This document shows positions 1-64,000 of a stretch of DNA of 64,000 nt, piece after piece. The notes beneath the pieces were generated by a model that was given only the letters and a program-made list of their open reading frames with translations, did not search any database and was not told where the DNA came from. The stretch spans positions 62,001 through 126,000 of the forward strand of contig BLLK01000061.1 in NCBI GenBank assembly GCA_021927905.1, in the 5' to 3' direction. This DNA comes from Chaetoceros tenuissimus. Its lineage: Eukaryota > Bacillariophyta > Thalassiosirophyceae > Chaetocerotales > Chaetocerotaceae. The translations under genes were made by a program, and so were the position numbers. Every line of letters begins with the position of its first letter. Within the stretch, counting starts at the first letter, position 1.

Positions 1-1839
1 TGAGTTTGTGTCATCTATCTTTGAACCAACTTTTGAAAGATATGATATCAGATTGGAGTACGTTAAACCAGCACCAAACTCAAATCTGCCATCTTCATTT
101 ACCATCTTTGGTGCATGCTTCAAAGTCGCCATGTCAGCGATATTAATAAGAGTATGGTTAGTGCTTTGGATACTACCAGTGAATTCTTCGGGATACATCC
201 CAAAAGATGTGTTACCATTGACTAGATGTACATTCTTGTTGTTTCCATCTTTAAGCTCCCTTGACAAAGCTCCGAGAGACTCTGCTGTGAGCCAAGTCGT
301 ATTAGATTTGCCTTGAATGTTCAAATGTGAGGGGGTATTGCTTCTTGTGGCCTCAGGTGGAAAAGGGATTGTAGGAATGAAATTTGTTGGGTCTAGAGGA
401 TCGTCATCGTCCTCGACTTCACATTTCATTCGATTTTTCTCTTCTTCCTCCCCCCAGTCACTTGCAAAAGTCTTCATGGCAGTAAGAATAGGTCTATAAC
501 CAGTACATCTGCAAATGTTCCCATCAAACAAGTCTTCAATATCTTTCATTGTAGAGTTAGGGCAACTTTGCATATGCCCTGTCATGTTCATCACAAATCC
601 AGTTGAACAATATCCACATTGACTCCCGTTATTTTCTGCTAGAGCTCTAGCTACTGGGTTGACTTTTAGTGATCGTCCTTTCTTTTGCCTGAATCTTACT
701 ATGCCCCCATCATCTTCGTTTGTCTTTCCACTTTTTTTATTGTCAGATCCTCTTGAATTTTTATATTGTTTTAGCTCTTCATGGGCTTTCAGGGTTGCAG
801 GAGTCAATACTCCAGGTCGCACACCTGCGCGGGAGTGCTGTAGAGATTGACCAATCTTTGCAGGAATTCTTTTTGGTTTTCCTCCAGTACCCTCTACGGT
901 TGTAACTACAAGCCCATCAAGTGAACAAACAGGTCGGAGACACGAATTAATTGCTCGGTGGATTGGCTCTTGAGTTTCCTTATTGTACTCAGAGAGAATA
1001 CAAGTACACGCACCACATCCGCCCTGACCACATCCCTTCTTTGCCCCAGTCAATCCAACCTCTGGTGAGCGAAGATAGTCTATGAGCAACAAAGTTGGAG
1101 ATGGATTTTCAACCACAATTTTGTTTCCATTCAACCAGAATTGAACCTTATTTGCAGCACTTGTAGTCTCAACTTCATTCTCATCATTAATGGAACTTTC
1201 TATTTCTGCTCTTTCAACGTTCCCTCTTAGTTCAATCCCTTGTTTCTCTTCGTCAATACTCAATGGGTTCAGCGAAGGAGGTGCTTGAGACGCAGTAACA
1301 GATTGAGGAGACGCCACACTAGCAACGCGATTGGCAGAGGGAGAGACATTCTCCTGTTCCTCTTCAACAATCGATGGGTTCAGCGAAGGAGGTGCTTGAG
1401 ACGTAGAAACAGGTTGAGGAAGATCATCACTAGGAGAAGGCACTACACCATGATCAACACGAATGTTAGAAGATTCAAGGTTAGGGTCTCTTGATTGTGA
1501 TGCTAGTGGCACGTCTCGATTAGTATTTCCTTCATTGATATAGATAGATTCCTGTCGGGTGCAAATACCACCACCACCCGCAAGTTTGACCTTGATTTGA
1601 ACTACCCCGGACAAAGGGGAGGCAACTGTATAGAAATATGATTTATTTCTTTGAAGTGCAAGTGCATCTGTAATTGTTGCTACTGGCCTGGGAGATAAAA
1701 CTTTGAGACTAGAAGATGTTCCCCGGAAACAATCTTTTCCTTCAAGTGAACCAAGCAACTTTGAACTTTTAGAGTCCCAAACAACACGGACCATAGTACC
1801 ATCTCCGATCACTCCACAGAGAACGAGCGGGTCTTTCAT
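1..1839 (-). CDS. Xanthine dehydrogenase/aldehyde oxidase family, N-terminal part (runs off the window)
   Basis: Molybdenum hydroxylase of the xanthine dehydrogenase/aldehyde oxidase family; such enzymes oxidise purines or aldehydes through two 2Fe-2S clusters, FAD and a molybdenum cofactor. The frame is open from ATG at 1839 to the window edge, so the 3' part is missing. After about 229 unrelated residues comes a plant-type ferredoxin domain with GCGQGGCGACT, then SCLRPVCSLDG, then the second cluster domain with GSQCGYCSTGF and GNICRCTGYRP, then the start of the FAD-binding domain (NIADMATLKHAP). Two oddities: the long N-terminal extension, which carries a duplicated SQAPPSLNP peptide, and roughly 60 extra residues between the two cluster domains. 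An alternative start is a 9-base exon at 1939-1931 joined across a GT-AG intron (1930-1846), which keeps frame and adds Met-Val-Lys-Gln-Ser. Xanthine dehydrogenase and aldehyde oxidase cannot be told apart without the C-terminal part. Confidence 0.9.
   Translation of the reverse strand, partial: MKDPLVLCGVIGDGTMVRVVWDSKSSKLLGSLEGKDCFRGTSSSLKVLSPRPVATITDALALQRNKSYFYTVASPLSGVVQIKVKLAGGGGICTRQESIYINEGNTNRDVPLASQSRDPNLESSNIRVDHGVVPSPSDDLPQPVSTSQAPPSLNPSIVEEEQENVSPSANRVASVASPQSVTASQAPPSLNPLSIDEEKQGIELRGNVERAEIESSINDENEVETTSAANKVQFWLNGNKIVVENPSPTLLLIDYLRSPEVGLTGAKKGCGQGGCGACTCILSEYNKETQEPIHRAINSCLRPVCSLDGLVVTTVEGTGGKPKRIPAKIGQSLQHSRAGVRPGVLTPATLKAHEELKQYKNSRGSDNKKSGKTNEDDGGIVRFRQKKGRSLKVNPVARALAENNGSQCGYCSTGFVMNMTGHMQSCPNSTMKDIEDLFDGNICRCTGYRPILTAMKTFASDWGEEEEKNRMKCEVEDDDDPLDPTNFIPTIPFPPEATRSNTPSHLNIQGKSNTTWLTAESLGALSRELKDGNNKNVHLVNGNTSFGMYPEEFTGSIQSTNHTLINIADMATLKHAPKMVNEDGRFEFGAGLTYSNLISYLSKVGSKIDDTNS
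1261..1422 (-). repeat. Two ~50-base direct repeats inside the XDH-like N-terminal extension
   Basis: The segments 1261-1310 and 1373-1422 are near-identical (shared core gttcagcgaaggaggtgctt) and lie 112 bases apart start to start. Both are in the same frame of the dehydrogenase gene and encode a Ser-Gln-Ala-Pro-Pro-Ser-Leu-Asn-Pro peptide. The spacing is not a multiple of three, but the intervening sequence stays open. This looks like a local tandem duplication in a disordered, Pro/Ser-rich linker. Confidence 0.8.
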
Positions 1840-3066
1840 GGACTGCTTAGATTGAATGTCAATAAAAATCCAGAGGAAGGTTAGATTTTGTAAGAAGATC
1901 CAGAAAAAGGATTTGTATAGTGTACTTTACCTTTACCATATGAATATCTTCAAGGATTGCTATTAGAATCTGTTGGTGGTCAAAAATTCATTTATGTGGA
2001 AATCACATAAGTCAGAAGTGTTTTGTTAGAACGTAATATCTTTCATGAACAATCTGGAAGCTGCCACCTAGAATGAATATGCACGACCAAAGTATGGAAA
2101 TGGCCTAAAAATGTCAGAATTTCAACTTCTCTAGTATTTGAAGTTTGGATGTTGTCTCCCCACCTGACAATAAATTGGGCGCGCCAAAAAATCATATAAG
2201 TCTGGCTGTCATAATCAGAATTTACTTTTTAGCACGGTTTTGATTGTGCTAATGTTCGAAACAAACCGAAGAAACTCGAGGATTTATGTTAGAATAATTA
2301 TATATTTTCTTTCCTGACCAAAAATCAGGATTTCCTGACTTATTTGATTGCATACATTCCGTAACAAAACTCCAAAATAGGGGTAGAAATGGATTTTTAC
2401 TTGATCATTGTATGCAATCCGCACTCCTTGTATATCTATTACTTGAAGCTGCTACAAGATTATATGTCATATATATAATGCTTTTATTCAAAAGCATTTG
2501 TCCTTCCTCTTCATATTGACATGCGTATTTTGACTGCCCGAATTCGCGAGTCTTCTGCAGATTTTTGAACATGTTTTCTCTCAAAACCTACAAGCGATAG
2601 CTATGGGGGAATCGATGTATTGTCACGTACAGACCCCAACCCTAACGTTTCCTGTGATTTTATGATATGTCGTAATCTCCCATCAAAATAGCTAGTGCAA
2701 TTTTTTCGTTTTCCTTGCATCGCTCGAATATATCTAAGATCTAACCTCTCTCAAACTTTCATTGCTCAAATATTATCTCAATTGATCTGAACTAAAATCA
2801 AAAACTGAACCTCCTATTCTTTCCAAAGTTGTTTCATTGAAAAAAATCTCATCACAACATTGGAAAATGTCGTACACTAATGCCATATAAGAATGAATAA
2901 TCTCTCTCATGGCTATGGAGTACATCACCTCACATTCATTCATCACTGGCAAATCTATCGTCTATCGTCTATCAGAGTAGTACGATACCAATTACCCAAG
3001 CTCTAAGTTCAAAGTACATATTAATTTGTACTCTTATCCTTATCACCACATAGCTTATTGTCAATC
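1840..3066. other. Intergenic, divergent promoters
   Basis: This stretch separates the dehydrogenase gene on the minus strand from the CS-domain gene on the plus strand, so it should hold both promoters. It is AT-rich, with stops in all frames. I see a short imperfect palindrome around 2322-2340 (tcaggatttcctga) and three copies of a tatcgtc heptamer at about 2951-2973. A tacgata element lies about 87 bases upstream of the ATG at 3067. I see no conserved gene or RNA. Confidence 0.6.
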
Positions 3067-3993
3067 ATGGAACTATCAAATGAAATGCTGATGCTGATTG
3101 CGTCAGTCATGGTCATTGGCCTCTCAACTCTATTCATGCTCGGGAAGAAGGATAACGCATCTGCAGAAGCAATGAAAGATATGGGCGATCTTCTCGATAA
3201 CGAATCTGAATGGGACACCAAAGAAAAGGAACAAATAAAGTCAGCATCACCCTTACAAAAACAAGTGCAGAAAGTATCAAAAGAATCCGCAGAACCAAAA
3301 GAGGATTTGAAAAATGTGTTTGATGTCAAGCAAGCACCTCCGAAGACAGGCGAAGAAGGAAAGAAAGAAGAAGCAAAAGATGGTGAGGCTGAGAAGCCAT
3401 TCAAGAGTTCCTACTATTATGCTCACAATCAACATCGAAAGACTGGTGGATATGCAGATGGACTGAAAGCAGAAGATTATGAAATGAATAAACCAAAGTT
3501 ATTGAAAAAGACATCGTCGACTGTTGACACCTCTGGAGTTACATCAGCCGCACAAGCAGCTACGACCCTTGGAAAAGGCAATTCAATACCTATCAATCGT
3601 TATTTATGGGATGATGATGGTAATGATAAAGGTATTGCAAAGATTTACATTGATACATTGCCTGGAAAAACATCTACAGACACTACTCCTTGGTCCGATG
3701 CTAACATCACCAGAGAAGATGTGATTGGAAAGGTTGTAGGTGTTTGGAAGAATTCATTGATTGTACAGATTCGATCAGCAGAGACACGTTATCATCTCTT
3801 TGTTCCAAGAATGTTTGGAGAATTAGAAGAAGTCAAGTGTGTGGTCAAGGCGAAGAAACTGATTATCAAGCTTACAAAGAAGCAAAACACTGAAAATCTA
3901 AAAGCTTGGCCTCAACTCCCTTCAAAGGATTTAAAGTCACTCAAAAGTGACGGAGTAGATTATGTCAATGAAGATTTGTTCTCTCAAGAGTAG
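3067..3993 (+). CDS. Membrane-anchored CS (p23-like) domain protein
   Basis: Predicted protein of 308 residues, reading from the first ATG at 3067; the frame is open three codons further upstream but only from a TTG. Residues about 6-26 form one hydrophobic segment, a membrane anchor or signal anchor. A charged Lys/Glu-rich linker follows to about residue 115. Residues about 178-284 resemble a CS/p23 domain: it opens with NRYLWDDDG, continues with AKIYIDTLPG and closes with KKLIIKLTKK followed by AWPQL. That pattern is typical of p23, Sgt1 and CacyBP-type domains, which bind Hsp90 or ubiquitin-ligase components. The C-terminal tail recalls CacyBP. The partner is unknown and the assignment rests on the pattern of beta-strand residues. 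Its stop lies 44 bases from the stop of the converging gene at 4038, so the 3' untranslated regions probably overlap. Confidence 0.75.
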   Translation: MELSNEMLMLIASVMVIGLSTLFMLGKKDNASAEAMKDMGDLLDNESEWDTKEKEQIKSASPLQKQVQKVSKESAEPKEDLKNVFDVKQAPPKTGEEGKKEEAKDGEAEKPFKSSYYYAHNQHRKTGGYADGLKAEDYEMNKPKLLKKTSSTVDTSGVTSAAQAATTLGKGNSIPINRYLWDDDGNDKGIAKIYIDTLPGKTSTDTTPWSDANITREDVIGKVVGVWKNSLIVQIRSAETRYHLFVPRMFGELEEVKCVVKAKKLIIKLTKKQNTENLKAWPQLPSKDLKSLKSDGVDYVNEDLFSQE

Positions 3994-4037
3994 ACTTGAC
4001 TTTGCTAAAAAACGCTAAGAAAAATTTATACTTGTGG

Positions 4038-4748
4038 TTACTCAAGGAATTGTTTCTCGTTTTCGAAAGAGACTGCGTCTATTTCTATGGAAGAAATGTT
4101 ACTGTATTCATTTGTATCGACAATGTTTGTGTCAATTACTTGGGTTTCCATACTAGCTTCGATTGGATTGGAATCTTCTTCATTTACTTCATTATTTTCC
4201 TCAATGCTTTGTTCTGTTGCAACCTCCACAGTCTCATCAACAGGGTCTGATTGATCGATGAGTTCCTCTACTTTCAAAATTTCGTCATCCACTACTGGAG
4301 TTTCTTCTTCCTCTGCTTTTTCATTATCATAATGGATAGGCTCAGGTTCAGACTCGGCCTCTACTACAGAATTCTCCTTTTCATTTTCGATTGGAGGCAC
4401 ATCGAGTGTGAATTCTTTCAACTCTTCTTGCAAAAGCAGTTTCGCTTTATCAAAACCTAATCGACAATACGAAAAGTCTTCAATATTCCTCTTTGAAATT
4501 CTTGCATTTGTACATTCTTGGTGACTGTTCAAAGCGATCTTTTCTCCTTGACAGTACTTGGAGCAAAGGATTCTCTTGGCTGTGTTTCCTCCTTTGAGGC
4601 AAGCCTTCAGACTACTTTTTTTGGTGTAATTTGATTTTCTACAGCGAGCTTCAACGTCAATAGACTTACATTTCTCCTGACAAACCAAGTCCGGTGAGGA
4701 GGAAACAAAAGAAAAGAAAGTTAGCAAGAATGGAATAACGACTTTCAT
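4038..4748 (-). CDS. Secreted protein with Cys-containing N-terminal region and acidic tail
   Basis: Predicted protein of 236 residues from ATG at 4748. It opens with a signal peptide (MKVVIPFLLTFFSFVSS), followed by about 90 residues holding eight or so cysteines in a spacing such as CQEKCKS, CLKGG, CSKYCQGE and YCRLGF, which suggests a small disulfide-bonded domain. The remaining two thirds is strongly acidic, Glu/Asp/Ser/Asn-rich and probably disordered. I do not recognise the family. An identical 15-base element shared with the promoter of the gene ending at 9366 lies about 90 bases upstream of the start (4839-4853). Confidence 0.75.
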   Translation of the reverse strand: MKVVIPFLLTFFSFVSSSPDLVCQEKCKSIDVEARCRKSNYTKKSSLKACLKGGNTAKRILCSKYCQGEKIALNSHQECTNARISKRNIEDFSYCRLGFDKAKLLLQEELKEFTLDVPPIENEKENSVVEAESEPEPIHYDNEKAEEEETPVVDDEILKVEELIDQSDPVDETVEVATEQSIEENNEVNEEDSNPIEASMETQVIDTNIVDTNEYSNISSIEIDAVSFENEKQFLE

Positions 4749-4838
4749 GATTCTTCAATCCCTTTCCTAATTTGTTTCGCCTGCCCTTTAGTCAGTTCCT
4801 AACTGTGAGTGAAGTTGAATTTTGAATCACCACTGTTG

Positions 4839-4853
4839 TACGTACGAGTACAT
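4839..4853 (-). promoter_or_regulatory. 15-base motif shared with 9455-9469
   Basis: The 15-mer tacgtacgagtacat (plus strand) occurs here 91 bases upstream of the ATG at 4748. The same 15-mer, in the same orientation relative to its gene, occurs 89 bases upstream of the ATG at 9366. The match in sequence, orientation and distance suggests a core-promoter or transcription-factor element. This is inference from two copies. Confidence 0.45.
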
Positions 4854-4940
4854 AATCTTTCATCGTGGCTTTAAGTACTAGTATTTATTCAGAAAGAGTA
4901 TTCTTCATTACATCGATACTCGCCTCTATTTTTTCTATTA

Positions 4941-6234
4941 TCATCTATTGCTTCTCTTTTTTAAATATGCAGCCATTGTTTCATCTTCGTACCAGTTGAC
5001 CTTTACTGGTGCTAATCTAGTTTGTCTCTGCTGTGCCATTGTAGCAGTTGCAGCACCATTACTTCTACGACTGGAACTTCGGAATCTATTAGAGCCACCT
5101 GTTGATGATCCCGCATTCGATAATCTACCAATTGGTCCTCTTCGTCGAGTTTCCGATGTCATATTCACTCTTTGTCTACTATTCGTTGTACTACTTTGAA
5201 CATTACCATTGCGTCTAGATCGCTGTGAATCTCTCAATGCCAATACACCGTCTTGACCAAGTTCCATGGAAGCAGCCTTTACAGCTCTCAAGTTTGTAGG
5301 AACATCTTCACGAATTCTCCACTCGAGTGCTTGTACAGGAACAGGACCATTTGGACGAACATCTACAGTATATTCAATCTTGGTTGCCAATTTAGAAGGA
5401 TCATCTGGATCAGTCACCCAACTACATTTCCATTCCCCATCAAATTCTGAAAAGAATTGAGACTCTACACACTTGAACAATATTGTTTTTTGTTCATTCA
5501 CATTAATATCTTGTGGTTGTTGATGATTTGACGATGATTCAGGCAGTGCAAGTTCATTCACGTTAATGGATGAATGAATATTGTTGATACGAGCTTGTAA
5601 TATTTGCTCTGTCATGTCCATCGTCACACTGGCACCGAATTCAAATCCAATAATTTTCTGTGCACCCCTTTGAAATAGACGACATGTATAACTTCCATCT
5701 CCCTGTACACCAGTCGACTTTGCATTTCTACCAGGGTTGACTCGCTTGGACTCTACTAGATTCGGTACATGAGTAGATAGATTATCATCTACAAACAAGA
5801 ACAAATGTGAGTTTTCTGAAACAAACCAAGTATATCAAAAAGAAAGAGACAGTACCACTGCACTTACAGTCTGTCAATATAGCCCATACATCCTCCATTG
5901 GTCTTGGAATCACAATGTCTCCTGCAATTCTGCGAGAGTTGGCCGATGTTCGTTCAATTCGTACAGCAACCAATTCACAGGATTCATCATCTTGCTCTGA
6001 ATCATTCCCACCGAACCACCAGACATTTAACGAAGTCGAAGTGCTTAGTGGTGCATTCTGTATATTTGACGAGACTGGTTTATGAATGGAGTGACTATTC
6101 CCATATCGTCGTGATGATAAACTAGTTTGTGTAAAAGCTATCGATGGTGCAATCTTCAAAGCAGAAAGAGTAGCTAGAACGAAGCCTATTTTGGAACCGA
6201 TTGTAAATTTCATTTTCTTTTTTAATGATTTCAT
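4941..6234 (-). CDS. Plastid-targeted polyketide cyclase/START-like (COQ10-type) protein
   Basis: Two exons, 6234-5868 and 5788-4941, joined across a 79-base GT-AG intron (donor GTAAGT). The join restores the family sequence VWAILTDYDNLSTHVPNLVES, cut here by the intron inside the Tyr codon, a hallmark of the polyketide-cyclase/dehydrase and COQ10-type START superfamily, which binds hydrophobic ligands. The N-terminus is a signal peptide ending PSIAF-TQ, with Phe at +1, followed by a Ser/Arg-rich stretch; this is the diatom plastid signal. The domain spans roughly residues 85-290. The C-terminal ~100 residues are basic, Ser/Arg/Asn-rich and probably disordered. Similar plastid proteins exist in plants and cyanobacteria, but the ligand is unknown. 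The second in-frame Met, at residue 8, gives a more standard signal peptide. Confidence 0.85.
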
Positions 6235-7154
6235 GCGAATATTTCGTGTTTGTAAATTTTATGTTGATTGCTAGGTTGGCACCTGAATGTTGACAACTTG
6301 CATGAGAAAGCACCGATTGATTCAGATGTAATAGATGCTGTCAACTGACAAACAAATGACGCAGCAAAAACAGATGTTTCGTTAAAAGAAGAGGGTTTGA
6401 ATGCTGCCTTGGAGTGTTTGTACAAAGACACGCTTCTCTTGGATTGAATCAGCTGCTTCAGGAAGAAAACTTCAATCAAATGAGGTGAAGGTGCAAACTT
6501 ACTCAGCAGTGGCGTCGTCGAGAAGATTGAGATCAACTTGAAACTTCGTGCAGCAGCAGCTATTGAGACACACGTCATAAAAATGGCCTAAACATATGTC
6601 ACCATTTTTACTTTTTTCGCTTCTCTTCTTTTTCCGGAGAGTGGAGGTGAATGAATTAGGTTATGAGCTATTTTTGAACACAAAACAGAGAAGGAAAAGA
6701 GACAGGTGTCAAAATTTGATTTGACGGTTGACATTCCTTTGGTGGACGGGTCATCCACAATTGGTTTTTAGAGTTTTAGCGCGTACTTACACACTCCGAC
6801 TTGATGCGACTTTGATGCTATCACTAATAGGCTACACAAAAGTAATTGATGAACTCAGTTACAATCATTCCAGAGTAATTACTCTACGATAAAATAGAAA
6901 CAAATTGAATCGAAATCAGGGCCATGCATAGCAACAATCACTCAAAAACAGTGAATTCAAATCATAATTTTCACAAGTCTTGTAGAGCAACTGAAACTTG
7001 TGGGATGTTGGAAAATTGTCTACAAGACTGCTATCCCGGTCTGCCTCGGTGTTGCATCAGTTTTCCGATCTTTTTGCAAAAAGGAGAACCATGAACCATC
7101 CTCTCCACTTACTAAAAGGTCACGCAACACATAACTCACACATAAACCAACAAC
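6235..7154. other. Intergenic, divergent promoters
   Basis: It separates the plastid START-like gene (-) from the secreted three-exon gene (+). A minus-strand frame of about 115 codons (6578-6231) is open across the likely promoter, but it has no recognisable domain. I see no RNA gene or repeat. Confidence 0.5.
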
Positions 7155-8464
7155 ATGAAGTTTACTACAGCTATCGCACTCACCGCCCTCCTTGGAAACG
7201 CTGCATTCTCTAATGCTCAGGATGCAACTGGTAATTTAGACATTTGTAATCCGGATAAGGCAACCTATGCTGATGGCAAGCCTAACGAATTTAAGCCACA
7301 ACTTTGGGAAAGAAATCCAGGTACATGCAACAAAGTGTGTGAGCGTCCTCAAACTGGAATCAGAAATCAGGTTAGTAATTTCAATGCAATGTCACTAAAA
7401 CTGGATTATATGCACTACTGTGTCCCTCTGTTCCTCTTTATCTCTTCTGCCTCCTGACGTCGTCTCATCATTCTATCCCTCATAGGTGAAGATTCAATGT
7501 AACGTTGACCTTAATGGTGATGGAAAGAATGTTGATTGCTTTGACCCAGCTGTCTCTGCTGGTGGATGTAGAGATGTTGATGTGAAGATCAATTACAAAT
7601 ACAAGAATTCTAACGATAGTCTACCGTTGGAAGTGCAATTTGGAGGTATGTTTAAAAATAGTGGTGCTAGGAACAATGGTGTGAGTTGGACGGCCTTCGA
7701 CGGGGAACAAGTTTTGGAGAACGATGCAAAACAAAATGAAACATACCAGAGACTTCCAGGTAACGAAGGATTGCCTTTCAACATTGCTAAAACTATCAAC
7801 ACTTGCGAAATATATCTTGTGGAGATGAAGTCCAAGATGCCAATTCCAGATGACGACAAGGATCTCATCTGGAAAGCCACACCTCCACCAACTGGTCAAA
7901 CAGATGTTTATTACACTCTCAAGCAGAGATTTTGCAACAAGCAATACACTGATGTAGCAGAAAACGAAAACTGCAAAACTAGCATTCTGCAAGGACAGGA
8001 ACAACTAGATTTGTCAACTGACAGATGTAAGTATCGACTACTCCTTTTTTGAAATACTACTCGAAATAAATTTTCTCATCGTATCATTTCTTCTTTTAGG
8101 TGGAGTCAGTGGAAAGATTCTTCTCTGTGATGCTGGTTGTAAAGCGAAATGGTTGGCTGATCAACCACCAGAGGCAGGACCAAGTGATCCAGGAACATCA
8201 GGGCCAGAACCAGATGGACCAGGACCAAGTGATCCGGCAATTCCGGCTCCACCAACTACAGCTCCACCAGCAACAGGACCAGAACCAGATGCACCAAGCC
8301 CTTCGAGTCCAAAATCCAAAGGAACCAAAGAGCCTAGCGCTGGAAAGGGAACCAAGCAGCCTACCATTGGAAAGGGAACCAAGCAGCCTACCATTGGAAA
8401 AGGAAAAGGAACTCTTCCACCGGTGACAAGAAAATTGAATAACAGAAAGGTTGCAAGAGTATAA
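7155..8464 (+). CDS. Secreted protein with Pro-rich tail and Lys-Gly-Thr-Lys repeats
   Basis: Three exons, 7155-7370, 7486-8026 and 8100-8464, with GT-AG introns of 115 and 73 bases; the joined frame gives 373 residues. A signal peptide (cleaved near AFSNA-QDA) precedes a cysteine-containing globular region of about 225 residues with pairs such as CNKVCERP, CNVDLNGDG and LLCDAGCKAKW, probably disulfide-bonded. From about residue 270 there is a Gly/Pro/Glu/Asp-rich linker, then a basic tail with tandem GTKQPTIGK units (KGTK spacing). I do not recognise the globular domain. Proteins of this shape (signal peptide, Cys-containing body, Pro linker, Lys repeats) are common among diatom cell-surface and silica-associated proteins, but that role is only an inference. 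The second exon opens with GTG, which is Val, not a start. Confidence 0.85.
8320..8402 (+). repeat. 27-base tandem repeat in the secreted protein gene
   Basis: About three units of 27 bases. Two are almost perfect, starting near 8344 and 8371, and the first copy is diverged. Each encodes a nine-residue GTKxPxxGK peptide. The near-identity of the last two copies indicates recent unit duplication. Confidence 0.8.
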
Positions 8465-9084
8465 AAATGGTAGATGAAATTCTATCTTATTTTGTGCTTC
8501 AAGTGGATCCGTTATTTGGTCCTTTATAAATGGTTTCTATTTGCAGTTTATGATCACCTTTATTTGGAGAAACTGCGATGTTTGTCGAGCCATTTTATCT
8601 TACATATATAATATTATTAAGTAAATGACTTTTACAAAATCCATTGACCAAAGAGATTACGTATCTTTCCCTTCTAATCTTCATCCTTAAGTAGCTTTTT
8701 CGAACTCGAAGAAAACTTCATTCATACTAGTATGGTGAGAGGTTTAGAGAAGTTGGACTATCTATAAAATAACCAAGATATTCATATATTGCTTTTAATT
8801 CATACATTTATTTATGCCTGCAATGAAGATTGTAAAAACATCTCAACTTCTTTGTACTTCAAACAATTTGCTTCTTCGTGCCTAAACCCATCGAAGCTCA
8901 TTTCTAATGTTTTGAATTACTCTCTTAATTCACATGATAATGAGATTTACAATCCACGTATCCTCTATCTTGACTTTCTTCATTATCACATCCTTCAAAA
9001 ATATAGTATACCATCCCTTCAGTATCCTTCTACAAAATCCGCGGCAACTTATAGTGCTCAGCATCTCCATAAATCAATCTTTCT
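8465..9084. other. Intergenic between convergent genes
   Basis: AT-rich sequence between the stop at 8464 (+) and the stop at 9085 (-). Plus-strand frames are open at 8789-9232, but they run antisense over the small minus-strand gene and have poor composition. Nothing else is visible. Confidence 0.5.
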
Positions 9085-9366
9085 CTATTCATTGCTTTGT
9101 TTCGCAAGTGGATTAGATTGTGGAATCAAATATGACTCAAAATCTATTTCCTTCTCCACCGCTTCATTCATCAACCTCATCTCTTTATCAATCAGATGCA
9201 TCATACTCTTTTCATACATTCTTCCAGCTTGAGACATTGGAATCTTCTTTGTCTCCATCGGAGCTCTAGGTCTCCTCGCTCGTTCTATTTCTTCTCTTCT
9301 CTGCTTTCCTTCCAACTGTTTAGTTGAGGATAAAGCATATAGGCGCTCGCAGCAATCTTGAGTCAT
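9085..9366 (-). CDS. Small basic helical protein of unknown function
   Basis: Predicted 93-residue protein from ATG at 9366. It is charged and probably helical: Arg/Glu-rich in the first third (EGKQRREEIERARR), then KKIPMSQAGRMYEKSMMHL and DKEMRLMNEAVEKEIDFES. The composition looks like a real coding sequence, and a 15-base upstream element shared with the gene starting at 4748 lies about 89 bases before the start. There is no signal peptide or membrane segment. I do not recognise the family. It could also be a single exon of a longer gene, but no convincing splice donor follows before the stop. Confidence 0.5.
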   Translation of the reverse strand: MTQDCCERLYALSSTKQLEGKQRREEIERARRPRAPMETKKIPMSQAGRMYEKSMMHLIDKEMRLMNEAVEKEIDFESYLIPQSNPLAKQSNE

Positions 9367-9878
9367 ATTCTTTTGTAAACAGTTGGAACTATGTTACGTT
9401 ATTGGTTGAGAGTGAAAAGTTTATCCAACTGATGTGTGAGCTCATTATTTCAGCTACGTACGAGTACATTAAGAATATTCTAAAGTTTTCCAACGAGGAA
9501 CCGTTAAAGAGTAAAATTTGGGATTCATAAGACTGGCCGTTCGTTTTTGATTGTGATTGTAATAATTTAGCCACGTTTATATCATATTGTCGTAGTCAGA
9601 TCTAAATTTTCGTTAAACACCTTCTTACAAACGGTCGCACTACTGGCAAAGTACCTACATAAAAAGAATTCCAGAATGAAATCTTGTCCAATTCGTGTGT
9701 CAATAAAGCAAGATTGACGTTGGCAGTAAAGGCCAAATTTTGCTGCCGAGCTCTAGGAACAAGGAGGAAATCGCAAGATGCAAAAACGAAAAAACACAAC
9801 CTCATCTACCTTGGTATGTTCATCATGAGTCTCATAGTTCATCATAAACTATCATAGTGAAGTGCTATTACTAATACC
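9367..9878. other. Intergenic, divergent promoters
   Basis: It separates the small minus-strand gene at 9366 from the GHKL-ATPase gene starting at 9879. It contains the 15-base shared motif at 9455-9469. A 67-codon minus-strand frame at 9805-9602 has no support. Confidence 0.5.
9455..9469 (-). promoter_or_regulatory. 15-base motif shared with 4839-4853
   Basis: Second copy of tacgtacgagtacat, 89 bases upstream of the ATG at 9366 and in the same orientation relative to that gene as the copy upstream of 4748. It could also serve the divergent gene at 9879, 410 bases away. Confidence 0.45.
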
Positions 9879-12791
9879 ATGTCTAGCTCCGATTCTGACT
9901 CTGAATTTTCCTTTCATAATTCTGATGATGATTCTATTGAAGTAGAAGAAACTAGATCCAGTAGAAGTATTAGCCAGACAACTTCACGTACTTCTCGTCG
10001 TCGTGTATCATCTTCCATGTCTCCCGATGAATCTCCATCACCTGCAAAAAGGCAGAAAAGAAGTGATGATGAAATTGTTATAATAGATTCTTCGTCAGAT
10101 GATGGTGACTCTGATTCCGATGATATGGGTTTACTTCAACGGCTAAAGAATCGAGGTAGTACCACAAATACTTCAACTAGTGCTAGTAGTAGAAAAAATG
10201 CTACAACTAGTAGTAGAAGCACCAATACTATACCTAGACTTAGTAGACCTACAGGTGGGCTCAAGACTACCGGTTTGTCTAGTGATGAAGATAGCCATGG
10301 TGAAAGTGATGATGGAGAAGAAAAAAAGCAAGATGATTACAGACCAAAACATTCTGCAACTCTAGGAAGTGTGAAAAATACATTTACCGTCAAGAGCAGT
10401 TTTTCAGATAAAGACTGTCATGATTATCTCCAAAGTTTGCAGCGAAATGTTGAGGAGAGAGAATTCAATCTTGATCAAATTCCTCAACATCAAGTGATTT
10501 CTACTGGTCGAACCATCAAGAGTTTGAAAGCATGGTCTGGATTATGGCCAGCACTACGTGAATTTCTTCAAAATACTGTTGATCACTTGAGTCTTCTCGA
10601 TGGAAAGACTGGAAGACGAAGAGCTTGCCTAGCCATGGATGCGCAAAAAGAAAATGGTACAGTTTCTACAATTTCATTCACGTGTCAAGACAAGACGGTT
10701 TGCAAATTCATTGTGCAACCTGATGAATTAATAATTGAACAGCAATTCACATTCCCGATTGCTTCTCGCTCTTTGGATACTGGAGTCATTGATACTAGTA
10801 AAAGTAATGCTAGTAATTGTGCTGGTGGTTTTGGAGATGGATTCAAAACAGCAGCGGCTGCACTCATGTGCAAAGGAAAAGATTTCCATAGCTTAAAGTG
10901 GATTTTCTATGCAGTACAAGAAAAGACCAAAATTACATGGACTTTTCAAGGCGAGACTAAAGATGCTATTGCAACATTTGCAAAATCAAAAGCGTTACAA
11001 GTTGTGATTGAAAAGGAAAGAATGACTACTAGTGAAGTTCAGAAACTTTCTTCATCTGATGCAAGTGCGTACGTGATGAGACAAGTCATTAATGTCAAAA
11101 ACATTGGCAAAGAGTTCATCAACAAGGCTGTTCCTATGTTTACAGTATTTTGGGATTTAGATGAGAGTGTACTTTTGTCTACAGATGGAAGAAATCGTCG
11201 AGGCCTCGGAGGTGATTTCATCGGGCCTGCCACCGTCCAACCCATGATTTTTCAAGGTAAACTTGGCTCCATAAAACCAAAATCTGGAATCTATGTCCGC
11301 GGAATCTACGTGAGGCCTAGTAAAATCAAGGACAGTATAATGTGCTTCTATGGCAACAGATTAGAAGTTAGTGGGAGAGATAGAAACGAGGTTGACGATG
11401 ATGAATTGATTAAGGCGACACGTTATATTCTTCATCGTTGTCACCTGCGTTATCTTCAATCTCTTTTGCAGGGACTTACTGAGCCTTCCAGGGGAACATC
11501 ATGGTTGCTACAATCACCATCCTTTTTGAATCGTATTTTGGAAGAGGAAAGAGACTTTATACTTTACGATGTCTTGCAGTACAGCAAAGGGTGCATTTTT
11601 ATCTCTAACAAAACTACAAATAGCAAGGACCCTTTCATTCAATGGTCATCCAAGTTCCTTGCTGATAATGATATGCCACTCGTACCCATCGAAAAGGGAG
11701 TCAACAAGTACCTGTTTCAAGAGATTGACGAGTATTCTCTTGCTGAAAAATGTATTCGCTTGATCAAGGCAAAAATGAAGAAAGAATCAAAGAAGAAAAG
11801 TGATGGCAATATGCAAACAGTTTTCTCACAATTCCTGCGATTTCTTGGTGTTGGTCGTTCCAAAGTAATCTTTTCACGCCATGTCACCATTCCTTTCATT
11901 CACGATGGCAACATTTATATTCCTGAGTCAAACCTATCCAAAGAGCTCTTAGTGCGGGTACTAAATGTTTGTCTTACCCGCCTTGAAGGTGTAAAGAATG
12001 AAAACTATTCTTCACTATTGGAGAGTATTTTGAAAAGCTTAGATGATGGAATCATCAAATCTTTCACTACAAATGATGCAAAGAAGATTATCGATCGAGC
12101 AAAGAAGATCCAACAAAAGTCCTCCAAGTTTCTTTCAAATTCAACCACCACGACAAAGGAAAGTGTTGAGGTATTGGATGATTCCGATGAGGACGACGGC
12201 TCTAACCAAAAGAATGCTAGATCCAACAAATTTACTGCAGATAAACATGTGGAAAATATATTTAGGAATGCAAAGAAATGTGGCATAGGGGGAAGAGGTT
12301 TCGAGAAGGATAATGCAGGACCTGATGATTGTATTAGAAGTGCGTCTGAACTTCTACCTACTAATGTTGATGATTCGTTCGGTGGTGGCTCAATTTTATT
12401 TGATAGAGACACTTCCAATGAGGTTAAGAACAAAAGTTTCAACAAGAGTAGAGCAAAAAAGATTCAAAAGTTGCGCAAACAGCTCAATGAAGCTACCAAT
12501 GTTATTCAAAAAGCTATCCCTGGTATTTCCAAGCACTTGGATATGATCTTTCACGCCTATGATGGCAAAAACAATGAGTACGAGGGCTTTTACGACGGAG
12601 AAAGGATTGTTGTGAATTTATTTCCATTCCTGTCGAAATTTAATTCTGATCGCCAGGCAGTTCTTCATTTTGTAACAGTTCTTACTCATGAATATGCTCA
12701 CTTTACGAGACCAGATGCAGGCCACGGTCCAGAATGGAGAGACGCTCATATGCAGATGCTTATTGAAGTGATGAAGACTTTGGAAGATTAA
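9879..12791 (+). CDS. GHKL-type ATPase fused to a HExxH metallopeptidase-like C-terminus
   Basis: Intronless gene for 970 residues from the first ATG. Residues 1-160 are Ser/Asp-rich and disordered, with a nuclear-localisation-like AKRQKR (56-61) and a SUMO-interaction-like motif, DDEIVIIDSSSDD, at 63-75. Residues about 205-560 resemble a GHKL (Hsp90/MORC-like) ATPase: LREFLQNTVDH (226-236) matches the Asn-containing Mg-ATP motif and GGFGDGFKTAA (316-326) the glycine-rich lid. A second SUMO-interaction-like motif, VEVLDDSDEDD, lies near 763. The last ~100 residues end in HEYAH (937-941) and HGPEW (949-953), the pattern of SprT/WSS1-type zinc peptidases, with Glu938 as the expected catalytic residue. 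It is probably nuclear. DNA-protein-crosslink or SUMO-targeted chromatin work is inferred from the domain mix, not shown. I know of no family with this domain combination. Confidence 0.85.
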   Translation: MSSSDSDSEFSFHNSDDDSIEVEETRSSRSISQTTSRTSRRRVSSSMSPDESPSPAKRQKRSDDEIVIIDSSSDDGDSDSDDMGLLQRLKNRGSTTNTSTSASSRKNATTSSRSTNTIPRLSRPTGGLKTTGLSSDEDSHGESDDGEEKKQDDYRPKHSATLGSVKNTFTVKSSFSDKDCHDYLQSLQRNVEEREFNLDQIPQHQVISTGRTIKSLKAWSGLWPALREFLQNTVDHLSLLDGKTGRRRACLAMDAQKENGTVSTISFTCQDKTVCKFIVQPDELIIEQQFTFPIASRSLDTGVIDTSKSNASNCAGGFGDGFKTAAAALMCKGKDFHSLKWIFYAVQEKTKITWTFQGETKDAIATFAKSKALQVVIEKERMTTSEVQKLSSSDASAYVMRQVINVKNIGKEFINKAVPMFTVFWDLDESVLLSTDGRNRRGLGGDFIGPATVQPMIFQGKLGSIKPKSGIYVRGIYVRPSKIKDSIMCFYGNRLEVSGRDRNEVDDDELIKATRYILHRCHLRYLQSLLQGLTEPSRGTSWLLQSPSFLNRILEEERDFILYDVLQYSKGCIFISNKTTNSKDPFIQWSSKFLADNDMPLVPIEKGVNKYLFQEIDEYSLAEKCIRLIKAKMKKESKKKSDGNMQTVFSQFLRFLGVGRSKVIFSRHVTIPFIHDGNIYIPESNLSKELLVRVLNVCLTRLEGVKNENYSSLLESILKSLDDGIIKSFTTNDAKKIIDRAKKIQQKSSKFLSNSTTTTKESVEVLDDSDEDDGSNQKNARSNKFTADKHVENIFRNAKKCGIGGRGFEKDNAGPDDCIRSASELLPTNVDDSFGGGSILFDRDTSNEVKNKSFNKSRAKKIQKLRKQLNEATNVIQKAIPGISKHLDMIFHAYDGKNNEYEGFYDGERIVVNLFPFLSKFNSDRQAVLHFVTVLTHEYAHFTRPDAGHGPEWRDAHMQMLIEVMKTLED

Positions 12792-13038
12792 ATAAATCTA
12801 ACTCAACACTTTGTACTGGTGATTTCTTTTTCCCATTTATAGTATAAGGGTAATGACAATAATCAATGAGTTATCTACTAATGAAAATGTTGAGTTTGAT
12901 TTCAGCACGACCAAAAAAAAATCAAATTTGAAATGAAATACTGATTTGAGTCTGCTTCTCACAAGAAACAAGATACTGCTCTTTTCTATCGAAAGATACT
13001 AAACCTAAACATTTTCAAAAAGATATCCCTTTCTTCAA

Positions 13039-14977
13039 ATGTACTCTGTCCGAGATGACCTCACCATTTCGACATCAACAGATGTGAGACCCATGACTGC
13101 AGTATCTGGAGCTGGGTATCAAGATAAAACAGGTGAGATGGAGGTTTTTCTTTTTAATGACGATGAATCGATTCCTTTCTTGCTAACCTTCCCCTTTAGC
13201 TAAGCGAAACCGAGAAAAGAAACAAAAGACCATTTCTCCACAGGAAACCTCGAGAAAACTTCAAAAGCAAATTCTCCAATTGATTGAAGAGTCAGCATCT
13301 CTTGTAGACGAAGATCCATTTCTTGGACTCGACAAGGCAAAAGAAGCGGTAGATAAAGTTCAAGATTTGTCTGACCATTGTCAAGAACATTCCATTACAA
13401 TTCTAAAGACAAATGACTTGACATTCACCACCAAATTTCATCTTGCGGTTTTGTATGAGAAGAATGGAATGAATCATGAAGCAATCGAAGCCTATTCTTC
13501 TCTACTGAAGGAATACAAACACGAGGCAAATCTAGTCGTTCGTATTCGAGTGAATCTCGGAAATCTCTATTGTCAGCAGCGAAGATTCAAGGAGGCTCTC
13601 AAAAACTATCAAATGGCCATGGATCAAACTACAAGAGATGAAAAGGCACTTCGATTCCGAATTCAAAGAACAATCGGCAATATCCTCAATGAAATTGGTC
13701 AACTTTCTGAAGCAATTCTGGAGTATGAAGCCATTTCGGTGAACTCTGAAGCTGATTTAGAAGCATGTTTCAATTTATTGTTATGTCATGTTCAAAATGG
13801 AAATATTGCAAAATCGAAGCAGACTTTTTTGCGCATGCTTACCATCAACAAACCTCTATATAAGAAGGGCCAATCCTCGAAACAAAAGCATGTAGATACT
13901 GATGAAGGAGGTCCTGATACCATTCTTCAAAAGACTACCGTGACCCTTGTAACTGCTGCTCGAGTCATTTGTTCGCAACTCTATCCTGATGAGCAATGGA
14001 AAGAAGGTTATATGTGGGTAAAAGAGGAAGCCAAAATGCGAAAGATGAGCATTGTCAACCAGATAGATTTGAGTTTGGCTCTTGAACATCTCAAACGTGG
14101 TAACTACAACGAGGCTACCAATATAATGAAATCTTTTGAAACAAAAGATATCGAAATGACTGCGGACATTGCTACTAATTTGAGTTTTCTCTACTTTCTT
14201 GAAGGTGATTTTGCCATTGCGGATGAGTATGTTGAACTTGCTCTATCCTCCAATCGATTCAATGCAAAAGCATTGGTGAACAAGGGCAATAGTCTATTTG
14301 TTGTTGAAAAGTACGAACAGGCAAAGGAACTATATCTCGAGGCTATGGGGGTCGATCCTACTCACTATGAGGCAATGTTCAATCTTGGATTGACCTGCAC
14401 TAGATTAGGACAGTACCAGGAAGCATTGCAAGTATTTGGACGTTTGAACACTATTTCCACAAACGATGTGAATGTTCTTTATCACATTGGTAGTGCAAAT
14501 GAACAGAACGGGAATGAACGCGATGCATTGAAATGGTTCAATGTACTCAGTGCCTGTGCTCCAACAGATGCGAGAATCATGCATCGTATTGGAAGCATTC
14601 ATTCCGATCAAGGCGATGATGGCCAAAGTCTCCATTTTCATGCAGAGAGCAACCGACTAGAGCCTTGGAATGTCGACGTCGTTGGGTTTCTGGCGATTGC
14701 GTATGTAAAGAATGAAGTATATGAAAAGGCTCTTGATTTATTTCAGAAAGCAGCTATTATCCAGCCAAATGAAGTCAACTGGATCTTGATGTGCGGAAGT
14801 AGTTGTAGAAAACTCGGAAGAATTGAAGAATCCTTTGAGTATTACTTGAAGGCAAACAATATCGAGCCTGAAAACAAGGAATGCTTGAGATACCTCATTC
14901 GAACCGGCAAGGATCTTGGCAAAGACACAAGACATTTCGAGGATGCAATGCTGAGAGTAGACGTTGGGAGTTTTTAA
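13039..14977 (+). CDS. IFT88: Intraflagellar transport protein 88 (TPR protein)
   Basis: Two exons, 13039-13132 and 13200-14977, joined across a 67-base GT-AG intron; the product is 623 residues. The N-terminal RPMTAVSGAGY, before the join, is a conserved IFT88 block. The rest is a string of tetratricopeptide repeats with family features: NLGNLYCQQRRFKEALKNYQ, FNLLLCHVQNGN, VNKGNSLFVVEKYEQAKELY and, near the end, IQPNEVNWILMCGSSCRKLG. IFT88 is a core subunit of the IFT-B complex that carries cargo along the axoneme. It is shorter at the N-terminus than the animal protein (about 820 residues), lacking most of the region before RPMTAV. An in-frame TAA upstream of the ATG supports this start, unless further 5' exons exist. 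Presence of IFT88 implies a flagellated life stage. Confidence 0.93.
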
Positions 14978-15332
14978 ATAAAATATGTAGTACTTCTAAA
15001 AGATTTATTATTTTTGTCAACTAGGACCAATGAAAGTTGCGTCTCCCTATTCTGAGTATCTTTTTTTCACCTTGAATTCCCACACAAATGCAAAAATGAC
15101 TTTAAAAATAAATAGGTAAATATCGGTTATTTAAGAAGTACGTAGGACCAAAAATACTTTGAATGGCTTTCTGGAGTGGGGGCAATCCCATATTTCACCC
15201 TCTTCTCCTTATACGTCGAGGATAATAAAGGTACCTCCTTACTTACTTGGAAATCAATTTTGCCAAAGCCAAACACACCTTCCAACCTCTTTATCTCAAC
15301 TTTTCACAGAAAGCTCGTCCCTCTAGTTCACC
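14978..15332. other. Intergenic and RPL8 promoter
   Basis: Short region between IFT88 and RPL8, on the same strand. The last ~100 bases before the ATG at 15333 are pyrimidine-rich, consistent with a ribosomal-protein leader. Nothing else is seen. Confidence 0.5.
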
Positions 15333-16393
15333 ATGGGAAAGTACGTTCAGGTGCGTATCAAGAAATAAAACAAGCAGTATAGCTTCATTCAAAAACAAAC
15401 AATGTCGACTATGCAATTTTCCGATTCAGATTCTGACTCCAAAAAGTAATTTTTCCAATTTTGCAACTCTCCATTTTTTTTATAAAAATCATGTGTATGT
15501 GAATGTCTTCTTCACTTCATTTTCAACAATGAAATACACATTGATATATAATTATGCGACGTGGTTCTAAATGCATTTTGCTACCACGATGTGATGTCCA
15601 CTTCAAACTGGAATAATACATTTTAATCGCACTACAGGCACAAAGAAAGGGTAAGTCTACCGTCTTCAAGGCTCACACCCGTACCCGCAAGGGAGCTGTA
15701 AAGCTTCGTGCTATTGACTTCGCTGAGAAGCACGGATACATCCGCGGAGTTATCAAGGAGATCATCCATGATCCTGGTCGTGGAGCTCCTGTCGCAAAGG
15801 TTCAGTTCCTCAACGCTTACCGTTACAAGCGTGATAATGAGCTTATGCTCGCTACCGAGGGAATGTACACTGGACAGTACATCTACTGCGGAAAGAAGGC
15901 TACTCTTACCGTAGGAAACTGTCTTCCTCTCTCTGCTGTTCCAGAGGGAACCATTGTGTGCAACGTTGAGGCTAAGGTTGGAGACCGTGGTGCATTCGCA
16001 CGTGGATCTGGAACCTTCGCTGTTGTTATCTCCCACGATGAGGATAAGGGAACCACCCGTCTTCGTCTTCCATCCGGAGGAAAGAAGACTGTTGCTTCCA
16101 CTGTTCGTGCACAGATTGGAGTTGTTGCTGGAGGAGGACGTACCGACAAGCCACTCCTCAAGGCTGGAAACGCATACCACAAGTATGCTGTAAAGCGTAA
16201 CTGCTGGCCAAAGATTCGTGGTGTAGCTAAGAACCCAGTAGAGCATCCTCACGGAGGAGGTAACCATCAGCACATCGGTAAGCCATCTACCTGTGGACGT
16301 GAGCGTCCAGCTGGTCGTAAGGTTGGTCTTATCGGAGCTCGCCGTACCGGACGTCTTCGCGGAGTCAAGAAGACCGGACAGGACAAGGATTAA
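15333..16393 (+). CDS. RPL8: 60S ribosomal protein L8 (uL2)
   Basis: Two exons: a tiny first exon of 18 bases (15333-15350, encoding MGKYVQ) and 15638-16393, joined across a 287-base intron. The product of 257 residues matches eukaryotic uL2 along its length: [56 protein letters not shown], and the peptidyl-transferase loop [20 protein letters not shown]. It is an essential part of the large cytosolic subunit. Codon use is strongly biased (GGA, CGT, ACC, AAG dominate), unlike the neighbours, as expected for very high expression. The intron is about three times the usual length here. The bias also keeps a long antisense frame open (16429-15632), which is not a gene. Confidence 0.98.
15351..15637 (+). 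other. Long first intron of RPL8
   Basis: A 287-base intron with donor GTGCGT and acceptor TACAG follows only 18 coding bases. Other introns in this window are about 50-115 bases. Long 5'-proximal introns in ribosomal-protein genes often carry expression-enhancing elements or small nucleolar RNAs in other eukaryotes. I could not identify box C/D or H/ACA signals by eye. Confidence 0.7.
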
Positions 16394-16487
16394 ACTAAAG
16401 CCTAGTAAACAAAGAATCATCAACAGCAAACTTGTATTTTTCTATTTTGTAATTTTTTAATATAAACGATCTATATCATTAACTTAG

Positions 16488-17714
16488 CTATACTTCTTGA
16501 ATTGCCTGCTGATCTTCATGCATCCATCCAGAGCATGCCCACCTAGCTTTGGCTTTGGTGGCGAGAACTTCATGTGGTAATGAAACTGAATCAAACAGAA
16601 CTAGAGTGCCACCTCTTGGATCTACATCTTCTAATTCTTCGCCAATCAGTGCGTCTTCTCCCCAACCTGAATATTTTTTATCTCCTTTGAGAATATCAGT
16701 AAACTTTGCTTTCGGTGGTTCAATCAAATGAAAACGATCAGCTAGGTCTTTTCTATCTGATAATAGTGTCTTCTTGACTAATAGTTCGGATCCAGCCACA
16801 TACATGATAGGCTGGGTTTGAAATGCTTTTGTAATATATTGTTTGGAATTGTCATCATTCAAATAGTACATTGCACAGTCGCCATGATCATGTTTCTTTC
16901 CATCTAGATATACTGGTCTTTCTTTTGGATCAAATGGTGTCACGCTTAGCCATCCAACTTGTAAGTCACCATTGAATGTAGCACCGATTCTTCCATTCGG
17001 TCTATCTTGCCTTTCAAAGCATCGTAATTGACCTCCATCATTTCTACCATCCCAATCTGCATCATTGAGATAAATTAACCAAGACAATGATCGTCGTGTG
17101 GGTTTTGACCATCCATCAATACCTTTTAATTCTTCATGATGTTCATCGACATGTCTTTTAAGGAAAGCTCCCGGACCAAAGCGAGTATAAGATATCTCAG
17201 TAGATCCATGTCCATATCTGGTTGTACTGACACTATTTGTCAAATCAAGATTTGGTCTATTCAAATTATAAGCTAGTTCTGAACGGACTTTACCCATCAA
17301 ATCACCAAACCGCAATCTATTTTTATAGTTCCCTAATTCAGAGTTTTTCCATTGTGGAAGTCGTAGTACTGCTCTATCTTTTGCCGGATCGAATTTGCCC
17401 GTAGAACCATAGCCTGCCAATGCATCAGTAGAAAACTTTCCTTGATCCCATAAGTTTTGAGCATCTGCACGCAATAGGTTCACTTCATTTTGAGGAATAA
17501 AATTAGGTATGACAGCTATTTTTCCTTCTTCAATTGTGGGGTACACCGACTTTGGTAATAAATGATCAATACCATCATTTATTTGTGTAATTGTTGTCAG
17601 ATGGAGACAACTCTTTGGCTTGCATTGGGATGTCCCATGATTGAACCGACTGGATTGAAAACCTAAAGTTGCTGGTATTAAACATAGTAGTAATAACGAA
17701 CTTTGCAGCATCAT
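16488..17714 (-). CDS. 2-oxoglutarate/Fe(II) oxygenase, prolyl 4-hydroxylase-like, with signal peptide
   Basis: Predicted 408-residue enzyme from a double ATG at 17714. The N-terminal signal peptide ends near ATLGF-QS; Phe at +1 leaves plastid targeting open. The oxygenase fold shows the iron-binding triad: HxD at His188/Asp190 (KRHVDEHHEE), a distal His381 (SLPHEVLA) and Arg391 as the likely 2-oxoglutarate ligand. RRSLSWLIYLND and GGQLRCFER between them are typical double-stranded beta-helix strands of the prolyl 4-hydroxylase group. The gap between the HxD and the distal His is about 190 residues, longer than usual, so there is an insertion in the core. The substrate is unknown; protein-prolyl or small-molecule hydroxylation are both possible. 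It converges with RPL8, 95 bases between stops. Confidence 0.85.
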   Translation of the reverse strand: MMLQSSLLLLCLIPATLGFQSSRFNHGTSQCKPKSCLHLTTITQINDGIDHLLPKSVYPTIEEGKIAVIPNFIPQNEVNLLRADAQNLWDQGKFSTDALAGYGSTGKFDPAKDRAVLRLPQWKNSELGNYKNRLRFGDLMGKVRSELAYNLNRPNLDLTNSVSTTRYGHGSTEISYTRFGPGAFLKRHVDEHHEELKGIDGWSKPTRRSLSWLIYLNDADWDGRNDGGQLRCFERQDRPNGRIGATFNGDLQVGWLSVTPFDPKERPVYLDGKKHDHGDCAMYYLNDDNSKQYITKAFQTQPIMYVAGSELLVKKTLLSDRKDLADRFHLIEPPKAKFTDILKGDKKYSGWGEDALIGEELEDVDPRGGTLVLFDSVSLPHEVLATKAKARWACSGWMHEDQQAIQEV

Positions 17715-18023
17715 TGTACAGTGAGTCTATTGTCTTCAGTAGTGACGTGCCGTAGTAGTTGTAATATCGCAAAGAACTGTTCGAATATCCCAACTAGGTT
17801 GGAACAAAATTCCTGGAACTTGTGTTGTGTCTTTTTTCTCGTCTTCAACTTGCTACTTGCGCTAAAAGATTTGGAATTGTGACGTTCAAGTAGTTCAAGT
17901 CGATACGAAGTCCTTTCTTGACAGGGACAACAATGAATGAAGAAGAAATCATCCAATGACCAATGACGAAAACTTCAAAAGATAGAAATAAATATGGTTT
18001 ACCTAAAAGAAAACAGTATTATA
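17715..18023. other. Intergenic, promoter of the oxygenase
   Basis: Spacer between two minus-strand genes. A minus-strand frame of 81 codons at 17956-17711 shows no domain and overlaps the promoter. Nothing else is seen. Confidence 0.5.
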
Positions 18024-20084
18024 TTACAATTTTTTTAGTGCTTGTTCTAGTCTTGGGATCCAATAATCTTCTGCTTTTCTATTTATCCAACAATTACAGT
18101 ACTTCTTATTCCCTCCATCGTCAAATTGAAAGCCATCTTTGTGGTTTTGATCAGAAAAAGGAAGCTCATCGGGGCATTCATATCCTACACCGCACATTGT
18201 TTTCTTGTAAACACATCTGGTTATCCTATTTGTTCCTTCATTTGGAGTAGTAGACTTGGCATGAATCATTACCCCTTCCTCTAGCTCATCTACAAATCTT
18301 TCATCCTCAGGGTGATTTCTACCAGACACTTTTCCTCCACGTTTTACTAGGCTAGCAGTGATTGTTGCATAATGAACAAAATGTGAATAGACAAAATCAG
18401 GTCGATAGAGTTGTTTCATAGCTCGTTGAAATCTTTCTGGTTTAGGACTCTTGATATATTCGCAATTAAAGGTTTTTAAAAAGGTTTCACTCTTTTTGGG
18501 AACAAGACATGAAGATACACCTGGCGTGCTTTCGTCCGCAGCTTCTTCTCGTGTCGGACAATCCTTGTATCCATATGTTTCTTCCATTAGACTCACTCGT
18601 GGTCTAGCACGAGTGGATCGAAATTTTAAAATCTTTCGCTTCTCTTTGACATCTACATCATTTACGACTTCCTTCCAATTATTATATTTTCCCATAGGAA
18701 TCAAGTACTCATCTGGGTCTAAAAATGCCATCCAGTCTGTTTGAGGGCCAAAGCGCGCTCGACAACTAGCTTCTGCTGCATATTGACTCGATCTCTCTCC
18801 AGGATCATCGTGAGCAGGACGGTTGTTATTACATATCTTACATGGCCAGTCTATATAAGTCACATGTTTGGAATCAAACAGATCAACAACTTCTTTCAAA
18901 TTTGTAGTATTGGTATTGGCTGCAGAATTATCGTAGACAACGACATGATCAAACCCAGCAATAATATTGAATGATATCCATTCCTTCAGTCTTTCTTTAC
19001 CATCTGTCAAAGTCACAGCATCTCCTCTTCGATTATGAGCTGCACTGGACCATGTACAAGCCACAAGTTTGTATGGCTTCTCTTTGGGAGTAGAAGTTTC
19101 TACATTTACCAGACTGTGCAACGAGATGGGAATATTCTCCCACCGCGTACTTTGATCCATGGGCTGCATAAACAAAGATTTACCCCAATTTTTATAAACA
19201 TCAAATTGCTTCTTGCCTACTTCGGGTAACATCCATTGACCCGGTTCTCGCACTGGAGATTTGATTGTTGCTAAATCCAAATAAAGCTGAACACCATTAT
19301 GTAATTTCTCCTTGATACTTTCAGGTAAAGGACAATGAAATTCCAAAGAACTCAACCAAAATTGTGCCATACCCTTTCCTTCAGTCTCATACATGCCATC
19401 CATATTTTTCCTCCAAGTTGCATATTCATAATTAAAAGGATATTGACTAAATACAATTTCTTCATGAATCATTTTACCATGCTCGTATAAATGATATACA
19501 CATTGAAATCTAGTTTCTTTGATATCGGCATCTTCTTCGCTGGAAATTTGATACGCCGAAGAACTAGAAGAAGAGGAAGAATCCTTTGGCTGTGACTTTT
19601 TCAAATGTATGGGTTGGAACAAAGCCATTTGTGGTTCCAAGTTTTTCATTACATGTTCATTTCCCTTGCCAGTATGACATCTCCTTCTATTTTGAGCCAG
19701 CAGTATAACTTTCGATGCATTATGTGATATGAATACGTCATGTATCCATGGAAGATAAGCATCGCCATCAGGGTAATTGTCAATGACTGGAAATTGTCGA
19801 ACTTCATCTGTATGCTCCAAAGATGTTGCAAATTCTATTCTTTCATGTGATGTCCCGTTGCGATACAAGTGTGCTATGAGCGGTAAGTTGACCCGATCCT
19901 TTGAGTCTACTACAGTACCATGGTCAAAGGTATTTGCAGATTGAGAAAGAACAGATGAAAGAAATTCATAGGGCGTCGGATGAAGATAATTGGTCTGAAG
20001 ATGATAGACGTAAAGACAGACGAATGTGTAGCCAACTATAAAGACCAGAGCAATTTCAAATATGCTGCGCTTTCGTAATATCAT
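18024..20084 (-). CDS. Type II membrane glycosyltransferase, GT92 (DUF23)-like
   Basis: Predicted 686 residues from ATG at 20084. An N-terminal cytosolic stub (ILRKRS) and one membrane segment (about residues 9-28) give a Golgi type II topology. The catalytic part, roughly residues 340-600, shows GT92 family features: LKEWISFNIIAGFDHVVVYD, SSQYAAEASCRARFG and TDWMAFLDPDEYLIP, the last holding the acidic metal/nucleotide-sugar motif around residue 455. GT92 enzymes include galactosyltransferases of N-glycans and arabinogalactans. A poly-Ser linker lies near residue 170. The C-terminal ~60 residues carry CGVGYECPDE and CNCW. The exact sugar and acceptor cannot be read from the sequence. Confidence 0.85.
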   Translation of the reverse strand: MILRKRSIFEIALVFIVGYTFVCLYVYHLQTNYLHPTPYEFLSSVLSQSANTFDHGTVVDSKDRVNLPLIAHLYRNGTSHERIEFATSLEHTDEVRQFPVIDNYPDGDAYLPWIHDVFISHNASKVILLAQNRRRCHTGKGNEHVMKNLEPQMALFQPIHLKKSQPKDSSSSSSSSAYQISSEEDADIKETRFQCVYHLYEHGKMIHEEIVFSQYPFNYEYATWRKNMDGMYETEGKGMAQFWLSSLEFHCPLPESIKEKLHNGVQLYLDLATIKSPVREPGQWMLPEVGKKQFDVYKNWGKSLFMQPMDQSTRWENIPISLHSLVNVETSTPKEKPYKLVACTWSSAAHNRRGDAVTLTDGKERLKEWISFNIIAGFDHVVVYDNSAANTNTTNLKEVVDLFDSKHVTYIDWPCKICNNNRPAHDDPGERSSQYAAEASCRARFGPQTDWMAFLDPDEYLIPMGKYNNWKEVVNDVDVKEKRKILKFRSTRARPRVSLMEETYGYKDCPTREEAADESTPGVSSCLVPKKSETFLKTFNCEYIKSPKPERFQRAMKQLYRPDFVYSHFVHYATITASLVKRGGKVSGRNHPEDERFVDELEEGVMIHAKSTTPNEGTNRITRCVYKKTMCGVGYECPDELPFSDQNHKDGFQFDDGGNKKYCNCWINRKAEDYWIPRLEQALKKL

Positions 20085-20438
20085 GGTATAAGAGCGGACT
20101 GTGATTGTTATGATCTATTGTAATGCCACGTACTATTGAAACGAAGCAGCGAGGTTTGTACCTAATTCATCATTCAGTAAAAATTTTGTATCCGTTTTGT
20201 TTTTTGGCCGTTTTACTTTATTAAAAGTATGAATCTTTACACCCCTTCCCCTTGTTTACGGACAATCCTCAGCGAAATGACCCCAAACACGTTTTTTACA
20301 CACGTTCATGTTCATGATGTGCGAGTGTAGTGTTTTAATAACAAATAGATTCGACTAGAATTCATATTCCTATTCCACTGTAATAACACCAGGAGCACTT
20401 CATTGTCACATCATAGTATAGCAGCAGAAAATCTCAGA
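20085..20438. other. Intergenic, divergent promoters
   Basis: Lies between the GT92-like gene (-) and a small membrane protein gene (+). Nothing beyond AT-rich sequence is seen. Confidence 0.5.
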
Positions 20439-20762
20439 ATGATAATCAACGCAAAAACCGTCATCATATCCCTCATAGTCATCTCCATCGTTGGCTATTT
20501 TGCACTTCAAATGATACGACAATTTGCACTCTCCATCGCACTGGAAAATCATCAAGCGAATGAGGCAATGGATTCTAAAGAAGAAACAGAAAGAAAGAAG
20601 AAAATTGCATTGGCGGATATCAGGGCCAGTGATGCTTTTAAGAAAGTGGAGCCATTGATCAAAAAGGGTAGCAGACCTAGTACCCCTGTGAGAGTGAGGG
20701 AGGAGGATATCGAGAAGGAAGAGGCTAGTGCAAAGACTGATGATACAGCTGCTCTTGTTTAA
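20439..20762 (+). CDS. Small single-pass membrane protein, unknown
   Basis: Predicted 107 residues from the first ATG at 20439; the frame is open for twelve codons upstream, but only from a TTG. Residues about 5-27 (AKTVIISLIVISIVGYFAL) are one membrane helix. The rest is a charged, probably helical Lys/Glu-rich cytosolic tail that includes SRPSTPVRVREEDIEKEE. There are no conserved motifs I recognise. The length, the clear hydrophobic-to-charged switch and the codon use favour a real small gene, but support is limited. Confidence 0.55.
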   Translation: MIINAKTVIISLIVISIVGYFALQMIRQFALSIALENHQANEAMDSKEETERKKKIALADIRASDAFKKVEPLIKKGSRPSTPVRVREEDIEKEEASAKTDDTAALV

Positions 20763-21106
20763 GTTGGCGCACTATCTCAAAGAAGTTTTGAATTTCAGTT
20801 TCATATTTGTTGTTGTATCATTCCAATCAAAAGATACTCATGATGGGTGGATACTATGCCTGTATGTGCTTCTTGGGCCAAAGATCGAGAAGAAATGCCA
20901 GTACAAAATCATGGTGAAATTTGTTTTTACCGCTTAATTAAATTTAAATTGTATAATAGAATATTGAATGAAAGATGCATGATTTTTAACCGTGCAGAGA
21001 GAAACGGAAAATACATACATCACACTACTATCAGCACTTTGAAAAAATATGCTTCTGGTTAAATAAGGTAAGCTATCTGAGATATCAAATATGCATATTA
21101 AACTGC
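20763..21106. other. Intergenic between convergent genes
   Basis: Terminal regions of the small membrane protein gene (+) and the proteasome-alpha-like gene (-). Nothing else is seen. Confidence 0.5.
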
Positions 21107-22018
21107 CTATGTACTATGTTCCAACATTTCTCTAGTCACTCGGAAAATTCCAAGCTCTGAATGAATAACAACAATATCTACATCGTCGCAAATCTCATTG
21201 GATTGTTCATATTCTCCTAGTTTTTCTTTTTCTTCCTTGTATACTTTTCGGAATGCATTCCTGGTGGACTGAATTGATTCTCGCAATGCATTCGATTCAT
21301 CGTTATCTTGTTCACTTTCATCATCTCTTTCATCTCTCGCCAGTAAATCTTGCAGCCCATCACGTATCCTTTTCTCGCCCCCCAAAACAAATACACCGTG
21401 ACTATCTTCGTCTCTATGAAATCGTTCAACTATACTTCCAGATGGTTCAGTCACATACAAATCTATATCCCCATTTTGATCTATAGCACAAATACAAATC
21501 TCCGATCCAAAGGGTCTGATTCCCCCTCCGAAACAATGTTGTTGACATTTATTCGCAATGGCAGTAGCAAGCCTTTTCGCACAACTTTTAGGATTGAGAT
21601 AGGAAGACTTTACAAGAGTTATACTTGGTCCGCTGTACTGTTTCATAGTTTTCAACTCATTCCTTGCCAATTGTAGTAATGATACACAATCTGATAAAAC
21701 ACCATTGATTCCAAATAATAGGGGAGTTTTATTGGATTGGGAAATGGGTATGGATACAATGCGACTTTGTGCCTTTGTAGATTGCTTTTTAGTTGCCATG
21801 ATTGTGTAACTACACTTGGGAAGTTTATGAGAAAGGATTACCATGGGATGACTGTGTGAGGATGCTTCAGAAGCATATTCAACCTGTTTTAGCTGACCTG
21901 ATGGAGTGAATAATGGAGTATTGAGATCATAGTTGTACACATTAAAGTTGTAATTGCTGCAAATTGCAGTTGGGAGAGCTGCTAGTAAAAAGACTATTTG
22001 AAGAAATGTACCAGTCAT
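21107..22018 (-). CDS. Proteasome alpha-subunit-like protein with a signal peptide
   Basis: Predicted 303 residues from ATG at 22018. A signal peptide (MTGTFLQIVFLLAALPTAIC) leads straight into the N-terminal signature of 20S proteasome alpha subunits, YNYDLNTPLFTPSGQLKQVE (about residues 28-47). Further alpha-type features are LLFGINGVLSDCVSLLQLAR, the GGGIRPFG loop and LYVTEPSGSI. Alpha subunits form the gating outer rings of the 20S core and lack peptidase activity. This copy is divergent, has an acidic insert (DERDDESEQDNDE) near residue 225 and should enter the secretory route. No transit-peptide-like stretch separates the signal from the fold. It may act in the ER or in the periplastidal compartment of the complex plastid, or be a repurposed paralogue; this is inference. 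Confidence 0.8.
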   Translation of the reverse strand: MTGTFLQIVFLLAALPTAICSNYNFNVYNYDLNTPLFTPSGQLKQVEYASEASSHSHPMVILSHKLPKCSYTIMATKKQSTKAQSRIVSIPISQSNKTPLLFGINGVLSDCVSLLQLARNELKTMKQYSGPSITLVKSSYLNPKSCAKRLATAIANKCQQHCFGGGIRPFGSEICICAIDQNGDIDLYVTEPSGSIVERFHRDEDSHGVFVLGGEKRIRDGLQDLLARDERDDESEQDNDESNALRESIQSTRNAFRKVYKEEKEKLGEYEQSNEICDDVDIVVIHSELGIFRVTREMLEHST

Positions 22019-22328
22019 TGCAGAAACAAGGTCAAGGTGCTTTTGAATATGAGCACAATAGTAAGTATCACAGTACTTTATTGCTTTGCTGATGATTCTT
22101 CTTTTCTAATTAATAGATGGAAAAGCCAAAAGTGATGATGAGAGAGCGTTTTATTTGCGTCAAGAATCATGAAGCCATGTCGGGTCCGACATCATTTTAT
22201 AAAAATGCATTTCAGATAAAAATGAAAAAGAAAATATCCATTGTACCGTCGTACCACAAATTGCAACTACTGAATTGAATGTAATTCACTTTCTAAGTAA
22301 TTAAGAATATATATATATATGTAAAATT
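22019..22328. other. Intergenic with a short AT microsatellite
   Basis: Spacer between two minus-strand genes. It contains an (AT)n run of about 14 bases at 22308-22321, next to the stop of the P4-ATPase gene. Nothing else is seen. Confidence 0.5.
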
Positions 22329-25300
22329 TTATGCAGAGATGGAAGAATCTTCGAATCGTACAGCTTTCTTCTCTCTTCTCTTTTGAGGGAAATACACATA
22401 TTTTTGTATTTCCTTGTGTATTTGAGTTTGTGACGGGTAAAACATGTTTCCAAAAACTTTCATTATCACATCAATTGAAGTAGCAGCCACGGTGACAAAG
22501 GCAATCACAATCCATACGATTGATCTTGTATGGAACAAATGATTGGTCACCGAGACAAAAGGAGAAAAGGAAGAAGCACCTCCTTCTCCAATGTATTGAT
22601 AAGTGTATACAAAGAAAAAGTTGAAAGCGAGGGATAACCAGATAAGTCCGAACCATGTGTATCCCAAACGACTCCAGAAGCCTCCATTCTTTGTTTTTTT
22701 GCAGGATGGAAAGTTTCCATTTATGATGGATCCTGATTCGTACAAGACCTTGATTCCTAATGTCCAATTCAACACCATGAAGATAGTTGTACCAAAAATT
22801 TTGACGCCTCCTCCTTCTCCATCTCCTGGCACGTCGTGATAAACCATAAGTCCCTTGGTATACGTAGTCATGGAACCACCAACACTTAAGCATAACGAAC
22901 ATAAGAAGTATATGATATTGGTATGGATAAGTACCAAAGCGATCCATCGGAAAGTTGTTCGTAATGACATGTGCTCATTATTTGGCCCCGATGCGTACAA
23001 CTGTGGATTTTTCTTGACATAATCTTTTTCAAGATCTCTATCGAACATTCCTAGGAAAATGATTGGCCATCCACACACAAAATTGAAGGCAGATAGAACC
23101 CACATATCGAAAACAGGTGTGCCACTGTAGAAAGAGATTCTACAATATGCCATGAGGAGACATGCTAGAACGGCATTTTTGTAAAATGAATATAGTACAG
23201 TTTTGCTCAAACGGATAAAGTTCCATCTTCCGTGCACAAGGAGTAGATCTTCTAGGAATCTAAATTGTGCAATAGAAAAGTCAGATGCGTTGACTGCCTG
23301 CTGACCTTCTAATCCCGAAATTCCAATACCTACTTGAGCTTCTTGAATCATACCAACATCGTTCGCACCATCTCCGATTGCTAGAGTTACCGGTTCGGGT
23401 TGTACAAACTGCTTGACAAGCTTTACAAGTAGTGCCTTTTGCTTTGGACTTACACGACAGGCAATCACAGACTCGCAGTTACTAGCAACAGAAAATAATA
23501 GCTCCTCTAGTAGCTTGTTCTCTAAAAAGTGGGCGAGTGCTGAACCTTCAATCACTAGTGCTCTAGATCCTCCAGCAAGTGGATTTGCATTATCTCTTGA
23601 ATCTTGTGGTAGTATATTAAAGTTCGAGTAATACTCAGCCTTTTTCTCTTTTGTCAAATGTTTCACAAGATTTCCCTTACGCACATCTCTGTCGACAGCA
23701 AACATCTTTTCCAATAAGGTCCTCTTCTTCTTGTTAAAAATCTTCTCTGGAGCAGCTGATTTTCCTGGAACAAAACTTTGCATCGACAATGTATCTTCGT
23801 CTACAACTCGATCTACTACTCCTCTACTCGAAAGAGAGTCAGCAGTCATAGAACCCAAAGTAATACTTCTTAAAGCTGCTTCAGAAAGAGCATTATTCTG
23901 TAAATCTATGCTTGCTCTCGCAGAGCTTGCACGAGTAAAGACTGCAGGAACTGTATTCGGCCCACCATCGAAGTCAATTTCACCTGCATCTGCTGAATTG
24001 CGTCGTGCATGCCTCAACTCTGCTGCACCTTCTCTAGACTCAAGATAGTCATCCAAGAGCTTCTCGGCTAATCTTCTAACTTCTCTAGCTTTGGACTCCA
24101 TTAAAAGTTCCTGCTTTTGCTCTTCGTCAATATTTTTCAATTCCCTTTTGGAGTAATCTTTGAAAAATAATCCGGCAATCATGTAGTAAAGTCGCCTTCT
24201 ATTTCTTGAAAATCCTCTCCACATCTTTCCAAATGCCTTCAGACAACCGCAAAAGCATGTAATTGGATTTGATTTTGCTGTTTGATTCAGAGCATCTTTT
24301 TGATATTGGGGTAGTTTACCCATTTTCACAAGTCTCATGAATTCCATTGCAACTAAAGCCTTAACTCTCTTCTCTGAACCATCTGCAACATCCGTGAGAT
24401 GCATTGTTGGTGTCAATACCTTTGTCGAGTATCCAATCTCAATTGCAGTCTCACGCTTATCTCCGGTCAGTACCCAAAGTTTGATTCCAGCTCTACCAAT
24501 GTTGTAAATAGTATCAGGTACTCCATCTTGAAGTTTATCTTCAATAGCTGTAGATCCAACAATGTGTAATTTAGTCTCAATATCATATGCAGCTTTTCTC
24601 AACAAATTCTTTCTATCAGTAATTGATGTTGAAGCAACTTCGTACTGCTGCAACCACGATGAACATTCCGACTCAGTCAAGAAACGCACACCAAGGACTA
24701 AGGTACGAAGACCTTCTGATGCGAAAACACCCAGGTGAGATTGCATGTTTACCAGTGCCGAAGATTCCCATTCGTCTCCCGGACCAGGTTCTTCCTTGAT
24801 ACTCATGCTATTACCCAAAGTCTCTCCAGAAAAGATATTATCTCCTCCTTCACAAACTTTTGGGTCTAACATTGAAGAATCGGCACCCTTACACATGAGA
24901 ATAGGGATTGAGCCCATAGACTCAGGAGCTCGAACCAGAACAGACATTCTTTTGCGGTCAGAGTCAAACTTGTTGACAGCCAATACTTGCCAAGTTTCGC
25001 TTGAAGTTCCTGCAAATTGGGTCCCAAGTTTGGACTCTGCAGTTTTAATAGTATTTTTTAAATCGTTTGAATCACTGCCAACGGTCGGTTTAGCAGTAAC
25101 TGAAGCAACTTCTTTTGCTGACAATCTTCCACTGTTTAGGCCTCTTGTAATTGCTGGAATAGTAAGTAACGACGGTGATGAACACGATATTTTCACGCCA
25201 TCAGAATCACGTCCAATGAGTTGGAAATCATACTCATTACTTGCAGCATCTACTAGTGCTCCCTCGTCCGGACTTTCTGCTTGATAAGCAAAACCTCCTG

Positions 25301-27659
25301 GTGCCCCATCTTTACCTTTTGTAATCGTTGTCTCCGAATGTAAACTTTTCGCAATTGAGTCAGCCACGCTTGAATCTCCTGGTAACGAAAATTTGGTCCC
25401 TTTTGCGCTGAAGACAGCATTGTCTGTCTCCTCTTTGGTCTCTACCACTGTACCTAGTCTTGTGCTATGTTTAGAGTTCTCCATAGTGTTGTTTCTACTT
25501 CTATTTTTGAATGGAGAAAAGAAAGACCCAACATTACTAGATGCAACTGAATCATCACTTTTGCCAGCAATTTGAGATGTGTCAATTTCCTTCTCCACGA
25601 CCACTGTATGGCAAATGGACATGACTCGCAAAAACATTTCTGCATTGAAAGTAAGGAATCCATCTTTCTTGCCACTACCTTTTCCCGAATATTCAATCTT
25701 AATACCTCCTTCTTCGTCATCGGTCTTTGAGACATCAATGCTTCCAACCAGAAGTCGTTGTAATGGGTGGAAGACATGTTGCGCATTTGAACCCGCTCTA
25801 ATATCATCGTTGTCATCGTCATCTAAATCAGGACCAACTTTTTCAACTGGAGCTCCAAAAATAAGACCATCCACCGAGCATCGTTTAAATTTCATAACAT
25901 TTTGGGTCAAAGTTCCAGTTTTGTCTGAGAAAACATATTTGACTTGTCCCAAATCAGTGATGTTAGTACTTCTTGCAGCTGCTGGTGTATCAGTTTCCTC
26001 ATGATACATGTCTTTATCCCAGTTAATAAATAACATCAACATTAAAGTGATGAATTCCACAGTGACGTATAGACTCAGTGGTACAAAGTTATTCAACAAA
26101 GTGATGAAGGTAAAGATAAATGCAAAGAAGGGCGGTTGTTTGGTCCTCCATTCTGGCGCCTCAAACTCTTCCAAATACGGCCAAGAAGTACCTTCTACAT
26201 TGTATCCAGCGTACCATAGTTCGTCAAATTTTCTCTGATGTTCATAATCTCCAAGAATTGCCAAGATTGATACGCATGCAATCATGAGAAAAAGAATCAC
26301 TACAACAGTTCTGTTCATCAAAAGATCGAGTCGACTGAACTTGGATGGAGTTGCTACAGAATTTCTTGCGAGCTTTGTATCTGCACCGGTAAAACAAGCA
26401 ACACCAAGTGCCCATTCAGTATTTCTCAAAACTGCTCCACGCAATAAAATATTTTCTGCACCGAGTGGAACATCGATACTAGATGCATCCTTCCTAGTAG
26501 GCGGCAAAGTAATTTTTCCGGAAAAAGTATTTACAGAAGCATTGGGTGCTTCAGAAGTAATGGAAGCAACATATCTGGTATCATTTTTAATTTCGACATT
26601 TTCTTCCACGCCAGTGTTTGTATTGCTAAATGAAAAGTTTATTCCTGGAATAATACTCAAGGTACTTCTGCGTTTTGGAGTTGCTACAAATGTATCACGC
26701 ATATGACTTGGGTTAAAAGGATTTCTTGTAGCTCCAACTCCTTCAGGAAATCCCAAAAGCGACATACGACAGATACGTTTGACAGCTCTTTCAATAGTTT
26801 CTAATTTCGGATGGGTGTTTTCCTTGGCACCTTTTCCAATGTTCCTTGGAGTTGAGGATGCCGACAAGTCCGGAGGAATTTGAGGCACATTTCTTAGTTT
26901 CAAGTTTGTTTCTCCATCGATGGGACTAGTTTCAATATAAGCCGCGCCATTTTCCCCACTACTTCCTAGTAAAATGATATCAGCCGGTACCATGTCCCTA
27001 TTCTTCACCAATACAATGTCACCCGCTCTCATGTCCATTCTTCTAATTTTTGTAAAAGCAATGTTGGTGGTATCAATCAAGGGTGCAGCACTTTCTACAT
27101 CAATAGTTTTGCGATTCTTTTGCACTGCCTTGGTCAAATCGTGCAATTTCACCTCGACATCGGAGCCATCCATGATGGTTTTATCACGAGTTGCACCTTC
27201 TTCCAAATCTTCAGCTCGTCTCAAAACTACAACGTGGTGATTATTCGTATCTCTGTCACTTCTGTGGCGTTTCATGTCTGCTGCTCCTTCTTGTGCGAGA
27301 GAGATGGAAATAACCACAGCTAGTGGACCGAGGGTGGTCCATGGTGACACTGATGATTCAAAGAGATCCGTGTAGGTACCGAGAAACATAAGACAGCCCA
27401 TTACTAAAAAGTAAAGGTTACCATTTCGTCGAAATTGTTCTCGGATAGCCTACAGATATGGACAGACACATGACACGAGCATTCTAGAGTTAGAAAGAGG
27501 AGATTTATGTGCAAAGAGATGACATGCTGATACTGAGGTACTTACAATCGGGAGGAAATTCAAAAGATTATATTTGCTCGTGTAGATGGCATTATCTGTC
27601 CCTTGTACTGATCCTTTACCAATAGTGATGGTTCGTTGTTCATCGGAATAAGTCGACAT
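22329..27659 (-). CDS. P4-type ATPase (phospholipid flippase), enlarged
   Basis: Two exons, 27659-27546 and 27449-22329, joined across a 96-base GT-AG intron. The join restores NAIYTSKYNLLNFLPIAIRE, the conserved P4-ATPase N-terminus. The product is about 1744 residues. Motifs in order: IETSPIDGETNLK (actuator domain), DKTGTLT with the phosphorylated Asp at about 547, KGADSSM (nucleotide-binding), LTGDKRETAIEIGY, and GDGANDVGMIQEAQVGIGIS near 1395, followed by the C-terminal membrane helices. P4-ATPases flip phospholipids to the cytosolic leaflet with a CDC50 partner. Usual length is 1100-1300; here about 850 residues lie between DKTGTLT and GDGxND, nearly double the norm, through charged low-complexity inserts. 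Frames open inside it on both strands are shadows. Confidence 0.95.
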
Positions 27660-28064
27660 GATGAACCCCTTTTCAAAATGTTTCTATGTGCCTGAGAAGA
27701 GATGTTTTCCAATTTACGAGTAGATTCCAATGAACAGACACATACACAACTCAGATTTGTTCATGGAAATGAAAAAGGAAGATCACGGCACTTGAACTTG
27801 CATGAAAACAAGCAGAACTTGTTACCTAGGTTACCAGTTTGTGGATGAATTTAAGGATGCATGACGTGGATTAATTTTGATGCTCGCCAATGTCCTAGAA
27901 TAATACTAATGTAGCCATATAGGAACTTTCGTAGATACAAATTTTGGCCAAATCCAACTCGGATCTTTCAATTTTTTTTACAAACGGAAATAAAAAAAAT
28001 GATTATGGATTCTTGGACTAATGGAAAATATCAAAATATCATATCAAAATCAATATATATTAGT
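27660..28064. other. Intergenic, P4-ATPase promoter
   Basis: Lies between the P4-ATPase start and the stop of the tyrosyl-tRNA synthetase, both on the minus strand. A poly(T)/poly(A)-rich stretch lies at 27971-27999. Nothing else is seen. Confidence 0.5.
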
Positions 28065-30353
28065 TTACTTCTTCTTCTTTGCCATCTTCTTTGCAAATGC
28101 CTTCAATGCTTTCGATGCTTGGGTAGCTTCCTTATCTGCCTTGATAGCTGATGCAATCTTGTCAAGCACGCCAACCATGATTGTGCTTGCAGTTGCCTTC
28201 AAGTCACCAGGATGCAGAGCTCCGCTCTTGAAGTCTGCCTCCATATCAGCTTGTTCTTTGTAAATTACATCTCCTCCATTCTCCTCTGAGCGTTTTATTT
28301 CAATGTCGCCAGCAGCGAATGCATTTGCAAGCACAATTGGAGGGCAGAACTCGATATTACCAGGTTCACAGAATGCCTTCTTCATTTTGGACTTTCCATT
28401 TACCTTTGGATCATCTAAAATAAAATACTCATAGTTCTCAGTCTTGTGTGCTTCATCTTCAATGTCCTGAAGGACAAGGGATGGAGTCTCTACTACTGCA
28501 AAACTTGGCTTTGACATGGTCTCCAATTTCTCATCGAAGTAGCGATCGATCAAACCCTTTTCAATTGTGTTATCTTCACTTCCGGTGAATCCAATACTTG
28601 ATGGAGTGAGTCCCATTACATCTGCAATCTTCATAAGTCTTCCAATCACAATACCAACTCCTTCAGAATCTTGCATGTTGGATCCCATAACATCGTCAAG
28701 TGAAAAGTGACGTCCAACATTAATGACGGAAATCCAATAGTTGGATGGATCGGCCAAAATTGCGTCACTCTGTTTCATAATAACTACGGATTTCATCAAG
28801 TCAGAATCGAGTGCGTTCAAAGCTGCAATGAAGATTGTGTAAAATGCATTGATTGCCTTAAGATCCGCATCGCAACTGTTGCATACACGTCCTGTCCAAT
28901 CTGGTAGCATGAGAACCTTTGATTTGCCTTCCTCACCAGCCTTTAGACAAGATAAAGTAGATAAAGCCTCTTCCAAAGCAGGATTACTGGATGGAAGTGG
29001 TGCAAAAACAGCATGACAACCTGCATCGACCTTTCCTTGTGAAACAAGATCCAGTCTACGAATCTTCTTTTCTGATACTTTTGTATTCCCTTCTCTCTTG
29101 TACTGCTTCACTTTTTCAAGAAGATCCTTTGCATTTTCGTCATTGGTGAAATGATCACGTACTGGTTCTAGCAAATTATTAAGTGCGTCAATCAATCCCT
29201 TCTTGAGCTCATCGCCAGAAATCTTTCCTGCAAGGAAATCAGCCTTGATTGGTTCAAATTCGGAGTAGGTGGTTCCATTTACAGTAAAGGTAGATCCAGG
29301 TGGACACAAAATGATGTTTTTGATGTAATCCAAACATGGATTTTTGAGAGTATCTTTTGTAAGTTGCATAGACTCCTTTCCAGCATCAGTTTCTTCCTTA
29401 GACTCCTCTTTGACTTCCTCCTCTTTGTCAGGACAGTATGCAGCCATAATTTTTCTCTCCACATCTGCCGCTGTATCTTCCATAAAGACAGCACTGTCAG
29501 GATCACTCTTACTCATCTTTTCTTGACCAGCCTTGAGACCATAAAGCATGTGATGACTCAAAATAATTGGCTTGTTCTTGATTTTCGCTGCATCGCAGTA
29601 TTCTCTTGCAAGCATATTCACCTTTCTCTGATCAACACCAAGCTGACAAATGTCTGCCTTTAAAAAGAAAACATCGGTACACTGCATCAGTGGGTACAAA
29701 ACTTGTGCACTGGTAAGATTTCCTTCCAGACGTCCCATGATCTGACAGCACTTTTTGATTCTAGTAACATTGAATCGTCTAGCTACATCCAACATGGTTG
29801 GCCAGTAGATATCAGCCTTATCGGTAATTTCCTCACTTGCCCACTTGAACACGACATGGTCAAGATTCATACCTGCAGCTTTCCAAACCTCAATCAGATA
29901 CTTTCCTACAATCTTAATTTTCTCAAGATCTCCACCCATTTTATCATTCATGAGTGCGAACCAGTCTGCAACCCAAAAAGTAAAGGTAGAATTGGTACCT
30001 TCTTCAGTACACTTATTCACATTCATTGCCTTGAAAACTCCCTGTGCAATATGCATTCTACCACTTGGCTCGAAGCCATCATAGAGATTGAATCCCACAG
30101 GATGCTCTGAACCTCTTCCCTTGGCAGTAATGAGCTTCTTGAGCTCTTCTGGAGAAATACATTCTTCACCAACTGTAAGGATTCTCTGAAAGTCAGTTTC
30201 CATCTCTGGAGTCCATTCTCTTTCTGGCTTTGGTGGAGTCTTTTCTTTCTTTCCGCCTCCCTTTTTCTTCTTGGACTCGGTTTTTGCAGGTGCTGCGGCT
30301 TCAGTTACCTGCATCTTTTCAAGCTGATCTGTAGGTGGTTGTGGATCAGACAT
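28065..30353 (-). CDS. YARS: Tandem (pseudo-dimeric) tyrosyl-tRNA synthetase
   Basis: Intronless, 762 residues. After a Lys-rich N-terminal tail (KKKKGGGKKEK), residues about 50-410 are a complete eukaryotic-type tyrosyl-tRNA synthetase: GFEPSGRMHIAQG (HIGH-like, 93-105), VDQRK (240-244) and KMSKSD (279-284). Residues about 440-750 are a second, diverged copy of the same fold (LPDWTGRVCNSCDADLKAIN, YWISVINVGRHFSLDD, GDELKKG-like repeats) in which the HIGH-like and KMSKS motifs are not recognisable. A one-chain dimer with one working active site has been described in kinetoplastids such as Leishmania. The enzyme charges tRNA-Tyr in the cytosol; no organelle signal is seen, and a basic KKMAKKKK tail ends the protein. 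Confidence 0.93.
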   Translation of the reverse strand: MSDPQPPTDQLEKMQVTEAAAPAKTESKKKKGGGKKEKTPPKPEREWTPEMETDFQRILTVGEECISPEELKKLITAKGRGSEHPVGFNLYDGFEPSGRMHIAQGVFKAMNVNKCTEEGTNSTFTFWVADWFALMNDKMGGDLEKIKIVGKYLIEVWKAAGMNLDHVVFKWASEEITDKADIYWPTMLDVARRFNVTRIKKCCQIMGRLEGNLTSAQVLYPLMQCTDVFFLKADICQLGVDQRKVNMLAREYCDAAKIKNKPIILSHHMLYGLKAGQEKMSKSDPDSAVFMEDTAADVERKIMAAYCPDKEEEVKEESKEETDAGKESMQLTKDTLKNPCLDYIKNIILCPPGSTFTVNGTTYSEFEPIKADFLAGKISGDELKKGLIDALNNLLEPVRDHFTNDENAKDLLEKVKQYKREGNTKVSEKKIRRLDLVSQGKVDAGCHAVFAPLPSSNPALEEALSTLSCLKAGEEGKSKVLMLPDWTGRVCNSCDADLKAINAFYTIFIAALNALDSDLMKSVVIMKQSDAILADPSNYWISVINVGRHFSLDDVMGSNMQDSEGVGIVIGRLMKIADVMGLTPSSIGFTGSEDNTIEKGLIDRYFDEKLETMSKPSFAVVETPSLVLQDIEDEAHKTENYEYFILDDPKVNGKSKMKKAFCEPGNIEFCPPIVLANAFAAGDIEIKRSEENGGDVIYKEQADMEADFKSGALHPGDLKATASTIMVGVLDKIASAIKADKEATQASKALKAFAKKMAKKKK

Positions 30354-30696
30354 TGTTTCTTTATATGTTCAACGTTGTAGGGAACAACTTGGAAATGTTG
30401 ACGAATACTTTTTGGTAATGGAGATGTGTGCACGTAAAGAGATGTGTGGTCAAAATGCTTCAAAGAAGATCCAATCCCCTTATCCGCGCCAAAACTAGTT
30501 TAGCCCTATGACATTCATGTGAAAATTTCAATTTTGATGATATTGATATGATCACATTTTGGAAACATAAAATTGGTACACGAGTATGTACAATAAGAGA
30601 AATGATTACAAATAGTAATCTCGAAGTATAAATATAAATTTTATCAGTGAAAATTAGGAAAGAGTAGAAAGGTTTAGCAATGATTCTCGACTTTGC
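30354..30696. other. Intergenic, synthetase promoter
   Basis: Spacer between the synthetase start and the stop of the light-harvesting gene, both on the minus strand. Nothing specific is seen. Confidence 0.5.
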
Positions 30697-31519
30697 TTAC
30701 AAAACGAAGTCCGCACTGAACGGTGCCATTACTTCTCCTGAGTATGGTTTTACAACTCCTGTAAGTGCAGGTACACTTCCTTCAATAGTCTGTGCGGAGA
30801 GGAATCCAATGATTCCAAGCTGTGCAAGTCTTCCATTGTTGATTTCAGCACGAAGGCGGCGTTCCTTGGTTTCATCAGACATGTTCTTGCTGAAGCCAAA
30901 TGGATCATACAAGTTAAATGGAACTGGGTGAGGGATTGCATCAAAAGTTGGGAACTTTCCTGGCTGTCCTCCTTGGGTGTAGTGAACCTGTCCAGATTCT
31001 ACTCCAGCACCTGGTGCAAGCTCGGAGTAAAATTCAAGGAATCCAACAAAAAGGATAATTTGCAATTTGGAACCGAATGGAAGAGCATCCCATTGCTCTG
31101 GTGGGGAAAGATCAGTTCCTGGGAATGGCTTGCCATCAAGAGTCATTGCCCATGGGAAATGGAAATTAGATTGAACACAGTATCCCACAAATGCTGCCAT
31201 TGCTACACGTCCATGTTTGATCTCTGCTTGACGAAGCCATCCGATTGTGAATTCGTTGGAAGTTCCCCATAGTGCCGACTCAGTTACTCCAAGTGGGTCA
31301 AAGTATCCAACTACTGGATTCAATTTTGGTGCAAGTGCCTCAAGATCAGCCTTTGGGACGAGAATTTGTGTGAGTGTGTTATTCAAATAAATTCTTATTC
31401 AAAAAGTGTCCATCACTACATACCTTGGTCTCAGAAACTTGAGTAGCTGCACGGCCACTGGATGCTGGAGCGAATGCAGCAGCAGATGCAAAAAGAGTTG
31501 AAAGGATTGCGAGCTTCAT
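30697..31519 (-). CDS. Fucoxanthin-chlorophyll a/c light-harvesting protein
   Basis: Two exons, 31519-31424 and 31350-30697, with a 73-base GT-AG intron right after the targeting region; the product is 249 residues. The N-terminus MKLAILSTLFASAAAFAPAS contains the textbook diatom plastid signal with ASAAAF-AP. The mature protein has the three-helix LHC fold: helix 1 with the chlorophyll-binding EIKHGRVAMAA, helix 2 near GSKLQIILFVGFLEFYSE, and helix 3 with EINNGRLAQLGIIGF. The N-terminal VVGYFDPLG is typical of FCPs. It works in thylakoid antennae, binding chlorophyll a/c and fucoxanthin. I cannot place it in an Lhcf, Lhcr, Lhcx or Lhcq clade by eye. Confidence 0.96.
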
Positions 31520-32133
31520 GTTTTTTTTTAATATGTTTGGAATATACGAAAAAACCATCAAGCCACTGTGGCACTGTGGCTGCTGAAATGCTGAAAGAAC
31601 GACGTAAGATTCTCGAAGTTGAAGTTTCAGTCCAAGCGATCTTACAAACACATTGAAGATCGAAGTCCCAAGTCTAACTAAGTAAAACATCTGCCGCCAT
31701 TCATCTTCAGGCCTTTTGTTAAAAAGAAGCGGAGAAATATGATGTCACAAGAGAATCAGGACGAAAATCTTTAACAAGACTAAATCCTCGGACAAATACT
31801 TCTTGACTTCATCTTCATCTCTTCCCAACGAAGTTCAAGGGATACTTTAGAGACCATTCAATGTCAACAACAATAGATACATTCCCAATTTCCAATTTCC
31901 CCACTTGTAGAGTGTAGAGCTATCATTTTATTTTAAGTTCCGTGCGAAGTGGCCGCCAAATTGAAAGAAAGAAACAAAATCACAATACAAAATGTCTCCT
32001 TTCTAATTCCATATGCGGGGAAATATATACTTTTTAAAATTATTTTCAAGCTAACGATGATTTTTTCCGAAACATAGTAGTATCTTTTGTTTTCTTGTTT
32101 TTCATGCTACCCTTCCTTTGTATATAGATATTG
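31520..32133. other. Intergenic, light-harvesting gene promoter
   Basis: Upstream of the minus-strand FCP gene; the expected site of light-responsive elements. An A-run lies directly before the ATG on the gene strand. Stops interrupt all frames. No known element was identified. Confidence 0.5.
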
Positions 32134-33096
32134 TTACGAATCTCCACGCGATTCTACACCTGCATTACTAACTTGAAATAATGAACCTGAATTCCGAGTT
32201 CCTGAATCACTTGTATCATCGGTAGAAGGATTTGTTTCTTGTGTTTGAGAGCCTTCTGATCCTATGGAAAGTTCATCCATAGAATCCGCCAAAGTATCGG
32301 TACATGAAGTGCCTTGGCCTTCCCAGATAGCTTTATCTCTTCTATAAAGGCTTATCAATATTTCTCTCAGAGTTCTGTAGACTATATCCGCACGCTCCCA
32401 TTTTGGTCCTTCATCACCACCATTGCAAGCCTTGCATTCCTGTACAACATCTATAGGAGTATTCCCCTCCAAATCGGGCCAGACGATAAGCTTCGGATTA
32501 CAAAACAATAGAATCTTTATTGTATGTAAAAGATCCTGGAAATCGTCTACTGTGATACTCATCAATGTATTACCGGATATGTTATCTCTAGTTATCTTCT
32601 TTTCCTTCCGCTTCTTGGTCAACACAAAGGCTCGTTCGGCGTAGGCACTATCGAGATTGGAGTCATTGGCAGCAATTCTATCATTCTCAATAACTTCCAA
32701 CGGATCACAAAGAAATTCTACTACATGATGGAGAGGGGTTTTCCCTTTGTTATCGATAATAGTCGGTACCGCTCCATTTTGAATCAGCAACGAGACTATT
32801 GCTGACGAAGCGCCACATCTGCACGCCATGTGTAGAGGGGTCAAACCTCCGTCATCCCTTATGCTAGTAAGCATAGGATTGCTGTGCACCATCTGGATAA
32901 CTAGCTCTATTGGAGGATTGTGAGCAACGCATATTGAGAGAAGGGATAATCCGAATGGATCAACGAGAGTTAGCTGATGCATTCCTTCTTTTGTTCGGAG
33001 AAACCGATGGAGTGAATCCCATTTTTGCTTTATGATTAGCTTTACTGCCTTGCTATTGTTAGATAGCGTCGTGCTTTTATCTTTCGCTAGCATCAT
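32134..33096 (-). CDS. Ankyrin-repeat protein, paralogue A
   Basis: Predicted 320 residues from a double ATG at 33096. An N-terminal block (IIKQKWDSLHRFLRTKEG) leads into about three to four ankyrin repeats, including DPFGLSLLSICVAHNPPIEL, DGGLTPLHMACRCGASSAIV and NKGKTPLHHVVEF. A later block, LLFCNPKLIVWPDLEGNTPI, ends in WERADIVYRTLREI and SLYRRDKAIWEGQ. The last 60 residues are Ser/Thr/Gly-rich and disordered. The same architecture is present in the neighbour at 34190-35245, so they are tandem duplicates. Ankyrin repeats mediate protein binding; the partner is unknown. This W-containing N-terminal block plus ankyrin design recurs in diatom genomes, from general knowledge rather than a search. 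Confidence 0.85.
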   Translation of the reverse strand: MMLAKDKSTTLSNNSKAVKLIIKQKWDSLHRFLRTKEGMHQLTLVDPFGLSLLSICVAHNPPIELVIQMVHSNPMLTSIRDDGGLTPLHMACRCGASSAIVSLLIQNGAVPTIIDNKGKTPLHHVVEFLCDPLEVIENDRIAANDSNLDSAYAERAFVLTKKRKEKKITRDNISGNTLMSITVDDFQDLLHTIKILLFCNPKLIVWPDLEGNTPIDVVQECKACNGGDEGPKWERADIVYRTLREILISLYRRDKAIWEGQGTSCTDTLADSMDELSIGSEGSQTQETNPSTDDTSDSGTRNSGSLFQVSNAGVESRGDS

Positions 33097-34189
33097 ATCG
33101 TAAGAAATGAAGTTTAGTATCTTCTAGCTAGTAGGGTTTCAGAGGAGAAGAGTGTTTTACTTTCTGGAAGAACGCTGTGAAGTTTCGAGCCTCTTTCGTC
33201 GTCGCTTCGTCTTTTTCGGTGAAATGTAAAAAATGATAAATATTTCTTTTTTGAAAAGTTCCTCTTTTTTTATTTGTATCAATAATCTATCAAACAAAAA
33301 ATTAGAAAACCGAAAAAGTATACTGTTACTGTATATTTATTACGTCTTGTATGTTCCTCTTTCATGAAGATCCCAGTATTTCTTCAGTTGAAGGTTGTAC
33401 AACAGCGCATGATGACCTTCCTTTTACTTCAAAGTATGATGTAGTACGTACATGAAATTTTGACACTTCTTATGATAAAGGAATAAGAAATTCCACCATT
33501 CCACATTTCGATTGAAAGATGACAAGATGACATGCATAAGTATTATGCATGTGTTTTCAGAATGTGATATATTATTTCTTCCTAGAGTAGAGTCAAATTA
33601 TCTTAGGTATTAATATCACATATCGTGGCACATAACATAGTGGTTATCTTATACTCGTACCGTACACAGGTTAAACTTGCACCATGTACGGTATGTATCC
33701 TTGTTGATTAAAGGATAAAAGATACAGTCACAAAGGTAGCTCATTTTTCATTTTTGTGAAACCATCGACTTGCAGTCTTGTAGTCCTATTGGAATGTTAT
33801 AGCTCTAGTGCATTGTACAGATAGTACCATGCATATGTGATACTTCTTAAAAGCTTCTCCTTATTTCTTCTTAAGCAAAGGCTAAACTCCCGTAATGTAA
33901 ACAACTATATTATTTTTTGTAGCTTTTTTGGCAATGATGAAAACGTAAAAGTTTGTCACATTTAGCTTAATACATTTTTTCTAGAGTCAAGATAAAAGTT
34001 GCATATTCTCAACCAGAAGATAAAAGAGTGTTTCAATAATCAATGTATTGAAGATAGTATAAATCTTTGTGGAAAATCCTGTTTTGTTTGCAATGTGTTG
34101 ACGCAGAATCTGATAAAAAGAACCCAAGGTTGAAATAAAAATATGCGTAGTTCAAGTGCTCCTACTATTATAAATTTTGATTGGGATTG
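33097..34189. other. Intergenic between the two ankyrin paralogues
   Basis: About 1.1 kb of AT-rich sequence with no open frame of note. It contains GTAC-rich short elements (agtacgtacat near 33441, tactcgtaccgtac near 33652). I see no trace of a third ankyrin copy or a mobile element. Confidence 0.5.
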
Positions 34190-35245
34190 CTATAGTTCTT
34201 GGCTTCTCCGCCGCTCTTGTATCGCCCGGTTTGTTTGACAAATACTACTAGCTTGAGCGAAAGAAGATGATAATGATGGGATATGATGATTCGGTGCATC
34301 TATTCTAGAGAGACCCGAGACGCCCATAGGTTGTTCGCTTTCCTTTCGGATAGAAGATAAATCCATATCACTGCTTGTTCGATCTGAAAGAGATAGTTTT
34401 GATACGGTAAAATCCAACGATTCATAATCAGAATTAGTACCGCAAGTAGAAGCTACGCCGTCGGAACCACTAATATTTTGATTCTCCCAAATTGCCTTAT
34501 TCCTCCTATAAAGACTAACACTTTTCTCCCTGAGTGCAGTGCATACTATATCAGCGCGTTCCCATTTCGGGCATCCGTGGTAGTCAGCTTTGCAATCTTG
34601 AACTATATCAATTGGTGTATTTTCCAAATTATCGGGCCACAAAACACAATTTGGATTACAAAATAGAAGTAACTTTAAACATTGCAATTTGTCTTGGAAC
34701 TCATCAAGGGTCATGCTCATTATATTTTCACCTTCAGCATTACTTTGCTTCTTTTCTTTACTCTGTCGGTAAGCAAATAAGAAAGTCCTTGAGGAAGCTG
34801 CACTAGGGTCACCGGTTGATGGAGACCCAGTTGAGCACTTGTTTATTTCTAAAGGTTCACAAAGGAATTGTACAGCATAATGCAATGGAGTGCGTCCACT
34901 ATTATCAATAGCATCAGCTTTAGCATGACATTGGACCAACATGGTTACTATCTCTGATGATGCACCACACTTGCATGCCATGTGTAGGGGTGATAAACCC
35001 ATTACATCACTAGAGTTCACTATCGCAGGCTGGATTTCTATTATCTGTGTTAGTATTTCTATAGGGGGATCATGAGCAACGCATATCGAAAGAATCGTTA
35101 ATCCGAAGGGATCAGTTTGTTTCACTTGCTCTTTTCCTTCCCTAGTTCTGAGGAATCTATGCAACGACCTCCATTTTCTCCGAATTATATATTTCACTGA
35201 TTTGCTAGAAACTGATAATGTTTTCTTCGAGCTTAAAATTGACAT
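34190..35245 (-). CDS. Ankyrin-repeat protein, paralogue B
   Basis: Predicted 351 residues from ATG at 35245; a frame a few codons longer would need a GTG start. It is a diverged duplicate of the gene at 32134-33096: IIRRKWRSLHRFLRTREG, DPFGLTILSICVAHDPPIEI, GLSPLHMACKCGASSEIV and NSGRTPLHYAVQFLCEPLEI align block by block, as do WPDNLENTPIDIVQDCKA and WERADIVCTALREKSVSLYR. It differs in a longer Ser-rich C-terminal tail (about 110 residues) and in the linker after the ankyrin repeats. Both copies look intact, so both are probably under selection. There is no targeting signal; it is likely cytosolic or nuclear. Confidence 0.85.
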   Translation of the reverse strand: MSILSSKKTLSVSSKSVKYIIRRKWRSLHRFLRTREGKEQVKQTDPFGLTILSICVAHDPPIEILTQIIEIQPAIVNSSDVMGLSPLHMACKCGASSEIVTMLVQCHAKADAIDNSGRTPLHYAVQFLCEPLEINKCSTGSPSTGDPSAASSRTFLFAYRQSKEKKQSNAEGENIMSMTLDEFQDKLQCLKLLLFCNPNCVLWPDNLENTPIDIVQDCKADYHGCPKWERADIVCTALREKSVSLYRRNKAIWENQNISGSDGVASTCGTNSDYESLDFTVSKLSLSDRTSSDMDLSSIRKESEQPMGVSGLSRIDAPNHHIPSLSSSFAQASSICQTNRAIQERRRSQEL

Positions 35246-36062
35246 CGTATTAGACACCTAATTCTGCCTCTATGGAAAATAGAATTGAGCTGTAAGATGT
35301 GAAGTTTGTATGAAAAGTAGACAAGAACTGAAATTAATTTACTGATGATTCCTGTTCTTGTCCTCTGGGGCTCTGCACTCTGCACCCCAAGGAGAGGGTT
35401 GTTACCTTGTTGCCATCCATTACCACGGAATGGCAGCCAACGCATGAGGACAGAAACGGCAATCGTTTGAGAGCTAGACTTTTATCAACACATACGTACG
35501 ATACAGTAGTAAATCTTTTGTTATTTTGTATTACTCCGCCTTTCTTTTCGAAATGACATTTTCATGAAAATTCTTCATCGAAAAGATCCCTTCTCTGACA
35601 TATAACAGTAATATTGTCTTTTTCGACATTATTTTGAAGACAAATCGTGGTAGATGATCAGAATTCCAGAATTCCAGATTTCCATTGTTTTTCGTGTTTT
35701 CCATTTTCCTTTTTATTCGAAAATATAGAATTTGTCACCAAAGAAACCCAAGACTAGTACTTCCGATCTGGGGATTCAATGCTCATGTAAAGCACTATTT
35801 TAAAAAATGAAGCATATTCCCAAATGAAAGCTGAAACTGCTAGATTCGTCAGCTTCATTATTGCGCAAATATTTTGCGGTTGAGGGCAAAATTGTGCGAC
35901 TAGGTATGTAGAAAGGTTATGAACATTCTTATACCTGAATGTTTGAGCTCCTCGTAGCAATATTTTTATCTAAAGCATTGGAATAGAAGAAGTACAATAG
36001 TATGTAGTAGTATTGAAGTTGTCTACGTATGAGCGGGAAAAGTGAATATAAAAATGGCTAAT
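35246..36062. other. Intergenic, ankyrin B promoter and POLA1 3' side
   Basis: AT-rich, between two minus-strand genes. A 68-codon minus-strand frame at 35960-35754 is unsupported. Nothing else is seen. Confidence 0.5.
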
Positions 36063-39000
36063 TTACTGTGCCTTAAAAAGACGTTGGAACAATGACGGTT
36101 CAATGGTATTGTAAGCACTCTTTCCAAGAGTACGATCCACTCTCTCGCACATCGCTTGTGCTACAAGTTGATCTGAATTGGAAATCATACGTTTCACTTC
36201 AGACAATGGAATGATGTTGGTTTTATTTGCAGCTCTGCTTGTCTTCTCATATTGTTTGTAGCAATGAGAAAGATCGAAAAGGCTCTTCAGATACTTGATC
36301 TGTGTGTCAAGAATCTGAGCACCAAATACTGGCTTCATGCAAGCTTTGCATCCTCTTTGTAAGCAACGTCCGCCCAGAACTGAGAGTTGTCGAGTGCGTA
36401 AACCACAAGATGGATCCTCGCAAATCATTTCATATGCCCCGTGTTTTGATATGAACTTTCTCAGCATGAAGCTAACCTTATTGGAGACAACTCCAAGGAA
36501 ATCAAAGTGATCAGCGTACCCAAAGTGTTCTGGACTGCTGCAGTTTACATTCGGACAACGGTAACCAGTGGTGATGTGTGCCTCATTTCCATTCTCAATA
36601 GTAAATACTCCACGAATCTCGCTAGATACTGAACAACATCTGCATTTGATACAAAGCTTTTCAGCGTCCTTGAAACGCTCTTGATCAGGTAAGGTACTTG
36701 CAGGGACATAGTTTACAAGCTTGTCGTCGTCGATTTCAAGGCTAGATCCATACTGTTGATTATATCTCGAAGCATCTAAACCTAGCTTTGATGCAATAAT
36801 GCTTTGAGATGTCCCGTCAATTGTTTCACAAAGACGAGAGATTGGAGGTAAAATTTGCTGGGTAAGGTACCACTCAACATCAGGAACTAGAGCACCTGCA
36901 CTGCGCTGAATTTCCTCTGGGTGGCGAGCACGGTCTGCAGCGGATTTGCTCTTGGTATCTTTAACATCTCCCTCTGACTCGATAGCTTTAGTGATGACAT
37001 AAGGAATGTGGTCACCTGTATTCACTGGACGATTAGCCTTGAGCATCATTTTTGCAACTTGTACATGTGGCTGAGACTTTCCATCAGGATACTGGTCTGG
37101 ATGCTTGCTCAATCCCTTTGTGATGACATATTGCTCAAGTTCTAGTTCTCCGTCTCTCATTTTCTTCGCCAATGCTTCAAGATGCTCATGAATCTTAGTT
37201 ACAACTTCTTCTCTATCGTTCCCTGAAAGAATCTGGTCCAAGACATATTTACCAGTTTCTTTAGATTCGATACACCAATCACGTCGAACCAAATCGAGAC
37301 CTTTCATCTCCTTTCCAAAAGAATGAGATCCGTCTGGAAGTCTATTAATGGTTACTGCGGCATATTTCTTCTTCTTCAACAAAAGCATAGAACGGAATAC
37401 ACCATCAATTTCAAGCTCGAGAGTCTTGTATAGGCGATTGACTTCGCGCTTGACCTTTGATCCAAGACTGTACACCTCCTGTAGCTGATCCATGTCTTTA
37501 CCTGAAATTCGTGTATTGATCATGATACTATCTGTATCTCCATAGATTACGTCAAGTCCAACGGTATCTTGTGCAATAGTAACAGTTCTCTGCAAAGTTT
37601 CACGTCCCATAGCAGTAATGAGAGCTGCAATAGGCTGGGCATAGAAGCGAGAATGAGAAAACCCAAGACATCCATACATGGAGTTCGCAGTCAACTTCAA
37701 AGCCATTTGACGGATATCCAGCTTTTGAATTTAAATTCATGTATTAGATCAATGTAAAAACAATTTCGATATAATTCCATTCAGAAACTTACCTCTTGTC
37801 TCTTCTCATCATTTCTCTCATTCTTCAACATTCCCTTCACAGTTCGGCGGCGGTCTACCAACGTCTTAATCACACGTGGAAGAACACCTCGATCATTAGA
37901 TTCTTCTGGTAGAGGTGGTAGATTATCCATTCCTCCTTCCATGACAACATCCTCGTCATTAGAATCGCCATTGTCGACATATGATGACCAGTCCATAGTT
38001 GTGAAGCAAAGGTTGTACTCTTGTATAATAGATGGGTAAAGGGAGTTGAAATCAAGAAGTAAAATGAATGAATCGTATAGTCCCTTCTTTGGTTCGAGTA
38101 CAAGACCACCACTATATTTCGCCTTGGATCCAGTGTTCCCCTTCTTGCCTCTTTCCTTCTCAGGAACAATGTATTTCATTCCATGAAATTCGTGTAGCAA
38201 CAAATATTCGTTACGCTCTGCACGATTTCCCTTCATCGTGCGACCCCAGCAATTTCCAGCAATATTTGTGAGCTGCTTAGTAAGAGGCAAAACTTGTAAT
38301 TTGAACATGAGCCTTTGAACCAACTGTGCGTCGTGAAGTGTGTGTAATGCCAGCTGCACGATAGTCTTGCTTTCGTTAAACCACTGAGGAATATCTACTG
38401 GCTCAATTTCAATACGCTGTGTTTTCAGCTGGGTCATTGCAAGATTTGTAAGAGAATATGTAGTCTCTCTCAACAACTCTTTTGAGCTCACATAAGTATC
38501 ACACAAAAGTCGTCCAGCCATAGCATCTGCAATCACCCAATCTTTGTTACCCTTGGTGAACTGATTAGCCTTAGGTACAACAGTACGACGACGTCTTCCA
38601 AGCTTGGACCACATTGCAACCTTATTTTGAGCACATCTGTTCAGAATCACCTCGATATCGTATCCCCAAGCATTGTGACCGGTGATAACATCCGGATCCC
38701 AATTTCCAATCTGAGCAAGTAGTCTGTTTAGCAATGCACGTTCGTTAGGCATGGTTTTAAGTTGAGGCATATTCTTCTTTATCTCATCCTGAATATCTCT
38801 TGGAAATTGAGGCAAAGCATTTCCAGCAGAAGAAACGCCCAGACCAAGAGGACGAATAAGAGAGATCTGAGTCATGTGTTGCACACTTTCATCAGTTGCT
38901 CCATCTAGCAAAATCTTTTTGTGACAAATTGCACTCACTGCAATGATTTCAGATGCATTGGTCTTTGGATTGACAACAGTCTTGATCTTGAGCGATACTC

Positions 39001-40749
39001 CTACAACAGGTGGTGATGGCTTCTGAGCATTTCCTGGGATCAAATCACAACGAATAATATTCTTAGGTGTGGATAGCTCCACTTCAACCTTGCACCAACT
39101 GAATGGAACTCTAGTTGGTGCCACATCATATAGACGAACCCAACAAGGTCCCATCAACTTTCTTTTGAGAATGAAGTTCTCAAGAGTACTTGCTCCAGCT
39201 CCAAAAATCTTGGCAAAGGTCTTTCCTCCATTAGCACATACTTCTGGATCAGGCTTTGGGTATTTTGCTTCATACACAACTTTCAAGTATTCTCTCTCTT
39301 CACGTGGGATAGATGAGTCTCCAAATGCATACTTTCTCTTAACCACTTTTCCTCCCCAGGAAGCACCTTGTACTTTTGGAATACACGAAGGCTGAAGCAC
39401 ACCACGCATTTCAGCATGCACATCCATGAGTCCATATTCTTCTCCATCCTCCTTTTTACGTGGCAAGACAAAGAGATTATGTGCATTATTCTTGACTACG
39501 GCACAACAACTGACAAAGTTTCCACCAACACTAGTTTTTCCGTAGAGGTATACAACTCCATTCTTTTCTTTGACATCAATCCAATACATGTCAATATATT
39601 TTCTATCCTCATGAGTCTGAATGATGGAATCAAGAGTAGCATCAGCTACGACTTCCTTTTCTTCAGTAGCAATGTTCATTGGTTGAAACGAGGAAGAAGA
39701 GGTATCCACTGCACTTGGAGCGGTAGTTGCAAATCCTTGTTTTGGATTAGATTTGACAGGCTCTGGTTTTGGCTCAGCTGCTTGGATACGCTTTTCGATA
39801 GCTGCCTTGGCAGCTGCGGATGGTTTGCGTGATTTAAGCGCAAGTTTCTTACGCGGTTTCTTTGGCTCTGGTTCCGATACTGCTTCTTCAGCTGATTCTG
39901 ACTGCATGTTTTGGTCTAGACCTTCTTCGGTAGAGGTAGAAGAAGCAACATTGTCTGGCTGTTCAGGAGACGAAGTGGTGGTATCAGGAATAGGTTCCAT
40001 TTCCATGTCATCATCATTTGGAGCAAAGTCTACAGCATCATGGTCATCATACGAATCTTGCTCAGGTTCTGGCTGTACTTCTTCATAATGTCTCTTCCTC
40101 GCCATGGACGAAACAGACTTGCGTGCAGAATTTCCATAGACACGTCGACTAGCAGTACTGCTTCTCCCTCTAGTTCTTCTCACAGTCGTTGCATTGTCCA
40201 AATCATCCAAAAGATTCTCCAAATTGCCTACTGATCTATTAGCTTTCTTATTGGTAGATTTCGAAGCCGTTGCACCTGGTTTGACATAATTCCACAAACT
40301 ATTGGATTCAGCAACTGGTGCAGCTGTCTTTTTCAGTGATTCATTTCTACGTGCCTTTTTGAGTGCTTTAGCAGTCATGGCTGCTGATTTTTCTTTGGCT
40401 TTGGAGCGATTACGTTTGGCAGAGTCGTCGGAATCATAAATGTTTTCCTCCCCATCATCGTGATATCCAAGTCCATCTAGTTGTAAAAAAAGATGAAATG
40501 AGTCATGCTGCTGTGTTTGAAATCAATGCTAGAGAATAAGTGAGCAATGTATATGTACGTACCATCATCGACTACAAAGTCTTCACGCTCTCTTCTCTTT
40601 TCCACAAGCTGTTCGTATTCCTGTTCGTCAAGACGTTCATACACATCGTCTTCCTTGACTTCGTACTCATCTGTTCTACTCACTGCAGAGAGACCATTAC
40701 GGCGTGCTCTCAGATCTGCAAGAGCTTTCTTCTTCGTAGCTCTACTCAT
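36063..40749 (-). CDS. POLA1: DNA polymerase alpha catalytic subunit
   Basis: Three exons, 40749-40563, 40476-37793 and 37721-36063, with GT-AG introns of 86 and 71 bases; the product is 1509 residues, close to the human 1462. Family B polymerase motifs: motif [17 protein letters not shown] (Asp about 871), motif B restored at the second join as [17 protein letters not shown], and motif [11 protein letters not shown] (Asp about 1019 and 1021). The N-terminal ~330 residues are charged and disordered and include [18 protein letters not shown], typical of the subunit. The C-terminus has the two zinc-binding modules (CIKCRCC ... CPNVNC and CEDPSCG ... CLQRGCKAC) that bind the B subunit. It extends RNA primers made by primase at origins and on lagging strands. 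The exonuclease domain is expected to be inactive, as in other alpha subunits. Confidence 0.97.
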
Positions 40750-41236
40750 TTTGATAATTGAGATTCGAGCTTTAGTACTATGAGTTCTTTTGTATGAATA
40801 GACTGAGATTGTGTCTAGCTTTTTGTTTCATTATTTCATTCCATGTTGTAGAAATGTATGTTGTAGAAATGGCGGGCTTTTTGTGTTACAAGACTGAAAT
40901 CTACTAAAATCGAAAGATTGCCATTTGGGCGCGACGGTTACGTTTTAAGATAACGTCTCTTCTTTCAATTCTTTTTGGAATTGTTTTTGTATTTTGTTGT
41001 AGAAGCATTTCAGACTTGATGTAATCCTTGATGATGATATGAATACTGGTAAGGCAATGTAGTTACAATCTTGTTATGAGTTGAGAGTAAAAGATTGAAA
41101 ATAGATAAGAAAGAAAAATTGCCCTCTTGAATACTCGCTGTAGCTAAAAGCTTCAAAGCCGACCTTTTGTAAAGTCGGATTGGTAGGATAAGTAGGTCCA
41201 AATATCACAACACAAGGTGAGACCAGACCAGCAGTA
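40750..41236. other. Intergenic, divergent POLA1 / tether promoters
   Basis: It separates POLA1 (-) from the RINT1-like gene (+). A short imperfect tandem repeat (atgttgtagaaatg twice) lies at about 40842-40870. A gcgcga-containing site near 40928-40935 (tttgggcgcgacgg) resembles E2F-type sites (TTTSGCGC), plausible for a replication gene, but this is a pattern match only. Confidence 0.45.
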
Positions 41237-43318
41237 ATGTATCTTCTATCAACTAAAGCATCTACTTCTCTTTCAGTACAAAAATTACAAACAACTAGAC
41301 TTCCGATGACCATCAAGCATCACCAATTCAAGCCAGTCTCTATACAGGATGGAGTATCTTCTCGGGATCTCGAAGAGGAACTTTCTCGTCTACAGTCTTG
41401 TCTCGAGAAGGTATCCAATGTCCAACAACAGGAAAAACAGCTCCTCATTTCAAATAATGAAGATGATGAACTCATGGCTAGCATCAATCAATACGAACCC
41501 GAGACATTTCATTCACTGGAACAAGAGATTGATAAATTGAATAGTATGGACCATGATATGGACTGTATTGCACTTGGGAAAAGCTATCTAGATGCTATTC
41601 AACAGGCAAACCTAGTACTTGTGCCTTCTTCTTCTTCAGTATCGTCATCTCCTCCTCTTGATGACATTGCATATTTGAATTTACTGCAGCAGAATCTAGA
41701 CAAGGTACTTCAAGCGCATCCTATTGATGCAAGTTCATCTTCGCAGTATCAATTTATACATGAAGAAATACAAGCACGACATGGTCAAATTCGCAACAGA
41801 ATCTATGCACAAACCACACTCTACATTCGATCCTTTCTCAAAAAGATTGCATATCCTTCTCCAAAAGCTTTAGATATCATGTCATCCCAATTACAAAATG
41901 AAACTACAGTACTATTTCAAAACATACAAGCATTACTGCAACTTGACCCTACTCTACTTCAAAAAGAATTATGTATTCCAATTGTACTTCGTATCCATCA
42001 TCATTTTCTTCAATCGCCCACGATACCCCAAGAAAAAATTGTGAAATTGCCTCATGTCCTATTGGCATATATTCAAAATCTTTTGCCAAATGTAGCACCC
42101 ATCATTGTTACTTTAAACATATCCCAAGGGTTCAGTAAGGAATTGAATCGAGTGTTTCAACATGTATTGTTTCAAAGAGGATATTATGAACTACACATGG
42201 ATTCGATGCAATTATCAAATGTCTTGAGTGAAATTATGAAACATGATTCTGTCATGAAGGATATGTTGGGAAATGATAGTACATCCTTGATGGAATCATG
42301 GATGTACAATTCGAAAATTAGACGGTGGTGGTTTCAATTGCAATTGGATCATGGGAAAAGTTGTTTGAACAAGGGGAATCAAAGTCAAGATATGGAAGGT
42401 ATGGTACAGTCTATGGAAGTTTTTCTCGGATTGATGCATTCGTATAAAATGAAGTTGATGCTGTTTCATAAGGAAAGCCCATATCGAGGCATGTATCTCA
42501 AGGATGTATTGGTACCCGTGACCATGTGCTTTTTGGACGTGCAGCATCAACGTGCAACAAAGTTGAGGAACGATTTGGATAATGCGACTTTCTCGAACCT
42601 TTCTACGAATATCCAACAGTGGATTGCAATCATGGAATATGTAGGGCTTATGTCGAAATATCTCAACAAAGTATCTACTGAAGCAGATGTTATGGAACTT
42701 CAATCTCTAAGTGATTCTTTGCAAAACTTTGCTTCGGCCATGATGGAGGATTGTACAAGACGATACATTGATTTGTTGATGGAACGGACGACATTGTCAT
42801 CTTTTCTCATGACGGCGGGACATCTTCTGGCGCATGGATCAATATACTCGGAAAACAGTATGGAAGATGTCAAGCAAATTTTGGGAGTGTGGAAGGATAA
42901 TGATTTCATACAAAGCACGAAGCAAAGACTCAAGATCCGAAAAACTATTGTAGAAAAGATTTGTATCTTTCTACAGCAACAATTTTTGGAAGTATTATTA
43001 GAAGAGTCACTAGAGTTGACAAGTAATGGTTGTAGAGCGTTTAGAACCATTGTTGCGGGTATGGTCGAGTCTTTTTGCGAGGAAGATGAAGAGGAATATT
43101 TTGGACGACTTACTGACATGTGCAACTTTATGCTGGACAAGGAAAAGATGCATGCTCCAATTCGATCGATTCTTGAAAATGAACCAGGGGAAAAGATTTA
43201 TATACATGATATTCAACTTGATGCGACTGTTTATGAACAGATTGAAAGCATGATCTGTGGTAAAGGCTACCAATACATAAGTGTTGAAGAAGCAATCAGT
43301 GTAATAAATAAACTTTAG
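41237..43318 (+). CDS. Putative RINT1/Tip20-family vesicle-tethering protein
   Basis: Intronless, 693 residues from ATG at 41237; a second Met at residue 24 is an alternative start. The N-terminal third is helical and coiled (SRDLEEELSRLQSCLEKVSN). The central part runs through FSKELNRVFQHVLFQRGYYE, MLGNDSTSLMESWMYNSKIR and WWFQLQLDHGKSCL, then YLKDVLVPVTMCFLDVQHQR, a pattern that resembles the RINT1/Tip20 domain, in which a short Trp-containing segment precedes long helical bundles. RINT1 and Tip20 belong to the Dsl1/NRZ complex that tethers Golgi-to-ER vesicles. The match is weak and by eye; another all-helical tether or an unrelated helical protein is possible. It is divergent from POLA1. 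Confidence 0.5.
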   Translation: MYLLSTKASTSLSVQKLQTTRLPMTIKHHQFKPVSIQDGVSSRDLEEELSRLQSCLEKVSNVQQQEKQLLISNNEDDELMASINQYEPETFHSLEQEIDKLNSMDHDMDCIALGKSYLDAIQQANLVLVPSSSSVSSSPPLDDIAYLNLLQQNLDKVLQAHPIDASSSSQYQFIHEEIQARHGQIRNRIYAQTTLYIRSFLKKIAYPSPKALDIMSSQLQNETTVLFQNIQALLQLDPTLLQKELCIPIVLRIHHHFLQSPTIPQEKIVKLPHVLLAYIQNLLPNVAPIIVTLNISQGFSKELNRVFQHVLFQRGYYELHMDSMQLSNVLSEIMKHDSVMKDMLGNDSTSLMESWMYNSKIRRWWFQLQLDHGKSCLNKGNQSQDMEGMVQSMEVFLGLMHSYKMKLMLFHKESPYRGMYLKDVLVPVTMCFLDVQHQRATKLRNDLDNATFSNLSTNIQQWIAIMEYVGLMSKYLNKVSTEADVMELQSLSDSLQNFASAMMEDCTRRYIDLLMERTTLSSFLMTAGHLLAHGSIYSENSMEDVKQILGVWKDNDFIQSTKQRLKIRKTIVEKICIFLQQQFLEVLLEESLELTSNGCRAFRTIVAGMVESFCEEDEEEYFGRLTDMCNFMLDKEKMHAPIRSILENEPGEKIYIHDIQLDATVYEQIESMICGKGYQYISVEEAISVINKL

Positions 43319-43385
43319 AGATAACTTTACGCATATGATGCAAAAATTCGCAGGTGTACATTAGGTATTTTAAAAAGTCAGCTCT

Positions 43386-44421
43386 ATGCTTCTCGCAAGG
43401 ATAACAGTTCTTTTTGTCTGTGAGTCTTGGCTCCCTTTGATCCATGTATTGGTCGCTTACCCAATGGCTGGTATGTTTGGAAGAATCGACTCGTGCTTAA
43501 AGATCTCTTTGTTCTTAATGATGAACAAACTATGCTATGTTTCCATTGGATCCTTTTTAGGTGCTATAACCTCGAATGTATCAGTCGGCATGATTGTGAG
43601 TACTCTAGTATTCCAAACCTCACTGCTAGCGGCTGGCTTTTACACCACATTGCCTCCAGTGATAAATCTTTTACGTACACATACACTGGAATATTAAAAT
43701 CAACATTTAGATCTACACATACATATAAATGCCGAAGTGGAGGTATGCTATATTGAGCAAAGTGTAGGCCATCGATATTTTGAAGAGGAGAGGAATCAAT
43801 GTGGCAACTTTTAACGATCCACACACGGAGTCAATTTGGATGGAAGTTATGATTTTGTTTGGCTTATATGTCTTGTTGAATTGGGCGGTACTAGTAATCT
43901 TACTCTTTAAGATTTACCGTCGAAAGGAAGAGGATGCAGATATGATTAGTAATGAGACTATTCACTTCGCAAATGTCATGAACACTCCTCATAGAAAATC
44001 CTCGTCGAATAGGTTTCAAAATGCAGATGCAGCCTTGGATGATTTAAGCTTGGATTTGGATGCTTCAATGGCTGATCACGAGGATTATATTACTCATCTT
44101 CAAGGTAGAGATAGATTTCATACATCAGTAAGATCCCAAACTGCGTTGCTTGGATTAGAAAGGTCTAACCAGGTAGACTTGGCATTTCTTGTTGAAGCTG
44201 TCAATAACAATGATGCAAATGAGTCGTCAGGTTTGAATTTGTATAGAGATAGAGTGAGCACCTTTTTTACCTCTTTTAGAACCACCAACGAAGTTAGTGA
44301 AAGTAGCACCTCTACATTGGAAAATGAACAAGTTTCAGCCAATAAAAACGAAAAGAAATCCAATAGAGAAAGAAAGGATGACTATGTTGACAATCCATCT
44401 GTTGACGGGTTCTCTTGTTGA
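43386..44421 (+). pseudogene. 3' remnant of an ABCG-type (White/PDR) ABC transporter
   Basis: Only the C-terminal membrane part of an ABCG half-transporter is recognisable; the ATP-binding cassette and first helices are absent. One frame (43386-43697) reads LIHVLVAYPMAGMFGR, SIGSFLGAITSNVSVGM and FQTSLLAAGFYTTLPPVINL. Homology then moves to another frame (TYTGILKSTFRSTHTYKCRS, about 43676-43737) and then to a third (LKRRGINVATFNDPHTESIW and the last membrane helix, from about 43777). The gaps between these blocks are too short for normal introns. At least two frame changes plus loss of the 5' two thirds argue for a decaying gene. The final frame nevertheless stays open for about 190 codons beyond the last helix start, to 44421. 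Alternative: a sequencing or assembly error in a truncated gene. Confidence 0.65.
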
Positions 44422-44879
44422 AAGTACTATTTTTGACATCATCTCGCCGAACGATTCGTAGGTAAGAAGAGAATCCACTCTACTGAAAGTAGAAGAAGGG
44501 GGATAGGGAACAGCTTGGAGTCTGACTAGGTTAAATAAATTATAAAATCTGCTTATCTATCAGCGTTTATTGAGGACCCAGTAAAGAGGTTCTGGAATGA
44601 CATTTACATCAGACCTCATTTGTGAATTTCATGTGGTTACCAACTCATTTCCTCCAACAAATTGCAACAAAACCTAATTCTCTACATTAGGAAGAGGTGC
44701 TGTTTCTTTTGTTGAAAAAATCAGAAGTATTTGGCACTTTTTACAATAACATATATTTTAGAACAAGAAATGATCTGAATTGGTTCAGCTTTCGAATGTG
44801 AGAGAAATTGAATTCAAAAAACAAAAGGAGTAAAAATCAAAGGTAACTGAAATCTCTTCCATCCCCCTGAATTCAAAAA
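44422..44879. other. Intergenic, promoter of the coiled-coil gene
   Basis: AT-rich spacer between the ABCG remnant and the coiled-coil gene. Nothing else is seen. Confidence 0.5.
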
Positions 44880-47800
44880 ATGAAGGAAAGAAGTCCTCCA
44901 TCGTGGGAAACGATTCTTCAATTACTAGTGAGTTCCAAAAAGAAATTAAGACTTCAAATTGCTGATACTGTTGTTTTGAAATGGTCAAGTGGACAGCAAC
45001 TAGATATTGCAGGGTGGTACCTCACTTCTAAAAAAGGTGATGTCATGAAACGAAGAGAAAAGGATTTGACTTTACAAAATGTATGCGATCGATTCTCACG
45101 AATTGCCCTAAGTGGTTGCAAAAACGTTGCACCTCGAATCGTTGCAATTGCTCACGTCCAAAGTTCAGACATGAGGACCATGATGCATCTGACTTGCGAG
45201 CAGTTGCAACGTGAAGTAAAGTCCAAGCACCAAACTTCCCAATTGAAACAGTGCGCCTCATTACAATGTTACATCAAAAGTAATGAAGAGGATTTGAACT
45301 GCTTCAAAGCAGTGTACACATCGCAAATACAAACTTCTAGAGATTCTGAAGATATTCAACATGAGGTTTCGAAAGAAGTGACAGTTTATGGAATGCAAAG
45401 TACAACGAGTGGAATCGAAATAGACCTTGATGGTAAAGTATCCCAAAGATTAGGCGATGATAGTTCAGCTCTACTAAAGTGGATTCAGAAAGAGGTAGAT
45501 GTCTTGACTACTAAAATTGTCCAATGCTTGGAATCCAACATTATTTCCAAGGGAATGGTAAAGGATCCCTCTCTTTTAATTGACAACTGCATTTTGAAGA
45601 ATTTGTCAGCCTACTTTGTTTTGGACAGTCAGAACAAACTATGGCTAAAGTACGTGGATAAGGTAGACATCCATGAAGGAGCGATGGACGATCATGCATT
45701 TCAAAAGTACTTTAGTCTCGGAAGTACAAATTTCCTTCCTAGTATTGAGAAAGAAGGTAGTCCCCGGATAAAAGGTGATCGAAGTAAAAGCAACAGGAGA
45801 GGTAAGAAGTAACAAATGCAGTTGGATACTCATATGGAGATCAAAATCATCTAAACTCTCATGTAACACCTGATAGTGACTCGGACCAATTCAAAAGTGA
45901 AACAGCTTGAAATTATCAAGAACGACGAAGAGGACAAACAGGAGGTACAAGACCCGAATGAATGTAGAGATGACGAAGATGAATATGACCAGCATTCAAA
46001 CGAAATGGATATGAAGGTAAGGTCAATCACTTTCTCTTCTAGCTAGATTTGTATTTCATTTTTATCTAAACACAACACCATACCTAGATTACAAAATTGA
46101 AAATCGATCTTGAGGAAAAAACAAAGTCAAAAGACGATCATGCCTTTCAAGTTCAAAAGATTAGAAAGGAGGCAACTGAATCTCTTCAAAGTGAAGAAAA
46201 TAGTGGTGTTGTCAGTGAAGTAGAAACGAAAGCGATACCTCAACCTAGGGATGATGGGAATGATTACAAACTACTTCCATCTTCGGACACTTCAGAAAAA
46301 GCGGTTGCAAAGAGTCCATCAAATGTGGAAAGACTATCTGAATCAAAGGCTCTCGAAGAAATAGGAATAAAGCGACATGGAAAGAGTGACCATCGGGATA
46401 AAATCGTTGAAAAATTGTATCACCAGTGCAATAGCTTGTCGAAGCGTCTTCAGGATGAATTGTTTGATAAGAATGAAGCTCGTAGAAGAATGGAAGCTAG
46501 ACTCAAGGAATCTAGCAAGGCACTAGATAATGCAAAAGCCAAAATAATGCTTCTAGAGACAGATCTTGAAAATGAAAAGGAAGTGAACGAGAAAAGTGCA
46601 AACCAACTCAAAACAACAAACAAGGTGTTGACAGCTGAATTGGAGACTCAACGAGAATATGTCAAGGAATTGAAGACTGCATCGTGGACAGAGCTTAACT
46701 CAAGCATCAAGCAAGGGGTTGAACACTTGATTTCTCAGGAACTCACGAAATCGAGTATGGGAGTAGCACATGCAGTTGCTACATGCGAAGAGCAATGGAA
46801 GAAGCGTATAGAAGAATTGAGTACGCAGCATCTCAAAGAAGTTACCTCTCTCAAAGATGATCATAAGAACGAGCTGAGATACAAAATGTCCCAACTACAA
46901 ATTCAATTTGAGCAAGGACGTGTAGAGATTGAAGAAAGGTTGCAACAAAAGCATAACGAGTCCCTCAGAGCTTCTCTAGATCACAAAGAGCATCAAAAGA
47001 TGCTTGAAATCAAGAATGAAGTAAAAAGATGGGAGCAGGTATGTACAATTCTCAGTTTTTACCAAAGAAAACGTTTATAGTAAACCCAATCTCAACGTAT
47101 AACTTGTTCCGTCTTCTCCAGATGATGTCTGAAACGAGGGCTAGATTGTCTACAGAATATCAGCAATCAAAACAGAGACTCTTGAAGGAAAAGGAAATGG
47201 AATGGACGACAAAGGTAGGAGCGAAATCAGTATATCATTACTCTCTTTACCTCTATCATTTACTTACACTTTTAAAATCCATCAAACTATTCCAAGCTGG
47301 AACATGAAATAAGAAAATTGGAACTTGCTTTACGAGATGCCGATATTCAAAGTAGAGAGGAAATCAAAGCCATCAGAAGAGAAAATCAAGAGAATCTGAA
47401 ACTAAAATTGCAACAGGCGGAAGATCAAAAACGAAAGGAGATTGAATCCTTACTCGAGACTACAGAAAAAAAGTGGATCGATGCTTTGAAAACAAAGGAG
47501 ATTGAACTAAAAGAGATGTACGAAGACCAAAAAGTACAATTGCAAACCCAAAGAGATCAGGAACTTGAGAAGATTCAGATGGAAGTAGAACGTCAGAAAA
47601 ATGAGGTTTCCAAGTTGAAAGACGAAAGCAATGATATGGAAAAGAAGCATTCTGATCAAGTCAAGGCTTTGCAGCAAGAGTTGAAACATGAACAAGATAG
47701 AGTAGAGAGGCTTACGACCGAAAAGGAATTGAAGAATGAGAATCTTGTGCAAGAGAGACTACAATCAGAGATGACGGAGGTAAGTGGAAGTGTTGGCAAT

Positions 47801-48826
47801 TCACCTTTTCACTATCTATTTCTTACTCAACAAACAATCTATTAGATTCAGAGAAAGCATGACCATGATATAGAGCTTCTTCATTCACAATACACACAGA
47901 GAATAGAACAACTCAAGATCGACGCCGATAAGGAAAGAGAAGACGAAATAGACAAAATTCAACAGCAGCTACAGTCAGAAATAGAGCAAACTATGGAAGA
48001 AATGGAAAAGGAACACGAAGAAGAGCTTCAAACATTGGAATATGAAGCAAGTTGGCTCAAACAACAAAAAGAGACACTTGAGAAAGAACTCAAGGAATCT
48101 AGAGAGAAGATGGAAAAACATGAAAAGGCTATATCCGAGTTGGAAGAAGATATGTCTATTGATCGCGTAGAAAGTAGTCATCATAAGTGGTTCCTCATTG
48201 TCAAATCTATGAAAGTATTAAAGCAAATGGAAGATATGAAACAATTGCACGAACAAAAGACTACTGATATTCATAGCGATCATGATGCAACTGTCGAACA
48301 ACTAGAAACCAAAATAAAAGCATTGGAAAAGCGAAATACTACTCTCGATTCCAAGTTGAAATTGATATCCAAGACAATCCTGAACCATAAGCGTGATGCT
48401 TTGGTGGAACACAAGACAGAAAGTCGTAAAATTGCTTCCCGAATCAATGACATTGCGAAAAAGTTGGATACATCGGAATCGAAACGTAGACATTTGTCAA
48501 GTGATTTGGAGTCTTTGATGCAAGCTATGCATGAAATCGAACGTCAACTACACGAACATTCTCAGACTTCGGCTCTACAAGGAGGGAAATTGAACATATC
48601 ACACACTAGAAGGAAGAGAAGACTAGATGAAGAGTACGAACAAATCTTGTTCAAGACTGAGAGAAAGCAAGATGATATGAATTCATTGGAAGATGAAATA
48701 AAGAATCTTCTTGTGGAAAAGTCAAAAGCAAATGACGAAATGAGAAGCTTGGAGAAAGGTCTTGTCAGTTTGCTCATCGAGCAGCAAAAGTCTCTTTTAT
48801 CCATAGCATCAAGAGGAGACAACTAA
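44880..48826 (+). CDS. Six-exon long coiled-coil protein, unknown
   Basis: Exons 44880-45801, 45877-46016, 46088-47038, 47122-47214, 47297-47779 and 47846-48826, all with GT-AG introns of 66-83 bases; joins keep frame throughout and give 1189 residues. Residues 1-300 form a non-coiled N-terminal region (WETILQLLVSSKKKLRLQIA; YFVLDSQNKLWLKYVDKV) that I do not recognise. An acidic linker follows, and from about residue 360 to the end the protein is almost continuous Glu/Lys/Gln-rich coiled coil (for example RLQDELFDKNEARRRMEARL). Such architecture is typical of centrosomal, basal-body, Golgi or motor-associated scaffolds. With IFT88 in the same window a ciliary role is tempting, but gene neighbourhood means little in diatoms. 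There are no motor, kinase or targeting motifs. Confidence 0.85.
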
Positions 48827-49002
48827 TTGAAAGTAAATTGTAGTTATTTCAATCAGAATAAGTTTATCACAAGTTTTGAGTTTCATTTTGTATTTCTTGA
48901 TGGCTTTAGCTAGCATTTCTTGTTTCTATTCGGCAATGAATGTATGTAAAATTTCTTTCGCCACAGAGATTTTTTTAAAAGTCGTCATCTTCATCTTGTT
49001 TA

Positions 49003-49386
49003 TTAAAAATCATCATCTTCATCGTCAACGTTTCCCCTTCCGAAAGCAATTTCATCGAGAGGCTGACCAATTCTTGAATACTGTCCTCCATTTGCAATAA
49101 AGTTAGGGCACGGTCTATATGGTTTGATTGGCCACCAACTAAATAAAGGGATAGTAGGGATTCCTCCTAGAATTCTTCCACTTCCATCGCACTTGTCACA
49201 ATTTGGGCATTTGACTGGTTCAGGTGCAGGTGTAGAATCTTCCTCTGCTGCTTCTGCTGTAACATCGTCCGACATGTAAATTGCAGTTTTTCGAACGACT
49301 TGGGAGGGTGTTGCGAATCCCTGTACATCTCCCATCAATCCAAGCGAAAGGATAATTGCCAACGACAGCGCGATAAAGTTTCTCAT
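49003..49386 (-). CDS. Small plastid-targeted protein with DnaJ-type zinc-finger motif
   Basis: Predicted 127 residues from ATG at 49386. The signal peptide ends VQGF-ATPS, a plastid-type site with Phe at +1, followed by a short basic transit-like stretch. The mature part has an acidic spacer, then CPNCDKCDGSGR, one half of a DnaJ-like Cys-rich zinc motif, then SWWPIKPYRPCPNFIANGG and a C-terminal GQPLDEIAFGR before an acidic end. Proteins with single CxxCxGxGR elements act as plastid assembly factors or thiol chaperones (BSD2 is one example), but this one has too few CxxC pairs for a full DnaJ finger. Its start is 462 bases from the divergent start of the large Ala/Pro/Lys-rich plastid protein. 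Confidence 0.8.
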   Translation of the reverse strand: MRNFIALSLAIILSLGLMGDVQGFATPSQVVRKTAIYMSDDVTAEAAEEDSTPAPEPVKCPNCDKCDGSGRILGGIPTIPLFSWWPIKPYRPCPNFIANGGQYSRIGQPLDEIAFGRGNVDDEDDDF

Positions 49387-49848
49387 ATTTTCTATAGGAT
49401 AAAGGTTTTCTCAATAGCAGTTAAAAGTTATGGTAATGAATACCTCTCACAACAAATATAGGTGTAGAAAAAAGTGATGTGTTTTCTATTTTGTGCGTCG
49501 GTCTCTTTTTCACTTCAACTCTCTTTGTTTATTTTCCTTTTCTTTCTTTTTCATTTTGGAAATGTTCCCATTCCGGCGCGGAAACAATAAAAAACGTATC
49601 TTTTTCCCATCACTTCTACATGGTTCTACAACATACGTCAGTGCGCCGTAGATAACATTGGAACTCGCTTGTTGAACCTCTATCGTAGGAAGAGAGAGCG
49701 ACGTAGAAAAGACTTGGGCAACCACCATCCAAACGTTACGCGTACTTGCACCTAACACATCAAGTGCTTGGATACTTGCAATTCTTATCCATTTTTCAAA
49801 CATCAAACTGCAATAACTACACGTAGTTTTGTTGATAGAAATTTAAAT
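49387..49848. other. Shared promoter region of two plastid-protein genes
   Basis: Divergent promoter region between the zinc-motif protein (-) and the Ala/Pro/Lys-rich protein (+). A 98-codon minus-strand frame at 49806-49510 has no support. Confidence 0.5.
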
Positions 49849-52800
49849 ATGCCACAACAAAGTCGTAAATTGTTGGCTCTTGCAGCTTTCCTTGCATTGG
49901 CATCGGAGAATGTCTCTGCATTCACACCTAATTCACTCAACAACAACAGAGCATTCCCAACTGCTCTTTCTGCAGCTGGAGATGATGTATCCATTGATTA
50001 CGATGCAGCAGCAAAACTTGCATATGATGAATGGAGAAATACCTTTTCCAAGGGAGACTTTTCAGAAGATAAGTTCAAGGCTTTCAAGGGAAACTACGAG
50101 GCATTGACTATTGCTAATGTAAAGGATGCAAAGAAAGCTCGTGAGACTGGAACTGAAGCATCTCAGAAACTTGAATTGAATGAGTATGCTGACATGACTG
50201 TTGAAGAATTTCAGAAAATGCAAGCAGGTGATGTTGCTGAAGAATCTGCTGATGAGCCAGCAAGTCCAATTAAGGCAGCTGTTGATGCACTTGAAGCTCA
50301 AAATGTTGCATCCAGTACACTTAGTGAAGCTGCTGAAGCACTTGCAAAGGAGGAAGAGGTATGTATATATGTCATTTTGTTTTTAATAATGATTGATATA
50401 GTAGTCCCATAATATGGACATGTCATGTGTTTTGATAATATACTGATGATATATTTCTTTTTTAGAAACTTGCTAAAGAGCTTGGATTGGAGAGTGTTGA
50501 TGAACTTGAAGTTGCACTTGATTCCATGGCAGGAGTAGCTCCAGATGGCGGTGAGCTTGATTCCACAAATATTTCTCGTGAAGCAAGAGTACGTGCTGCA
50601 TACATGGATTGGTGTAAAGAGAATGGAAAAGAGAGTGACGAAGCTCGTTTTGCAACATTTTCATCAAACTATCTAGCAATGGAGGCTTACGCAAAGGAGA
50701 ATGGAAAGACTATGCAGTTGAATAAATATGCTGATTGTACTGAGGAGGAATATCTTGCTTTGACTAGTGCGGCGAAGACTGAGGAGAAGAAAGAAGAACC
50801 AGTTGCAGAGGCACCAAAGGAAGAAAAGAAGGAGGAAGAACCAGCAGTTGATGTTTCTATTCCATATAACGCAGCAGCAATGCTAGCATATGAAGCAAGT
50901 GATAAAAAGATGGATTTTGCAGCGTTTGAAAAGAAATATTTGGCAGATGCAGTAGAACTTGTCAAGTCAAAGAAGGCAGCAGCTGACGAAAAGATTGCAG
51001 CAAAGAAGGCTCCAGCACCAGCTCCAAAGGTTGAAAAGAAGGAGGCTGCTCCAGCACCAGCTCCGAAGGTTGAAAAGAAGGAGGCTCCAGCACCAGCTGC
51101 AAAGGCACCTGCTAAGAAGCCAGTGGCAAAGAAGGCACCAGCTCCTGCACCTGCTCCTGCGAAGAAGACCGCTGCGGAGATTGAGAAGGAGAAGCAAAAG
51201 CGTCAAGCTGATCAAGAAAAGGCACGAGCAGCAGCAGCTGCTGAAGCAGAGGCTGCAGCAATCGCTGCTGCAAGAGAAATTGCAGAAAAAGAAGCAGCAC
51301 AGGTTGCAAAGAGACGTGAGCTTGATGCTCAAGCAGCAGAGTTGGAGCGTCAAAAGGCGAAGAAGGCAGCAGCAGCTGCTCCAAAACCAGTAGCAAAACC
51401 AGCTCCAGTAGAGGCGAAGAAGGAAGCACCAAAACCAGCTCCAGTGGAGGCGAAGAAGGAAACACCAGCTCCAGTAAAGGCTGAAAAGAAAGAAGCAGCT
51501 CCAGCTGGAGGAATCTTTGGAAATATTTTTGGAGGTGCTCCTAAAAAGCCTGCAGCTCCAAAGGTTGACGACAGTGCAGCAAAGGTTGCAGAAGCGAAGG
51601 CTGCTGCAGAGGCAAAGGCAGCTGCAGAGGCTGAAGCTAAGGCAAAGGCTGAAGCAGAAGCTAAGGCAGCAGCAGAGAAGGCAGCTGCAGAAGCTGAAGC
51701 TGCGAAGGCTAAGGCTGCTGCAGAAGCAGAAGCTGCGAAGGCTAAGGCTGCTGCAGAGGCGGCGAAGAAGAAGGAAGCAGCGAAACCAGCTGCTCCACTT
51801 TTCGGTGGATTCTTTGCAGCAGAGAAGAAGGATACTCCACCTGCACCAACTCCTGCTCCAAAGCCAGTTGCAGAGCCAGTTGCGGCTAAAAAGGTTGAAG
51901 TCGATGTCGCTGATCCAGTAAGCGATGCATTTGCATCATTCTTTGGAACCAAGTCTTCTACTCCAGTCGAAGAGAAGACACCAGAGCCTGAACCTGTTCC
52001 AGCAAAGGCACCAACCCCTGCTCCAGCACCAGCTTTCGGCGGATTTTTTGGAGCAAAGCCAGCTGAAGCAAAGAAGGAAACTCCAGCTCCTGAAAAGGCT
52101 GCAGTTGCGAAGGCTGCACAAAAGACTCTCGAGTCTGCACCAAAGAAGGGAGGAACTATTTCTCTTGCATCATTCTTCACATTCGGAAAGAAGGAAGTTA
52201 AGCCACCTCCAAAGCCACCTGTGCTCAGTAACTGGTATAAAAATAATGACGGTTCCATCACTGGAGAAATTTCTGGATCAACTGCTTTTGAGGAGGGAGA
52301 ACTTGTTACTACTTCCAAGATTGACGGCCCAGCGACCAAGGATACTGTTGTAACAACTGTGTCTGGATCAAGATACTTTTTGGATCAAAATGTAGGAAAG
52401 AAGCCATTCTTCCTATTTGGAGCACCAAAGGGTAAGGCAGCGGAGCCACCAGCTCCTGCTCCAACCCCAGCTCCTGTCGCAGCAAAGAAGCCAGTAGCAA
52501 AGGCTCCAGTTGCAAAGAAGCCAGTAGCAAAGGCTCCAGCACCAGCACCTGCAACACCTGCACCAAAGCCAGCAGGTTTCAACTTCTTTGGAGGAGCTGC
52601 AAAGCCAGCTGCACCAAAGGCTGCTCCAGCTGCTCCTGCTGTTCAAAAGACTGTTACAATGAAGAAACCAGTTGCAAAGGCTCCAGCACCTACACCTGCA
52701 CCTGCCACACCAAAGAAGCCAGCTGGTTTCAATATCTTTGGAGGAGCTGCTAAGCCAAAGGCTGCTGCTCCAGCTGCTCAAAAAACTGTCGCAGTACAGA

Positions 52801-53069
52801 AACCAGCTACAGTGCAAAGAAGAGGAACTGTTACCCTTGGATCTGCACAAGCTAAGTCTATCGCTAAGAAGGCTGCTCCAGTAAAGAATGACGGAATCCC
52901 AGTACTTAAGAACTGGAAGCAAGAAGCTGATGGAGCTATTACCGGAAATATCACTAACTCTAAGGTATTCCGCAACGGACAGAAGATTACCACATCTCCA
53001 GTTCCTAAGGGAGCTAAGGCTGGAAGTGTCGTAACAACCAGCTCTGGCAGCAAGTACCGTCTGGGCTAA
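49849..53069 (+). CDS. Plastid-targeted Ala/Pro/Lys-rich multivalent protein with I29-like and repeated C-terminal domains
   Basis: Two exons, 49849-50358 and 50466-53069, joined across a 107-base GT-AG intron; the product is 1037 residues. The N-terminus has a signal peptide ending NVSAF-TPN, the plastid signal. Two domains resemble the I29 cathepsin propeptide (EWRNTFSKGDFSEDKFKAFK ... NEYADMTVEEF at about 60-121; MDWCKENGKESDEARFATF ... NKYADCTEEEY at about 217-266), and a third, degenerate copy lies near 304-335. From about 350 to the end the chain is Ala/Pro/Lys/Glu-rich and disordered, with helical Ala/Glu/Lys runs. It is punctuated by eight short aromatic motifs near residues 518, 615, 660, 694, 736, 818, 875 and 925 (IFGNIFGG, LFGGFFA, FASFFGTK, FGGFFGAK, SFFTFGKK, FFLFGAPK, FNFFGGAAKP, FNIFGGAAKP). 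A 55-residue domain occurs twice (about 755-810 and 983-1037). Function is unknown; a multivalent scaffold is my inference. Confidence 0.88.
51001..52800 (+). repeat. Low-complexity Ala/Pro/Lys coding region with eight aromatic motifs
   Basis: Codons for Ala, Pro, Lys and Glu dominate (gctccagcacca, aagaaggc, gcagcagc). Because of this, long spurious frames are open in the other two forward frames and on the reverse strand. The repeat units are irregular, 34 to 97 residues between aromatic motifs. The last two motif units (near 52570 and 52720) are the most alike, pointing to recent duplication. Confidence 0.8.
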
Positions 53070-53138
53070 ATTTTTCATATTGCACGTAATTATAAAATAG
53101 GACTAATTACATTCTTTACTCAACTTTTAGTTTGCTTT

Positions 53139-54848
53139 CTATCTAGGTAAATTAGCTTCTTCAGCTGTGAGACCGGCATATTTTGGTAATTGTACAGGTT
53201 CTCCTTTTGCAGCCATATCCTTTAAATAGTACTCGAAGGCAGACATATCACCAGCGTCAATTGCCAGTGGATCATAGTCTAATATCTCATCAGGTAAAAC
53301 TTGCTTTGCAACCTCCATTCCACGACCTCTTTCATTTGGATCTTCTACGAGAGCATCATATGCTCTTGCAAATCCTCTTCGGACACCATCAAAGATTTCT
53401 TCTCTTCTTGTTTCTAGCCTTGTCACTTCTTTCGATCCCGGAGGAACAGCTATTGCCATCATACTTTTATCACCATCACCCCTTGTAGCTTCATTCAGCT
53501 CGAGTACAAGTTCAGCGTAAATTCTCTTCTGACCATGTCTTCGCATATATTTATAAATGTTTTTCAGTTTGTTTTTCTTCTTGAAAAATCTTCTAAAGAT
53601 TAGTTTTTCGAAAATAGAAGTTTTTCCCGTGACATCAGTTCCATCTGGACGTGATCTAAGAACAACAACATCAGTTGCACCTTCTCTCAATGCTGTTCGG
53701 AATGGAAGTGGTTCAAAAATCAATGCATCCGCAAGCGGCTCGACACCATCTCTATCTACATCATTACCTACAAAGAATTTCGGTGTATTGGTTTTGCTTG
53801 CATTGGCATCATAATTCATAAGAGGTCCTGCAATTCCTGGCAAGAGACATGAACCATGTGCAGCATTTGCAAACTCTTCGAGATTGTTGAAACCACCATT
53901 GGCCATGTCAAATACTACCGACTTTTCCGATTTCAGTCCACTTGCTACAACTTTGATTGGTTGCAGTTTACTCATTTCTACAAACTTTTCCCAATTTAGC
54001 TTTTTATCCTTTTGCAAGCAATCCTTCAATAAAAAGTCTAAATTCAAAACTGGTTTACCAAAGTCTCTTCTTATCAAAACATCTTTAATCAATCGTGGAT
54101 CCAATAGTCCAAGTCCAAGAGTACGAAGTAATCTATTGAAGTATTTGTAAGCAACAACGTAATAAGAATCTATTCCATGGTAGTAACCTATACGTACTCA
54201 CCTCTTGCTATCAATAAATCGTTTACCAGCAGTTGTCAAACTATCGTAATAAATTTCAGGCCCAAACCATGGCAACTGCCTTGTATTAAAGTAACTTCCA
54301 ATAATAGTCCCTGCACTGCTACCATAAATGACATCGAAAGTATTTTCCAAGCCAAGATAATACAAGCAACCAACCATACCAGCAGTAACACAGCCACGCA
54401 TTCCTCCACCCTCTACAATGAGTGCTACTTTACGTCCATCCTCTCGTATTTGATCTACAGGAGTCAATGGACTTTTATTTCTCCTACGATCATGTAAAAG
54501 TTTCAAAACGGGATGATAAAAGTCTGTATCTTTCGATCCAAGGATTTGTGTATCGCCCTTTACTGAAAGTTGTTTCAAGAGGGTATCGTAATCAATGTCT
54601 CCATTCTTTTTTCGAAATCTTTCTTGTTTATCTGCAAAATAGTCATCGAGTTCCTGCTTGGAAGTGATTTCATAGACTGGTAATTCTTTCTTCTTCTTGG
54701 AAGTAGCATGAAGTACAAGATTCGAAGATTGCGTAGTTGAGAATCTTTTTGAACTTGTTGGACTAGGATGTGTTTGGAATGCCAATGATGATGTCGTGAC
54801 ACATGACAGTCCAAAGAAAGCTAGACAGAGACTCCTTGTGAACCTCAT
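53139..54848 (-). CDS. Plastid-targeted patatin-like phospholipase
   Basis: Two exons, 54848-54202 and 54132-53139, joined across a 69-base GT-AG intron that splits an Arg codon; the product is 546 residues. The signal peptide ends SSLAF-QT, a plastid-type site. The patatin core has the oxyanion loop GGGMRG (147-152), the nucleophile elbow GSSAG with Ser178, and a downstream DRDGVEPLADALIF with the likely dyad Asp, followed by ALREGATDVVVLRSRP, as in bacterial-type patatins. These enzymes hydrolyse acyl chains from phospho- or galactolipids. In the plastid it may remodel membrane lipids or feed triacylglycerol synthesis. Its stop is 69 bases from the stop of the converging Ala/Pro/Lys-rich gene. 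Confidence 0.9.
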
Positions 54849-55166
54849 GATTCTTTTGTATATCCTTCTCCTGTTCTAGATGGTTGGTATGAACAGTAGA
54901 CTGTTGAATGTAGAATTGAATTGAAGAAGCAATTCAATTGGTTTCGTTATGACGAACGAGGAGAGGTATCTTTTCTTCGTACCATAGTAAGTACGTACAC
55001 ACAAACATAGATTTTCTTTCAAGACACCCTATTCATGAAATGTCGTAGAGACAACCTAACTTAAAAAAGATACTTTTCTCAACTTTTCAGTTTGATTGTA
55101 TCTATGTATCTATTACATAGTCTCATCTATTCACAATAATAACTAATTTTGAAACAAAAAGATTTC
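54849..55166. other. Divergent promoter region
   Basis: Lies between the patatin-like gene (-) and the rhodanese gene (+); both encode plastid-type presequences. A GTAC-rich element (agtacgtacac) lies near 54990. Nothing else is seen. Confidence 0.5.
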
Positions 55167-56174
55167 ATGTTCAAGCCGCCAGTCTCTGTAATTATTTGCA
55201 TATTGATGTTATCCATTGCATCAACTACCAAAGCATTCATTTCAAAATCATCGAAGCAAACTCTATTTTCATTTCAAAGAAAAATGGCATCCACATCTAA
55301 TTTCATATCTATCCCAGAAGCAATCACGCTTCATCAAAACAAAGCGTCCATATTTCTAGATGGATCCTGGCATCTTGGAGAAAGAGATGGGAGAAAAGAA
55401 TATGAAGCTGGTCCTAGGATTCAAGGGGCGCAATTCTTTGATATTGACGATGTAGCTACTATTTACAAAGAAAAGAATTTGCCACATATGATGCCATCTA
55501 AAGAATTATTCAGTCATGCTATGGATCATTTAGGGATTTCAAATGATTGTCATGTTATTGTATACGGTACAGAAGGATGCTTTTCTATTCCCAGGGCTTT
55601 TTATGGATTCAAAGCAATGGGGCACAGTAATGTCAAGGTTTTGAAGGGTTCCTTGAAGGAATGGATGGATGCCAATGGTCCTGTTGAAACGGAGAAAAGA
55701 GAAAGTTTTCATGTCAAGGATTTAGATTTATCCAAAGATGCGAGTTACAAAGCTACTGCTGCTCAAAATGTGGTGGACAAGGATTTCATGTTGGACATTG
55801 TGAATGAAAAGAATAAAGATTGTATCATTGTCGATGCTAGAAGTGCAGGCCGCTTTACTGCTACAGAACCAGAGCCAAGACCTGGTTTGAGAGGTGGACA
55901 TATGCCCGGCGCAAAGAACGTGCCATTTAATACTCTTTTAGATGACGAAAATAAGAATCTAAGATCCAAAGAGGAGATTGTGACTATTTTCAAAGAAGCT
56001 GGTGTAGACATCAACACAGAAAAAACCATTGTAACTACTTGTGGTTCAGGAGTGACTGCTAGCTGGCTTTCAATTGCTCTAGAAGAATGTGGACGTGATC
56101 CATCCAAGATATTTTTGTACGATGGAAGTTGGATTGAATGGGGTTCGGAAGAAGATACTCCTATTGTGAAATGA
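55167..56174 (+). CDS. Rhodanese / 3-mercaptopyruvate sulfurtransferase
   Basis: Intronless. From the first ATG at 55167 the product is 335 residues; the upstream extension would need a TTG. A signal peptide ends near TTKAF-ISKS, with Phe at +1 as in plastid proteins. Two rhodanese domains follow: an N-terminal inactive one (IFLDGSWHLG ... QFFDIDDVAT) and a catalytic one (IIVDARSAGRF, RGGHMPGAKNVPF) with the active-site loop CGSGVTA (Cys292). That loop matches 3-mercaptopyruvate sulfurtransferases, which transfer sulfur from mercaptopyruvate to cyanide or thiols. A second in-frame Met (MASTSNF, 55284) would give a leaderless cytosolic form. Closely divergent from the patatin-like gene. Confidence 0.92.
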   Translation: MFKPPVSVIICILMLSIASTTKAFISKSSKQTLFSFQRKMASTSNFISIPEAITLHQNKASIFLDGSWHLGERDGRKEYEAGPRIQGAQFFDIDDVATIYKEKNLPHMMPSKELFSHAMDHLGISNDCHVIVYGTEGCFSIPRAFYGFKAMGHSNVKVLKGSLKEWMDANGPVETEKRESFHVKDLDLSKDASYKATAAQNVVDKDFMLDIVNEKNKDCIIVDARSAGRFTATEPEPRPGLRGGHMPGAKNVPFNTLLDDENKNLRSKEEIVTIFKEAGVDINTEKTIVTTCGSGVTASWLSIALEECGRDPSKIFLYDGSWIEWGSEEDTPIVK

Positions 56175-56572
56175 ACGTGACGACAAGTGTGTGATTTATA
56201 TTATTTACGAGTACTTTCGCCCGGGCATATATTTAGCTAATATTATATAGCATGGTATAATAGTTTCTAATAATAATATTTGAAGAGCTAGAGTAGTATG
56301 TAGACTAGTAAAGCACAAGTTAGATAAATAGAGACTACCTTTTGGTACAGCAAGAAATGAAAAAGAAAACAAAAAAAAGAAAAATCAGATAATGGACCAC
56401 GTTCGTCTGTCTGCTACCCGACGCTTTCAACTACCACGAACTTCAGCAAAATCTTTCAAAGAAAAATTTCATTGTAAAAAAGCAAGTCGCAAGTGTAAAG
56501 TGAATAATGAATTGCACTTTCAACAACCAGATAAACTACTAATTTCCTTTTCTGAAAAGAGAGCTGGATGAA
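56175..56572. other. Intergenic with a minimal upstream reading frame
   Basis: AT-rich spacer upstream of the FkbM/2OG-oxygenase fusion. Just before its start lies ATGAAATGA (56568-56576), a two-codon upstream reading frame whose stop overlaps the main ATG at 56573. Nothing else is seen. Confidence 0.5.
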
Positions 56573-58519
56573 ATGAGTTACCTTAACGATCCGAATGGAA
56601 CAGTCAGAAAGGCAAAAACACCATCACATCGTCGACAAGATGGACTTATAAAGTATAGCTATGATAAAACGAGTCAGAGTGGCGAAGATGGAATCATAGA
56701 AAAGTTATTTCAACTCATTCCATCAACAAGGGATAGGCGATATCTTGTGGACGTAGGTGCATGGGACGGGAAACACCTTTCAAACTCGTATTCACTTTTG
56801 ATCAATGAAAATTCTGAATGGCATGGAGTTCTTATTGAAGCAGATGGAGAAAAGTTTCAAGATTTGGTAGATCTCCACAAACCTTATGGAAACACATGTT
56901 TGAATGTGACTGTTTCTTGCATGAGGCACTCTACACAAAGTCTAGCATACTTGTTACGTCATTCTACCCCATCAGATTTTCCAGATGATTTTGAATTCCT
57001 TTGCATAGATGTAGATGGAACAGACTACTGGCTTCTTCATGATGTTCTTCATTCACAATTCAAACCTCAAGTGATTTGTGTAGAATTCAATCCAACAATG
57101 CCTCATGACTTGATATATATTCAGCCACGGGATGACAATATTCGCCATGGTTCATCATTGCCTGCCCTTGTTGAGTTGGCTGAACAGTTTGACTATCAAT
57201 TGGTAGAATGTACATGTTACAATGCCTTTCTCGTTCGAAGAGATCTCTACAATCAATATGTAAGAGATGAAATTCCATTTGAACCAACTATTGATGTTCT
57301 TCACGAAGTCACAATGGGAACATCTATGTATCAGCTATACGACGGAACATTGAAAATTCATGGATGCAAAAAAATGCTTTGGCATCGACTACCAATTTTA
57401 GAAGAAAAGATTCAAATTTTGGACAAGAAAGAAGATAAATTGTTTCCATTTGCACCTGGTGCAGAATTAGATCAGAAGCCTGTCATAGAGGAGTCTATAG
57501 CAAATGAAGAAAAGATGTTTCAAAGTATATCTGTAGATATCAGCTCTTATTGTAAACCTGACGGAATTGTCGAAGAGAAGCAGCACTGTAGTAGAGCAAT
57601 ACTTGACCAACTTAAAGCTGATGGCTTTGCTCTTGTTCGGGGGACAGGGATCGATAAAGATTTGTGCAATAAAGCACTCTCATGGACTCACAAATTCTTA
57701 CAAGAGGCACCAGAAGCTGTTCGTCGATCATGTTTGACAAAGGATAGGGCAAGAAGGGGATATTCACCTCAAAATGCTGAAAATTTTGCATCGTTGATTG
57801 GAGAACAAGGTCCAAATGATCTTGTGAAGAAATTCCGTGTTGGTCCTGAGAATGAAGAAGGGGATAGTTTTGCATTGACCCAACCAAATGCTTGGCCAAC
57901 TGAAGAAACATGGGGCTTGGAAAATGTGCAATTGTTTCAAAAGTATATCCAAGAATACTATGATTACCTATGCAAAATTGCAAATGCTATTGTTCAATGT
58001 ATTGCAGATGAATTGAAGAGCTCCACAAGCGATTCTACTCTGGAATCATCTCTTGACGCACTTACCGTAGACAATGAATCTCATACATCTATTTTAACTC
58101 TGTTGGGATATAGAAAAGGAGCAAGACATCAAGGATGCAAGAAGCCGTTGGTAGCAGCGCATACTGATGTAGGGGTTATCACTGTATTGTTATTCGATGC
58201 AGGCAATAGTGCAGTGCTACAACGAGCAGAGAGCGATACATGGATAGACGTCAAACTCCCAACGCAAGTTCCAAATGATCCTATATTTGTAGTAAATATT
58301 GGCGATTGCTTATCGGATTTATGTGGAAATATATTACCATCAACGCTTCATAGAGTAATGCCTCGCAACAGCAAGGACACGATACCTAGAAACTGTTTAG
58401 CATTGTTCCAAGGATTCAAGTCTGATCAGAAACTACAAATCAGTGGGCAATCTATGACTTATGAAGAATGGAGAAAGAATAAGATCGCAAAGGCTCAAGA
58501 AGCTCAAGGTAAAATATAA
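56573..58519 (+). CDS. FkbM-like methyltransferase domain fused to an IPNS-type 2OG/Fe(II) oxygenase
   Basis: Intronless, 648 residues. Residues about 30-230 resemble the FkbM/SAM-methyltransferase-like family: SQSGEDGIIEKLF, YLVDVGAWDGKHLSNSYSLL and HGVLIEADGEKF, with a later FLCIDVDGTDYWLL. Residues about 340-640 are an isopenicillin-N-synthase-like 2-oxoglutarate oxygenase: LDQLKADGFALVRG, the iron ligands His530 and Asp532 in AAHTDVGVITVL, VVNIGDCLSDLCGNILPSTLHRV with His593, and Arg606 for 2-oxoglutarate. The usual RxS after the last His reads RNC here. No signal peptide is seen, so it is likely cytosolic. One chain could methylate and hydroxylate the same small molecule, but the substrate is unknown. 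The stop lies 24 bases from that of the converging gene. Confidence 0.85.
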   Translation: MSYLNDPNGTVRKAKTPSHRRQDGLIKYSYDKTSQSGEDGIIEKLFQLIPSTRDRRYLVDVGAWDGKHLSNSYSLLINENSEWHGVLIEADGEKFQDLVDLHKPYGNTCLNVTVSCMRHSTQSLAYLLRHSTPSDFPDDFEFLCIDVDGTDYWLLHDVLHSQFKPQVICVEFNPTMPHDLIYIQPRDDNIRHGSSLPALVELAEQFDYQLVECTCYNAFLVRRDLYNQYVRDEIPFEPTIDVLHEVTMGTSMYQLYDGTLKIHGCKKMLWHRLPILEEKIQILDKKEDKLFPFAPGAELDQKPVIEESIANEEKMFQSISVDISSYCKPDGIVEEKQHCSRAILDQLKADGFALVRGTGIDKDLCNKALSWTHKFLQEAPEAVRRSCLTKDRARRGYSPQNAENFASLIGEQGPNDLVKKFRVGPENEEGDSFALTQPNAWPTEETWGLENVQLFQKYIQEYYDYLCKIANAIVQCIADELKSSTSDSTLESSLDALTVDNESHTSILTLLGYRKGARHQGCKKPLVAAHTDVGVITVLLFDAGNSAVLQRAESDTWIDVKLPTQVPNDPIFVVNIGDCLSDLCGNILPSTLHRVMPRNSKDTIPRNCLALFQGFKSDQKLQISGQSMTYEEWRKNKIAKAQEAQGKI

Positions 58520-58543
58520 GTTTTAGAGTCCTACTCTGTATTT

Positions 58544-59591
58544 TCACACAACCCCTGCTTCATTCAATACTTCCAAGATTTCTTGATGAACTAAACCATT
58601 ACTTGCACATATTTTTCTGTTCTTGATATCGAAATCCGTTCCTTCAAGATCAGTGAATTGTCCACCAGCTTCTTTGATAATTAAAGCGCCTGCTGCAATA
58701 TCCCAACTGCTCAAGTCGTATTCCCAATAGCATGTAAGTCTACCATTTGCAACCCATGCCAACATTAAAGCGGCACTTCCCAACATTCGGATAGTTCTCA
58801 CTTTTGGCATTAAAGCTTTGATACCAACCAAACTCATTTTCAGTGATTCTTCACCAGGTGGAGATCCCATAGCTACGATTGCATCTGATATGGTGTCTTG
58901 TTTTCCCACATTAATGCTTTTTCCATTCATTTGCGCCCCATATCCCTTCATGGCAGTAAAAACTTCATCACGATGTGGATCAAATATTACCCCTACTACA
59001 ACTTCACCCTTGTATGCGCATGCAACAGAAGGCATACATAAAGGCATTCCATGTACAAAATTTGATGTTCCATCAATTGGCTACAATTATTCAATAAGTA
59101 AGTCCGACATCTGAACATTTTATAAAAAGAAATAAAAGATTCAGCTGACTTACATCGACAATCCAGAGAAAATCCTTATCCGTCTTTAACTTTGCATCTA
59201 GAGCAGCTGCACTCGCTTCTTTACCAGCTGGTACATCTTCCTCTCCCAGAAAATCGTGAGTAGGAAACTCAGCTAATACAGTTTCCTTGATAATTTTCTC
59301 ACACATGGGATCAATCATTGTCAAAAGATCTTTTGAATTAGCTTTGGTTTTAGTCACATCTGCACCCGATGAGTTTTGTACAATTATTTCTCCCGCCTTT
59401 TTAGCTGCAGTAGTTGCTATGTCTAGGATTGATTGCAATTCAGACTCGGGTAGACTACTCATCATCAATCCAGTGTCGCTAGTAGCATGTGTGATGATTG
59501 TTCTTTTTGAACTTGTAATTACAAATGAGGAGATTGGAAGTAAGATGCAGCTAGCTATGGAAGCGAGAAAGTAACATCTAAAAGCAACCAT
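58544..59591 (-). CDS. Inositol-monophosphatase-family phosphatase
   Basis: Two exons, 59591-59154 and 59080-58544, joined across a 73-base GT-AG intron; the product is 324 residues. The join restores the family signature [15 protein letters not shown], with the metal-binding Asp pair. Other hallmarks are FLGEED upstream and [20 protein letters not shown] near the C-terminus. The family includes myo-inositol monophosphatase, histidinol-phosphatase and PAP phosphatase; the [13 protein letters not shown] pattern best fits inositol-phosphate-type members. The N-terminus is a signal peptide with [10 protein letters not shown], possibly plastid-directed, followed by a Ser/Thr-rich stretch. It is Mg-dependent and probably Li-sensitive, as known for the family. 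The 3' end nearly abuts that of the oxygenase fusion. Confidence 0.93.
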
Positions 59592-60083
59592 CTCATTTCA
59601 AGTCTTCAAAAACAGCGAAGGGGGGACTTGTGACTTTACTGGATTGTATAATTTGAGAGGAGATATCCAGTAAAAACTGACAGAAGAAGAATATTTTTTT
59701 TTCATGTGTATGTGTTCCATTATTGTTCCATCCATGCTACTTACCCACATGCGAACGTCATTGACGTGACAATCAAACAGACTATTCTTTTCCTTCCCCT
59801 TTGTTTCTCTTTTATGCAACTTGATACGATTGACATTGGATTACACGACACAGATGAAGTCGTGTCCACTATTTAGCCCGCCATACAAGACTTTTGAAAT
59901 TGGAGTCTAAAGCGCCACGTTTCACTTTTTAATATCCCTTTGACGAAAGTTGGTATGTCCTTTTAAAAATGGTGACAGGAATTAGTTCCTAAGCATTTTT
60001 ATATTTAAAAAGTATACATTTTTCTGTGTTTTTCTCTTTTGTGTACTGAAAGTTGCAGTGATTGAAACAATGACAGTATTTAT
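59592..60083. other. Intergenic, phosphatase promoter
   Basis: Spacer between two minus-strand genes, AT-rich. Nothing else is seen. Confidence 0.5.
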
Positions 60084-61964
60084 CTATGCAAGCTCTAAAG
60101 GCTCATCCATTGAAAATGAAACTGCAATAGCTTCTTGACGTGCAAAATCATCATCTCCTCTCCAATCTTGACCAATGTCATAGATTGTATCTGATATTGG
60201 CTTTGTTCTCCTAGGCAAGTCCAGAGGATGAATATTCAAGGGCGAAGTCATTTCATGCTCTCTGGATGCACTAGCATATGGTTGAGAATTACGGGGCGAA
60301 TAAGCAATTTCTTCCAAACTCTGATCCAAGATGGAAGTATCTGCACATAGTTCCAAAGTTGGACTGCTGAGAAATCTTTCTTCATCCTTGGAAGGACTTG
60401 GGAATACAAAATTCGACATGAAGTCCTTCTCTTGACTGCTCTGCTTTGGTGTCATTTCAAACATATTCGGAGTGAAATCATCGTGCTCAATATCATAAAA
60501 ATGTGGCGACTTTGGCGTAAGTGGTGCTTGCCCTTGTGCTCCATTTTGCTGAGAGGAAGAGATATCGACAGGTTGGAACTTGAAATGACTCGGTGGCTTG
60601 AAATCACTGTCAGGATAGTCATCAAGAGAGGTAGATCCTGAGTAGGAAGTATCAGCAACACTCATGCCACTTTCCCTCATACGTTTTCTTCTTAATCTGT
60701 CCCCTTCATTCTTCTTATACTTTGCAACAAGAGTCTCATGCATGAACTCCTTTTCTTCCTTCGTCCACTCCTCTTCAGACTTACGTGTAATTTGCAAAAC
60801 ACGAGTTTTGCGTTCCAAAGCTCTTTGCCTCGATCTGTGATTCTTTTTCAGACGACGCTCTTCAAAAGTAGCAAGCTTAGCAGCCTCCTCCGCAGTTCGT
60901 TCTTCAGGTCTCTTTTGCTTGATCATGGCAATGGTATCTTTGAGTTTAGCAGCTCTCATTCTTGACTGAGCATTTTTGCGAGCTCGACGTTCTCTAGCTC
61001 CAGAACTCAAAGTCTCCTTTTTATCTTCATTATCATTGATGGTGATATCTCTAGGAGGAAATTGAATCTTAGCCACAGCTACAGCAGGCTTAGCTTCCTT
61101 CTTGGTAACAGTAACATTCTCAGCTTTTCGCTTCTTGACTTCAGGTCTCTTCTTTGCAACAGTTTTACCACTTGCTGGATGCGAACCGGATTTCTTTCCT
61201 TTACTAGGTTTCGAAGCTGGATGATGTGAGTAGTATCCTGGATAAGCATAAGGGTATGCATGATGTGGATATGGCCAAGCATAAGCATGTCCAGAAGAAG
61301 CAACTGCAGCAGAAGCACTTGCCGCAGCAGAAGCATGTGCAGCTGCTGCAGAGGCATGAGGAGGTGGGTAATAATGGTAATAGTATGGATAATGTGGGTA
61401 ATGCCCATAATGATACTGAGGATGAGAGGACTTGGCCTTCTTCTCTTTTTGCTCTGAAGCTTCAGATTCAGGGGCCTCCTTGCGCTTGGAAGCTGATTCC
61501 ATCTTGTCAAACGAAGCTTTGGAGCTGATAGCATACATGTGTTCTGAATGAGAAGCCTCGTAATTCTTGTAAGAGTATACAGAGTCCTCAGACTCCTTAT
61601 TTTCAAGAGATGGGATTTCAAACGATGGATCGTTTGAGATGACATGTGGCAGACTAGCAGGGGAATAATGGTGTTTTGTCTTTCTTGGCTGAGGTGCGTA
61701 ATAGGACGGCGGAGCAGGATACTTCATGTGAACGTTAGCTGCAGGGTGACTCCTTGGCACCGGAGCTGGTCTCTGCTCTTCCTGAGTGACTACATGTGAC
61801 TGCATATCAGCAGCATCAGGTACTTCAAACTGGATATCCTCAGAGGTAGGCACTGAATCATGAGATACAGAGGTAGGTTGAACATGTGTCATTGAAGAGT
61901 CCATCTCGGAGTAGGGAGACTTGGACAGTGATGTAGTATTTGATGAGGCAGTTGCAGATGGCAT
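60084..61964 (-). CDS. Nuclear-type protein with three bZIP-like basic repeats
   Basis: Predicted 626 residues from the first ATG at 61964; the frame is open 18 codons further but only from a TTG. Residues about 184-252 are His/Tyr/Pro/Ala-rich (HYPYYYHYYPPPHASAAA). After a Lys-rich stretch, residues about 324-431 hold three tandem units of about 45 residues. Each has a basic block like a bZIP DNA-binding helix (ERRARKNAQSRMRAAKLK; ERRLKKNHRSRQRALERK; KYKKNEGDRLRRKRMRE) followed by an acidic helix (RPEERTAEEAAKLATFEE; KSEEEWTKEEKEFMHETL). No leucine heptads follow, so it is not a standard bZIP factor. The C-terminal 200 residues are acidic, Ser/Pro-rich and activator-like. It is probably a DNA-binding regulator (inference). 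Confidence 0.8.
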   Translation of the reverse strand: MPSATASSNTTSLSKSPYSEMDSSMTHVQPTSVSHDSVPTSEDIQFEVPDAADMQSHVVTQEEQRPAPVPRSHPAANVHMKYPAPPSYYAPQPRKTKHHYSPASLPHVISNDPSFEIPSLENKESEDSVYSYKNYEASHSEHMYAISSKASFDKMESASKRKEAPESEASEQKEKKAKSSHPQYHYGHYPHYPYYYHYYPPPHASAAAAHASAAASASAAVASSGHAYAWPYPHHAYPYAYPGYYSHHPASKPSKGKKSGSHPASGKTVAKKRPEVKKRKAENVTVTKKEAKPAVAVAKIQFPPRDITINDNEDKKETLSSGARERRARKNAQSRMRAAKLKDTIAMIKQKRPEERTAEEAAKLATFEERRLKKNHRSRQRALERKTRVLQITRKSEEEWTKEEKEFMHETLVAKYKKNEGDRLRRKRMRESGMSVADTSYSGSTSLDDYPDSDFKPPSHFKFQPVDISSSQQNGAQGQAPLTPKSPHFYDIEHDDFTPNMFEMTPKQSSQEKDFMSNFVFPSPSKDEERFLSSPTLELCADTSILDQSLEEIAYSPRNSQPYASASREHEMTSPLNIHPLDLPRRTKPISDTIYDIGQDWRGDDDFARQEAIAVSFSMDEPLELA

Positions 61965-63585
61965 GTTTGTATATGTAATGATTATGTTTGACTGTGAATA
62001 GGTACGAGTAGAGATCAAGTCACCTTTCAGTCCTGATCTTTCTTTCTTGATGTATTTGAGATGTGTTGAAATTCAACTGACGGACGAGAACTAGATGATG
62101 TGCTTCTTTCTCGATGATGTGTGGCAGACTCCTCCAGGTTCACTAGCGTGCTTTATCTATCTTTAGTAATGATGTAGATAGACAAGTATGATTGTAGCGA
62201 GATTTGTGTATTCCAAATGCGGTAGATGGATTCGGATAGCCTTTATGTTGTGTTGGTAGTGGTTACTCTTGTGTGCAATGTTCCTCTCAGTGAAGCAAAT
62301 TCTAACGTTGAGAATTACTGAATTTTTGGCGGCTGAGTCTGGTATGGACTCTACGGGATTCTACGTGGTTGAGTTGGAACCCAAATTTCAACGGAAAGAA
62401 AAGAGGCTTCTCGATCACTAAATTAGGTTTATAAATGACAAAGTACAGCTTTTCAGCGATTCAAATATGTCATTGCAAATAGTAAAATAGCTCATCAATT
62501 TGAATGGTGCCACCTGCCAAGACTGGATTCCAATTTGAAATATTGGTTCTTTGTCCATTCTTGATTGCTTCATGAAAGCCAGTACTCTTATATATTTTTA
62601 TCTACGCCAAGAATAAAATTTCAGTCGCTCTCACAACTCTTCAACTCTCCTCAATCTTATGATTCAACCTGTTAATGTGCATCAACTATTGTAGTCAAGC
62701 GGGTAGGAATCATTTAAGCAAAAGAACCGGGTTAATTCTACGTGGCGCTCGACCGTTGGATCCCATTCCTTCCATTTGTCCTATCCTGCGACATATTTTG
62801 AAACGTGCTACCCGCGCGAACCAATGAAAAAGGGATATTTGTTTGCACTTTCATGATGATGATAATTATTTGTTGAAACGATTGCTCAACGCTTGGATGT
62901 AGTATTTTATTTTACTTATGGGTCAAAAATATACTACCTATTACATCATGTGAGATGCGAGTGAAGCCATTTGACTTTTTTGAGTTTGAAGTTATCGAAC
63001 AGAACCCTGGCTGCCAACATAAATAAACTTGAACTGAAAATTGAAGGGTGTTTGAAGGTAGTACCCGTAGAAGATATTTTTGTAACAAGAAAGTTATTTA
63101 TTATTAATAATAATAACTAGACTATGGTACAGTATCAGGTTTTAAATTACTATTAGTATTGCTTTTCAAACTACTCCTGATTTTACAAGGGAATCATTTA
63201 TAAAACTTCCACAAAAGTCAGCGGAAGCAAAAATGTCAACATACATGCTGGTGTGTTCAAATGATGCATGCAACGATATTCCAGGAACGAAGAAATGCAT
63301 GAAGGCTTCTTTCAAATATGATTCCTTCACCTGCATTCTTATTATTTATAGGTAAGCATGAATCTCAAACTTTGCATACTGTTTTGCATCTCTAGTTGAA
63401 ATTGCGATAGACAACTACAATAAATTTCACCATGCAATTACACACTCATACATCATTCCCAGATAAACAGTGTATGAAAAATGGACATGGTGATTCTATT
63501 TTATTTGTGCAGTGAAAAATCTAAAGATGCATCTCAGTAGAACATGTAGTATATTATTGTAAAGATATACATATTCAAGCTACTG
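61965..63585. other. Long intergenic region, promoter of the basic-repeat gene
   Basis: About 1.6 kb, the longest gene-free stretch here, upstream of the basic-repeat gene and at the 3' side of the ubiquitin-interacting-motif gene. All frames are interrupted. A 41-codon plus-strand frame at 63233 (opening MSTYMLVCSNDACND) has no support. A short AT-rich run (attattaataataataa) lies near 63100. The size fits the long regulatory leader of a transcription regulator. Confidence 0.5.
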
Positions 63586-64000
63586 CTAGGAATAGTGGAG
63601 ACGACTAGCTTCCATAGCCAATCGTAATTGTTCTTCATAGTCAATACGATGATTTCGTCCTTGCTGCTCATGTTGCTGCTCATCTTGAGAAAGTTTAAGT
63701 GCTTCCTGGAATAATATATCGTCCTCGCCCCCTACACAATCTTTGTGACTTTCATTCAGAGATTGAGCAAGGACAGCCTTTAATTCTTCCTCTTCCCTCA
63801 ATGCTGCTTCACGTTCATGGTCCATAGATAATTGCATGACTTGTTTCATCAATTCTTCCTCCTTTTGAAGGGAAACACTCTCATCGTTTTTAGAAAGTTC
63901 CATAATTTCCTTCATGATTCGCTCCTCCTCCTCCATTTTCTTTTCCATATTGAGGGAATCTTGAAGTGCTTGCTCCATAGCTTGCTGTTCTTTATCCTTT
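63586..64000 (-). CDS. Protein with tandem ubiquitin-interacting motifs, C-terminal part (runs off the window)
   Basis: The frame is open from the stop at 63586 to the window edge; the ATG at 63978 is internal, since coding continues upstream. The visible ~138 residues hold about five UIM-like helices, with an acidic run, then Ala/Met-Leu and Ser: EEERIMKEIMELSKND, EEELMKQVMQLSMDHE, EEELKAVLAQSLNE, EDDILFQEALKLSQDE and DYEEQLRLAMEASRLH. The last two fit the consensus best. UIMs bind ubiquitin, often polyubiquitin when in tandem, as in ataxin-3-type deubiquitinases, S5a/Rpn10 and ANKRD13 proteins. The N-terminal catalytic or adaptor domain, which would identify it, lies outside the window. Confidence 0.8.
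   Translation of the reverse strand, partial: KDKEQQAMEQALQDSLNMEKKMEEEERIMKEIMELSKNDESVSLQKEEELMKQVMQLSMDHEREAALREEEELKAVLAQSLNESHKDCVGGEDDILFQEALKLSQDEQQHEQQGRNHRIDYEEQLRLAMEASRLHYS

Follow-up and report, generated by a model that had tools for sequence, protein, structure and literature searches.

The gene and its surroundings

A gene of two exons lies on the forward strand of the window, by which we mean the whole 64,000-nucleotide stretch analyzed. The gene is real, and its product of 1037 amino acids is bounded by a start codon at 49849 and a stop codon at 53069, upholding the interval 49849-53069 given in an earlier note on this DNA. The window also carries an FCP gene; among solved structures its best relatives are Lhcq/FCPI chains, which we take to be diatom entries, and the window is therefore read as diatom DNA. 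It yielded no tRNA match and no Rfam match. A divergent neighbor at 49003-49386 was considered as a candidate Rubisco chaperone of the BSD2-like kind, an idea dropped because neither Pfam nor PDB supported it.

49849..50358, + strand: exon 1 (aa 1-170), including the presequence (aa 1-24, SA/FTP) and the first I29-like repeat
50359..50465, + strand: intron of 107 nt, GT...AG, reading frame kept
50466..53069, + strand: exon 2 (aa 171-1037 and stop codon)

Diatom plastid proteins carry the 'ASAFAP' signal, that is, a signal peptide plus Phe. Read by eye, the N-terminus, MPQQSRKLLALAAFLALASENVSA followed by FTP, has a signal-peptide-like start and then Phe, so the presequence appears to be of the diatom plastid type and the protein (pI 9.2) is probably a chloroplast protein. 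The plastid presequence proposed earlier is thus recognizable by eye as a signal peptide with SA/F, and plastid location itself is a prediction.

I29-like repeats

Two full repeats and one partial repeat resemble the I29 domain of cathepsin propeptides and are unaccompanied by a protease. Neither these repeats nor the two C-terminal domains treated below figured in the earlier description.

49981..50226, + strand: N1, I29-like repeat (aa 45-126), LNEYADMTVEEF hallmark, Pfam PF08246 domain E 9.4e-4, 19.9 bits
50562..50774, + strand: N2, I29-like repeat (aa 203-273), LNKYADCTEEEY hallmark, Pfam PF08246 E 3.9e-4, 21.1 bits
50847..51005, + strand: N3, partial copy of N1 (aa 298-350), 75% identical to N1 over 48 nt

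N1 and N2 match Inhibitor_I29 independently (E 0.0004-0.004), with scores of 17.8, 19.9 and 21.1 bits that fall below the curated Pfam cut-off of 24.4. By eye and in alignment, both contain an [RK]F-x-x-F-x-x-N core and an LN-x-YAD-x-T-x-EE-[FY] hallmark, which we take to be the ERFNIN-type core and the LNxxADxTxEE[FY] hallmark of I29. N3 has no Pfam match of its own and lacks the hallmark. A profile built from the repeats matches triticain alpha (E 6e-4) and, more weakly, Crammer (E 0.14). Core and hallmark are thus common to the repeats and to I29 propeptide inhibitors (Crammer type; cathepsin and triticain propeptides), from which the present protein differs in its sub-cut-off Pfam scores, its plastid-type presequence and its lack of a peptidase domain. 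A papain-type protease precursor is not indicated, as neither exon matched a peptidase in Pfam at E<=1. A literature search did not find the combination of diatom, chloroplast and Inhibitor I29; the sole match for diatoms and cathepsin propeptide inhibitors concerned oomycetes, judging by its available text.

C-terminal domains shared with phages

A beta domain of 57 residues occurs twice, at aa 754-810 and aa 981-1037, with 47% identity between the copies.

52215..52385, + strand: C1, phage-type beta domain (phrog_8840 / near DUF6957), copy 1
52896..53066, + strand: C2, phage-type beta domain, copy 2, at the end of the protein

A test profile of 12 phage domains, built without diatom sequences and without the phage-side sequence L014, retrieves this ORF at E 6.3e-12, and the next of the 670 ORFs in the window at 3.7 (hmmsearch). 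Against the same profile the diatom copies score 22.3 and 29.2 bits, while the best of 4000 shuffles scores 8.4. With L014 included, the 13-row phage alignment matches the diatom domain at an hhalign probability of 97.1, and the diatom copies match the phrog_8840-type phage domain over its whole length. The phage proteins and the diatom domains have L-x-N-W, G-x-I, F-x-x-G-x-x-[VI]-x-T-S and V-x-T-x-x-S-x-Y-x-L in common. Like the diatom protein, Rhizobium phage RL38J1 carries the domain in tandem copies. Each of the nine annotated phage members stands alone as a protein of 69-174 aa, whereas the diatom domain is a module within a 1037-aa plastid-type protein.

The phage set drew on 10 of 46 records (RL38J1 and nine others; the 46 include RL38J1 and duplicate records), and the alignment (A4) kept L014 and left out L012 and L017. 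The phage proteins lie near Pfam DUF6957 (PF22275): of the 13 phage rows, 12 reach it at E<=10, the best with E 1.4e-6; neither diatom copy matches PF22275 directly at that threshold. Searching the three records behind L014, L012 and L016, along with 14 control genomes, for DUF6957 gave no match, a null that shows no absence, and a literature search did not find DUF6957. Within the phage collection, the L014 protein matched nothing at E<=0.01. Among 15 pattern-picked IMG/VR loci, 13 (L001-L011, L013, L015) offer nothing convincing as a domain apart from the pattern that selected them.

Structure prediction points the same way. A predicted model of the C domain, confident in two of five runs, gave a best E of 8.5e-4 in a fold search of BFVD, and a 135-aa Rhizobium phage AF3 protein compares with it at TM 0.75 and rmsd 2.1. 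The diatom C domain accordingly shares its predicted fold with the phage members. Among solved folds, the best match is the SANTA domain of M18BP1, which is not significant (Foldseek E 0.16). According to the available part of the source, SANTA domains start with VxLxDW and end with GFx7FxxGFPxxW (PMC9210943). A SANTA identity was rejected: the C domain has only an L-x-N-W start, the end motif is absent with C2 ending the protein, and both diatom copies and all 13 phage members lack a Pfam SANTA match. Matches to MreC (E 0.099) and to a glutaredoxin-domain model (E 0.069) were taken as noise, the PDB sequence matches of the C domain (interferon gamma and others) are short or weak, and the PDB matches of the phage profile to 'Cake' and 'Scone' come from repeat proteins that sum weak matches of about 18 residues.

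Orthologue searches covered non-diatom collections only. They produced no tblastn-confirmed relative of the exon-2 protein or of the C-domain alignment in viral contigs or prokaryote genomes, and none of the exon-1 protein in viral contigs; neither C1 nor the RL38J1 protein matched plasmids.

Linkers and predicted helices

The folded modules are joined by low-complexity linkers rich in Ala, Pro and Lys. The low-complexity part, as we defined it (aa 345-751 and 813-979; 574 aa), contains 16 Gln or Asn residues and, with so few, is not prion-like in composition.

51171..51368, + strand: helix 1, Ala/Glu/Lys/Arg (aa 406-471), single-sequence AlphaFold2, pLDDT 52-82 per block of 10
51594..51737, + strand: helix 2, Ala/Glu/Lys (aa 547-594), single-sequence AlphaFold2, pLDDT 53-61 per block of 10

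Measures of disorder in this part are mixed and support it moderately. A clearly negative charge-hydropathy value is confined to aa 349-417 (-0.26); the value is slightly negative for aa 487-540 (-0.06), which holds the first of the Phe motifs described below, and lies between 0.02 and 0.12 for the two Ala-rich parts and likewise for aa 611-751 and aa 813-979, the segments that hold motifs 2-8. Low pLDDT is weak evidence of disorder, as the run used one sequence and the C domains in the same exon-2 model are also low (33-52 by block), although one of them was modeled well from two sequences. The earlier description of about 650 disordered residues is not upheld as stated, since the region includes a folded beta domain at aa 754-810 and both of the long helices predicted above.

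Two of the linkers are basic, with a net charge per residue of +0.16 in aa 813-979 (1% Glu) and +0.17 in aa 349-417. Such Lys/Ala/Pro tails resemble those of H1-type proteins and, taken with a small beta domain whose best solved fold is a chromatin-protein module, might suggest an organizer of the plastid nucleoid or of nucleic acid. The insignificant SANTA match, the failure of diatom and phage copies alike to match SANTA in Pfam, and the near-neutral charge of the remaining low-complexity parts (0.01 to 0.07) make this role very unlikely.

Phe motifs

Eight short aromatic motifs punctuate the linkers, and Lys follows in most of them.

51516..51545, + strand: Phe motif 1, FGNIFGGAPK
51801..51830, + strand: Phe motif 2, FGGFFAAEKK
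51930..51959, + strand: Phe motif 3, FASFFGTKSS
52035..52064, + strand: Phe motif 4, FGGFFGAKPA
52164..52193, + strand: Phe motif 5, LASFFTFGKK
52404..52433, + strand: Phe motif 6, PFFLFGAPKG
52575..52604, + strand: Phe motif 7, GFNFFGGAAK, in a tandem unit shared with motif 8
52725..52754, + strand: Phe motif 8, GFNIFGGAAK, in a tandem unit shared with motif 7

The aromatic residues of the 574-aa low-complexity part are 22 Phe, with no Trp and no Tyr, and all 22 fall into exactly eight clusters of two or three, leaving no singletons. Shuffled controls of the same residues (20,000) average 2.6 clusters and 16.3 singletons; at least eight clusters arise in 0.015% of them, and none is free of singletons. 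The eight aromatic motifs claimed earlier are therefore present, in a pattern stronger than was claimed. By eye the consensus approximates F-x-x-F-F-G-x-x-K, a pattern composed after the motifs had been seen, which was not so for the cluster count. Cluster centers are spaced 94, 44, 35, 46, 77, 58 and 52 residues apart.

Repeat slippage is a conceivable source of motifs and linkers that have no specific role. The gene abounds in tandem repeats at the DNA level, and motifs 7 and 8 share a tandem unit whose motif is replaced as often as its linker, in 2 of 15 codons against 4 of 28, with all indels between the copies confined to the linker. Against such drift stand the confinement of aromatics to eight clusters and the coverage of motif cores by only one of 13 DNA repeat families, that pairing motifs 7 and 8. 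With this pair excluded, 20 of 65 motif-pair comparisons at identical Phe or Gly positions show different synonymous codons; these comparisons are not independent and fall below the expectation under random codon choice; the similarity of the motifs thus does not stem only from recent DNA duplication. Drift is an extremely improbable explanation.

A candidate multivalent scaffold of the stroma

The clustered Phe motifs, linker-like spacing, Ala/Pro/Lys linkers, pI of 9.2 and plastid-type presequence by eye together make a scaffold the best reading of the sequence. On this reading, to which we give an even chance, a diatom nuclear gene encodes a multivalent scaffold of the stroma, equipped with Phe stickers and with folded modules for docking. 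The plastid sticker-and-linker scaffold proposed in the earlier note survives in this form, and its picture of disordered linkers was incomplete. The Phe motifs would act as stickers, holding either to one another in the manner of FG-type cohesive motifs or to a site that recurs on a single plastid client, with linkers and helices setting the distance between them. Folded modules near the start, middle and end might dock other partners, and the scaffold might gather its clients (Rubisco, the thylakoid or another) by cross-linking, forming a condensate or else a loosely connected network. The gathering of every aromatic into eight clusters and the presence of repeated modules (I29-like, beta domain) in one chain suggest such a role, and by analogy the spacing of 35-94 residues and the basic pI, which resemble those of known linkers, may suggest it too. 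Against it, the sticker density is modest, at eight Phe motifs in some 400 residues, the motif replacement rate in the tandem copies of motifs 7 and 8 is not below that of the linker, and disorder measures are mixed.

The chain might instead be a flexible tether or adaptor that does not condense, its Ala/Pro/Lys segments joining I29-like and phage-type modules much as the linkers of E2 acyltransferases do, and each Phe motif serving as a single docking site for a chaperone, a translocon or a membrane. At E<=0.01 the exon-2 protein matches a single solved chain, an E2 (dihydrolipoyllysine succinyltransferase, E 0.0047); the match spans the first Ala/Pro/Lys linker and runs into the start of helix 1 (aa 332-427), and is most likely one of composition. 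Short motifs, mostly followed by Lys, may also resemble peripheral membrane-contact motifs. Eight near-equivalent motifs, with aromatics wholly excluded elsewhere, suggest multivalency rather than single contacts, and we consider a tether fairly unlikely.

A narrower possibility is a pyrenoid linker in which every Phe motif would contact one site on red-type Rubisco, condensing the enzyme as EPYC1 and PYCO1 do. Generic linker features, as given in the available part of one study, are a largely disordered chain and repeated elements spaced 20-120 residues apart (Barrett et al., 2024; PMC11570498). The eight Phe clusters, as putative stickers spaced 35-94 residues apart, fall within that range. 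The protein looks similar to EPYC1 and CsLinker in three generic features, of which disorder has partial support here; as far as the sources at hand go, the Rubisco-binding repeats of those linkers are helices, whereas here there are short Phe motifs with folded domains added.

PYCO1 of Phaeodactylum tricornutum, in the portion of its description available, has a Trp sticker, KWSP(R), a Tyr motif, GTGYNP, tandem repeats of about 80 residues and a prion-like composition (Oh et al., 2023; PMC10288592). The present protein shares with it a diatom origin, a plastid-type presequence, a mostly low-complexity and basic chain, and aromatic motifs every some tens of residues; it differs in having Phe motifs only, hardly any Gln or Asn, long predicted helices and folded modules. 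KWSP and GTGYNP are both absent from the whole protein, placing it outside the PYCO1 family proper. The authors who described PYCO1 detected no homologue of it in other sequenced algae, according to the same portion of text (PMC10288592), and a review finds no common sequence among linkers from different algae, so another diatom may need a linker of its own.

Plastid-type presequence, low-complexity chain, spacing and pI thus fit a Rubisco linker, while the absence of the PYCO1 motifs, of Trp and Tyr in the low-complexity part and of more than a little Gln or Asn speaks against one. The available parts of PMC10288592 and PMC11570498 describe no such folded modules for linkers. As to the base rate, in Chlorella, by the available account, 13 proteins passed a similar generic filter, one of which was the linker (PMC11570498). 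A Rubisco linker is distinctly unlikely.

Implications

The most far-reaching version of the scaffold reading, which we regard as very doubtful, is that a lineage-specific scaffold with Phe-Phe-Gly stickers organizes the diatom pyrenoid or another stromal condensate, having recruited a phage-shared domain and protease-propeptide folds to dock its clients. If true, diatoms would possess another linker chemistry beside that of PYCO1, and a phage-type part would belong to the carbon-fixing machinery of organisms whose share of global CO2 fixation is put, in the accessible text of one source, at as much as 20% (PMC10288592). As PYCO1 reportedly lacks a detectable homologue in other sequenced algae, linker candidates from other diatoms are wanted, and this gene is a concrete, testable one with a defined motif. 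Apart from any pyrenoid role, a plastid-type protein here incorporates a domain that these searches found in phages, together with an inhibitor-propeptide fold that has no protease. Should the C domain prove to be a binding module, it may also account for the action of the small phage proteins.

Gene model and modules

The modular anatomy of the scaffold candidate at 49849-53069 (+) and the homology of its modules are established here. The coordinates claimed in the earlier note prove exact, the first falling on the start codon and the last on the stop codon. Around a single intron (50359-50465, 107 nt, GT..AG), exon 1 (510 nt) and exon 2 join in frame to give a product of 1037 residues. By eye, its N-terminus, MPQQSRKLLALAAFLALASENVSA|FTP, reads as a signal peptide followed by Phe, presumably the diatom plastid signature.

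Features of the product
aa 45-126: N1, I29 (cathepsin propeptide)-like repeat; Pfam E 0.0041 (exon 1), 9.4e-4 (domain alone)
aa 203-273: N2, I29-like repeat; Pfam E 3.9e-4
aa 298-350: N3, partial third I29-like copy; E 0.005, 75% identity over 48 nt
aa 406-471 and aa 547-594: long helices predicted by a single-sequence AlphaFold2 model; not in the earlier note
aa 754-810 and aa 981-1037: C1 and C2, a 57-residue domain in two copies, 47% identity; absent from the earlier note

The I29-like repeats, too, are new relative to the earlier note. Every Pfam I29 match of N1 and N2 scores under the curated cut-off; the two repeats retrieve one another in a search of the window (E 2.6e-4), and N3 by itself has no Pfam match. 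A profile of all three yields six rows at E<=10, led by triticain alpha (E 6e-4) and followed by Crammer (0.14), cysteine protease (0.22), FBSB (0.54), cathepsin L1 (1.6) and the unrelated PsbQ (5.8). Pfam finds no peptidase domain after the repeats.

Phe motifs and the low-complexity chain

The low-complexity part, defined here as aa 345-751 plus aa 813-979 (574 residues), contains 22 Phe and neither Trp nor Tyr. All 22 fall into eight clusters of two or three Phe, each a few residues wide, with no singletons. Shuffling these residues 20,000 times gives on average 2.6 clusters and 16.3 lone aromatics; 0.015% of the shuffles reach eight or more clusters, and not one is free of singletons. The pattern [FL]x(1-2)[FIL]F[GAT], composed post hoc with the motifs already known, matches eight times against 0.05 in shuffles. 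Successive motifs lie 35-94 residues apart, and their consensus, aligned by eye, approximates F-x-x-[FI]-F-G-x-x-K, from which some motifs deviate at some positions. The earlier claim of eight spaced Phe motifs thus holds in sharper form.

Several results weigh against the scaffold reading favoured below. The sole internal comparison possible, between the tandem units carrying motifs 7 and 8, gives equal replacement rates in motif (2/15) and linker (4/28), with indels confined to the linker and the motif spared. Shared Phe/Gly positions across motifs use the same codon in 45 of 65 cases; since chance predicts about half, the motifs may partly have a common DNA origin.

The disorder also proposed for this protein is upheld by charge-hydropathy for only part of the chain. 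Along most of its length the exon-2 model has low pLDDT (mean 46.3), which is weak evidence of disorder because the model was built from one sequence and failed on C1 and C2 likewise.

Because the aromatics are wholly confined to eight like motifs, a sticker-and-spacer layout, the favoured reading is a multivalent stromal scaffold, held at roughly even confidence from the sequence layout. The motifs would act as stickers and the low-complexity, mildly basic chain as spacers. A pyrenoid Rubisco linker is unlikely: generic linker features fit in part, judged by criteria after PMC11570498 rather than by its pipeline, but the motifs of PYCO1 itself (PMC10288592) are missing, and the linker was one of 13 generic candidates in Chlorella (PMC11570498). 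A plain tether or adaptor is a lesser possibility beside the multivalent scaffold, and a nucleoid protein distinctly improbable. The literature drawn on comprises PMC10288592, PMC11570498, PMC13159521, PMC9210943 and PMC13294675.

The C-terminal domain and its phage relatives

Profile and fold searches agree in identifying the C-terminal domain as phage-type. Over positions 3-57, C1 and C2 match phrog_8840 (function not assigned) at E 0.01 and 0.0027, and C2 shares 36.8% identity (E 0.3) with protein 137 of Rhizobium phage RL38J1, which itself carries two copies. Matches of that protein occur in 46 phage records, RL38J1 and duplicates included (Rhizobium 17, Caulobacter 14, Vibrio 9, Pseudomonas 2, Sinorhizobium 2, Agrobacterium 2). 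Ten of these records, nine classed as Caudoviricetes and one, Caulobacter phage RBC57, only as Viruses, contribute 12 domains to the phage alignment, which also includes IMG/VR locus L014. With all 13 rows, including L014, which was chosen via a pattern derived from the diatom domain, hhalign returns a probability of 97.1 (P 5.7e-11) against the two diatom copies. Without L014, the 12-domain profile scores isolated C1 and C2 at 22.3 and 29.2 bits (best of 4,000 shuffles, 8.4), and among the window's 670 open frames with 40 codons or more it finds the gene's own at E 6.3e-12 (runner-up 3.7). Twelve of the 13 phage rows match Pfam DUF6957 at E<=10 (best 1.4e-6); neither C1 nor C2 does so in a direct Pfam search.

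With C1 and C2 as its only input sequences, AlphaFold2 folds C1 into five strands (mean pLDDT 90.8). Of the five models, two are confident and the other three lie near 50. The best BFVD match of C1 (E 8.5e-4) is the sole one at <=0.001 among 187 at <=10, and all 11 named proteins in the first 19 rows are from phages. One of these 11, a 135-aa protein of Rhizobium phage AF3 (TM 0.75, rmsd 2.1), is presumably the RL38J1 relative among the 46 records. Searches of prokaryote contigs and plasmids with the diatom sequences, and of plasmids with the phage protein, returned no cellular relative; "phage-type" denotes the place of finding, not the source, because cellular relatives were sought only there.

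Among 154 PDB fold matches of C1, none reaches E 0.001. The best is the M18BP1 SANTA domain at E 0.16, and the published SANTA end motif (PMC9210943) is missing from the diatom domain.

RL38J1 gene 137 (L016:2279-2683) and its relatives (phage loci L018-L026) encode small proteins, function not assigned, with a W/G/TS/S-Y-LG domain that is sometimes tandem; the family matches seven PHROGs at E<=6e-5 and nine at E<=0.1, and lies near DUF6957. In Agrobacterium phage Atu_ph04 the same domain sits within an unannotated stretch (L026:362-547).

Neighbouring features

49003-49386 (-): small protein of 127 aa, divergent to the gene studied, start codons ~460 nt apart
54198-54875 (-): patatin-like phospholipase fragment downstream of the gene (Pfam E 1.4e-7)
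32134-33123 (-) and 34190-35257 (-): adjacent look-alike open frames

The small protein has, by eye, a plastid-like presequence (VQG|FATP) and a zinc-finger-like stretch, CPNCDKCDGSGR; Pfam gives no match at E<=10. The phospholipase fragment likewise shows a plastid-type presequence by eye (SLA|FQT). The window also holds a fucoxanthin-chlorophyll protein gene whose closest solved relatives are Lhcq/FCPI chains, and the DNA is accordingly read as diatom. The two look-alike frames, starting KLIIKQKWDSLHRFL and KYIIRRKWRSLHRFL and ankyrin-like by eye, are apparently tandem paralogues.
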